IMG/VR virus record: IMGVR_UViG_3300011416_000022
Location: 1-38,815 of that record
Reading direction: 5' to 3' (one strand)
From: a virus
DNA length: 38,815 bases
Part shown: positions 1-38,815 of the stretch, piece by piece
Position numbering within the stretch: position 1 is the first letter of the stretch
Layout of the letters: every line of letters starts with the position of its first letter
The notes under the pieces: generated by a model
What the model was told of the DNA's origin: nothing
The model's database searches: none
What the model saw: the letters and a program-made list of their open reading frames with translations, nothing else
Program-made: the position numbers and the translations under genes

Positions 1-65
1 CATGGCGTTGCTCCTTTCTGAGTTATTGATTGGCGTTAATTCCTCAGAATATCTGCATCGCCATG
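1..65. repeat. Nested inverted repeats at left edge
   Basis: CATGGCG (1-7) pairs with CGCCATG (59-65), and inside it TTCTGAG (16-22) pairs with CTCAGAA (43-49), leaving a 20-base loop. The inner gaps are nearly equal (8 and 9 bases). The element also holds two copies of GGCGTT (4-9 and 32-37). No gene overlaps it. It could be a protein-binding or structured-RNA element. The window starts exactly at its first base, so its true extent is unknown. Confidence 0.35.
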
Positions 66-189
66 AATTATTTCAACTCATGCCCTCACCTTCAGGGCAC
101 CAACGGGGTTTGGGACATCCTCAAGTAGTGAAATGCCCATTCATCGGACAGTGAAAAGGTTCATTTCGTTCAATGTTTATAGGGCTTCT

Positions 190-225
190 GCCATAACTTG
201 TCCTATAATAAGCATTATGGCAAGT
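190..225. repeat. Inverted repeat around a TATAAT box
   Basis: GCCATAA (190-196) is matched by TTATGGC (215-221), and the overlapping ACTTG (196-200) by CAAGT (221-225), so two alternative pairings are possible. A TATAAT hexamer lies between them at 204-209, but I see no convincing -35 box at the right distance. It may be an operator over a weak promoter. The rest of 66-330 contains only a short hairpin (81-99) and no gene. Confidence 0.25.
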
Positions 226-330
226 ACAATTCTATTATGAGACAGCCCATAAAACAGATTCACGCGCTGGTGAAACGCGAAAGGGCGAACCGACCCCCGA
301 TATGTATGTACCTTACTTCACTCTCTCCGG

Positions 331-660
331 GGGAAAAAATTCATAGGGGAGGAGGAAGTGGCGAATTCGGGTGATAAGAGGGGTAGAGGTAGGACAGGAG
401 GAGGAGTAGTAGGAGGAAGGGTAGCCATTTTGAGAGAAAAGGGAGTAGATAATTCTAGGAGGAAGTGATTTGGCGGTTAAATCGGTTACTGGGGGGTCAA
501 AAAGGGCATATTTTAGAGGGAAGAGTGGAGGTGGTGTAGAGGAGTAGTGGGTGATGTGGCGAATTTGGAGTAGATTGGGGGTAAGAGAGGGTGTTTAGGC
601 GGGAAAGCGGGTCATTTGGGGCATTTCTGTCACTATGAAAGTGCTGGAAAGAAAGCTTGA
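331..660 (-). terminator. Candidate Rho-dependent terminator region (C-rich, G-poor leftward RNA)
   Basis: By hand count, 331-600 has about 117 G and 14 C on the + strand, so RNA made leftward past the ninG stop would be strongly C-rich and G-poor for about 270 nt. That is the classical signature of a Rho utilisation site, and it lies just where the leftward operon should end; no hairpin with a U-run is seen there. The + strand instead carries repeated AGGAGG-like runs, including AGGAGGAAGTG at 350-360 and 457-467, and GTGGCGAATTYGG at 358-370 and 556-568. No ORF of reasonable length exists in either strand of 1-682. Confidence 0.35.
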
Positions 661-682
661 AGGTATGATTTACGGGGATGTG

Positions 683-1078
683 CTAGGAAGATGACAGGGA
701 TTTTACCTTGAGTCTGTAGCTATCGGAAATCTCCATGAGTTCTTGGGCGGTGAACTTTCTGATTTTGTATTTTTGGCTTTCAAGTCTTTTGATTTCATCT
801 TCACCCCACCTCTGGACCAATCTTTTGCGATATTCGACTTCATTCCCACCAAGGTAGATATTGCAGTGATTGCACTGGGCCGAGACATTATGCTCATCGA
901 AAAAGGCCTCTCGGTGAATGGCCTTTACGTAGTGTCCCGCGTGCATATCGGTATAACGATAATGACGGTCGCAAGAACCACATTTGGGGTATCTACCATC
1001 TCTTAGGCGAACAAACAAAGAGAACCACCTCCAGGCAGTCGTTTTCTTGAGATCTCGGGCTCTGGTAATCTTTGAAAT
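683..1078 (-). CDS. NinG/Rap-like phage recombination protein
   Basis: This 131-residue protein resembles the C-terminal part of lambda NinG (Rap), which acts on recombination intermediates in phage DNA. Visible family marks are two CxxC pairs (PKCGSC and QCNHCN), the AGHY motif between them, the GNEVEYRKRL stretch and a charged C-terminal helix. TTG at 1018 would cut off the conserved AWRWFSLFVRLRDG region. The reading frame stays open upstream to 1124 without any ATG, GTG or TTG, but AGGAGAA at 1084-1090 sits 7 nt before ATT at 1078, giving an N terminus MSKITRARDLKK, so I place the start there. It is shorter than lambda NinG (about 200 residues), lacking the N-terminal part. It is the last gene of the leftward operon. 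An alternative is an upstream ATG (1137) joined by a frameshift. Confidence 0.82.
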   Translation of the reverse strand: MSKITRARDLKKTTAWRWFSLFVRLRDGRYPKCGSCDRHYRYTDMHAGHYVKAIHREAFFDEHNVSAQCNHCNIYLGGNEVEYRKRLVQRWGEDEIKRLESQKYKIRKFTAQELMEISDSYRLKVKSLSSS

Positions 1079-1083
1079 GATGG

Positions 1084-1090
1084 TTCTCCT
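1084..1090 (-). promoter_or_regulatory. Shine-Dalgarno that fixes an ATT start for ninG
   Basis: The leftward strand reads AGGAGAACCATCATT here: a strong AGGAG with 7 nt to ATT (1078-1076). No standard start codon exists in frame between the upstream stop at 1126 and TTG at 1018, and homology-like sequence runs upstream of that TTG. Confidence 0.55.
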
Positions 1091-1139
1091 GGGGAGCGGG
1101 GTATCAACCTTTAGGCTAGAGTATCAATCTTTCTCATAT

Positions 1140-1349
1140 TTATATCAGATTGTGACGGTGATCGTTAAAGGCTTCGTCGTCGATCCAAATTTCTTTGCCT
1201 GAAAACATCACGAGGAGGTACACACTCATCAGATCGTTGATTCTATACAAGTCAAGGGCGGCTATCTTGTCGACGTGTATTATGGTTTCTACACGCTCTG
1301 GATCAATCCATATTGTCAGGTCGTCAAGGGAGGTGAGTTGTATTTTCAT
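1140..1349 (-). CDS. Small hypothetical protein (FlbD-like size and pattern)
   Basis: This 69-residue protein starts MKIQLTSLDDLTIWIDPERV and ends in a second beta-rich segment with GKEIWIDDEAF. The alternation resembles the small FlbD-type fold (two short beta segments around a turn), but I would not assign a function. An in-frame ATG at 1418 exists; I prefer 1349 because it follows the upstream gene's stop by 4 nt, whereas the longer form would overlap that gene heavily. There is no clear Shine-Dalgarno, so translation is probably coupled to the gene before it. It lies in the leftward operon between an unknown gene and ninG. Confidence 0.55.
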   Translation of the reverse strand: MKIQLTSLDDLTIWIDPERVETIIHVDKIAALDLYRINDLMSVYLLVMFSGKEIWIDDEAFNDHRHNLI

Positions 1350-1353
1350 TATT

Positions 1354-1614
1354 TCAGTCCATTCTTTTTCTGATAAAGGCGGGGTTTGGCACGGTTGGGT
1401 CCGCGTTGGCTTCATCAAGGATGGGAACGGGAGAATGCTTCTTCAAAGCCTCGAGAAGAAGAAGGGCGTCGTCAAGAAGTTCCACAAGCTGATATCGATC
1501 GTCAGGAGGATTCCGTGTGAGCTCCTCGGCCATCCTGAGACGCTGATTGAGTTGACGGTTTATCTCCTCGCACGCTCCTCTGCGGGAGAATTCTTTAATA
1601 TCGGCATGTGTCAT
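1354..1614 (-). CDS. Hypothetical protein, helical
   Basis: An 86-residue protein beginning MTHADIKEFSRRG, with a predicted helical middle (NRQLNQRLRMAEELTR, then VELLDDALLLLEALKK) and a proline-rich tail. I do not recognise the family. An ATG at 1662 would give 102 residues, but AGGAG 5 nt before ATG 1614 is the better ribosome site. It is the fifth gene of the leftward operon. Helical content and lack of signal peptide suggest a small cytoplasmic accessory protein. Confidence 0.6.
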   Translation of the reverse strand: MTHADIKEFSRRGACEEINRQLNQRLRMAEELTRNPPDDRYQLVELLDDALLLLEALKKHSPVPILDEANADPTVPNPAFIRKRMD

Positions 1615-1692
1615 TTTTTCTCCTAAAAATTCGAGCCGCAGCCCATCCCAAATCTCTCCCATGAGATTTTTTAGGTTGTGAGATGTGGCTCT

Positions 1693-1932
1693 TTAGTTTG
1701 GTTTTTTGGGTGTAAATCCGGCAACAATCTCAATGGGGCTCACCGGGGTTGCTTCGTTTTTGACGCGGATCTCCCCCGGCAGTAGGGCTATTGCCACCTG
1801 GACGCACTGGGCCATGAATTGTTGAGCTGATTGTGCATTTGGAGCGTAGACCTTGGCCGTGATCGCCATTGTGCATTCGAACTGAGGGAGCGACGGCGCT
1901 TGATTGTCTTTGAATTTTATTGGTTCGCTCAT
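1693..1932 (-). CDS. Hypothetical protein
   Basis: A 79-residue protein starting MSEPIKFKDNQAPSLP, with a central segment of alternating hydrophobic residues (CTMAITAKVYAPNAQSAQQF) and a helix rich in Ala and Gln. No family is recognised. Its ATG overlaps the TGA of the histone-like gene (ATGA arrangement), so the two are probably translated in a coupled way. It belongs to the leftward operon. Confidence 0.6.
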   Translation of the reverse strand: MSEPIKFKDNQAPSLPQFECTMAITAKVYAPNAQSAQQFMAQCVQVAIALLPGEIRVKNEATPVSPIEIVAGFTPKKPN

Positions 1933-2126
1933 CGTGCCCGAGTCCCCAGTTTTGCCATAGTTTTAATCTCCTGAATTTCCTTGCGGATATCCTGCACTCT
2001 CGCCCTTAAAGCGTGTAATTGCTTTCGTAGGCGCGTACCGGCGGTCCTGTTCCCCTTTTCGTAGAACTTGGAGAAGTCAACTTCGGATGTTCCCAATAAT
2101 TCGCGTAATTCGGTGAATCTGCTCAT
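1929..2126 (-). CDS. Histone H1-like (Hc1-type) DNA-binding protein
   Basis: A 65-residue basic protein whose core (FSKFYEKGNRTAGTRLRKQL, then a helix ending in EIQEIKT) matches the pattern of the small Hc1-like histone proteins of Chlamydiae and the Bacteroidota: a helix with a KFYxKGNxxAGTRxRK core and a second amphipathic helix. Hc1 homologues bind DNA without sequence specificity and compact it. Unlike chlamydial Hc1 there is no long Lys/Ala/Pro tail, as in the short Bacteroidota versions. AAGGAG lies 7 nt before the ATG, which overlaps the TGA of the previous gene. In this context it may cover phage DNA or change host nucleoid structure; that is inference. Confidence 0.72.
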   Translation of the reverse strand: MSRFTELRELLGTSEVDFSKFYEKGNRTAGTRLRKQLHALRARVQDIRKEIQEIKTMAKLGTRAR

Positions 2127-2449
2127 GGATTACTCCTTGGTGAGTGGCGTATCATTAACCCCAGTTTGGTGAGCTCGTTTATTGGCACCTCATCTACAAT
2201 TTCCCTAAATACAGGAAGAACGAAATCGGTTGACCACTTTTCGAAAGTAGAATCAGACAAGTTCATTATCCGTTGAATTTTTTTGTGCGAACCTCCAGTA
2301 ACTTTTAGAATTGCCTCTTTACTTATTGAAGAGATGTCGCTCCATGTGGCAAGACGCTCATCTAAAATTTCCTGGTAAGCTACGATGGAAAACCGTACCA
2401 ACAAATCATAGGGTAATTGTTCTTCGTTTATGTCGGAATCAGGGGGCAT
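2123..2449 (-). CDS. Hypothetical protein
   Basis: A 108-residue, largely helical protein (MPPDSDINEEQLPYDLLVRF at the N terminus; a motif KKIQRIMNLSDSTFEKW in the middle). The middle part could be a helix-turn-helix-like fold, but the spacing is not diagnostic and I do not assign one. Its ATG is 2 nt after the stop of the RHH-like gene and its own stop overlaps the start of the histone-like gene, so it is firmly part of the leftward operon. Confidence 0.6.
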   Translation of the reverse strand: MPPDSDINEEQLPYDLLVRFSIVAYQEILDERLATWSDISSISKEAILKVTGGSHKKIQRIMNLSDSTFEKWSTDFVLPVFREIVDEVPINELTKLGLMIRHSPRSNP

Positions 2450-2451
2450 AA

Positions 2452-2622
2452 CTACCTATGCGCGACCCCCTCGAGTTCAAGGCCCTTCCTGATGAGGCGT
2501 TCGGCGACAGTGTTTATTTTACGGTCCTCGGCGAGAGCCATACTTTCGATGAGCTCAACCAGTTTGCGGTCGATCCCCAGTGCGCGGTTCGCCTCTTTTC
2601 GTGTTTTGAGTTTTTTAGGCAT
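2452..2622 (-). CDS. Small ribbon-helix-helix-type regulator (putative)
   Basis: A 56-residue protein. It begins MPKKLKTRKEANRALGIDRK, then has helices ELIESMALAEDRKINTVAER and LIRKGLELEG. The order (short basic strand, helix, turn, helix) and size match MetJ/Arc/CopG-type ribbon-helix-helix repressors, which bind DNA as dimers. It is the first gene of the leftward operon, directly behind promoter 2629-2657 and a palindrome, exactly where an autoregulating phage repressor would sit. The -10 box ends 6 nt before the ATG, so the mRNA is probably leaderless. The family call rests on pattern and context, not on a search. Confidence 0.65.
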   Translation of the reverse strand: MPKKLKTRKEANRALGIDRKLVELIESMALAEDRKINTVAERLIRKGLELEGVAHR

Positions 2623-2628
2623 GGCTCA

Positions 2629-2657
2629 ATAATAAGAATCGCTTTAATCAAAGTCAA
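2629..2657 (-). promoter_or_regulatory. Leftward sigma70-type promoter
   Basis: The leftward strand reads TTGACT (2657-2652), 17 nt, then TATTAT (2634-2629): near-consensus with optimal spacing. The expected transcription start falls at or beside the ATG of the RHH-like gene (2622), predicting a leaderless message. Confidence 0.65.
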
Positions 2658-2660
2658 GTG

Positions 2661-2686
2661 TTTGAATGAAATAATTATTTTTCAAA
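2661..2686. promoter_or_regulatory. Candidate operator between divergent promoters
   Basis: TTTGAA (2661-2666) and TTCAAA (2681-2686) flank a perfect 12-bp palindrome AAATAATTATTT (2669-2680); only the two bases TG (2667-2668) break full symmetry. The element lies between the leftward -35 (2652-2657) and the rightward -35 (2691-2696), where one bound dimer or tetramer could affect both promoters. It is AT-rich, so chance symmetry is possible. Confidence 0.45.
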
Positions 2687-2690
2687 ACTA

Positions 2691-2719
2691 TTGACATCAA
2701 CCTCAAAAAATTGTATGTT
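2691..2719 (+). promoter_or_regulatory. Rightward sigma70-type promoter
   Basis: TTGACA (2691-2696), 17-nt spacer, TATGTT (2714-2719). The -35 is perfect and the -10 matches 4 of 6. Transcription should start near 2726 and read into the replication module after a leader of about 125 nt. Confidence 0.6.
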
Positions 2720-2762
2720 CCACACATGAGAACTCTGCGAGCAATCTCACCTAATTCTAGAA

Positions 2763-2830
2763 TCTCCCGTCAGCCGTAGCGTTATCGTCCTCATCGCAAG
2801 GGATCTCATCGTTACTCCTCTGGCGGGAGA
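2763..2830 (+). promoter_or_regulatory. Leader hairpin that hides a Shine-Dalgarno
   Basis: TCTCCCGTCAG (2763-2773) can pair with CTGGCGGGAGA (2820-2830): 11 pairs, ten Watson-Crick and one wobble, closing a 46-nt loop. The right arm contains GGGAG (2825-2829), the only strong Shine-Dalgarno before the replication module. That site is 7 nt from an out-of-frame ATG (2837) and 24 nt from the ATG chosen for the first gene (2854). The leader may keep early translation low until the stem is opened. Confidence 0.4.
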
Positions 2831-2853
2831 ATTTTAATGAGAGCGAGCTACTT

Positions 2854-3051
2854 ATGCACAAACAGTCGTTTGGTTTTGTTGTTACAACCTCAGACGAGAA
2901 CGAGCAGGAAATCCGTATCCTCCAGTTCAATCTTGGGCGGGAGGACGATGATTCGATCCTCTTGCATGTCGACCAAGTGGATTATCTTTGCGCTTGGCTT
3001 CAGCAAGCGAAAAGAGAAATAGAGTCAAAGAAAGGCGAGGGGCATGGCTAA
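2854..3051 (+). CDS. Hypothetical early protein
   Basis: A 65-residue acidic protein starting MHKQSFGFVVTTSDENEQEI, with a C-terminal helix (VDYLCAWLQQAKREIESKK). No family is recognised. The ATG at 2854 has a poor Shine-Dalgarno; the strong GGGAG upstream points at ATG 2837 in another frame, whose 61-codon product is Ser/Arg-rich and looks like a shadow. The 2854 frame has balanced composition and ends by overlapping the next gene by 8 nt, which supports it. It is the first gene of the rightward early operon. Confidence 0.6.
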   Translation: MHKQSFGFVVTTSDENEQEIRILQFNLGREDDDSILLHVDQVDYLCAWLQQAKREIESKKGEGHG

Positions 3052-3484
3052 ACGCTTGACGGCCTCAGACAAGTGGGAAGATCCGTGGTTCCGTCGACTC
3101 CCCCCTGATTTAAAATTATTTTGGGTTTACCTTCTCGACAAATGTACTCACGCTGGTATTTTTATTCCAGACATGGAACTTGCTGAGTTTTACATAGGCA
3201 AGAAGTTGGATGCGAACCTTATACGCAAGGTACTAAAGGGTAGACTTGTTGAGTGTGAAGACGGTAAATGGTTTATTCCTAAATACATCCACTTCCAGTA
3301 TAAAAAATTGAATCCCGCGAACGTGGCGCATAAAGGGGTTATCGAAACGCTCCAACACTACGGATTAGTTGACGACAACCTGCAAGTCATTGAAGCCCCT
3401 TTAAAGCTCCTTCAAAGCTCCTTTAAAGCCCCTAAAGATAAAGATAAGATAAAAGCTAAAGCATCGGATAAAGAAAAGGTATAG
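3044..3484 (+). CDS. Replisome-organiser-like replication protein
   Basis: A 146-residue protein whose N terminus (MAKRLTASDKWEDPWFRRLP, LKLFWVYLLDKCTHAG) matches the N-terminal winged-helix-like domain widespread in phage replication initiators and replisome organisers. Residues about 1-100 form that domain; residues 115-146 are a Lys-rich, disordered-looking tail. Such proteins bind origin DNA and recruit helicase or primase. It overlaps the gene before it by 8 nt. Its 3' end encodes four 11-bp DNA repeats and an A-rich tract, as the lambda origin lies inside gene O. The gene ends in three in-frame stops (TAG, TAG, TAA at 3482-3496) created by a triple GGTATA repeat. No ATPase motif is present. 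Confidence 0.65.
   Translation: MAKRLTASDKWEDPWFRRLPPDLKLFWVYLLDKCTHAGIFIPDMELAEFYIGKKLDANLIRKVLKGRLVECEDGKWFIPKYIHFQYKKLNPANVAHKGVIETLQHYGLVDDNLQVIEAPLKLLQSSFKAPKDKDKIKAKASDKEKV
3389..3461 (+). other. Candidate replication origin: four 11-bp iterons plus A-rich tract
   Basis: Four abutting 11-mers: ATTGAAGCCCC (3389-3399), TTTAAAGCTCC (3400-3410), TTCAAAGCTCC (3411-3421) and TTTAAAGCCCC (3422-3432), consensus TTYAAAGCYCC. They are followed at once by an A-rich, nearly C-free tract (3433-3461). The 11-bp period equals about one helical turn and is not a multiple of three, so the repeats are not explained by a peptide repeat. Iterons plus an AT-rich stretch inside a replication-initiator gene is the lambda arrangement. 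Confidence 0.5.
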
Positions 3485-3561
3485 GTATAGGTATAAGCCT
3501 AAGCAAAGGATATGCTCGTTCACGCAAAGGTAATGAACTTTCACAAGCAAGCAAAGGATAT
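3478..3561 (+). repeat. Short direct repeats downstream of the iterons
   Basis: GGTATA occurs three times in tandem (3478-3495). AAGCAAAGGATAT occurs at 3501-3513 and 3549-3561, with a third GCAAAGG at 3524-3530. The last copy supplies the AAGGA ribosome site of the next gene. They may be part of the origin or be remnants of slippage. A 19-codon ORF (3512-3571) ends on the next gene's start; I see no other support for it. Confidence 0.35.
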
Positions 3562-3567
3562 CCCATT

Positions 3568-4299
3568 ATGACCGAGCTACAAAAGATCGAAAAACGCATT
3601 GAACTGGCTATAAATGCTGGTAAAAACGCCATGATTGCAACAATAAAGCTACTCGGGGATGTGTACGAAAAAAAACTCTGGGAGGAGAGTTATAAATCAT
3701 TCTCCGAATACTGTGAGAAGCGATGGCACTTTTCAAGAATCCGAGGTTATCAAATCGTCGGTTCTGCTGAGATTTTGAAGCTTTTACCTGAAAAAGTGTT
3801 AAGCGCGCTTAACAGTGAAAAAGCCATTGCGGCGTTGAAAGACGTACCCCCCGATGAGCGAGAAAAGGTGATTGAGAAGGCTTCAAAATCCGGGAAGGTG
3901 ACGGCCAAATCCATCAAAAAAGCCGCCAAAGATGAGACTCCCCCACTACTCGACAAGACGGGGCTTCTCATCCCGACAGCGATAGAGCGAGACTGGGACC
4001 GATCTAAGGATCTTGCCGAATTTATGCTATCACGCATATCCCAGGTAAAGGTCGCTCTCGAGAAGGGAATGGAAGATGAATCTGAGATTTTTACAGAAGT
4101 CACGAATAGCACCCTTTCGAAGCTCAAATACATCTATCAGGATCTAAAACGACTCGAACCACACGCCGTATGTACATCCTGCCAGGGGTCAACATCGAAA
4201 GAGAAATGTTCACTTTGCGGCCATCGCGGATTTATCTCGGAATTTATATACAGGAATTGTTCACCAGAGGAAACCCGTAAAATCCGGGAAGCCAAATGA
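3568..4299 (+). CDS. Zinc-ribbon protein of the replication module
   Basis: A 243-residue protein of unknown function. Residues about 1-70 are helical and include YKSFSEYCEKRWHFSRIRGY, a pattern common in phage and plasmid DNA-associated proteins that often precede ParB-like regions. A Lys-rich middle (SKSGKVTAKSIKKAAK) follows, then a helical segment and a C-terminal zinc ribbon CTSC...CSLC (two CxxC pairs eight residues apart, near residues 202-217). The stop overlaps the helicase start (ATGA), so expression is coupled. A role as DNA-binding adaptor for the helicase is inference from position only. Confidence 0.55.
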   Translation: MTELQKIEKRIELAINAGKNAMIATIKLLGDVYEKKLWEESYKSFSEYCEKRWHFSRIRGYQIVGSAEILKLLPEKVLSALNSEKAIAALKDVPPDEREKVIEKASKSGKVTAKSIKKAAKDETPPLLDKTGLLIPTAIERDWDRSKDLAEFMLSRISQVKVALEKGMEDESEIFTEVTNSTLSKLKYIYQDLKRLEPHAVCTSCQGSTSKEKCSLCGHRGFISEFIYRNCSPEETRKIREAK

Positions 4300-5924
4300 C
4301 GCTCAGGGATTATCAGGAGCGCGCGGTAAACGCGATTGAGGAGGAGTGGAAGGAGAACGACTCCACACTCTTAGTCTGTGCCACGGGAACCGGAAAGACA
4401 CAGATTTTTTCCGAACTCATACGCCGTCGTCAACCGCAACGTGCGATGATACTTGCACACCGGGAAGAACTTATATGGCAAGCGCAGAAACGTCTCGAAT
4501 CCTTAGACATCGAAGCGGAAGTAGAGATGGCAGACTTTAAGGCTGGCACTAAGTTTTGGAATATGAGGCCGGTTGTGGTATCAACAATCCAGACTCAATG
4601 CGCTGGCAAAAACGGCAGTACAAGGATGGCGAAGTTCAACCCAGAAGAATTTTCATTACTCATCATCGACGAAGCACATCACGCTACAGCACAATCCTAT
4701 CGGCGTGTCATTGACCATTATCGTCAAAATCCAAATCTCAAAGTATTAGGAGTTACAGCGACCCCAGATAGAGCTGATGAGGAAGCACTCGGCAAGGTTT
4801 TTCAGACCGTCGCGTTCGATTATGAAATACTTGATGCGATTAAAGATGGTTGGTTGGTCCCGATTGAACAACAAATGGTCGAAATCGAATCATTGGATTA
4901 TTCACACATCCGCACGACAGCAGGAGATCTGAATGGTGCCGATCTCGCAGAGGTAATGGAGGCTGAAAAAAATTTACAGGGGATTGCCGCTGCGACGATC
5001 GAAATAATTGGGAAACGGAAAACAATCGTATTTACGGCAAGCGTGAGACAAGCTGAAAGTCTATCTGGCATTTTCAATCGACACCGAGAAGGAATGTCAA
5101 GGTGGGTTTATGGTGGTACACCGAAGGAAATAAGACGCGAAATACTAAAAGATTTTGCGGAAGGGAGTACACAGGTAGTTGCGAATTGTGGGATTTTATC
5201 TGAAGGTTTCGATGAACCTGGGGTTGAAGTAATAGTCCAAGCCCGACCAACCAAATCGCGATGCCTATATTCACAGCAAATCGGCAGAGGGACCCGGCCA
5301 CTTCCCAAAATCGTTGACGGCATTGACGCAAAAGAGGAACGAAGATTCGCGATTGAGACCAGCGCGAAACCATCCCTACTTGTCGTGGATTTTGTCGGCA
5401 ACAGTGGTCGCCACAAACTCATCACCAGCGCAGATGTACTCGGAGGCAATGTTAGCGAAGAAGCGATCGAACTCGCTATCAAAAAAATCAAAAAGGAAAA
5501 GAACCCACGTAAGACAGACGAACTACTTGAGGAGGCTCAAAGGGAAATTGAGGAGCGCAAGAAACAAGATGCTCTCCGCAAGGCCCGACTGGTCGCGAAA
5601 GCGAAATACACGTCGAAGATAATTGACCCCTTCAATATCTTCCAACTCGAGCCGGCGCGCGAGCGCGGATGGGACGCCGGGAAATCACTTTCAGAGAAAC
5701 AGAAAAATCTTTTACGCAAACAGGGGATCGATCCCGACTCAATGTCGTATGTGCAAGCGAAGCAACTTATTGTTGAACTCTTTCGGCGCTGGAAAGACGA
5801 TTTATGTTCACTGAAACAGGCGAACATCCTGAAGAGGTATGGCTATTCAACGCAACTCACACGCAAAGAAGCCAGCGCACTCATAGATCAACTCGCGAAA
5901 AATCACTGGAAGAGGGTAGGGTAA
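4296..5924 (+). CDS. SF2 DEAD/DEAH-box helicase
   Basis: A 542-residue ATP-dependent helicase or translocase. Motifs in order: N-terminal RDYQ (residues 4-7), Walker A ATGTGKT (29-35), Walker B DEAH (125-128), motif III TATP (154-157) and motif VI QQIGRGTR (327-334). These are the two RecA-like lobes of superfamily 2, of the type used by phages in replication and recombination (the UvsW and RadD-like groups). A charged coiled segment (about 385-440) joins them to a C-terminal domain containing SLSEKQKNLLRKQGID and KEASALIDQL, seen in other phage helicases and possibly DNA-binding. No DnaB-type helicase is present in the window. Confidence 0.88.
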   Translation: MTLRDYQERAVNAIEEEWKENDSTLLVCATGTGKTQIFSELIRRRQPQRAMILAHREELIWQAQKRLESLDIEAEVEMADFKAGTKFWNMRPVVVSTIQTQCAGKNGSTRMAKFNPEEFSLLIIDEAHHATAQSYRRVIDHYRQNPNLKVLGVTATPDRADEEALGKVFQTVAFDYEILDAIKDGWLVPIEQQMVEIESLDYSHIRTTAGDLNGADLAEVMEAEKNLQGIAAATIEIIGKRKTIVFTASVRQAESLSGIFNRHREGMSRWVYGGTPKEIRREILKDFAEGSTQVVANCGILSEGFDEPGVEVIVQARPTKSRCLYSQQIGRGTRPLPKIVDGIDAKEERRFAIETSAKPSLLVVDFVGNSGRHKLITSADVLGGNVSEEAIELAIKKIKKEKNPRKTDELLEEAQREIEERKKQDALRKARLVAKAKYTSKIIDPFNIFQLEPARERGWDAGKSLSEKQKNLLRKQGIDPDSMSYVQAKQLIVELFRRWKDDLCSLKQANILKRYGYSTQLTRKEASALIDQLAKNHWKRVG

Positions 5925-5944
5925 TTTATGAAGGAGAGCATTAC

Positions 5945-6346
5945 ATGAAAACAGCTGATTCAAATAACGCAGGGCTGACAGGGAAGATCGTTTTTGATGA
6001 AACCACGTTCTCGGCGCGAGGTGGAGGCAAACAATGGGAAATGTTCTTGGAGTTCATGCGCCACATCGACGAAGGCAAAAAATCTCTCTACGTCGGCCCC
6101 GACTACGTTGTGATGGGCCTGGAATACTTCAATTCTCTCGAAGTCCGTCTGAGCGAGGCGGTTCAATTCGTTGACGCACTGTACAGAATCGTGGCGGAAA
6201 ATCTTAATGGCTTGTTAGATTCACACGGGCGACCACCTGGGTATGATTCTTATGAACAGGGGAAAGTTCAGGCTTATGAAGACCTGTTGACAGCCATTTC
6301 CGCCCACCGCGCAAAGCTGATGACAAAGGGCGAAGGGCGTTTGTAG
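5945..6346 (+). CDS. Hypothetical protein
   Basis: A 133-residue protein starting MKTADSNNAGLTGKIVFDET. The frame is open from 5804, but AAGGAG 8 nt before ATG 5945 selects the shorter form, and the longer one would overlap the helicase end. It has mixed alpha/beta character with a helical C terminus (YEQGKVQAYEDLLTAISAHR). No family is recognised. It lies between helicase and primase and its stop touches the primase ATG, so it is probably part of the replication operon. Confidence 0.6.
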   Translation: MKTADSNNAGLTGKIVFDETTFSARGGGKQWEMFLEFMRHIDEGKKSLYVGPDYVVMGLEYFNSLEVRLSEAVQFVDALYRIVAENLNGLLDSHGRPPGYDSYEQGKVQAYEDLLTAISAHRAKLMTKGEGRL

Positions 6347-7147
6347 ATGAGCGAGCATAAATTCATAAGAGCGACCAAAGCCTTTAAATGTAAAATATGC
6401 CGTCACGATTCGTGGTGCTCTTATGCAGACGGTCTTGGCTGGGTATGTATGCGCGTAGAAAATTCTCACCCGACAGCAAACGGGGGTTGGTGGCACAAAG
6501 ACTCGGGGGGGCCGAGCAATCCGTTTCAACTTCCAAAAGAACAACCCGTCATCGTACTGAACAATCTCGACTGCGAAAGAATTTTCTCAAACCTCATCGT
6601 CGATGTAAACATGATGGTGTCTTTCGCCGACACGATCAACGTCGATGCGTCAGCACTACGTTACCTTGATGCACGTTGGTCTCCGTATTTCAATGCGTGG
6701 GCCTTCCCGATGAAAAACGCTCAAGAAAAAATCGTGGGCATAAGACTTCGAAACGCCGAAGGAAGAAAATGGGCCGTTAGGGGATCACACCAGGGTCTCT
6801 TCATACCGAGCGGTCTTCATGATAAGACACTGATGATTTGTGAAGGCCCAACCGATACAGCCGCAGCGCTCACACTCGGATACTTCGCCGTCGGTAGACC
6901 GTCGGCAGAAACGGCGAACAACATCATTCTCGAATTTATTCGCACAAACAAAATCTCCCGCGCCATCATTGTACCGGACAACGACCCAGTCGGAATACGG
7001 GGTGCGGAAAAACTACAACTACCAATTCCCACGATCACATGGCTACCACCCACTAAAGATCTGAGAGATTTTCTGCGCAAGGGAGGAATCCGCGAAATCA
7101 TCGATTCAGCCATCCGCGACATGGTTTGGACGCTACCTAAAAAATAA
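6347..7147 (+). CDS. Zinc/TOPRIM primase-like protein
   Basis: A 266-residue protein with an N-terminal zinc-binding region (Cys15, Cys18, Cys24 and Cys34) and a TOPRIM domain: the first acidic motif is CEGPTDTAAA with Glu166, the second VPDNDP with Asp211 and Asp213. This is the arrangement of DnaG-type phage and plasmid primases, which lay down RNA primers using metal bound by the TOPRIM acids. It is short for a complete primase (T7 gp4 and DnaG carry a further N-terminal catalytic subdomain and a helicase or helicase-binding part), so the middle region (about 75-150) must supply it or a partner does. The start follows the previous stop directly. Confidence 0.75.
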   Translation: MSEHKFIRATKAFKCKICRHDSWCSYADGLGWVCMRVENSHPTANGGWWHKDSGGPSNPFQLPKEQPVIVLNNLDCERIFSNLIVDVNMMVSFADTINVDASALRYLDARWSPYFNAWAFPMKNAQEKIVGIRLRNAEGRKWAVRGSHQGLFIPSGLHDKTLMICEGPTDTAAALTLGYFAVGRPSAETANNIILEFIRTNKISRAIIVPDNDPVGIRGAEKLQLPIPTITWLPPTKDLRDFLRKGGIREIIDSAIRDMVWTLPKK

Positions 7148-7190
7148 AGTTTTTACCCAAAATTCCCACCTGCAAACTCTCCCGTAACAG

Positions 7191-7227
7191 TAAATAGTAC
7201 CACTATTTAACGGTACATAGTACCGTT
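7191..7227. promoter_or_regulatory. Two abutting 19-bp palindromes
   Basis: TAAATAGTACCACTATTTA (7191-7209; arms of 8, centre ACC) is followed, sharing one base, by AACGGTACATAGTACCGTT (7209-7227; arms of 8, centre ATA). Both contain TAGTACC. A third, weaker dyad AAAGT-TGT-ACTTT lies at 7285-7297. They sit in the 287-bp gap between replication and virion genes. With no U-run after them they look like operators rather than terminators. Confidence 0.5.
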
Positions 7228-7298
7228 GTTTCAATCTACTCCAAATTCACTTCATTTGTAGGGTGCTATTGCGCCTTATTATGTAAAGTTGTACTTTC

Positions 7299-7327
7299 TT
7301 TCCAAATGGAGAGAAAAAATATTATAC
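7299..7327 (+). promoter_or_regulatory. Weak candidate late promoter
   Basis: TTTCCA (7299-7304), 17 nt, TTATAC (7322-7327), about 100 bp before the first virion gene and downstream of the palindromes. The match is poor; the late genes may instead use a phage-specific signal I cannot recognise. Confidence 0.2.
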
Positions 7328-7434
7328 GCAGGATAGTAACATGGTTCCGCGTCAGTTGGTATTTTCTCTACACCGATCGTCTCGCCGAACACTCTCTCCG
7401 TAAGCAACTCTCCAATTTTACAAAGGACTAACCC

Positions 7435-7866
7435 ATGGCAACCCCAGCGACAAGTGTCGACGTACCAATCATAAAACATCTCACCTACGTTGGGTATAAC
7501 TGGAATGCGGTGCTTGTTCCTTCAGCCGCGTATACGGCGGCGCCGACGATTCCACAACCGCTGAATAATTTCGGTGGGACGGGAATTCTCGTCCACACCG
7601 ATATCACACTCAATGCGGGTTCGGCCGCGAATGTCACCGTATCGATTTACAACTACGACCGAGCGTCAGATAAGTATTTTCTCTTGCTCGCATCCACCGC
7701 GCTCACCGCCGTAGCGACAAACACTCTCACGGTTTATCCTGGTGCGACACCTTCGGCAAATTCGGTTGCAAACAACGTCCTGACGAAACAGTTTAAGGTC
7801 GATGTTGTTCATGGGAACTCGAATCCCATCACTTACACTATCGGAATATCCGTGTTCAGATTCTAA
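7435..7866 (+). CDS. Virion surface/decoration-like protein
   Basis: A 143-residue beta-rich protein. Its core, with alternating strands (HTDITLNAGSAANVTVSIYN, then DKYFLLLASTALTAVATNTL and VYPGATPSANSVANNVL), matches the pattern of a small beta-sandwich protein often found next to capsid genes in phages, where the strand 'KYYTLLAS...TTVLRVYPG' is typical. AAAGGA lies 8 nt before the ATG. First gene of the rightward late block. A role in decorating the capsid is inferred from pattern and position. Confidence 0.5.
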   Translation: MATPATSVDVPIIKHLTYVGYNWNAVLVPSAAYTAAPTIPQPLNNFGGTGILVHTDITLNAGSAANVTVSIYNYDRASDKYFLLLASTALTAVATNTLTVYPGATPSANSVANNVLTKQFKVDVVHGNSNPITYTIGISVFRF

Positions 7867-7891
7867 CATCACACATTCGAAGGAGTAGCAC

Positions 7892-8251
7892 ATGAAACGA
7901 CTTCTCATTTTCCTTGCCGGCACACTTTTCATGCTGGTGATTCTGTTTGCGATCGTAAATTACGAAGCCATCTCGCAGGGCTCGTGGAGCAAAATCACTT
8001 TCTCCATCAGGCAGAATTTCTGGGTTGGTCCCGGAGTAGGTCACACAGCCGCTTTTGTTGCGTTCGACATCGCCGACACGGTACGCATCCCAGGCGCGAG
8101 CACAAGCGATTCTTATTTCTTGAGCGCGAAACAAGACAGTGATTGGGCCGCACTGTCATATATTCCGAAAACCGATACGCTTATAGTTCTGCGCAATTCT
8201 CCGACAAACAATGCGCTAAATTATGTATGGCTACGTGTGACAGTGAAGTAA
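7892..8251 (+). CDS. Membrane-anchored or exported small protein
   Basis: A 119-residue protein with N-terminal charged KR, a hydrophobic helix (LLIFLAGTLFMLVILFAIV, residues about 4-22) and a beta-rich remainder. It has no clear signal-peptidase site, so it is probably anchored in the host inner membrane with the C terminus outside. The function is unknown; lysis, superinfection exclusion or a virion role are all possible. AAGGAG precedes the ATG by 7 nt and its TAA overlaps the next ATG (TAATG). Confidence 0.55.
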   Translation: MKRLLIFLAGTLFMLVILFAIVNYEAISQGSWSKITFSIRQNFWVGPGVGHTAAFVAFDIADTVRIPGASTSDSYFLSAKQDSDWAALSYIPKTDTLIVLRNSPTNNALNYVWLRVTVK

Positions 8252-8907
8252 TGCACGACGAGACTCCACAGGAGGAACCGCTCTCCAAGAAAGCGAAGTC
8301 GATGATCCGTATGCGGGAGGTGCTTCAAGAGCACAACCTCCTGCAAGTCGTCGAACGTCCGAAACGTCCAACACACCGAGTTGACGGAGTGGGCGGAATG
8401 TTTCAAATAGCCATCGGTAAGAGATGGTGGGTCCCAGATGGTGAGACAATCGAGGACGCCGTCAAACGTCAGCAGAAACCGTTCCGTGAAATGCGCGTCG
8501 ACATGGCACGCTTAAAAGCGTGGCGCGAGAAACAACTCAACGATGGAGTTGAAGATCTCACTCAGCAGGAACTCGAAATTCAAGCGACTCTTGAATCGGA
8601 GCGTTTCTATGACGCGGACGGGAAGTTACTCAAGTCAAGCGAAATTACCCCGCAGATGCGGCTCAACAAGTTTCTTTCCGCTCGAACTGCGGCGCTGTAT
8701 CAGGCATCATTTGATCTGGCGACGGGACTCTACGTGGAAAAAGAAACCAAGGGTGGCAACAAGCGCATCTATCGCACCGCACCGGAATCCTCCACACTGA
8801 AGTATCTCCTCGACCAATTACACGGCAAGCCAACAACACCGCGAGGCCGACCGGTGTCAGCAAGTCAGATCCCCGACAACGACGATCTGGAGGTCCGTGA
8901 AATCTAA
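8251..8907 (+). CDS. Putative terminase small subunit
   Basis: A 218-residue charged, helical protein directly before the large terminase, the usual place for the small subunit that recognises packaging sites. The C-terminal part (APESSTLKYLLDQLHGKP, then a Pro/Arg-rich tail) resembles the pattern in other phage small terminases, where a TLKYLL-x-x-x-GKP segment precedes the end. I do not see a textbook N-terminal helix-turn-helix. The frame is open from 8143, but TAATG overlap at 8251 makes MHDETPQEEP the likely start. It overlaps the terL start by 11 nt. Confidence 0.5.
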   Translation: MHDETPQEEPLSKKAKSMIRMREVLQEHNLLQVVERPKRPTHRVDGVGGMFQIAIGKRWWVPDGETIEDAVKRQQKPFREMRVDMARLKAWREKQLNDGVEDLTQQELEIQATLESERFYDADGKLLKSSEITPQMRLNKFLSARTAALYQASFDLATGLYVEKETKGGNKRIYRTAPESSTLKYLLDQLHGKPTTPRGRPVSASQIPDNDDLEVREI

Positions 8908-10462
8908 GAAGCAAATAATTGAATTACAGCCGAAACAGAAAATCGTCTATGATCTCATCGAGAGTTCGTCGACGGCTGTCATCGGCTACGGAGGTTCAAA
9001 AGGCGGGGGAAAATCGGCATTGCTACGCATGGCAATGGTACTTCGCCGGCAAAAATATCCGGGAACTCGTGGACTTCTTTTCCGGCGCACATTCCCCGAA
9101 CTCAACAAGAACCACATCCTTCGTGTGTGGGAGCAATTTCCTCAGCTTCGCAAACACTACAACAAGCAAGAGCGTGTCATCTCTTTTCCCAATGGGAGTA
9201 CACTCACCTTCGGCTATGCGGAATTCGACAGCGACATCGAACAGTATCAAGGAGATGCCTACGACGATATTTTTATCGACCAGAGCGAACAGCACTCCGA
9301 GTATGTCCTTGCTTTCCTGAAGGCAAATAACCGACCAACCGGAAGGGAACTGTCTCAGGCAAAATTCGTCCTTTCCTTCAATCCTGGCGGACCCTCACAC
9401 GGCTGGCACAAACGAAAGTTTGTGATGGGCGAACTCTCCGATGCCGAAAAGAACGAAGGCTGGGAGTTTGTCCAGGCACACGCATGGGACAACGTCGAGT
9501 GGGTGCGAGAAGAGTTGGGTAAATTAAACGTCACCCCATCCTATTTCTACAAGCAATCGGACGAATGGCGACGCGAACTTTTTCTTTCCAAAGCCAGCTA
9601 CGGTAAGACGCTTCTTGCTTTGCCGGATGAAGGAATGCGTCGCGCATATTTATGGGGAGACTGGGATATATTCTCCGGTCAGTTCTTCGACATCCGCAAA
9701 GAGATCCATACGGCTCCTCCGACCGACATCAATCCCAGTTGGGAAGTGCGCGGAGCGATCGACTTCGGTCGTACTACGACGTTCTACACTGGCACAAGAG
9801 ACCAGCACGACCGGATCATCATTGACAATGAAGTTCAGACAGAAGCGATGGTCCTCTCGGAACGCGCCACAGCGATCGGCCGCAAACTCATCGAGAAGAA
9901 AATCTATCAGTTAATGATATACGGCGATACGGACATGTTCTCCGATGATCGCTATTACAAGGGATCAGACAAATCCCCGGCGAAAGTATTCCGCGATACG
10001 TGGGATGCGATGTTCACACAAGCCGGTATCCCGGAACACGCCCCATATCTTGTCCCGGTAGCGAAGAAAAAAGAGGACAACAAGCGTTACAGACTTCAGT
10101 GCAACGAAGCATTCAAGGAATATCTTAATTTCAAACTCGACGACCAGAATCGACTCGTTGAACCTCCGCGCTTGATTGTGACCGAAGAATGTTACCGGTG
10201 GTGGAAAAATGTACCGAGTCTGATGTTCGATGAAAAGAACCCGGTGGACATCGACCCGAAAATAGGAATCGATCACGAGTATGACGCATCGAAGTATGTC
10301 GTGATGGCACTTTACAAGCCACCGGATATTGAGGAGAAATTCGACCTCAAAAGCGCGACGAGAGAACAGAGAGAAAAGTATTTCCGGGAATACCTTCAGA
10401 AGCATCTCGACAATCCGGTGGTGCCCGAAGAAGAGAGTAAGATCAACTTTACGTATTGGTGA
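8897..10462 (+). CDS. Terminase large subunit
   Basis: A 521-residue packaging motor ATPase and nuclease. Walker A is GGSKGGGKS (residues 32-40), Walker B with its following acid is DDIFIDQSEQ (123-132), and the RNase H-like nuclease has Asp289 (AIDFGRT), Asp344 (YGDTD) and Asp463 (HEYDASK). It drives DNA into the procapsid through the portal and cuts the concatemer. The start is GTG at 8897 with GGAGG very close (3 nt), inside the end of the putative small subunit. The length is usual for the family. The stop overlaps the portal ATG (TGATG). Confidence 0.92.
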   Translation: MKSKKQIIELQPKQKIVYDLIESSSTAVIGYGGSKGGGKSALLRMAMVLRRQKYPGTRGLLFRRTFPELNKNHILRVWEQFPQLRKHYNKQERVISFPNGSTLTFGYAEFDSDIEQYQGDAYDDIFIDQSEQHSEYVLAFLKANNRPTGRELSQAKFVLSFNPGGPSHGWHKRKFVMGELSDAEKNEGWEFVQAHAWDNVEWVREELGKLNVTPSYFYKQSDEWRRELFLSKASYGKTLLALPDEGMRRAYLWGDWDIFSGQFFDIRKEIHTAPPTDINPSWEVRGAIDFGRTTTFYTGTRDQHDRIIIDNEVQTEAMVLSERATAIGRKLIEKKIYQLMIYGDTDMFSDDRYYKGSDKSPAKVFRDTWDAMFTQAGIPEHAPYLVPVAKKKEDNKRYRLQCNEAFKEYLNFKLDDQNRLVEPPRLIVTEECYRWWKNVPSLMFDEKNPVDIDPKIGIDHEYDASKYVVMALYKPPDIEEKFDLKSATREQREKYFREYLQKHLDNPVVPEEESKINFTYW

Positions 10463-12654
10463 TGGCACTTTTCGACAAACTATCCCAAAGCTATGAACGA
10501 GCCAAGGCGACAGTCGGACTCCCGAACAAGGTGACGAGCATTCCAATCGTTCCTACAGAGCCAGATAAGTCGCCGGCGATGCTCATCGAGATGGTGGCTG
10601 ACGCCGAACAATACCGGTCACAGTTTTATTTCAACAGGCTCGGCTATCAAGACGGAAGCCCGCGCGCGATTGATCCGATAATTTTCTGGGCATACTGTCA
10701 TCTTCTGGAGACCGGGGATCACTGGAGAGTATGGGGGACACGTATACGCGAGAAGGAAAAAGATGCGTGGCGAGCCGAATTGATTGAGAATGAAATCGGT
10801 CAGCAAATCCGCGTGAAGTCAACATATCTGACAGCGAACTGGCACGCCTTCACCGTCACACCGAACGTCGCACACATCAACGAAATTCTTCAGCAAGACC
10901 AGAAGATGACCGGCTGGACCGGCATCACTGTTGAAATTGCCAAGCGAATGGCGAAATACGGGACCACTATTGTCAAATCGGTGATGAACTTCGACATTGA
11001 CCCTCGAGGCATCGCGACAGAAATAATTTGCGACAATGCAGGGGTACTGGTTTCGCCATTCACGACAGGAATCAGCAAGGAAAAGGGATGCTGGTATATT
11101 GCGCACCGTTCCTTCCAGCCTATCTGGCGCATCAATCAGTTGCACGCCAAGGATATGACAAACCTCGGGGTGGATATATCCCAGATAAAATCCGTCTCCG
11201 TCGACAAGCGCTATACGACGGACAAGGTATCGACATATCTTACGGCGCCGAACACATATAATTACACGCGCTCACAGGCGACCGAATATATCGAATTCTA
11301 TCTTGACGATTTCACTGAAGTTGACAATCCGTTCAATCAGCAGGAGTTTGCCGCCTCGATCTCGGATATCACACAGGGCGGCCAGCCGCCGGTGAACCCG
11401 TCCTCCAATCACCAGGCGATGATTGAGAATTATCTGCGCTATATGAGCGAGAAGAATTCTCTGGCCGCCCATCCGAGCACAACAGTTGAAGATCATCAGA
11501 TGCTTGATCTTATCAATGAGCGGATCGGTAAGCAAATCGAAATGCACATGCGCTACCGCCTTGACGGCAAGACACTCCAAAACCCCAATGGTCGGAAAAT
11601 GGTTATGGCTGGTGGCGTCGTCGTCCAAGACGTGCCGAACCCTTTCCAATTCGATTGGAGACACCTATATCACTGGATCAACTTCGAAGCGGTCGATGGT
11701 CAGCTGTGGGGTCGCGGTCTTGCTGAAATCCTATGGTCGACGAACAAATCGCTTGACCTGATGAAGAGTCGTATCGCAGACATGGGTCTGTTCGCCGTTC
11801 CCGAAACATGGCTTTCGGTTGACAACAAACCACTCTTCGGCGGGAAAGATAAGTACGAGAAAGATCCGACGAAGATCAAATACTACGTCGGCTCACCACC
11901 CTCGTTCCCGCAATCACGTTCTCCAATGGAGTTCCTCCAGATATTTAAGATGGATAAAGAATCAGCTGCAAGGGAGAACGCTGTCAACGCGACGACGTAC
12001 GGCGAAGATCCCGGAGCGGACATCTCCGGCAAAGCGATCAGTATTCTTACCGACCAGAATGCGATTCTCGTCACCGGCGAAGCAAACACGAACTTCGGTT
12101 CGGGTGTAGAGAGTATCATCGAAACCCGGCTCAAAATGATGAAACAGTTCTACACCGAAGATAGGTTGTACCGGATCGAAGGTCAGTACGTCCCAGTGAA
12201 TGTGTCGCAGATCCTCACCGAGCAACCGGTCGTCGAGAACGACGAAGTGTTGAAAGACCCAGAGACCGGTCAGCCGATCATGAGGCCGATCCCGGACTTA
12301 GAAGTATCTGTGAAGCCGGGTTCAAATCTGCCGAATGCGTGGGAAGAGGATCTCTCGCTCGTCATCAAGATAGCCACAAGTCTTCCGCCGCGGTCGGATG
12401 GATCGATGATTATACCCGACGTTGCTATTTATGATAAACTTGCCGAGCGGTATCCCGAGTTCGCGCCTGGCGGGAAATATCGTATAGCTAACCAGGCAAC
12501 GAAGATCGGTATGCAAGTATTACAACAGCAAGAAGCGCAGAGAGCGCAAGAGCAAGAACAACAGAAGGTTGTTGCGAGCGTCGCCAAGAGCAATTTCCGT
12601 TCGAAGCTCAAAGAAATGACGCAACAACCCGAGCCGTCAAACGGAAACCAATAA
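10462..12654 (+). CDS. Portal protein
   Basis: A 730-residue protein at the packaging vertex: the dodecameric channel that binds terminase and the connectors. Position after terL, size similar to P22-type portals (about 725) and sequence features support it: the helical N terminus, a long conserved region with RHLYHWINFEAVDGQLWGRG, EILWSTNKSLDLMKSRIADM, a GEDPGADISGKAISILTDQN stretch and a Gln/Glu-rich C-terminal helix (QVLQQQEAQRAQEQEQQ), like the barrel helix of long portals. TTG and GTG codons at 10456 and 10459 are in frame, but ATG 10462 overlaps the terL stop and is the simplest start. Confidence 0.82.
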   Translation: MALFDKLSQSYERAKATVGLPNKVTSIPIVPTEPDKSPAMLIEMVADAEQYRSQFYFNRLGYQDGSPRAIDPIIFWAYCHLLETGDHWRVWGTRIREKEKDAWRAELIENEIGQQIRVKSTYLTANWHAFTVTPNVAHINEILQQDQKMTGWTGITVEIAKRMAKYGTTIVKSVMNFDIDPRGIATEIICDNAGVLVSPFTTGISKEKGCWYIAHRSFQPIWRINQLHAKDMTNLGVDISQIKSVSVDKRYTTDKVSTYLTAPNTYNYTRSQATEYIEFYLDDFTEVDNPFNQQEFAASISDITQGGQPPVNPSSNHQAMIENYLRYMSEKNSLAAHPSTTVEDHQMLDLINERIGKQIEMHMRYRLDGKTLQNPNGRKMVMAGGVVVQDVPNPFQFDWRHLYHWINFEAVDGQLWGRGLAEILWSTNKSLDLMKSRIADMGLFAVPETWLSVDNKPLFGGKDKYEKDPTKIKYYVGSPPSFPQSRSPMEFLQIFKMDKESAARENAVNATTYGEDPGADISGKAISILTDQNAILVTGEANTNFGSGVESIIETRLKMMKQFYTEDRLYRIEGQYVPVNVSQILTEQPVVENDEVLKDPETGQPIMRPIPDLEVSVKPGSNLPNAWEEDLSLVIKIATSLPPRSDGSMIIPDVAIYDKLAERYPEFAPGGKYRIANQATKIGMQVLQQQEAQRAQEQEQQKVVASVAKSNFRSKLKEMTQQPEPSNGNQ

Positions 12655-12664
12655 AGGAGATTCC

Positions 12665-12994
12665 ATGGCAAAGCACAAATCAATGCCCATCGATCAGATG
12701 CCTTTTGAACCGGACGCTATTGAAACGCCGGCAGAAGTTGAACCGGAAGTTGTTGAAACACCGAGCGCACCAGCAACAACCTCTGGCTCGGTCAATCCCT
12801 TTATTCCGGAAGCACTCAAGGGAGATACGATCATCGTGAACAAGATGGCGTTCGCGAAACTCTACGGAGCCCTCCTGAAGAACAAAGCCGGATTCTATCT
12901 CGGGGTTGGAGCCAAGCGTATCATCCGCGATGTTCTGGCCGCTCCGAGCGAAGAAATCCAAGTGTATCACGAATACTTTCGGCACATCTGTTAA
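12665..12994 (+). CDS. Hypothetical head-module protein
   Basis: A 109-residue protein with a disordered acidic and Pro-rich N-terminal half (residues 1-45, many Glu and Pro) and a folded C-terminal half (NPFIPEALKGDTIIVNKMAF, FYLGVGAKRIIRDVLA). AAAGGAG lies 5-6 nt before the ATG. No family is recognised. It lies between portal and scaffold genes and so may be a head-assembly factor. Confidence 0.55.
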   Translation: MAKHKSMPIDQMPFEPDAIETPAEVEPEVVETPSAPATTSGSVNPFIPEALKGDTIIVNKMAFAKLYGALLKNKAGFYLGVGAKRIIRDVLAAPSEEIQVYHEYFRHIC

Positions 12995-13003
12995 GGAGGG
13001 TCT

Positions 13004-13177
13004 ATGCCATACGTCAGCGATAGGCAAAGGAGATGGGCACACACGGCTTCGGCGAAAAACACTGGATTCCCAACTGCGGAATATGATCGTGCGAGCAAGG
13101 GAAAGAAACTCCCCGAACGTGCAAAGTTCGGAGCGCACATAAAACAATATGCCACTCGCCGGAGAAAGCACGTATGA
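13004..13177 (+). CDS. Small conserved phage head-module protein
   Basis: A 57-residue basic protein: MPYVSDRQRRWAHTASAKNT, then EYDRASKGKKLPERAK. This matches a very common small phage protein of the type 'MPFVSKAQRRWAHTP...SKGKKLPERV', found near portal and capsid genes and without known function. AAGGAGG lies 6 nt before the ATG. Its stop overlaps the next ATG (ATGA). Confidence 0.72.
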   Translation: MPYVSDRQRRWAHTASAKNTGFPTAEYDRASKGKKLPERAKFGAHIKQYATRRRKHV

Positions 13178-13308
13178 TTATTCGTCGAGGAATCAAGCGT
13201 TCGAAACTTGTTCCACCATCTTTGGTGAAGCGAAGGAAGCCCATGCCCCTATCGGCTGATGCCGTCAAATCATGGCGGAAACGGTTCGCAAAAAGATTGA
13301 TGAGGTGA
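13174..13308 (+). CDS. Very small basic protein
   Basis: A 44-residue protein with about 15 Arg/Lys (MIIRRGIKRSKLVPPSLVKR at the N terminus, SWRKRFAKRLMR at the C terminus). It overlaps the previous gene by ATGA and its stop is one base before the next ATG, so it is fully packed in the operon. It is too short for recognition. Its charge suggests DNA or RNA contact in the head. It could be untranslated spacer, but the tight overlaps argue for a gene. Confidence 0.45.
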   Translation: MIIRRGIKRSKLVPPSLVKRRKPMPLSADAVKSWRKRFAKRLMR

Positions 13309-13309
13309 C

Positions 13310-13813
13310 ATGTACTTTCATTTTAAGGAACCCAGAGCAAGGATACCGGATATTGGGCGCGATCCGCACCGCAAGGATGCCGAGCGGAAGGCGAAAGCGA
13401 ATATCCCGAAAATGAAATTCGAGTCTGAAGGGCAACGGCGAGATTATGAGCGCGACATCCTTTCGAATCCGAGAAACATATACGGAGGTCCGCAGTTCTT
13501 CCCGCCGGTCGAGATCAAATCATTCGTCAGCGGCCATGGGGAATTAACAGACGAAGAAGAGATTGACATCATGGAACGGAAAATCAATAGTCGTTCAAGC
13601 GGAGTAGTCCCTCTTCCATGCCCGGACTGTCACCCGCTCTCACATCGTCAGCATCCAGATGAAATGGGCAACACTCCTCATTGGATTAGCTACGATATAT
13701 GTAAATGTCAGTTGTGTGGGGCTGAGAAGCCCTACAGAACGCGAAATATTCAGTTCGACATTCCAACGGTCACAAGCCGCATGTCGAACACATCAATAAT
13801 CCCACAAGGATAG
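13310..13813 (+). CDS. Hypothetical protein with Cys/His cluster
   Basis: A 167-residue protein starting MYFHFKEPRARIPDIG. The C-terminal third holds PCPDCHPLSHRQH and a later CKCQLCG, together a plausible zinc site of CxxC type. The N-terminal part is basic and likely helical. The family is unknown. It lies just before the scaffold gene, with a 1-nt gap after the previous stop. Confidence 0.55.
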   Translation: MYFHFKEPRARIPDIGRDPHRKDAERKAKANIPKMKFESEGQRRDYERDILSNPRNIYGGPQFFPPVEIKSFVSGHGELTDEEEIDIMERKINSRSSGVVPLPCPDCHPLSHRQHPDEMGNTPHWISYDICKCQLCGAEKPYRTRNIQFDIPTVTSRMSNTSIIPQG

Positions 13814-13817
13814 CACC

Positions 13818-14834
13818 ATGCCAGATCCAATCCAAACACCGACGGTGACGCCACAAGCGCCCGTCGCGCCTACCGAACCGGCTGTGCAACCGGTTCCAGC
13901 GCCACAAGCGCCGGCATCAGCACCAGTAGCACCGGTTACGGAACCAGTTGCGTTTCTTAACCAGGAAGATATTCAAGCGCTTCAGAACTACATCATCCAA
14001 GAAAATGGTGAGTTCGTCTATCGCAATCCCGAGACTTCCACAGTTTACAAGGGGAAGACCGCGGGAGAAGTAATTCAGCAGATGTTAAAGGGAATAGCCG
14101 AGAAGGACCGCATCATTGAGTCCAACAGAACCCCGCTTAGAGGAGCGACGCCTCCTACCAGAACGGGCCAGCCACAACCTCAGCAACAGCCACAAGCTGT
14201 CGAGGGAGGGCTTCCTATACCGCCTGACCAGACACAAATCCGGCAAACGGTATACGATAGGCTCCTGAAGGAGACAGGCATTGACCCGAGATACCTCAAG
14301 CTGTCTGATACCGCACAGGAATGGAAGGACCTCGAGATTGAACTCGGGGCCGTCCGCGCGTCCGCTCTTTATCAAGAGCGAAAGGATTTTATTCGCCGGT
14401 TCGAAGAAAACTTCAGCCATGCGATGCAGTCCGAAAATATCCGATACTTCAATGACAATCAGGGAAGTGAAGCCGTCGATTCAATTTTGGATTGGCTGGA
14501 TGAGCAAAAAATTACGCTCGATCAGGCTACGTTCGACCAACTTCTCGATCAATCGTATGAACCGGATAATGCGTGGACAAAAGAAGGTCGGCTGAAACAG
14601 GCGCAGTTCGTTCTGAATTTTCAGAAGAGCGTCGCCAAGATTAAGCCGGCCACATCAACTCCTCCATCCCCAGTGCGCGCGGCAATACAACAGGATGCGC
14701 AACCGAAGAATCTTCCTCCAGGAGTGGCTTCACCTCCAGCGGCCCCATCGCCGGCGACACCGCCGACGCAAGCGGGACCGAAGAATACAGATGAAGCCTT
14801 CGAAAACATTAAGAAGAAACTTCAAACCGCATAA
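13818..14834 (+). CDS. Scaffolding-like protein
   Basis: A 338-residue protein with a Pro/Ala/Gln-rich N terminus (about 1-45), a helical middle with acidic stretches (NFSHAMQSENIRYFNDN; ILDWLDEQKITLDQATFDQL) and a Pro-rich region before a C-terminal charged helix (TDEAFENIKKKLQTA). Low-complexity ends, helical centre and position directly before the capsid gene are typical of scaffolds, which guide procapsid assembly and leave before or during packaging; the C-terminal helix usually contacts the capsid protein. AAGGA precedes the ATG. No protease gene is seen in the window. Confidence 0.65.
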   Translation: MPDPIQTPTVTPQAPVAPTEPAVQPVPAPQAPASAPVAPVTEPVAFLNQEDIQALQNYIIQENGEFVYRNPETSTVYKGKTAGEVIQQMLKGIAEKDRIIESNRTPLRGATPPTRTGQPQPQQQPQAVEGGLPIPPDQTQIRQTVYDRLLKETGIDPRYLKLSDTAQEWKDLEIELGAVRASALYQERKDFIRRFEENFSHAMQSENIRYFNDNQGSEAVDSILDWLDEQKITLDQATFDQLLDQSYEPDNAWTKEGRLKQAQFVLNFQKSVAKIKPATSTPPSPVRAAIQQDAQPKNLPPGVASPPAAPSPATPPTQAGPKNTDEAFENIKKKLQTA

Positions 14835-14849
14835 GAAGGAGATTTAACT

Positions 14850-15896
14850 ATGTCTTTACTCGACACTACCTTCCTAAATAATGCGACTCGGGAACAGATC
14901 GATCCGGCCGTCGTTTCGCAAGCGTACGCCGAAATCGTAGGGTTCGCCAAGTTGCGTGCCAAAGGAAGGGTGGGCATCGCCCAGTCGACGGGAATTCGCT
15001 TCAATACCGTCGTCAAGAAACATGAAGCAATGGGCATTCTGCCGGGATACGATCCGCTCGCGACCCAGCAAATCAACCCAGTCGTTCAGGGAGTCTTAAA
15101 CCCCGGTCTGTATTATGCCGTGGTCGGTCTCTCCGAACGCGAAGTCACGCTCAACACCGGTGGCGATCAGGTGAAAGAACTTGACATGCTCAAGGTCCAG
15201 GTAGATAACGGTACCGCGTCCCTTCGTGACCGTCTCGGGTATGACTGGTACGGAAGTTCCACGGTCGACTCGGTCGGGTATCCGACCCTAATCGGTCTGG
15301 GGACGATTGTCGGTGGTTCGACAACAAGCTACGCCGGCATCGCTGGTACGTCCGGTGTGTTCGTCGATGCGAACGGTGTCACGGTCAATCCGTGGTCATC
15401 GTACGTTGATTCGGTGGCACACCCTCTCACCAAGACACAGGACCCGGCTGATGCTGAGTATCTGCCGAACATCATGTATAGCGCGTACTTCGCGACCGCC
15501 GCGTATCCTCGCACGGTCCTTCCGACAGATATCCTTCTGGGCATCCGTGAGTACCAGCTTTACATGAATATCGCGGGGGATAAACTCCGCCTGACGAACG
15601 TGGCCGCTGATCTCACTTTCGGAGGGGCGACGTTCGCCGGTGGGATGGTCACGATGGCGAGTGACCGTCACGTCCCGACGGGAGCCTCCGGCGCCAGTTA
15701 CGGGCGCATGTGGTTCTTGAACTTCGCTGATTTCCAACTCGATGTCTATCCCGGGAAAGATTTCCAGATGCAGTCTCCGGGATGGTTTTTGAGTGTTTCA
15801 CCTGCGGCTCGCATGGCGCGGTGGGAATTTGCCGGTCAAATCTACTGCCGGTCCCGCCTGAACCAGAGCGCAATCACAGACATCCAAGTAGCCTGA
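14850..15896 (+). CDS. Major capsid protein (HK97-type)
   Basis: A 348-residue protein following the scaffold, with AAGGAG 7 nt before the ATG. The pattern fits the HK97 fold: an N-terminal arm (MSLLDTTFLNNATREQID), a spine-helix region, an A-domain with YVDSVAHPLTKT and TDILLGIREYQLYMN, and a C-terminal beta region including FQMQSPGWFLSVSPAARMAR. Codon-rich expression signals, gene order and length support the call; the fold assignment is from pattern only. Confidence 0.8.
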   Translation: MSLLDTTFLNNATREQIDPAVVSQAYAEIVGFAKLRAKGRVGIAQSTGIRFNTVVKKHEAMGILPGYDPLATQQINPVVQGVLNPGLYYAVVGLSEREVTLNTGGDQVKELDMLKVQVDNGTASLRDRLGYDWYGSSTVDSVGYPTLIGLGTIVGGSTTSYAGIAGTSGVFVDANGVTVNPWSSYVDSVAHPLTKTQDPADAEYLPNIMYSAYFATAAYPRTVLPTDILLGIREYQLYMNIAGDKLRLTNVAADLTFGGATFAGGMVTMASDRHVPTGASGASYGRMWFLNFADFQLDVYPGKDFQMQSPGWFLSVSPAARMARWEFAGQIYCRSRLNQSAITDIQVA

Positions 15897-15911
15897 TAAG
15901 GAGAAAAAATT

Positions 15912-16400
15912 ATGAGTAACGATATTTCTGCTTATGCTGGCACAAAAGGATCGGCCGAAGTGGTCGGTCCTAATGGCGGTCTGTATGTTCTCGTCTACAA
16001 CCGTTTAGCGACACCGGCAACGATGGCGCTGGGCGGATGTTACGAGATCAATTACGCCGATGACGCGACGAACGCATTTTTCCCATTTCCTGTGGTCCCC
16101 GCGACCGAATCAACGGTTATGCACATTGTTGGAATCGTGAATAATATACTCCGCAACGATGGCACGATCCTGACCGGAACGTGGGGATATATGCAGGTGA
16201 AGGGATATTGCGAGAACGTCCTTTCATCCGGCAACGTCGTCGATGAACGTGTCTTAACGACAACGAATACAACGGCGGTCTGCACGGTCGCGGCGAACGC
16301 GACACAGACGACCGCTACCTTCGGAATCGCCAAAGGCGCGAGAACCGGTGCAGGACTCTTCCCGGCATATTTATTTGGGAAGCTGATCGCACTGACCTAA
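15912..16400 (+). CDS. Post-capsid virion protein, copy 1
   Basis: A 162-residue protein directly behind the capsid gene, with AAGGAG before the ATG. It is paralogous to the next gene over its whole length (MSNDISAYAG against MSNDIYAYAG; shared PATxSTVMH, DGTILTGTWG, FGIAKGARxGAGLFPA). It is beta-rich with no signal peptide. Two conserved copies next to the capsid gene suggest decoration or head-stabilising proteins, possibly at different vertex positions; this is inference. Confidence 0.65.
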   Translation: MSNDISAYAGTKGSAEVVGPNGGLYVLVYNRLATPATMALGGCYEINYADDATNAFFPFPVVPATESTVMHIVGIVNNILRNDGTILTGTWGYMQVKGYCENVLSSGNVVDERVLTTTNTTAVCTVAANATQTTATFGIAKGARTGAGLFPAYLFGKLIALT

Positions 16401-16416
16401 CCTTCACAACCGCACC

Positions 16417-16449
16417 CTCCCTCACCAATCTGTTGAATTGGTGAGGGAG
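16417..16449 (+). terminator. Strong hairpin between the duplicated genes
   Basis: CTCCCTCACCAAT (16417-16429) pairs perfectly with ATTGGTGAGGGAG (16437-16449): a 13-bp stem with a 7-nt loop, 17 nt after the stop of copy 1. It is followed by a purine run (AGGAGAGGAGAGGAAC), not by U, so it is a poor intrinsic terminator on this strand; it more likely protects or cuts the capsid mRNA. The purine run after it holds the ribosome site of copy 2. Confidence 0.5.
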
Positions 16450-16468
16450 AGGAGAGGAGAGGAACAAT

Positions 16469-16957
16469 ATGAGTAACGATATCTATGCCTATGCTGGTGT
16501 GAAGGGTGGTCCAGAACTCGATGGTCCAAACGGCGCACACTATATCCTTGTCTGGAATCGCCTTGCAATAGCGGCGACGATGGCCAAAGGTGCGGTGTAC
16601 GAGATCCTTTTCGCCGACGATGCCACCGATGCGTACTTTCCATTCCCCAAAATACCTGCGACGAATTCGACCGTGATGCACGTAGTCGGTGTGGTAAATA
16701 ACTGGCTTCGGCCAGACGGAACAATTCTTACTGGGACATGGGGATGGCTTCAGACCAAGGGTTATTGTGATAACGTCCTATCAACGACAGATGTCGCCGA
16801 TAATAACACCATCACGACAACCAATGGAACGACAGCGATCACCGACACTGGCGCGGCAACGCTCGCCACGAACACCTTCGGTATAGCCAAAGGCGCACGA
16901 AGCGGCGCGGGGTTATTCCCTGCGTTGCTACTTGGGCGTCTCGTGGCACAACCGTAA
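16469..16957 (+). CDS. Post-capsid virion protein, copy 2
   Basis: A 162-residue paralogue of the preceding gene, same length, with clear collinear identity and divergence mainly in the segment around residues 105-135 (NGTTAITDTGAATLATNTFG against a Cys/Ala-rich version). Its start region is nearly the same as copy 1 at DNA level (ATGAGTAACGATAT). The ribosome site lies in the GAGGA repeats at 16449-16463. A tandem duplication followed by drift fits best. Confidence 0.65.
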   Translation: MSNDIYAYAGVKGGPELDGPNGAHYILVWNRLAIAATMAKGAVYEILFADDATDAYFPFPKIPATNSTVMHVVGVVNNWLRPDGTILTGTWGWLQTKGYCDNVLSTTDVADNNTITTTNGTTAITDTGAATLATNTFGIAKGARSGAGLFPALLLGRLVAQP

Positions 16958-17015
16958 ACCTCGATATTTTAAAACGCTCCCCTGGACACAGATTGCCCAG
17001 GGGAGCGACCGAGGT
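16958..17015 (+). terminator. Two-storey hairpin after copy 2
   Basis: Starting right after the stop, CGCTCCCCTGG (16975-16985) pairs with CCAGGGGAGCG (16997-17007), an 11-bp GC-rich stem with an 11-nt loop, and outside it ACCTCG (16958-16963) pairs with CGAGGT (17010-17015). No U-run follows. It marks the end of the capsid transcript unit as an attenuator or RNA-processing/stability element. Confidence 0.5.
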
Positions 17016-17041
17016 AAAGCTCAAAGAAAAGGAGTGTTCGT

Positions 17042-17659
17042 ATGCCCGATTTTGGTGGTTTGGTAAAAGATTTCATACCCTTCGCTGGACCAGTTGTTTC
17101 GTTGCTAAGTGGACTTTTCGGCACTTCGCCAGAAGATCAATACGCGGAGGCACAGAAGAGAAATCTCCAGCGAAGCATTCAGGCGATCAGGGTAAACTCT
17201 CAGATACGCCGAGCTCGCGCTCAACGCGAGGCTCACCGTCAAATTGCTCTGGCGACACAAGCTGGTTCCCGCAGGGCGGCCTTCCAAGGTAGCACAGCCG
17301 ATCCATCGGTCTTCACCGACCCAGATACATCCCGCATAACGGGAAGTCTCACCGAGGCACTCACTGGTATTGGCGAACAAGAACAGGGCGATATTGCGAA
17401 CGCAACCGCCGGGGTACGTGATCTTCCAAGTTACTCTTTCCCGCACGCGACAGACTATCTCTCGAGTGCGCTCGGTACGGCTTCGGGTATTATAAACACC
17501 GGAGAAGAAACCGATTGGCGCCGGAAGATGGAGGAGGATAGACAGAAGTCACAGGACGCGATGTTCGGCGCGCTGAAATATAGCGGCGGTATGCAGGATC
17601 TCACATCTGGCCTCGATGAAGATCTGAGAAGGCAACGACAGAATCGTATGAGGCTTTAA
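17042..17659 (+). CDS. Putative internal virion (ejection) protein
   Basis: A 205-residue protein, with AAAGGAG 8 nt before the ATG. The N terminus (MPDFGGLVKDFIPFAGPVVS) has a hydrophobic, membrane-active-looking helix, followed by an Ala/Arg/Gln-rich helical part (RRARAQREAHRQIALATQAG) and a loop region. Composition, size and position before two further helical proteins match the smallest of the three ejection proteins of short-tailed phages (compare P22 gp7 and T7 gp14). The call is from size and order; I recognise no specific family. Confidence 0.45.
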   Translation: MPDFGGLVKDFIPFAGPVVSLLSGLFGTSPEDQYAEAQKRNLQRSIQAIRVNSQIRRARAQREAHRQIALATQAGSRRAAFQGSTADPSVFTDPDTSRITGSLTEALTGIGEQEQGDIANATAGVRDLPSYSFPHATDYLSSALGTASGIINTGEETDWRRKMEEDRQKSQDAMFGALKYSGGMQDLTSGLDEDLRRQRQNRMRL

Positions 17660-17660
17660 T

Positions 17661-18662
17661 ATGCCTATTGACATAGGAACACCCTTCAGAGCGCTGGACA
17701 CCTTCAAGCAACAGGCTGACGAAGCGCTTCAGCAAATCACGAAGCGCCAGCAATTCGGTCTTCAGGCGGCACGGCAGTCGCGCGAGGATGCACTCTTATC
17801 TGCGGTGACGAGCAAGATCAAAGAGGGTAAGGATATCTACGATCCAAGTGTCGCTCCATTAGCTGGTGCGCTTGCTTCCACTTCACATGCTAACGTATTA
17901 CCGTTCCTCGAGGAGATGTCCAAGGCGAATCGTCCGAAAACCGAGATAGCACATGCTGGAGGAATTCCGGGATACTTCGACAAATCTGGTCAGTGGCACC
18001 AAACGGGCTCTCAGGTACCATCAGCGACAGAACCGAAATTCGAAATAAAGGATGTGCCTTTACCGAACGTGGGAGAGAAGGGACAATTTCGCCGGGACTA
18101 CATTGATGCCGTGACTGGTAAAACACATCATAGCGAAACACTAACAACAAAACCAACTGAAACGCCAGAACGCAAACTCGCCGTAAAAGACAAGGCACAG
18201 CTCGATGCACTCGAGGTGGCGAAAGAAAAAGCTGTAGGAGCATTCCCGCATAAAGATTATAATCTGGATGACATCATTCTCAACGGTCTCGAACCGGCAA
18301 ACACTCCACTTGTAGCCCAACCAGATTTAGCAAAGGGAGATGCTATGGCCAATATCGCCCAGATGCTCAATACATCGGGGACTGGGCGTTTACCGGATGA
18401 TGCGCGCAAGCACGCAGAGAACGCTCTTCAGACGATCGCCGCGTACGAAGCAAAAGCGAAACAGCTTGGGGTAGCGATCACACCCAACAAGCAGCGGGTT
18501 ATGAATAAGCGGGCGCTTGATATCTCGGCCGATCCAAAGGGCGATAAATCACAGGCGGCACAGTTGAGAGAACAACTTGCGAAGGATCTCTTGAAGGAAA
18601 CTCTCGGCGACAAAGCGAAAGCTCGCCAGTTAGCTGATGAACGGGGATACACTCTCGAATAA
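17661..18662 (+). CDS. Putative internal virion protein
   Basis: A 333-residue soluble, mainly helical protein starting MPIDIGTPFRALDTFKQQAD, with long Gln/Ala/Lys-rich helices at both ends (AQLREQLAKDLLKETLGDKA near the C terminus). It begins 1 nt after the previous stop and ends 2 nt before the giant gene, so it lies in the ejection-protein group. The family is unknown; a middle ejection protein is the best guess. Confidence 0.45.
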   Translation: MPIDIGTPFRALDTFKQQADEALQQITKRQQFGLQAARQSREDALLSAVTSKIKEGKDIYDPSVAPLAGALASTSHANVLPFLEEMSKANRPKTEIAHAGGIPGYFDKSGQWHQTGSQVPSATEPKFEIKDVPLPNVGEKGQFRRDYIDAVTGKTHHSETLTTKPTETPERKLAVKDKAQLDALEVAKEKAVGAFPHKDYNLDDIILNGLEPANTPLVAQPDLAKGDAMANIAQMLNTSGTGRLPDDARKHAENALQTIAAYEAKAKQLGVAITPNKQRVMNKRALDISADPKGDKSQAAQLREQLAKDLLKETLGDKAKARQLADERGYTLE

Positions 18663-18664
18663 CG

Positions 18665-21600
18665 ATGCCGGATATTTTTGACAGAATAGCGCCCAAAGAG
18701 AAGCCAGCGAAGCCGGGACCAAAAGCCGACATCTTCGACCGCGTTACGTCTGGTTCTAACACCACAGAGGTGGTTGAGGAACGCCCTACAGTCGGTCGTT
18801 CGTCTTATGGTATTCCCGATGGGATGCAAAGTCCGTCATGGCTATCCGATAAATACATAGCATCCGTGCTCCCTGATAGATCCGGCGAACGCGGGAAATC
18901 GTTCGCATCACAAATGGAGGATCAAACGCCAGGCTTACTCGATATAGGGCCGAAGGCTGCATCCGGCGAAACATTCCAACGTTATCTCTATCGCAACTTC
19001 ATCGAGCGTCCGAGTGAACAGGTGCAAAGTGGGCTGGCAAAAACACAGGCGATCGGGCGCGCATCACCAGAGGAACTGCCAGCCGCACTCCTGCGCGGCG
19101 CATCTGGCGGAATAGAGATGCTCACGTCTCCTGTCGCAGTCGCGAATCCACTGCTCGAAGGCGCGAGTGAGGTGGTCCGAAAACTATCTGGTGGGTATAT
19201 TAACCCCAACCAGATGTTGTCCGATGTAAGTGAGATGGGTCGAACCGTTACTGAGAAAGTGGCACAGGCGTATGAGGAAGATCCGCTCAAGGCGCTCGTC
19301 AGCCCGTGGCTGGTCGAAACAAAGAAAGCGCCGTCAGAATTTGCAAAAGCTGCCGGAGAACTTGGTGGTGAAGTGGTTGGGTTTGCGCCATTCATCACTG
19401 GCGGGGCAATGGCTGCGAAGGTTATTGCTGGGAATGTGTCGCCGATCGAAGCGATCAGGAAAGCCGGACCTACCATGAGAGAAGGGCAAGACCTTACTAT
19501 CGATCGCTCGACGCAATCTCCAGAGACGCGGCCACTTACTGGAATCGAAGGAGGCCAAGAACTCACCGACATCGATCAGGCGAGAGGTGACGCAGCCGTG
19601 AAACATAAACGAGCCGTCCTCGAGAATCTTGCGATTGGAAGAGTAAAGAAAACCGCGTACAGGGCCTCCGATGGAAAGATTTTCGAAGGCACCACTCATG
19701 GTGACGCTGGCGAAGCCGCGCTCAAAGCTGGGTACAAAGCTGAGGATTTGCAGTCTGGGTACGTGAATGACAGCGGAGACTTCTTTACGCTCGACGATAT
19801 GCGCCGTATCAGCGCGGATTTAAAGAAAGCACAAGCCAACGCAGACGCGACTGGGTTAATCCGTAAGACCGATGAAAAAACGGGCATTGAATACACCGAA
19901 AAGCCGATGGAGGAGTCTCATCCAACCACAGCAACCACTCCTGCCGGAGCAAATACGGAAAAAATCACCGCCCAGATGGCGTTTGAATCAGAGGTCCGTC
20001 AGGCTAAAATACCGGCTTCGCCGAGTGAGCCAGATATTTCCATGGGGGAAGGCGAGCCCCCACCTTCTCCGCCACCTACTCCGAAGAAGGCTAAATCTGC
20101 GAAGCCAACCGCGAACGATCTTGTGCAGAACAAGCTCGATCAACTCAAAGCGCAAGAGGAAGGCACTCCATTGTTGGACAAGGATGCGCTGAAGAAGATG
20201 ATTGAAGAGCAGGGTGGTCAATTTGAGGGCATTGGGCAGTCGACCCCAGATGCCAAGCCTATTGTTTCTTTCAAGGAACCGACATCTGGGAGTAGCGGAC
20301 AAATCAACGCCGAGGATGCGACACCAGAAAAGATAAAAGCGAAACTCGACGAGATCCGTGTTAACCACGAACAAGGACAGGAACAGGTCCGTTTAGCGCA
20401 GGAACTCTTCGGAAAGAAATGGATTGATCTTGATGCCGACGAGAAACAGGTAGTTTTTGACAATCAGAAGTCAAGTGCGGCGCTGTCGGCTAGCCCCTTG
20501 GAGCCGATCCCTCCTCCAATGCCGGCCGCGCCGCCAGTTAATGAAATACCCGCAAGTCCGCTAGGGATGCCCGAGAAACCTCTCCCGACGAGTGTCCACG
20601 AAGCATTAACTGGTGTCGGGGTAGATCCGCTCTTAGCGAAAAGGATGGCAAAAAGTCTTGGGACCAAATCAGCGCAAGACCCGAAAATTTACAATAAGAT
20701 TTTTGAGGAAGCCGCGATTGCCCGGATGGTGAAAGGCGACAGGGAACGCTACAACAGATATGTTGATAACCCCGAAAGTTCCGAGGGGAAAGAGACGGCG
20801 AAATCACTACAGAACGTATCAGACGAAATGCGTCAGGCCGTCGAGAGTGTAAAAAAGCCGGAGGCCGAAACTCCAACAGTAGCAAGCTCGCGCGCACGCA
20901 TAGAAGATTTACGCAAGCGAGCAATCGACGAATATAGGCGCGAACATCCAGATGAAATGGGCGGGGCATTGCCAGCCACCGTCCCCGGAGTTCCGCAGTT
21001 GATTGAAGCGGGCAAACAATTTTACTATGGCGATCTCAGGCCACTTGCATTGGGAGCGAAAGTTACCGCCCAGGACATGTTCAACATCATCCGTAAAACG
21101 CTTGCGCCGCGGACACTGGTTGAACGCGGCGCACTGGATGTGGTTATGCGCCGGATGGGTGGGAATGAAAAGTCGAGAGTGATGGTCGAAAAGGCTACGC
21201 AGGGATTGCGCCAGATGTTCGCCAAAATTCCCGACAACGAGTTGGTTGATTTCATTGACCGCATAAAAGAAGGCAAACCCCAGAGAACGCCAGAACTCCA
21301 AGGCGTAGCCGACCTCTATCGCAAGTTCGATGATGATCTCCATGAAAAGGTCATACTCTCTGAAATACGCCGTATGTCCGACAAGATTCAGGACAAATGG
21401 AATAATCTTTCAGCGGCAGATCAACGCGCTTTCTTCGTTCGCATTAAGAAAGGCACTCCACAACCGGAAACATGGATGCAGAAGATTGATGATAGTACGT
21501 TGAACTATCTCGAGGATCATTTCCGCGTTCTATGGAAAGAGATACCGCCTCCGATTCAGGGTGGCACTACCAGAACCAGTGGACCATTGAATATCGGGAC

Positions 21601-23629
21601 AAAGAGACCGTTGGCTGGCTCGAAAGGTTTTCGAAAGCACCACACACTTGCCGATTTATCCGAAGGTCTGGACCGCGGCGGGGTTCCGGTATCACTTAAT
21701 CCGCAGGTACTCTTCGAAAGGGCCTACGCGGATGCGATGAAATATATCACCGCAAACAATATGTTCGCCGATTCGAAAGCGCGCGGAGATTTGAAGTTCT
21801 TCCGCAACCGTAAGAATGTCCCCGAAGGTTGGATGAGCATTGACGATCCATTATTCAAAAGATACTTCAAGACCGAAGCCGGTCTCGTTCACGCTGGCGA
21901 CTGGTACATGGACCAGAACGTAGCTCGTCTGTTTCGCAATCATCTCTCGAGAGATTACGTGCGCGAATCAGCAGCCGGGAAAACGGCCATGGACATCAAG
22001 AATATGTCGACCGCTATCGAACTTGGGCTATCACCGTTCCATTTTGTTTTTGAAACTATAGAGTCCATGAGCAGTAACCTCGCTCTTGGAATGCGCGAAT
22101 TGTTTGTTCCCGGAATGAGACTCCAAGGTGCGCTTGATATTGCGCGTTCACCATTCGCTCCACGCGAAGCCTACAGGCTTGGTCGTTCCGCGATACAGGC
22201 ATACACGACTGAGGCAGAATTTGCGAGAGCAAATCCCAAACTCTACCGTGATCTAAAGAAAGCATATCCGAACTTCTCAGAGTATGTAGACGACGCTTTT
22301 ACGGGCGGGTTGAAACTCGGGATGCACGAAGATTACCGCATCAATGCGGTCAATTCGTTGCGCGACGCGATGAAGGCGAACAATGTCTTTGGAGCGCTCC
22401 TGCGCGCGCTCCCGGCTGGCTCACAAGCGATGTTGAAACCGTTATTCGAAACGTACATCCCGGCCCTCAAGATCGGGACTTTCATGAAGGAGTTCAACTT
22501 CGAACTTGTAGAACGAGCCAATGACTTAACAAGCGGAAAAGTGACAAGGGAACAACTTGCCCGAGAGGTTGCGACTTTTGTCGAGAATAGATTCGGAGAG
22601 ATGAACTTCGATACTCTCTTTTGGAACAGAACGGCCAAGAGCGCGCTCCAACTCGTCTTTCGTTCGGTGACGTGGAAATTAGGAAACCTGCGAGCGTTCG
22701 GCGAGGTGTTGCCGCAACAGATAAAGGAAATCCGGGATGCAATTCATGAAGGTCGTAGAATAAGGCTGACACGCAACACGGAATGGCTTTTTGGATTGAG
22801 TTTTACGACCGCACTTATATCGACCATCGTCACGCAGGCGACAACGGGAAAGAATCCGGTTGAACTCGCCGAGGATGGCAAGGATGTGATAAAGAACCTT
22901 ATCTATCCACGCACATCTCTGAGCGACCCATCCGAGCGTGTGAGCGTGCCAACATATCTCCGTGACCCAATAAGCCTGTATCATTCTCTAACCGGATATA
23001 TCACTTCATCTCTCTCGGGGGAGATCGGAAGGGTGGCCGAAGCATGGAATAATAGAACTTTCTATGGTACACAGGTATATGATCCTAACGACCTGCCGCC
23101 TCAGAAAGCGTTAGACATCATTGAGAGCTTACTCATACCACCGATCTCAGTATCGAGTTATCAGCAATCGCAACGCCGTGGCGAAGGACTCGCAAAAGCA
23201 CTCTTCAGCGGTACGGGATTCTCAAAAGCCCCGTTCTGGATTACAGAAACTCCAGCCATGCGTGAGATGAGCGATATCATCCGACAGCGTACGGGTGGAG
23301 CGACAGTAACACAAGAATCAGACAAGTTACGCCAATTCAAGAAAGATTTCGTAGCAAAGTTCGGAAACAAGACTCTCACGAATGAAGATGTTCAGGAAGC
23401 GTATAAGCATCAACTTATCAAAAAAGACGGCACTCTCAACCCCGATTTCAAACAACAACTGATGCTTACTTCTGGTGAACGTATGTTCCGACAGTTGACC
23501 TTCGACGAAGCGGTGCGCATCTTCAATAAGATGGGCGAGAAAGAACGAGGACAATACGTGGATGAGATGAAAAAGAAAATCGAGAACGAGCGTAAGCGCC
23601 GAGAACAGTATTATGTGCCACAGGAGTAG
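18665..23629 (+). CDS. Giant internal virion / polyvalent-type protein (1654 aa)
   Basis: A single 1654-residue frame. It begins with two copies of a short motif (DIFDRIA, residues 3-9, and DIFDRVT, near 23-29) also seen at the N termini of other phage internal proteins. Residues about 70-240 hold Ala-rich helical segments; about 300-800 are low-complexity, Pro/Lys/Glu-rich and probably flexible. The C-terminal half (about 800-1650) is an ordered helical region with LSPFHFVFETIESMSSNLAL, FERAYADAMKYITANNM and GEMNFDTLFWNRTAKSALQ, typical of large internal or polyvalent phage proteins. No lytic-transglycosylase or protease motif was found. Likely ejected into the host to form a DNA conduit. 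Confidence 0.6.
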   Translation: MPDIFDRIAPKEKPAKPGPKADIFDRVTSGSNTTEVVEERPTVGRSSYGIPDGMQSPSWLSDKYIASVLPDRSGERGKSFASQMEDQTPGLLDIGPKAASGETFQRYLYRNFIERPSEQVQSGLAKTQAIGRASPEELPAALLRGASGGIEMLTSPVAVANPLLEGASEVVRKLSGGYINPNQMLSDVSEMGRTVTEKVAQAYEEDPLKALVSPWLVETKKAPSEFAKAAGELGGEVVGFAPFITGGAMAAKVIAGNVSPIEAIRKAGPTMREGQDLTIDRSTQSPETRPLTGIEGGQELTDIDQARGDAAVKHKRAVLENLAIGRVKKTAYRASDGKIFEGTTHGDAGEAALKAGYKAEDLQSGYVNDSGDFFTLDDMRRISADLKKAQANADATGLIRKTDEKTGIEYTEKPMEESHPTTATTPAGANTEKITAQMAFESEVRQAKIPASPSEPDISMGEGEPPPSPPPTPKKAKSAKPTANDLVQNKLDQLKAQEEGTPLLDKDALKKMIEEQGGQFEGIGQSTPDAKPIVSFKEPTSGSSGQINAEDATPEKIKAKLDEIRVNHEQGQEQVRLAQELFGKKWIDLDADEKQVVFDNQKSSAALSASPLEPIPPPMPAAPPVNEIPASPLGMPEKPLPTSVHEALTGVGVDPLLAKRMAKSLGTKSAQDPKIYNKIFEEAAIARMVKGDRERYNRYVDNPESSEGKETAKSLQNVSDEMRQAVESVKKPEAETPTVASSRARIEDLRKRAIDEYRREHPDEMGGALPATVPGVPQLIEAGKQFYYGDLRPLALGAKVTAQDMFNIIRKTLAPRTLVERGALDVVMRRMGGNEKSRVMVEKATQGLRQMFAKIPDNELVDFIDRIKEGKPQRTPELQGVADLYRKFDDDLHEKVILSEIRRMSDKIQDKWNNLSAADQRAFFVRIKKGTPQPETWMQKIDDSTLNYLEDHFRVLWKEIPPPIQGGTTRTSGPLNIGTKRPLAGSKGFRKHHTLADLSEGLDRGGVPVSLNPQVLFERAYADAMKYITANNMFADSKARGDLKFFRNRKNVPEGWMSIDDPLFKRYFKTEAGLVHAGDWYMDQNVARLFRNHLSRDYVRESAAGKTAMDIKNMSTAIELGLSPFHFVFETIESMSSNLALGMRELFVPGMRLQGALDIARSPFAPREAYRLGRSAIQAYTTEAEFARANPKLYRDLKKAYPNFSEYVDDAFTGGLKLGMHEDYRINAVNSLRDAMKANNVFGALLRALPAGSQAMLKPLFETYIPALKIGTFMKEFNFELVERANDLTSGKVTREQLAREVATFVENRFGEMNFDTLFWNRTAKSALQLVFRSVTWKLGNLRAFGEVLPQQIKEIRDAIHEGRRIRLTRNTEWLFGLSFTTALISTIVTQATTGKNPVELAEDGKDVIKNLIYPRTSLSDPSERVSVPTYLRDPISLYHSLTGYITSSLSGEIGRVAEAWNNRTFYGTQVYDPNDLPPQKALDIIESLLIPPISVSSYQQSQRRGEGLAKALFSGTGFSKAPFWITETPAMREMSDIIRQRTGGATVTQESDKLRQFKKDFVAKFGNKTLTNEDVQEAYKHQLIKKDGTLNPDFKQQLMLTSGERMFRQLTFDEAVRIFNKMGEKERGQYVDEMKKKIENERKRREQYYVPQE

Positions 23630-23632
23630 TTT

Positions 23633-24544
23633 ATGGCTGAAGTCACATTCTTAGCACGTTCAACATACGCCGATCTCATCGATAGCTGCATCTTCGATGT
23701 GAACGAAAAGGAGAAGTTGATGCCTCTCCCCAAAGAAGAACTCATGCGCTGGATTCTCGAGGGCGAGAAAGACCTCTGCGAAAAGTTACCCGTGAGTGAG
23801 AGTTTCGATCTCCGGCTTATCGCGGGCAAGGAAGATTACCTGTTTGCTGACACATCGGGCATACGCGGGACTGGAACAATAACGGCGACGGGAGCAGATA
23901 TTGTCGGGACTGGGACAAAGGCGCTGAGTGAAGTTGTCGCCGGCTCGAAGATCAGTGTCGGCGGTCAACCCAAGCGCGTAACAAAGGTGACGGACGATAC
24001 GCACTTTACGATTGAATCGTCGTTTAGCCTCGTGGTGACGAATCAGATATTCTACATCACCCCCCGCGCCACAGAGATCAGCAGTGAGGTTCTATCAATC
24101 TTCTACGCCGACATGATGGACGCAGATCGCCGTGTGGAGATAGAAGTCCGGGACATCAACTATATGCTCCGGCTGCGCACAAAAGAAGGAGTGCCGAATC
24201 TCAATTACACGATGAGGATTCCCACGGTGATCGGACCATACGTCAATCACGGCAAGCAATATCTGAAGGTCTACCCGACACCGAGCGTGGATAAGACGAT
24301 CACCATCTATGCCTATATCCGCATCAAGCCGAACGCTCACAAGGGAGATGTCGTGACCGACTCCAACCCCCTTGATGAGATGTTCGATCAGGCAATTACG
24401 TCTTATCTGAAGACACAGATATATTCTTTTCTGAAGGACAAAGACAATGAACGGAAGTACACATCTCTCTATGATCGGGAAGTGAAGGCGCTTCAGATTT
24501 CCCTCCCGAATGATTCTCGGATCGATATGAGGTATACGAACTGA
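23633..24544 (+). CDS. Head-tail connector (adaptor) protein
   Basis: A 303-residue protein at the head-tail joint position. The helical N-terminal part (MRWILEGEKDLCEKLP) and C-terminal helix (YLKTQIYSFLKDKDNERKYT) flank an inserted beta module (residues about 79-141) with GTGTITATGADIVGTGTK and VGGQPKRVTKVTDDTHFTIE. The helix-beta-helix plan fits adaptor proteins that line the bottom of the portal. Related modules recur twice in the nozzle-like protein. The start is 3 nt after the giant gene's stop. Confidence 0.55.
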   Translation: MAEVTFLARSTYADLIDSCIFDVNEKEKLMPLPKEELMRWILEGEKDLCEKLPVSESFDLRLIAGKEDYLFADTSGIRGTGTITATGADIVGTGTKALSEVVAGSKISVGGQPKRVTKVTDDTHFTIESSFSLVVTNQIFYITPRATEISSEVLSIFYADMMDADRRVEIEVRDINYMLRLRTKEGVPNLNYTMRIPTVIGPYVNHGKQYLKVYPTPSVDKTITIYAYIRIKPNAHKGDVVTDSNPLDEMFDQAITSYLKTQIYSFLKDKDNERKYTSLYDREVKALQISLPNDSRIDMRYTN

Positions 24545-25302
24545 TGACAACTTTCGATCAAATGCACCTGCGCATTGTCGGGTACTTAAGCGATGTGAAA
24601 AACACTGATGGGACGCAGATAAGTGTTGCGACCCAGGATGGGAAGAAACGAAGTTCTGCCCAGCGAAGCCGCGATATAATGGATGGGCGATATTATCTGA
24701 TGTCTGTTTTACGTATTGTCGACAAACAGATTTTCTACGGCATCAAAGCAGACGCTCAGTTCGACGCCGAGGGGTACCTCAACATCACCGCCTACAACAT
24801 CATCAACCACGGTGATATATTCATCAATGAAACGACGAGCGCCTACGGGAAGACGGTCCCGGTGAAAGACGGGAGCGAACTGCCGATCTACGCAGAGTTC
24901 TTGAGGACGTTCAAGACGAAAGAACTTGTCGCCGCGGTCGTATCGGATAATACCAGTGCGACACGCCTGACCCGTCTGAGGCTCTATAGGGGTGCGAACA
25001 TCCCTACTGCCCTCGATGCTTTCAAGTTCGACATCGGATTTTTTGGGCTTCCGGTATTGGCCGAACTTGTTGCTGGCGGAACGGGGGACATCGCCGAACC
25101 GCGTATATGGTGGCCGATTATCGAGTTCTACGCAACATATCTTGGATGGCTCGGTAGTGGGAACACGAAGAGGGCGCTAAGTGTGCTCCAGCAAGTCGAC
25201 AAGTTGACGATGATGATAGTCCAGAACGAATACGGCACGGAAGCCGCAAAAAGGGTTTCTCAAATGAGTCAGAGCAGAGGACATGATACAGTCAACGATT
25301 AA
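24544..25302 (+). CDS. Putative head-completion / connector protein
   Basis: A 252-residue protein whose ATG overlaps the previous TGA (TGATG). It has an N-terminal helix (FDQMHLRIVGYLSDVKNTDG), a beta-rich middle and a C-terminal helical part (LQQVDKLTMMIVQNEYGTEA). I recognise no specific family. The location between adaptor and nozzle genes and overlapping starts suggest a connector ring component. The last 20 nt overlap the next gene. Confidence 0.45.
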   Translation: MTTFDQMHLRIVGYLSDVKNTDGTQISVATQDGKKRSSAQRSRDIMDGRYYLMSVLRIVDKQIFYGIKADAQFDAEGYLNITAYNIINHGDIFINETTSAYGKTVPVKDGSELPIYAEFLRTFKTKELVAAVVSDNTSATRLTRLRLYRGANIPTALDAFKFDIGFFGLPVLAELVAGGTGDIAEPRIWWPIIEFYATYLGWLGSGNTKRALSVLQQVDKLTMMIVQNEYGTEAAKRVSQMSQSRGHDTVND

Positions 25303-26203
25303 ATGCGGAAGCATCATCGAGAACGCTCTCATGCGTTCCGGGATGCTCTCGATAAGCGGGTACGGACTGAGCAAGACCGATCTCCTGAATTTTGTGCATG
25401 AGTCCACCATAGATATTGCTCGCAAGCACTTCGAGATGGAGAAGGAGAACTACTACGGATCTCGGCCGTGCATCCAAATTCAGAACGGGAAATTCTCCAC
25501 AGGCTCCGGCGCGAGCTATGATGGCACGACCTCTCGCTTAACATATACGGGCGTGACTATGAGCTTCGCCCCGACGAGGAACGATGTGGGGAAGGTCATC
25601 ACATTCTTCAATGCCTCCCAGCCGAATCAGTTCTTTGCCGGCATTATATCAGCTTTCATTGATTCGATCCCGCCAAAACACGAAATAGCCCTCTTCACTC
25701 CGGTCCCGAGCATAGCGAACGTCACGGCTATAACGATCGGCAACTGGCTGCTGAGTGGAGACGTTATTACGCTCAACGGCGACAACCAAGTGTTCTCACC
25801 CGAGAATTTATCTGTCTATGATATGTCGAACAGGGTTCCAATCGAGATGGTATCGCTCGAGGCGTTCGATTACATGAAGAGCATGGCGAAGTACCAGAAC
25901 TCTTCCCATCGATGGGGAAGATATAAGCGTACGGCCATCGAATTTGCCGCCGGTGACAATGCGAACCCTGTGGGGTCGCTCATGATATCAGCGTACTGGG
26001 AACCGCTTCGGCCTAGGGATTACGACTCCCCGGTGTATGCAAGTGATGTCCGGCTGACGGAAATTGAGAACCGGCTCATCATAAAATTACTTTCGATAAA
26101 GAATAAGACATTCGTGAACGAGCAAGACTTTACACCGGTGGAAGTCCAGACCGAACAACTGGACGATAAGGCGACAAAAGAAGCTGAGAACAGGGTTCGT
26201 TAA
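25283..26203 (+). CDS. Putative head-tail connector protein
   Basis: A 306-residue protein starting MIQSTIKCGSIIENALMRSG, with AGAGG just before the ATG. The N-terminal region has the helix pattern IIENALMRSGML...LLNFVHESTIDIARK typical of small connector proteins (a bundle of helices contacting the portal), interrupted by a beta-rich insert (about 75-175). Its stop overlaps the next ATG (TAATG). The function is inferred from gene order. Confidence 0.45.
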   Translation: MIQSTIKCGSIIENALMRSGMLSISGYGLSKTDLLNFVHESTIDIARKHFEMEKENYYGSRPCIQIQNGKFSTGSGASYDGTTSRLTYTGVTMSFAPTRNDVGKVITFFNASQPNQFFAGIISAFIDSIPPKHEIALFTPVPSIANVTAITIGNWLLSGDVITLNGDNQVFSPENLSVYDMSNRVPIEMVSLEAFDYMKSMAKYQNSSHRWGRYKRTAIEFAAGDNANPVGSLMISAYWEPLRPRDYDSPVYASDVRLTEIENRLIIKLLSIKNKTFVNEQDFTPVEVQTEQLDDKATKEAENRVR

Positions 26204-29200
26204 TGGCTATTGATATCTACGGAGAAATACGCACGATCTTTTCGAACTTCATGCACGGCATTGTATCATCGGTCGATGATAGAGATGCGAGCGAAACGTC
26301 GCTGAAGAATCTTGTCGGTTTCAACTTGGCTGAGAACAGAGGTAAGTCTACGCGCGATTATGGCACGAGCGATCACTTCGCTTCCATACCGCTACCGACG
26401 AGAAACATTCCGGTGGGCCCCAACCTCGAGGCAGTCGTAGCCGTATCGCAGATATTCGGGGTGTCGGCATTCAGAATAGAAGAGCTTGGAGAAGAATTTA
26501 TCGTTCTTTACGGCAGCACACCGTATGGCTTGCCGTTTCCGCCATCACCTCCATCCCGACCGGGCATCTGGATACGTAGGTTCCGTGGTCCAAGCATGAT
26601 AGATGGCACGGGGACTGTCGATGTGGGAGCATCAAGTCGCATTGTTGTAGGTCAAGGTGACACCAAATTCGCAGAAGAAATTGCACTTGGTGAGTACATA
26701 TCCATTACTGGGATTACCAAGAAGGTGACGCGGCTCCTCGATGTTCCATTCACAGAATCGCTATATGTGCTGAGTGCCTTCGGCGGTGCGATATCCGATG
26801 AGCCATTTTTACGGCAAGCCAATAGTACCGTCGATCAATGGGTTGAACTTACTGACGTGGTTCTTACCAGTCCGTTTAGCGTCGGGACGAGATTGGAGAT
26901 TGATGATGTCACGACAACTGCCGTCGATGAAGGTACGTTCAAACTTTATCAAATTGCATCATTGGCTGATATAAACCCAGACAACTTCTTCGCCGGTTGG
27001 ATTATCAAAGATGTTAATACGCTGGAGGTGTATACCATCATCGGTAGCGTGAATGTCGGTGCCGTAGGATCGAGACGATTACAGTTCACGATTTACGAGT
27101 CGACATCAACACTCGCTGTCGCTACGCCAGTTGAACTCTATCGTTATAGCGATTCGTTGAAACTGAATCTCCCCAAATTGGGAGTTCTCGGGACGACATG
27201 GTACAGTGACAATGTATCTCAAGACCGCCTCAGTTTCGGATGGCAATGGAACGCGCCACGCAAGGAACTCCCACTGATGATCGACTATGTGAAGAGAGAT
27301 TTCTTCTATGATGGCACGGTGCCACTGGTGAAGGGGCGGACAGACCAGATATATTTCGGTCGCGAGATACCAGATTACGACAGCCTGGCGGATCTTGGGA
27401 TTTCATACACAGTAGATTTCACCGCGTCCGACATAGTGTATCCGTCCGCAGATCTTCGCACGGGAAATTGGAAGAACCAATCGAACGGGACTACGAATCT
27501 CTTCCAGAGTATTAAAGAAGTTACGTTCGATCCAGCCGATTATGTGACGAGTGATATTGCAAAGCAAACGTACCGCGATTTCGAAGTACAGTTGGATGAT
27601 ATTGGTGTTGGTGCAACCGGAAAACTGAGGGTCTATGTTGCCCTCAACGTCATAGGTACGTTGAATGGCGTATCAAGTTTCAGCAACACATTCTCCGGGT
27701 TTTTGGGGACTCCCAAAGGTACGTTGTCTATGGGATGGAAAAGAGGTGCAACTGGAACGATAACCATAAGCAACATCACAACAGAAGTGACTGGGGACGG
27801 TGCGAGTCTGTTTTTGCAGGAGTTCGCAGTTGGGGATCGCATTGTTCGCAACTCGAACGGGGAGACAAGAACGGTAAAGAGGATTGTTGACGATGATACG
27901 CTATTTGTAGATGCTCCGTTCAGCGCCGCGGTTGGCACTTTAGCATATAGCAATATCATCACCATCGGTTCAGACTTAATGATCGGCTACACGAGTCGTT
28001 ATCATTACGTCGAGGTTGACATTGAAACGATCAATACTCGCTTCGGCGGTGGCACTGTGTTCGCAAGCGGGACACGCACCCTTACAGGTAGGGTAGAAGT
28101 CGATAATCACGGCGACAAAGCGGAGCAGTTTACGTTGCGGTTATTGCAGATGAAGATAGAACAACCGACAGCATCGGCTGTGAGCTTTGTCCGGTTTGTG
28201 ATAGTGCCGATGTTCAACGGTTACATGCTCGGCAGGCCGATGCTGCTGAACACGAGCGTGAGTTCCGCTTCACCCTTCACATTCTATCTAAGGATGGCAG
28301 CCCTGTTTCCGTTGCTTGACAAGCGTTTGACAAGTTTGTTTGTGTTCTCTGATTATGGAGACGATACTCTCAATGTCGATCAATTTTATTCGGCATGGGA
28401 AGTGTCGCTGGTAAAGAACGAACAGAACAAGCGCGGCGTCCCATGGGGAGAGGTGAATGTGTGGGCACAAGAGACTCTCGACAACCGTTATTATGCGCAA
28501 GATGCTGGTTTGGCCGAGAACGCGCCCGAGGCTTTTGTGAATAGTCGTATAAAGACAGATCTGGTTCAAGTGTCAGATCTGCTCGGTTATGGCATAGTAA
28601 AGGACATCCCTACTATCGGAGCGAACTGGCGGTATCAGACCAAGACCGCAATCGGGGAACGTACAATGGTAGTCATCGACGAAAGCGACGATGTATTGCG
28701 TCTCTGTCTCTTCGATGCCGAAGGATTGATGAACGATCACAACTTTCCAAACAGGACAAAAGATAACGCATCCAATCCGCTCAAACTCTTTCTTGGAGGG
28801 CGTGGAGAATTACTTGGGATTGTCGGTCAACTTGGGAATATATATGCGTTCAAGCGTTCTGCCATTGAAATTATCCAAGCATCGACAACAGCATCAAACA
28901 TCATCAGCGCAGACGTTGCCGCGAAGAAGTCTATCATTATCACCAAGTTTGGAATAGTCTACGCTGGGAAATTCGGCATCTACGTCTTGCCGTCACATGG
29001 CGGATTGTTTGAGACGTTGACGACTTCCATCAGGAATGAATATGTCGCGCTTTCTGATACCGACAAGGAAGCAATTATCGCTACTGAGTGTGAGGACATA
29101 GGAGTCATCATGTTCTCGATGCCTTCAATATGCTATGTGTACCATGTCGGGATGGCCGTCTGGTGGAAGCGGAAGTTTGCGCTCTCACCGGTAGCAATGA

Positions 29201-29682
29201 CAAAACGCTCCGACAATTCCGTGATTTTCGGGGCGAACGACACATATCCCGAACCTCCCGTGCTATTGAAGTATCCAGACAGAGCGAGCTATATTGATGG
29301 AACGTCCGCTATTCCTTGGGTAATTGAGACCCAATGGTTAACGCTCGGCGCCTCCGACGTAGAGAAGCTGATACGGACGCTTTTATCCGTCACACTGAGT
29401 GACGGAGCAATGAGCTACGTGATAGCAATATATTTTGACCGCATCGGACATCCGACGGACTCCCTCCTATCGCTTGGGACTCCATTTGATAGCGTGACCG
29501 TATCTACAGTGGACGGAATATCCGAAAGCCCGTTGCCGGTAAAAGTACCGAACAGCTTTCGAGAATGTAAGATTATTCTGCGTTACAATCCGACATTGAC
29601 AGCCGGTCAAAGTAATCATCCGCTTGACTTGTTGGAACTCAAAGCCTTCGGCGAAACGTCTGTGACTGGACTGGAGGATTGA
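26203..29682 (+). CDS. Tail nozzle / tail-tube-like protein (1159 aa)
   Basis: A large beta-rich protein in the position of the short-tail nozzle (P22 gp10 and T7 gp12 types). The N terminus (SETSLKNLVGFNLAENRGKS) is like the 'dry-run' start of such proteins, in which residues bind the connector. Two inserted beta modules, about 133-202 and 512-586, resemble the one in the adaptor gene at 23633. The C-terminal part (LGIVGQLGNIYAFKRSAIEI, GKFGIYVLPSHGGLFETLT, QWLTLGASDVEKLIRTLLSV) is the typical beta-propeller-like repeat region of tail nozzles, with a probable host-facing end. There is no enzyme motif. Confidence 0.62.
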   Translation: MAIDIYGEIRTIFSNFMHGIVSSVDDRDASETSLKNLVGFNLAENRGKSTRDYGTSDHFASIPLPTRNIPVGPNLEAVVAVSQIFGVSAFRIEELGEEFIVLYGSTPYGLPFPPSPPSRPGIWIRRFRGPSMIDGTGTVDVGASSRIVVGQGDTKFAEEIALGEYISITGITKKVTRLLDVPFTESLYVLSAFGGAISDEPFLRQANSTVDQWVELTDVVLTSPFSVGTRLEIDDVTTTAVDEGTFKLYQIASLADINPDNFFAGWIIKDVNTLEVYTIIGSVNVGAVGSRRLQFTIYESTSTLAVATPVELYRYSDSLKLNLPKLGVLGTTWYSDNVSQDRLSFGWQWNAPRKELPLMIDYVKRDFFYDGTVPLVKGRTDQIYFGREIPDYDSLADLGISYTVDFTASDIVYPSADLRTGNWKNQSNGTTNLFQSIKEVTFDPADYVTSDIAKQTYRDFEVQLDDIGVGATGKLRVYVALNVIGTLNGVSSFSNTFSGFLGTPKGTLSMGWKRGATGTITISNITTEVTGDGASLFLQEFAVGDRIVRNSNGETRTVKRIVDDDTLFVDAPFSAAVGTLAYSNIITIGSDLMIGYTSRYHYVEVDIETINTRFGGGTVFASGTRTLTGRVEVDNHGDKAEQFTLRLLQMKIEQPTASAVSFVRFVIVPMFNGYMLGRPMLLNTSVSSASPFTFYLRMAALFPLLDKRLTSLFVFSDYGDDTLNVDQFYSAWEVSLVKNEQNKRGVPWGEVNVWAQETLDNRYYAQDAGLAENAPEAFVNSRIKTDLVQVSDLLGYGIVKDIPTIGANWRYQTKTAIGERTMVVIDESDDVLRLCLFDAEGLMNDHNFPNRTKDNASNPLKLFLGGRGELLGIVGQLGNIYAFKRSAIEIIQASTTASNIISADVAAKKSIIITKFGIVYAGKFGIYVLPSHGGLFETLTTSIRNEYVALSDTDKEAIIATECEDIGVIMFSMPSICYVYHVGMAVWWKRKFALSPVAMTKRSDNSVIFGANDTYPEPPVLLKYPDRASYIDGTSAIPWVIETQWLTLGASDVEKLIRTLLSVTLSDGAMSYVIAIYFDRIGHPTDSLLSLGTPFDSVTVSTVDGISESPLPVKVPNSFRECKIILRYNPTLTAGQSNHPLDLLELKAFGETSVTGLED

Positions 29683-29918
29683 TGGTATCATTTACGAAAA
29701 ATATCGTGGGGAACAACAAGATACTGAAAGAACAGTTGAATGTCATCACTCGGGAGCACGGCATCATCTTTACCAATGAGACAATGAAAGACGAGAAACT
29801 TCTTACAGAGCATTTGAACGCTGTGATGGTAAAGACCAGCAAGAACGTGCGGTTCACGCGAAGTATCGTGAGGGACCCGAACAATATGTTGAATCAATTA
29901 AACGTAGCTTTTCAATAA
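29682..29918 (+). CDS. Small protein of three ~25-residue repeats
   Basis: A 78-residue protein starting at ATG 29682, which overlaps the previous stop (TGATG) and has GGAGG 5 nt upstream. It is built of three imperfect repeats: SFTKNIVGNNKILKEQLNV, then IFTNETMKDEKLLTEHLNAV, then RFTRSIVRDPNNMLNQLNV. The shared pattern is FT-x3-[VM]-x5-LxxxLN. No family is known to me. Each unit may be a short strand followed by a helix. It lies at the start of the accessory virion block. Confidence 0.55.
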   Translation: MVSFTKNIVGNNKILKEQLNVITREHGIIFTNETMKDEKLLTEHLNAVMVKTSKNVRFTRSIVRDPNNMLNQLNVAFQ

Positions 29919-29933
29919 CAATAGGAGTGAGTT

Positions 29934-30392
29934 ATGGCAAATTTCATTTTTAACGTAGCCAAAGGTCGGGTTGCTGAGTATGTCAACCGCGTCGACCAGA
30001 ACGACCCGGCGACGGCGCGGTTAGTTATCATCCCAATCGAAACCTCCGGTATAGAGACTCAGGCGAACCTTGAGGATTCTCTGTCAATCAGCGAAGTCCT
30101 CGATGGGGCGACGAACGAGCAAACGACAATGGGTAGAAAATTTCTGACCGACACCGATGTCGCGACAATCGCGGCAGATATGACGAACGACCGTATGGAT
30201 GTCGACATACCGGATATCACGTGGAGCGCGGCAACGGGGAACGCAATCAGTGCGCTTGTTATCGGGTATGACCCGAACTCGAGTGCTGATTCGGCGATTA
30301 TTCCTCTGTCGCACCACGACTTCGTGGTAACGCCGGACGGCTCGGATATCGTCGCGCAGATCGCGGCGACCGGATTCTTCAGAGCATCATAA
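29934..30392 (+). CDS. Phage virion-associated beta protein
   Basis: A 152-residue protein with the start MANFIFNVAKGRVAEYVNRV, a pattern very common in phage genomes in the tail/fibre region (often 'MANFIFNIAKGR...YNRVDTNDPAN...PLETSGIE'). It also contains NEQTTMGRKFLTDTDVA and VGGDPNSS-like loops (VIGYDPNSSADSAIIPLSHH). The function in those phages is unknown; a surface or fibre-base role is likely. AGGAG lies before the ATG. Confidence 0.62.
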   Translation: MANFIFNVAKGRVAEYVNRVDQNDPATARLVIIPIETSGIETQANLEDSLSISEVLDGATNEQTTMGRKFLTDTDVATIAADMTNDRMDVDIPDITWSAATGNAISALVIGYDPNSSADSAIIPLSHHDFVVTPDGSDIVAQIAATGFFRAS

Positions 30393-30402
30393 GGAGTAAC
30401 TC

Positions 30403-30954
30403 ATGAGCAGACAATTCTTTACTGAAGCCCTTAGCTGGGCGACGGCTGATGGCGCTACGATCACAGCCACCGCTTCGGAAACAATCATTTTCCCGAACGT
30501 AAGCATTCCTGCGAACTATATGCAGGATGGTCGCGTGTTGGAATTACTTGCCTTCGGTCGATTCACGACGGTCGTTTCCAACACGGTAACATTTAGGATC
30601 CGCGCCGGCGGTGTTGGTGGGACGGTACTTGCCGCCTCTGGCGCACTTGTGATGGCAGCTACGACGGCGGGGATGTGGAGGGTACACGCTATAATTCAAA
30701 CTCGCACCAACGGTTCGTCTGGAACGGTCTATTGTATGGGAAGCGCAAAAATCAACGATGATGTGACGCAGACAGTTGGTTCAGCGACGAACGCCGGCGT
30801 TGAAGATTTCATGGGATCTGCCGGCGTTGCAACACCTGCGACCGCGAGCTTTGATCTTACGGCGGCATCCGATCTTGCCCTTACCGCACAGTACAGTTCC
30901 GGTACGACAAACACGATGGTTGGTCACATTTATCTGTTAAAAAGCTGGAACTAA
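30403..30954 (+). CDS. Putative virion protein, beta-rich
   Basis: A 183-residue protein starting MSRQFFTEALSWATADGATI, with strands rich in Ala, Thr and Val (TVVSNTVTFRIRAGGVGGTV, GTVYCMGSAKINDD). The pattern is like phage surface proteins with a jelly-roll-like fold. AAGGAG lies 6 nt before the ATG. It probably forms part of the exposed virion surface with the genes on both sides. Confidence 0.5.
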   Translation: MSRQFFTEALSWATADGATITATASETIIFPNVSIPANYMQDGRVLELLAFGRFTTVVSNTVTFRIRAGGVGGTVLAASGALVMAATTAGMWRVHAIIQTRTNGSSGTVYCMGSAKINDDVTQTVGSATNAGVEDFMGSAGVATPATASFDLTAASDLALTAQYSSGTTNTMVGHIYLLKSWN

Positions 30955-30955
30955 G

Positions 30956-31699
30956 GTGGCAGTCGTTTTTCAAGCGGTCGGAGCTTTGGCAACCACCATA
31001 TCGAGTCAGACGTGCGCCGTAGTCGCCCCAACATGTCAATCGGACGATATATTGATATGTTGTATCATCAACAAGGTGCTCGCGGTCGCAATCTCTGCAC
31101 CGGATGCAACGTGGACTCAGATATATCAGGCAGACGGTGACTGTACGACGGCGGCAGACGATCATAGAGCGGCTATCTTCTGGAAAAGAGCAGCCCAAAG
31201 TGATAGTGGAGCGACCTTTAATTTCACGAAGGTGAGTGGTACTGATCTATTTGCTGGTGTGATCTCGGCATGGCGTGGATGCGTCGGATGGGGTACGCCA
31301 GTAGACCTAACAGCCGTAGGAGCGACGGTAACGGTAGGAGCAAACGACAATGTAGCCTTTCCAGCATTTGATCCGACGACTGGGGAAACTCAGGTTCTCT
31401 TCGTCGCTTTCTATGGTAACGATAATACAACATTCAACGCGGCTATGTCGGCAGACGTGAATCCAGACTGCACAAATAGATGGGATCTTGAAACCAACTC
31501 TGGCAATGACTGTACGATCGCCTGCACCTCGGGTCAGAGTGACGGTCAAAATATCGCGTCACGAACGTGGGCATCCGCATCTACGACGGATGCAGGTAGC
31601 ACTGGCGTTGTCTTTGCCCTTGTGCCACCCGCACGTACGCCGTTTAACAACCATCTCTTTGTAAGAACCAGAGGCGGGATTTCTTCTAACATAGGATAA
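30956..31699 (+). CDS. Cys-rich virion surface-like protein
   Basis: A 247-residue protein with a GTG start 1 nt after the previous stop; I see no separate ribosome site, so translation is probably coupled. It carries the phage surface pattern seen around DATWTQIYQADGDCTTAADD, HRAAIFWKRAA and SAWRGCVGWGTPVDLTAVG, with ten or so Cys residues, more than other proteins here. Such proteins have an Ig-like or jelly-roll fold. The extra cysteines could form disulfides outside the cell. The stop overlaps the next ATG (TAATG). Confidence 0.5.
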   Translation: MAVVFQAVGALATTISSQTCAVVAPTCQSDDILICCIINKVLAVAISAPDATWTQIYQADGDCTTAADDHRAAIFWKRAAQSDSGATFNFTKVSGTDLFAGVISAWRGCVGWGTPVDLTAVGATVTVGANDNVAFPAFDPTTGETQVLFVAFYGNDNTTFNAAMSADVNPDCTNRWDLETNSGNDCTIACTSGQSDGQNIASRTWASASTTDAGSTGVVFALVPPARTPFNNHLFVRTRGGISSNIG

Positions 31700-32406
31700 T
31701 GGGCGTACTTAACACATATAATTTCAACGACGGTACAACCGGAGATATGGTTGACGATAGTCCTACTGGTAGTGGTCTGGGACTTGTCAGTAGTAGTCTG
31801 GTTTACGAGGGCGCCAATGCACTACGCCAATGGGATTTCGATAGTAGCGGCTTCGTCATAAATGGCGCAAGGACGCCGACCTACAGTCCGTTCAAGGCAA
31901 GAATTTACGGACGTGGTGCATTCTATTACAAAGGATTCGATGATGGTATCGGTACGAACGAAAGTTCAACCGGCATCCACTGTCAAATGGATGGAGCCGC
32001 GCCACTTTATCATTATGACGGCAACCCGGTAGATAGCACACTACGTCTTTATCGTGGCACAACAAATCTTGTGACCGGCACCGTGGCATTATCTTTGAAT
32101 ACGTGGTACATCTGGCTTTTCCAATGCTTCGCCGCGGGCGTGAGCACAGTTATTGAATTGAAACTTTACAATTCCACTGGAACTTCTTTGTTGGATACCC
32201 TCACCTACAACGGCAACGACACAACGCTGAACGTACAATACGTTTCATTTCAAGGAGGAGCATGGAACACAGCCGGAAAGGGATGCTATTGGGATTGGAT
32301 TGAAATACGAGATGACGCATATCCCTCGACCATCCCACCGGCACCGAATTTCTTTGTGAAGACGGCTGTCCGTCCACGACCGTTTGCCCCAGGGAGAGCC
32401 AGATGA
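31699..32406 (+). CDS. LamG/concanavalin-like surface protein
   Basis: A 235-residue protein with the strand pattern of a concanavalin/laminin-G fold: MGVLNTYNFNDGTTGDMVDD at the start, then KARIYGRGAFYYKGFDDGIG, YHYDGNPVDSTLRLYRGTTN, SLNTWYIWLFQCFAAGVSTV and YWDWIEIRDDAYP at the end. Proteins of this kind bind sugars or polymers and sit on phage fibres. A Pro-rich tail follows. The start overlaps the previous stop (TAATG); the stop overlaps the next start (ATGA). Confidence 0.55.
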   Translation: MGVLNTYNFNDGTTGDMVDDSPTGSGLGLVSSSLVYEGANALRQWDFDSSGFVINGARTPTYSPFKARIYGRGAFYYKGFDDGIGTNESSTGIHCQMDGAAPLYHYDGNPVDSTLRLYRGTTNLVTGTVALSLNTWYIWLFQCFAAGVSTVIELKLYNSTGTSLLDTLTYNGNDTTLNVQYVSFQGGAWNTAGKGCYWDWIEIRDDAYPSTIPPAPNFFVKTAVRPRPFAPGRAR

Positions 32407-33521
32407 GCAGACCGCAACTACGGAGTAGTTCGCTACAAATCTCCAGAGTGCAAGCAACTCCAGTTACAACTATTGCCCTCGATTTCGCATCTGAGACAGA
32501 TGCGTCTCAGGCGATAGCGTGGTCTCCTAAGAATCGTCTCGTCAATCAAGTCACTGAGACTGAAACGGCGCAGGCGATATCTCGCCAGAAAATCAAGGCT
32601 ATTGCTCAAGTCACAGAAACCGAGACAGCACAAGCAATTACTCCGGCGCGTGGGATTACAATCAATCAGGCGAGTGAGACCGACTCCGCACAGGCAGTCA
32701 CTCATCAAAAGATTAAAGCCCTCTCACAGGCCACGGAAACTGATAGCGCTCAAGCAATAACGGCGCGGAGCATCTATCCGCTAACGCAAGTGACAGAATC
32801 GGATTCAGCACAAGTGGTCACGAGCGTTAAGAGAGTTTCTGTCGCTCAAGTGAGTGAAAGTGATTCATCTCAGGCAATCACACGGCAAAAAGTCAAAGCG
32901 GTCGCTCAGGCGAGTGAAACTGACTCCGCGCAAGCATTCAGCAAGAAAAGAATATATACACTCACCCAAGTAACAGAAAGCGATGAAGCGCAGGGCATAT
33001 CAAGCCAACACGGCGTTATACCTATGCCACAGGCGAGCGAGACCGATTCTGCGCAGGCGGTCAAATCTGTCAAGTATAAGACAGTTAATCAGGTTAGTGA
33101 GACTGAAACGGCCCAAGCAATTGTAGCGGTGAAGCGTAAAACCTTGGTTCAGGTAAGTGAGACAGAGCTTGCACAGATAATACATCTCGTACGCGTCATT
33201 CTTTTGGTACAGACGAGTGAGAATGATCTTGCACAAGCGATAAGTGCGAAGAAGATATCTCATATTCAACAAGTTGAGGAGACTGATTCTGCCAGGCCGC
33301 TTGTTACGGGGCAGATTATCGTACCGCTCGAGGAGGCCGAAGAGACCGACGAGGCTTTGGCGATCGGCATCTTGATTCGCCGAATAGTTAAGAGTAGTCA
33401 GAGAAGATACAGAATCATTAGTACCTCACACTATTCGGTGACACCCGAGGGGAAGATAGCAAACATCGCACCAAGAATACTGGCTAAGAAGTACAGAATA
33501 GTTCACAGCGGCACAAACTGA
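32403..33521 (+). CDS. Repeat protein with ~15 twenty-residue repeats (fibre-like)
   Basis: A 372-residue protein. From residue 28 to about 329 it is made of roughly fifteen 20-residue units of the form Q[VA][TS]E[TS][DE][TS]AQA[IV]xxxKxKxLx, e.g. QASETDSAQAVTHQKIKALS; one unit (copy 9) has 21 residues and the last units degenerate. After the repeats there is a 40-residue basic C-terminal cap. Repeats of this 'ETDxAQ' type occur in phages and bacteria without known function; a beta-solenoid or a fibre shaft is likely. The N-terminal 27 residues are basic. The ATG overlaps the previous TGA. Confidence 0.6.
   Translation: MSRPQLRSSSLQISRVQATPVTTIALDFASETDASQAIAWSPKNRLVNQVTETETAQAISRQKIKAIAQVTETETAQAITPARGITINQASETDSAQAVTHQKIKALSQATETDSAQAITARSIYPLTQVTESDSAQVVTSVKRVSVAQVSESDSSQAITRQKVKAVAQASETDSAQAFSKKRIYTLTQVTESDEAQGISSQHGVIPMPQASETDSAQAVKSVKYKTVNQVSETETAQAIVAVKRKTLVQVSETELAQIIHLVRVILLVQTSENDLAQAISAKKISHIQQVEETDSARPLVTGQIIVPLEEAEETDEALAIGILIRRIVKSSQRRYRIISTSHYSVTPEGKIANIAPRILAKKYRIVHSGTN
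32484..33389 (+). repeat. 60-bp coding repeats
   Basis: Tandem 60-bp units encode the 20-residue repeats. Codons for the same residue vary between copies, so the repeat is held at protein level and is not a recent DNA expansion. Confidence 0.7.
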
Positions 33522-33534
33522 AAAGGTAGGAGCT

Positions 33535-34029
33535 ATGCCTGATCTTTGGATAGTATCAAACGGTAAGATGATTCAGAGCGAAGACCATCTCACATGGCAA
33601 ATAGGTGAGAATGAGGTGATATTCGAGGAGCCATTCGCCGACATCAACTACACCTTCCATCCAGATGCACCAGGAGACGTTGTGGTACACGAAGTTATCG
33701 GATCACGAAGCGTCGGCGGTCTTCTGGTCTCGCTCGACATCGGAACAATGGAGGGGAACTATATCGCCAAGGGGCTAACAAACGAATACCGTTCAACAAC
33801 CATGGTAACACAGGGGCTTGGTCTGATACAGCACGGTTCACAGGCTCTTACGGCTGGAAGGAATACGATCACGTTCCCCGAAGAGTTCGCCGATACTACC
33901 TATACATTCCAACCTTCTGCTAACGCGGTTTTTTGGACAATAGACATGAGTTCGAAAACAACTACGTCGATCGACATCATCATGGCCGATGATGATCCAG
34001 ACTTCACTTATGAGGCAATTGGGGTATAA
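33535..34029 (+). CDS. Fibre-like protein with duplicated beta unit
   Basis: A 164-residue protein made of two related halves: 'NEVIFEEPFADINYTFHPDA' and 'NTITFPEEFADTTYTFQPSA'. The F-[AP]-FAD-xx-YTF pattern is that of phage tail-fibre head/shaft domains, in which a strand is followed by a FAxTxY turn. It lies between the 20-residue-repeat gene and the signal-peptide gene. TAGGAG precedes the ATG; the stop overlaps the next ATG (TAATG). Confidence 0.55.
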   Translation: MPDLWIVSNGKMIQSEDHLTWQIGENEVIFEEPFADINYTFHPDAPGDVVVHEVIGSRSVGGLLVSLDIGTMEGNYIAKGLTNEYRSTTMVTQGLGLIQHGSQALTAGRNTITFPEEFADTTYTFQPSANAVFWTIDMSSKTTTSIDIIMADDDPDFTYEAIGV

Positions 34030-36359
34030 TGATGAAAACTTTAGCGATAGCCATCTTAATACTTTCCGCGACCATTAGTTCTTCTGCTCAACCGCAGATC
34101 CAGAGAGCCAGCCAGATTCAGTTCGACGATAACATCTACGAGAAGATCTGGTTCCTGAAGAACCACAAGATCGTAGCGAAGGTGGAACATACAGCGAACA
34201 ATCCAGCCTTCAGTCTTGTCGTGACTGACTCCGGCGCCTACAGTCCATTCTCAGCCGCATTCCTACGAGTCCAAACTCCCGGGGGGAAGGATCTTGTTTC
34301 GGCTGGAGTGAATGCACAAGGGATCTTCAATATTGCAGGACGAAGGTCGCGTGACTCCACGCAGGTGTACCACGGAATTTTTAGCGCGGCGAACGACTCA
34401 ATTATAGCAAGCATTAACGGCATAGAAGAAGTGCGGATAGATGGTCAGAAGATTAACCTGAAGCGAGACCTCATACTTGAGTACGCATCGACCGATCTTG
34501 CCGCGCCACGTATAGTCTTCACTGAAACATATCTCGGGGCAAGAGATAGTGCTATAATTTCTATGCGCTTGGCGCCACTTGGCAACTCGGCTATTGAGTT
34601 CAGCCGGCCAATACGTTTCGCAAACACTCCAAGTAGCGATCTCGTTGGTCAGCACCAAGCTATAACAATGAATCTCGATACGTTGACCCTAAAGGGGGAA
34701 GGGAATAATCTGACACGACTCAATCTCTTCAATGCCGCGCCCGGTCAGGTTCCCGTATGGGATGGTGTTTCATGGCATCCAGAAGATCAGACTGGTGGCG
34801 TCGGCGGAGCGGGAGCTCTCGGAGCCAGATGGCAGGCTCTCGGGAATAGCTTCAACCACTACGGCGACACGGACATTGTGTTTGGTCTGAGCATGGTCGG
34901 GTCAGTTACAGGTAGCAGGCAAATAACTATGAACCTGGTTCAAAATATCAGAACAACCGATGCACCTACTTTCGGAAATTTGCAACTTGGGAACAACGGG
35001 ATACTAACTCTAAAAAGTTCGACTGGCACCTCGGCCTTTATTGACTACCCGACTGGGGCCAATAGTCCATTCTTCCATTTTCCAGGATTGAATGGTACAT
35101 TCACACTCGCCACCCTTGACGGCAACCAGACATTCTCGAGTGCTACGTGGCAAGCTATTCCGGTTGGACTGGCATATTACGTCCACATGAATCACGCAAT
35201 GACGCGGGACACCCTGAATAGTAATTCTGCTACGAACACAATGACAACGCCGTGGTCGTTTACTGCGAACGTGACCGGACACGATTTCACGTTGCAGAAT
35301 ATATCCTTCGCTGGTCCGACGACGATCACACAAGAAGCGAATAACCGAATGACGATTACTAACTCAGGTCTCATCCGTTTTGCAACCGCAAACGGAATCG
35401 AACTTTACGACGGTTCGGGGTTTGCAGCATCGCTCCGCATGTATAGCTCAACGAGCAGTAATAGATTCCTTACGATTCCAAATAATAGCGGTACACTCTG
35501 CGTCGGAGCGACTGGTTCACTAACACTTGACCCCATAACCGGCATCATGAGTATCACTGGAGGTTCGGCGATAACAAGTCTCGGTGGTCTGACGGCTCAA
35601 ACGCAGACGTTCAGCCTCGCTTTCACTGGTAGTACACCGGCAATCGTATCAGCCGTGAACGACCACCAGTTCCGCTTTCAGGATGCTGGCATCGGGATGG
35701 CGCACGGGTTCATCACGAATTTGACGCAAACAATATACGGTCGCAAGACGATGATCAATCCGTTTACGGCACAGGCAGAAAGGATCGGTTTGCTGAAGAC
35801 CAGCAACACGGTGGTCAACGTGAGTCAGCAAGCCGCTTATTTCGTATGTGATCCATCTGTCAATGGTAACATGGTACTGGCCCTCCCCAACATCACATCA
35901 GAGCCAGGAGCAAAATATACATTTGTGAGATGGACGAATGGAGTAGGAAGCAACGTGGTCACACTTGTGCCGTTCGGATTGGAAAAGATTGAAGGTCAAA
36001 CAAGTATTGTGTTACTCAGGGATAACGATAAAATTACTATTTTCAATGATGGGACATCGGCCGATGGGTGGACGATCCAGGCCGGCATTATAGATGGAAT
36101 GCCCTACAGCCCTCGAGGTTTGGTACAAACCGTAAAAGTTTATCAACGCTCATCCACAGACAGCACATTTGTATCAATAGCGGGGATGACATCTTCGAGT
36201 GTGATAGTCGGCGCTCCGATGGTTGATCCCCGTTCAGCGGTGACACCAGCGATACCGTGGAAAACAATTCCTACTACCGGCGGATTCTACATTAAACAAT
36301 ACCAGACGTTCCCGGTGGACAGCGTGCAGTACCATGTTTCTTTCAAACTTATACCATAG
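34029..36359 (+). CDS. Fibre-like protein with a Sec signal peptide
   Basis: A 776-residue protein. It begins MMKTLAIAILILSATISSSA then Q: charged start, hydrophobic core and an A-Q cleavage site, as in secreted Bacteroidota proteins. The mature part is long and beta-rich with repeated fibre-like stretches (RTTDAPTFGNLQLGNNGILT, GNQTFSSATWQAIPVG, GLTAQTQTFSLAFTGSTPAI) and ends in a folded C-terminal region (VYQRSSTDSTFVSIAGMTSS). A phage fibre does not need Sec export, so the signal is odd: it may be a secreted adhesin-like product. Either of two adjacent ATGs (34029, 34032) can start it; there is no strong ribosome site. Confidence 0.55.
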   Translation: MMKTLAIAILILSATISSSAQPQIQRASQIQFDDNIYEKIWFLKNHKIVAKVEHTANNPAFSLVVTDSGAYSPFSAAFLRVQTPGGKDLVSAGVNAQGIFNIAGRRSRDSTQVYHGIFSAANDSIIASINGIEEVRIDGQKINLKRDLILEYASTDLAAPRIVFTETYLGARDSAIISMRLAPLGNSAIEFSRPIRFANTPSSDLVGQHQAITMNLDTLTLKGEGNNLTRLNLFNAAPGQVPVWDGVSWHPEDQTGGVGGAGALGARWQALGNSFNHYGDTDIVFGLSMVGSVTGSRQITMNLVQNIRTTDAPTFGNLQLGNNGILTLKSSTGTSAFIDYPTGANSPFFHFPGLNGTFTLATLDGNQTFSSATWQAIPVGLAYYVHMNHAMTRDTLNSNSATNTMTTPWSFTANVTGHDFTLQNISFAGPTTITQEANNRMTITNSGLIRFATANGIELYDGSGFAASLRMYSSTSSNRFLTIPNNSGTLCVGATGSLTLDPITGIMSITGGSAITSLGGLTAQTQTFSLAFTGSTPAIVSAVNDHQFRFQDAGIGMAHGFITNLTQTIYGRKTMINPFTAQAERIGLLKTSNTVVNVSQQAAYFVCDPSVNGNMVLALPNITSEPGAKYTFVRWTNGVGSNVVTLVPFGLEKIEGQTSIVLLRDNDKITIFNDGTSADGWTIQAGIIDGMPYSPRGLVQTVKVYQRSSTDSTFVSIAGMTSSSVIVGAPMVDPRSAVTPAIPWKTIPTTGGFYIKQYQTFPVDSVQYHVSFKLIP

Positions 36360-36372
36360 AGAGGTCACAAAC

Positions 36373-38815
36373 ATGAAGCGAATTTTCTTACTTGGGCTTA
36401 TTCTTCTTGCGGCGGCTTCATTTACGCGAGCTCAGACATGGATATTGCGTGATGATATGAATTACGCGAACGGGACAGACCTGAATGGCCAAAAGAAGTG
36501 GATCAAATTCACAGCCGGGGATTCAACTATTCTGGGTGAGGGGGGAAACTCCATCAAGGGGTCCAACTCAAGGGGCGCCGGTTCCTTTGGTGGTGTGATA
36601 TGGGATTCAACGTTCACATATGGGGACACTCTCGATTTTGCCTGGGTGTGGAATCAAAATAATTCGGCTGAGACCTATCTTTGGGGTCAGTTTGAAGCAC
36701 GGATGTATTACGGCATGAGTAGCAAGACCGTCTCTTCCTGGGATGGTTATGCAATCATGTTTGAACGTGGCAATGGTAGTGGGGTAAATGGCGGGGATTA
36801 TGCCTTTACATGGCACTTTATAAATAATGGCGCCGAGGGATCGTATCTTAATGGTCATAATTCAATTGGTGGCGTCCAATTGAAACAAAATGATACGATT
36901 GAGGTCAAGAAAACGGGGAGTAAGCAATGGGTCTACTGGCATCACTATCAAGGTAATGTGACCATTATCGACTCCGCAGATGACAACGTGCATAAACACG
37001 ACAATTCTTATTTGGGTGTAGCCTTAAGAGTATCGGCCACACCGACAAAACTAGGCTCTTTTTATCTGATTACACAAGCTCCCCCACCGCCGTTCGTTCC
37101 TCCGACGAGAGATACAATTCCACCGGTATTGGTCTCACTCACAAATTCATTTTCGGTGGATACCTCTCAGAGTATCACGATCACGGGTGCAATTGCCGAC
37201 AGTGCTACCCTAACGCAGAAAAATCCGGGCTTGGCAAAATATGTCGTTCTCTTCAGCAAGACCCTTGACGCCCAAGGTCATCCAACGGGTGGCGATAGCG
37301 TCGTTACGCTTTGCGGCCTCGCGAAGGATACCTCCTTCTCCGTCACCTTCGCCAAGACATCTGTAACAGGCGACTATTACTTTGAGATACGACCACACGA
37401 TGACAGCGGTAATGTTTCCTGGTTGCCCGTCAGCAATACGGGGACGCCGCTCAGGAAGGTAACTGTCGGTACGGGCATTGTCGGATCTTTCAAGGTGTGG
37501 TTGTACTATCCAACGTTCCACCTAGACAATGTGTATCCGAAATCGCTGAACTACTCATACTTCGATAAGATCATCTATTTCTACGTCAACCCTGACTCGT
37601 TACATAACGATATAGTGTGCAACAACAGTCCGGCTGACTCGATCCGTTTTTTCGGCTTTGACAGAAACGCCGGAACACAGACGACAGTCAACAAGTGCTA
37701 CGCAGTAAGAGACTCCATCCATAATCACTTCGGTGAGTTTTGGTTAGGTATTTCAGCGATCGGTTTTTACCCTCCGGCTACGGCGATTGAACTTTCTGCG
37801 ATTATGCGCGACACGTCCCGCGCGAGAATTTTTGCTCGCAACGTCAGATTGTTTTGTCAGCGGCATGGGTTTGACGGGGTGGACTTGAACTGGGAATATC
37901 CACTGGTATCGGATCGGGCCATGACGACGCTTTCAATGTCGGTCTTACGCAACGAGTTCAACAAAAAAACTCCCGTGCCGCTAAAAGTCTCGATGACGAT
38001 TGAAACAAACGCCTCAAATCCGGGTGGCAGAGTATTAGACCTTGCGGCATTAGAGCCATATCTTGACTTTTTGACGGTAGAGAGTTCTTCCAGTTCCAAT
38101 GGTAAACTCGGCCCCGGCCCTTATGCTGGTGTCGGTAACGCGATTTACCGTCCCACAACTGCCGCCAATGACTATAATAATTACAATTGGGTAATGTCAG
38201 ACACCTTGGCTCAAACCCAAACCAACGGAGGAACCTACGTCACCGCAAATGGGATGAATATCCTCGGTATGCCGAAAGATAAATGTGTACAGTTCATCGA
38301 CGGATATTCAAAAGGCATGTCGGTGCTTACTCCGACAAGCGCCCCCGTGGGCGGCGAAATACTCCAATCCATGCCTACATTGTGGTCAAATTCTTTCCAG
38401 CAATCGAGAGTCGTAAGGGATCCGGTGTCCCACGCACTTTACCTTTCCTGGACGGACGGCACTGGCCCACACATGTTTACCTACGAAGATTCACTTTCCA
38501 TACTCGACAAGATCAATTTCTTGAAATCGAAGGGATTCAGCAACATAGTCCTCTACGCGGCTGGCGATTCCTATGTCCCTGACTTTAGCGGCTTCCCGAT
38601 AGCCAACGCACCATTTGTAACAAGCAGGGATGCAATCTTTCGTTGGATGCGAACCGCAGCCGGGCCGAGCGCCGGAGGTTCAATTCCTGTGATTGCGACC
38701 CCCTCTCAGGTTACCCCCGCGAACCAGGCAACGAATATTGCCACGAGCGCCCTGTTTCGTTGGACACAGGCAACAAATGCGACAAATTACAGTTTAGTTG
38801 TCGCGCTTGACGCGA
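36373..38815 (+). CDS. Secreted GH18 glycosidase, multidomain (3' end off window)
   Basis: An open frame of at least 814 codons with no stop before the window end, so partial. Signal peptide MKRIFLLGLILLAAASFTRA then Q; a LamG-like lectin domain (about 21-230); a Pro-rich linker (236-251); an Ig/FN3-like domain (about 252-365); a GH18 domain from about residue 372 with the catalytic motif DGVDLNWE (501-508, catalytic Glu508); and a final FN3-like module starting near 775 (TPSQVTPANQATNI). GH18 enzymes cut beta-1,4 GlcNAc bonds in chitin, glycans or peptidoglycan-like polymers. The Asp usually at position 506 is Asn. GAGGT precedes the ATG. The domain style is that of host secreted proteins, so it was probably acquired from a host. 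Confidence 0.7.
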   Translation, partial: MKRIFLLGLILLAAASFTRAQTWILRDDMNYANGTDLNGQKKWIKFTAGDSTILGEGGNSIKGSNSRGAGSFGGVIWDSTFTYGDTLDFAWVWNQNNSAETYLWGQFEARMYYGMSSKTVSSWDGYAIMFERGNGSGVNGGDYAFTWHFINNGAEGSYLNGHNSIGGVQLKQNDTIEVKKTGSKQWVYWHHYQGNVTIIDSADDNVHKHDNSYLGVALRVSATPTKLGSFYLITQAPPPPFVPPTRDTIPPVLVSLTNSFSVDTSQSITITGAIADSATLTQKNPGLAKYVVLFSKTLDAQGHPTGGDSVVTLCGLAKDTSFSVTFAKTSVTGDYYFEIRPHDDSGNVSWLPVSNTGTPLRKVTVGTGIVGSFKVWLYYPTFHLDNVYPKSLNYSYFDKIIYFYVNPDSLHNDIVCNNSPADSIRFFGFDRNAGTQTTVNKCYAVRDSIHNHFGEFWLGISAIGFYPPATAIELSAIMRDTSRARIFARNVRLFCQRHGFDGVDLNWEYPLVSDRAMTTLSMSVLRNEFNKKTPVPLKVSMTIETNASNPGGRVLDLAALEPYLDFLTVESSSSSNGKLGPGPYAGVGNAIYRPTTAANDYNNYNWVMSDTLAQTQTNGGTYVTANGMNILGMPKDKCVQFIDGYSKGMSVLTPTSAPVGGEILQSMPTLWSNSFQQSRVVRDPVSHALYLSWTDGTGPHMFTYEDSLSILDKINFLKSKGFSNIVLYAAGDSYVPDFSGFPIANAPFVTSRDAIFRWMRTAAGPSAGGSIPVIATPSQVTPANQATNIATSALFRWTQATNATNYSLVVALDA

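Follow-up and report, generated by a model that had tools for sequence, protein, structure and literature searches.

An 11-bp iteron array and adjoining A-rich tract within a phage initiator-like gene form a probable intragenic replication origin

To our knowledge most phage replication origins are unmapped. Intragenic phage origins that combine iterons with an A/T-rich tract are an already known kind, represented by phage lambda, with iterons of about 18-20 bp, and by the rep gene (orf13) of Lactococcus phage TP901-1. In the TP901-1 record rep carries an experimental annotation; the linker of this replication gene contains tandem repeats together with an A-rich tract, and the repeats were reportedly identified as the origin by Ostergaard et al. 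in 2001. In lambda and the lambdoid phages the origin lies in the central part of the initiator gene, where tandem iterons adjoin the AT/A-rich tract, and in lambda the O protein binds both the iterons and a single strand of the tract (PMC7466680). A related layout is found outside phages in the basal unwinding region of Bacillus subtilis oriC, where double-strand sites (DnaA-boxes) stand at a set distance from a period-3 single-strand element (DnaA-trios/DnaD Recognition Element) and DnaD recognises TnnT pairs on the strand complementary to the DnaA-trios (PMC10201434). Phage replisome organizers and DnaD-like initiators (PHROG 270, 428, 13246 and 1701; Phg_2220_C) join a winged-helix N-terminal domain to a low-complexity linker.

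The locus described here lies in a window that is the entire 38.8-kb virus record, with terminase, portal and major head protein at the right and a replication module at the left. A 146-aa winged-helix initiator-like protein, assigned from its ORF, AlphaFold2 model, BFVD neighbours and the PHROG matches of its relatives, is encoded at 3044-3484 (+ strand). On the same strand follow a 243-aa protein of unknown function (3568-4299), which has no PHROG match and no Pfam or NCBIfam match above curated cut-offs, and two replication-module neighbours of the 146-aa gene: a RadD-like DEAD/ResIII helicase of the phage DNA helicase family (4296-5924; phrog_16, 1.1e-87; PF04851) and a primase-like protein (6347-7147; phrog_239 DNA primase/helicase, 1.4e-9; phrog_47 DNA primase). 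GC skew across the contig shows no inflection near 3.4 kb and is uninformative, nearly all genes lying on one strand. One exact DnaA-box (TTATGCACA) occurs at 2852 and none between 2853 and 4897 of the window; boxes with at most one mismatch number 28 contig-wide. Towards the left end a 65-aa protein (1929-2126, - strand) strongly matches the histone H1-like protein Hc1 family (PF07432, 62.2 bits), a chlamydial-type nucleoid protein on a phage contig.

Four abutting 11-bp iterons in a single orientation occupy 3389-3432 (+ strand): ATTGAAGCCCC (3389-3399), TTTAAAGCTCC (3400-3410), TTCAAAGCTCC (3411-3421) and TTTAAAGCCCC (3422-3432). Units 2-4 match TTYAAAGCYCC exactly and unit 1 with two mismatches, so that the four 11-mers which the sequence-only reading had placed against an A-rich tract in the 3' part of the gene are indeed there, three of them exact and one imperfect. 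Tandem Repeats Finder returns 3393-3433 (period 11, 86% matches) as its top score in the contig, and the period-11 self-match at the array (26/30) is the contig maximum, with other periods from 7 to 20 giving at most 20/30 anywhere in the contig. The four-unit array score of 47/54 was compared with 5,000 synonymous recodings, which kept the protein and took their codons from the genes of this phage; none reached it, and among periods 7 to 16 only 11 was exceptional over the region of the 146-aa gene. The array score thus lies beyond synonymous recoding and the peptide does not account for the repeat, in agreement with the earlier proposal that protein constraint does not explain the 11-bp step. 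Elsewhere in the window, copies of AAAGCYCCTTT with up to two mismatches occur at chance level. GCAAAGG repeats had also been reported downstream, and copies are present at 3503, 3524 and 3551. However the heptamer is not enriched (5 seen and 4.9 expected in the contig); it was therefore given no weight, and the repeats at 3503-3557 were dropped as an origin component.

Directly after the last iteron lies an A-rich, purine-rich tract (3433-3461, + strand; TAAAGATAAAGATAAGATAAAAGCTAAAG), a putative unwinding or helicase-loading element, with 6-bp repeats at 3433-3453. It stands at the same distance from the last iteron as the corresponding tract in relatives of the gene and matches it. The window tract is degenerate, with a longest period-3 A run of 5 triplets where the median among relatives is 8. 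A second 6-bp array (AGGTAT x3.2; 3477-3495, + strand) crosses the stop codon at 3482-3484 and is probably the outer part of the tract. The frame of the 243-aa ORF is open from 3472 and overlaps the initiator coding frame, whose end lies ten bases further on. The AGGTAT repeat also sits on the junction of the initiator ORF and this downstream frame.

In an AlphaFold2 model of the 146-aa protein built with 58 relatives, residues 1-120 are predicted to form a compact, helix-rich domain with a short wing (core mean pLDDT ~90; block means 87-94 over residues 11-110), and residues 122-146 (block means below 50) a disordered linker encoded by the DNA that carries the array. Among named BFVD models, the nearest folds belong to phage replisome organizers and a DnaD-like replication protein, and model and neighbours together place in this protein a winged-helix N-terminal domain like that of replisome organizer/DnaD-like initiators. 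Searched alone, the protein gives nothing significant in PHROG, Pfam or NCBIfam, initiator families included; none of the three yields a gpO/Phage_rep_O match, and in the PDB neither the sequence search (nothing significant) nor the fold search (no match below E 0.001) finds a counterpart. A single-sequence protein search of viral contigs returned no relatives, and a six-row alignment tried as the query proved too diverse. The C-terminal DnaD-like or Phg_2220_C domain that is present in some relatives, where it presumably contacts the helicase machinery, is absent from the 146-aa protein. The missing domain and the degenerate tract suggest that the window copy could be a decayed or split version. 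Since the protein ends right after the linker and the next frame opens at 3472, a frame change may have split a single gene into the 146-aa gene and the 243-aa ORF.

Set beside the known systems, the locus has the lambda-type layout of tandem iterons in initiator coding sequence with an A-rich tract directly adjoining. The likeness to lambda that had been claimed from the sequence is therefore upheld for the layout (iterons plus A-rich tract), but it does not extend to the protein family, there being no gpO match, or to the unit length: the window units are 11 bp and helically phased, whereas the lambda iterons are longer. No P-type loader adjoins the gene in the window, and relatives of the gene carry iteron copies in both orientations. 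TP901-1 rep likewise places tandem repeats and an A-rich tract in a replication-gene linker, but its repeats are 15-bp and in register, in contrast to the 11-bp out-of-register units here, and its initiator is of another family. The likeness to B. subtilis oriC is one of layout only, as the window has no DnaA-box array, the initiator is not DnaA, and the period-3 register is weak in the window itself (a run of 5). From the phage replisome organizers the window protein differs in stopping after the linker and in scoring, by itself, for none of those families.

Relatives of the gene were gathered with N-terminal peptides only (77 viral loci) and reduced by removal of near-duplicates to 61 genes, which include Pseudanabaena phage Pan5 and Kiritimatiellae copies; a scan of bacterial and archaeal genomes gave a single match, in a Kiritimatiellae assembly. 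All statistics, here and for the second family below, rest on N-terminal searches, and an iteron-pattern search, biased to arrays by design, was used as a lead only. Proteins of the relatives match PHROG replication initiation, replisome organizer, DnaD-like helicase loader and primosomal families (the group of PHROG 270, 428, 13246 and 1701), as well as Phg_2220_C, and the genes downstream of them include a DnaB-like helicase and a primase-helicase. Arrays were scored as three 7-bp cores at a set spacing, with either orientation allowed for every core, over codons 95-165 and against 300 synonymous recodings per gene. A spacing of 11 is significant in 24 of the 61 genes at p<=0.01 and in 36 at 0.05, so that about 40% of relatives fail the 5% test; spacings of 8-10 and 12-16 reach significance in 0-1 genes at 0.01 and 1-4 at 0.05. 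A scan of the genes with 600 bp on each side places 26 of 29 strong 11-bp hits at 300-479 nt of the gene, and at the 10-bp control spacing it gives none. The density of such hits is 26 per 11.7 kb in the linker region versus 6 per 297 kb elsewhere in the same loci, a difference of ~110x. The arrays of the relatives thus share one place, immediately past the winged-helix domain.

The 11-bp phase is also apparent in an alignment of 57 relatives that was anchored at the beginning of the A-rich tract and made without selecting genes for arrays. Its G/C profile peaks at about -5, -16.5, -28 and -39, an 11-bp ladder whose 11-bp power is reached by none of 2,000 random phases and none of 5,000 whole-codon shifts. 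The cores themselves vary by subfamily (AGCCCC, ACCCTA, AGACTAT, AACGGAC, GAGGTCA, ACCCAGG), and orientation is mixed in 19 of 64 significant arrays from this and the second initiator family described below. Among close relatives that retain the N-terminal sequence, for example L117-L122 and L126, single copies are flipped or changed and the peptides differ. What these alignments indicate to be conserved across relatives is geometry, namely the 11-bp phase and the distance to the A-rich tract, rather than iteron sequence. Relatives that keep the peptide and lose the 11-bp repeat, which the sequence-only reading had named as evidence against itself, were not seen; the reverse, phase kept and peptide lost, is common. 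The tract anchor falls in the same codon frame in 50 of the 57 relatives, and constraint on the DNA and constraint on the peptide are therefore inseparable for the tract in this family, so that the claim of DNA-level constraint on the tract rests on the second family.

In L169 and L171 the N-terminal domain found in the other relatives is fused to an HNH-like nuclease domain, and neither the array nor the 6-bp tract is found; these genes, perhaps homing nucleases with a borrowed initiator DNA-binding domain, are a natural negative control. In L158 (gene 2501-2908; array ~2878-2925) the stop codon falls inside the array, with more units and the 6-bp tract beyond it, and in L192 the stop codon falls just upstream of the tract; both resemble the window gene. 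The linker repeats of L144 (gene at 2501, codons 110-125) look 12-bp (AGCCCCTACAGT), a possible exception to the helical phase.

A second initiator family, marked by the sequence MRDYSKVSPKFWIG, was met through the DNA-pattern search for arrays, and its sequence and context suggest a winged-helix protein. One scan of the viral collection yields 508 relatives, with named members in Klebsiella, E. coli and Acinetobacter phages, some of them beside dnaC-type genes. GASKGL, one of the query patterns, overlaps an iteron-like stretch and introduces a mild bias. In L007, L014, L017 and others this peptide apparently implies an inverted iteron-like GGGGCTTCGAAGGGGCTTC within the N-terminal coding region, upstream of the main array; these stretches are read from the peptide only.

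Significant 11-bp arrays (0.01) are present in 23 of 36 non-redundant genes of the second family. Their period-3 A runs have a median length of 14 triplets, compared with 3 in control tiles, and in 35 of the 36 this run is the longest of its locus. In 34 of 34 genes the A at every third base of the tract keeps the same register to the last AAGCC of the array, while the reading frame over the tract is one of two (25 versus 9 genes), so that a given stretch of DNA is translated as QEQEQE in one phage and as GTGTGT or GAGAGA in another. A fixed register despite two reading frames indicates that the DNA rather than the peptide is under constraint, and provides the cleanest evidence for it. Read from the opposite strand, an A at every third base becomes TnnT, a layout resembling that of the B. 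subtilis DnaD Recognition Element (PMC10201434).

An intragenic origin with iterons and an A-rich tract is the best-supported reading of these results, given the recoding test, the relatives, the second family and the matches to replication families. We estimate a probability of about 0.8 that the segment from 3389 to ~3495 is a phage replication origin embedded in its own initiator gene, and array and tract very probably mark the start of replication in the related genes of dozens of diverse phages. The array, its phase and position, its conservation at the DNA level, the fixed spacing in the second family and the prediction of a winged-helix fold rest on sequence; from them we infer binding, melting, helicase loading and origin activity.

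The array could instead be an operator through which the winged-helix protein represses or tunes its own and the downstream replication genes, the origin lying elsewhere. Cooperative repression would suit phased repeats under a winged-helix protein equally well, and the array does sit within the replication operon. An operator, however, gives no reason for a mid or 3' coding position at constant distance from a repetitive A-rich tract in many families, and the matches of the relatives' proteins to replication families and the intragenic position shared with proven phage origins (PMC7466680) likewise make this explanation improbable. A centromere-like (partition), packaging or recombination site located in this gene by chance is very improbable. 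Helically phased iterons are, it is true, also bound by plasmid partition adaptors. An iteron-type parC has been described (PMC6669507), but the relatives and neighbours of the protein are replication proteins rather than ParA/ParM or terminase, and the terminase and portal of the window are 5-9 kb away. Scarcely credible, and already strongly contradicted, is the view that array and tract are functionless DNA reflecting microsatellite slippage or low complexity of the protein (a flexible linker, charged or Pro/Ala): such linkers often grow by slippage, and K/D/E or Q/E dipeptides are encoded by many of the tracts, but a period of 11 bp is not divisible by 3, the array score lies beyond synonymous recoding, one DNA register is read in two frames (QEQE or GTGT), the L158 array and tract run past the stop codon, and the AGGTAT x3 of the window straddles its own.

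For an intragenic origin, the winged-helix domain (residues 1-120) of the 146-aa protein would bind each 11-bp iteron, one per helical turn, a spacing that would align the protomers on one face of the DNA whichever way the copies point. Wrapping or polymerisation over 3-5 iterons would then strain the adjoining A-rich tract at its set distance; the tract would open, its repetitive strands would offer a single-strand site, and helicase and primase would be loaded there. The helicase-loading step is modelled, by resemblance, on lambda O and B. subtilis DnaD, and in the second family the opened tract, with A at every third base and TnnT on the other strand, would be the helicase-loading site. The peptide linker (here EAPLKLLQSSFKAPKDKDKIKAKA; in relatives SPFEAPSKPLRS, KDKDKD, QEQEQE or GTGTGT) would be largely a by-product of origin DNA. 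There is perhaps an even chance that many tailed phages with unrelated replication domains share one origin code, in which 3-5 iterons of free sequence and orientation but 11-bp phase are written, at a fixed distance from a period-3/6 A-rich loading tract (TnnT opposite), over the linker of the initiator gene, such that the KDKDKD, QEQEQE and SPFEAPSKPLRS linkers of phage 'DNA-binding' or 'hypothetical' proteins would be origin footprints.

The literature searched, with subscription journals mostly outside it, holds no description of 11-bp intragenic phage iterons, and searching it for the motif letters gave chance primer matches only. Nor does that literature describe an 11-bp array, free in orientation and diverging in sequence, that keeps its distance to a repetitive tract fixed across at least two initiator families. 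If the phased array and A-rich tract mark origins, these could be predicted from sequence in very many phages and prophages, and odd peptide linkers would be explained as a DNA constraint. Iterons that diverge and flip at fixed phase and spacing offer a natural data set on the co-evolution of initiator specificity and site, and the fixed-register tract allows direct tests of which component melts the DNA and loads the helicase. Finally, among 5,426 complete E. coli genomes, 2,788 contain matches to the initiator gene of one second-family E. coli phage, and in 104 of these the match covers at least 80% of the gene.
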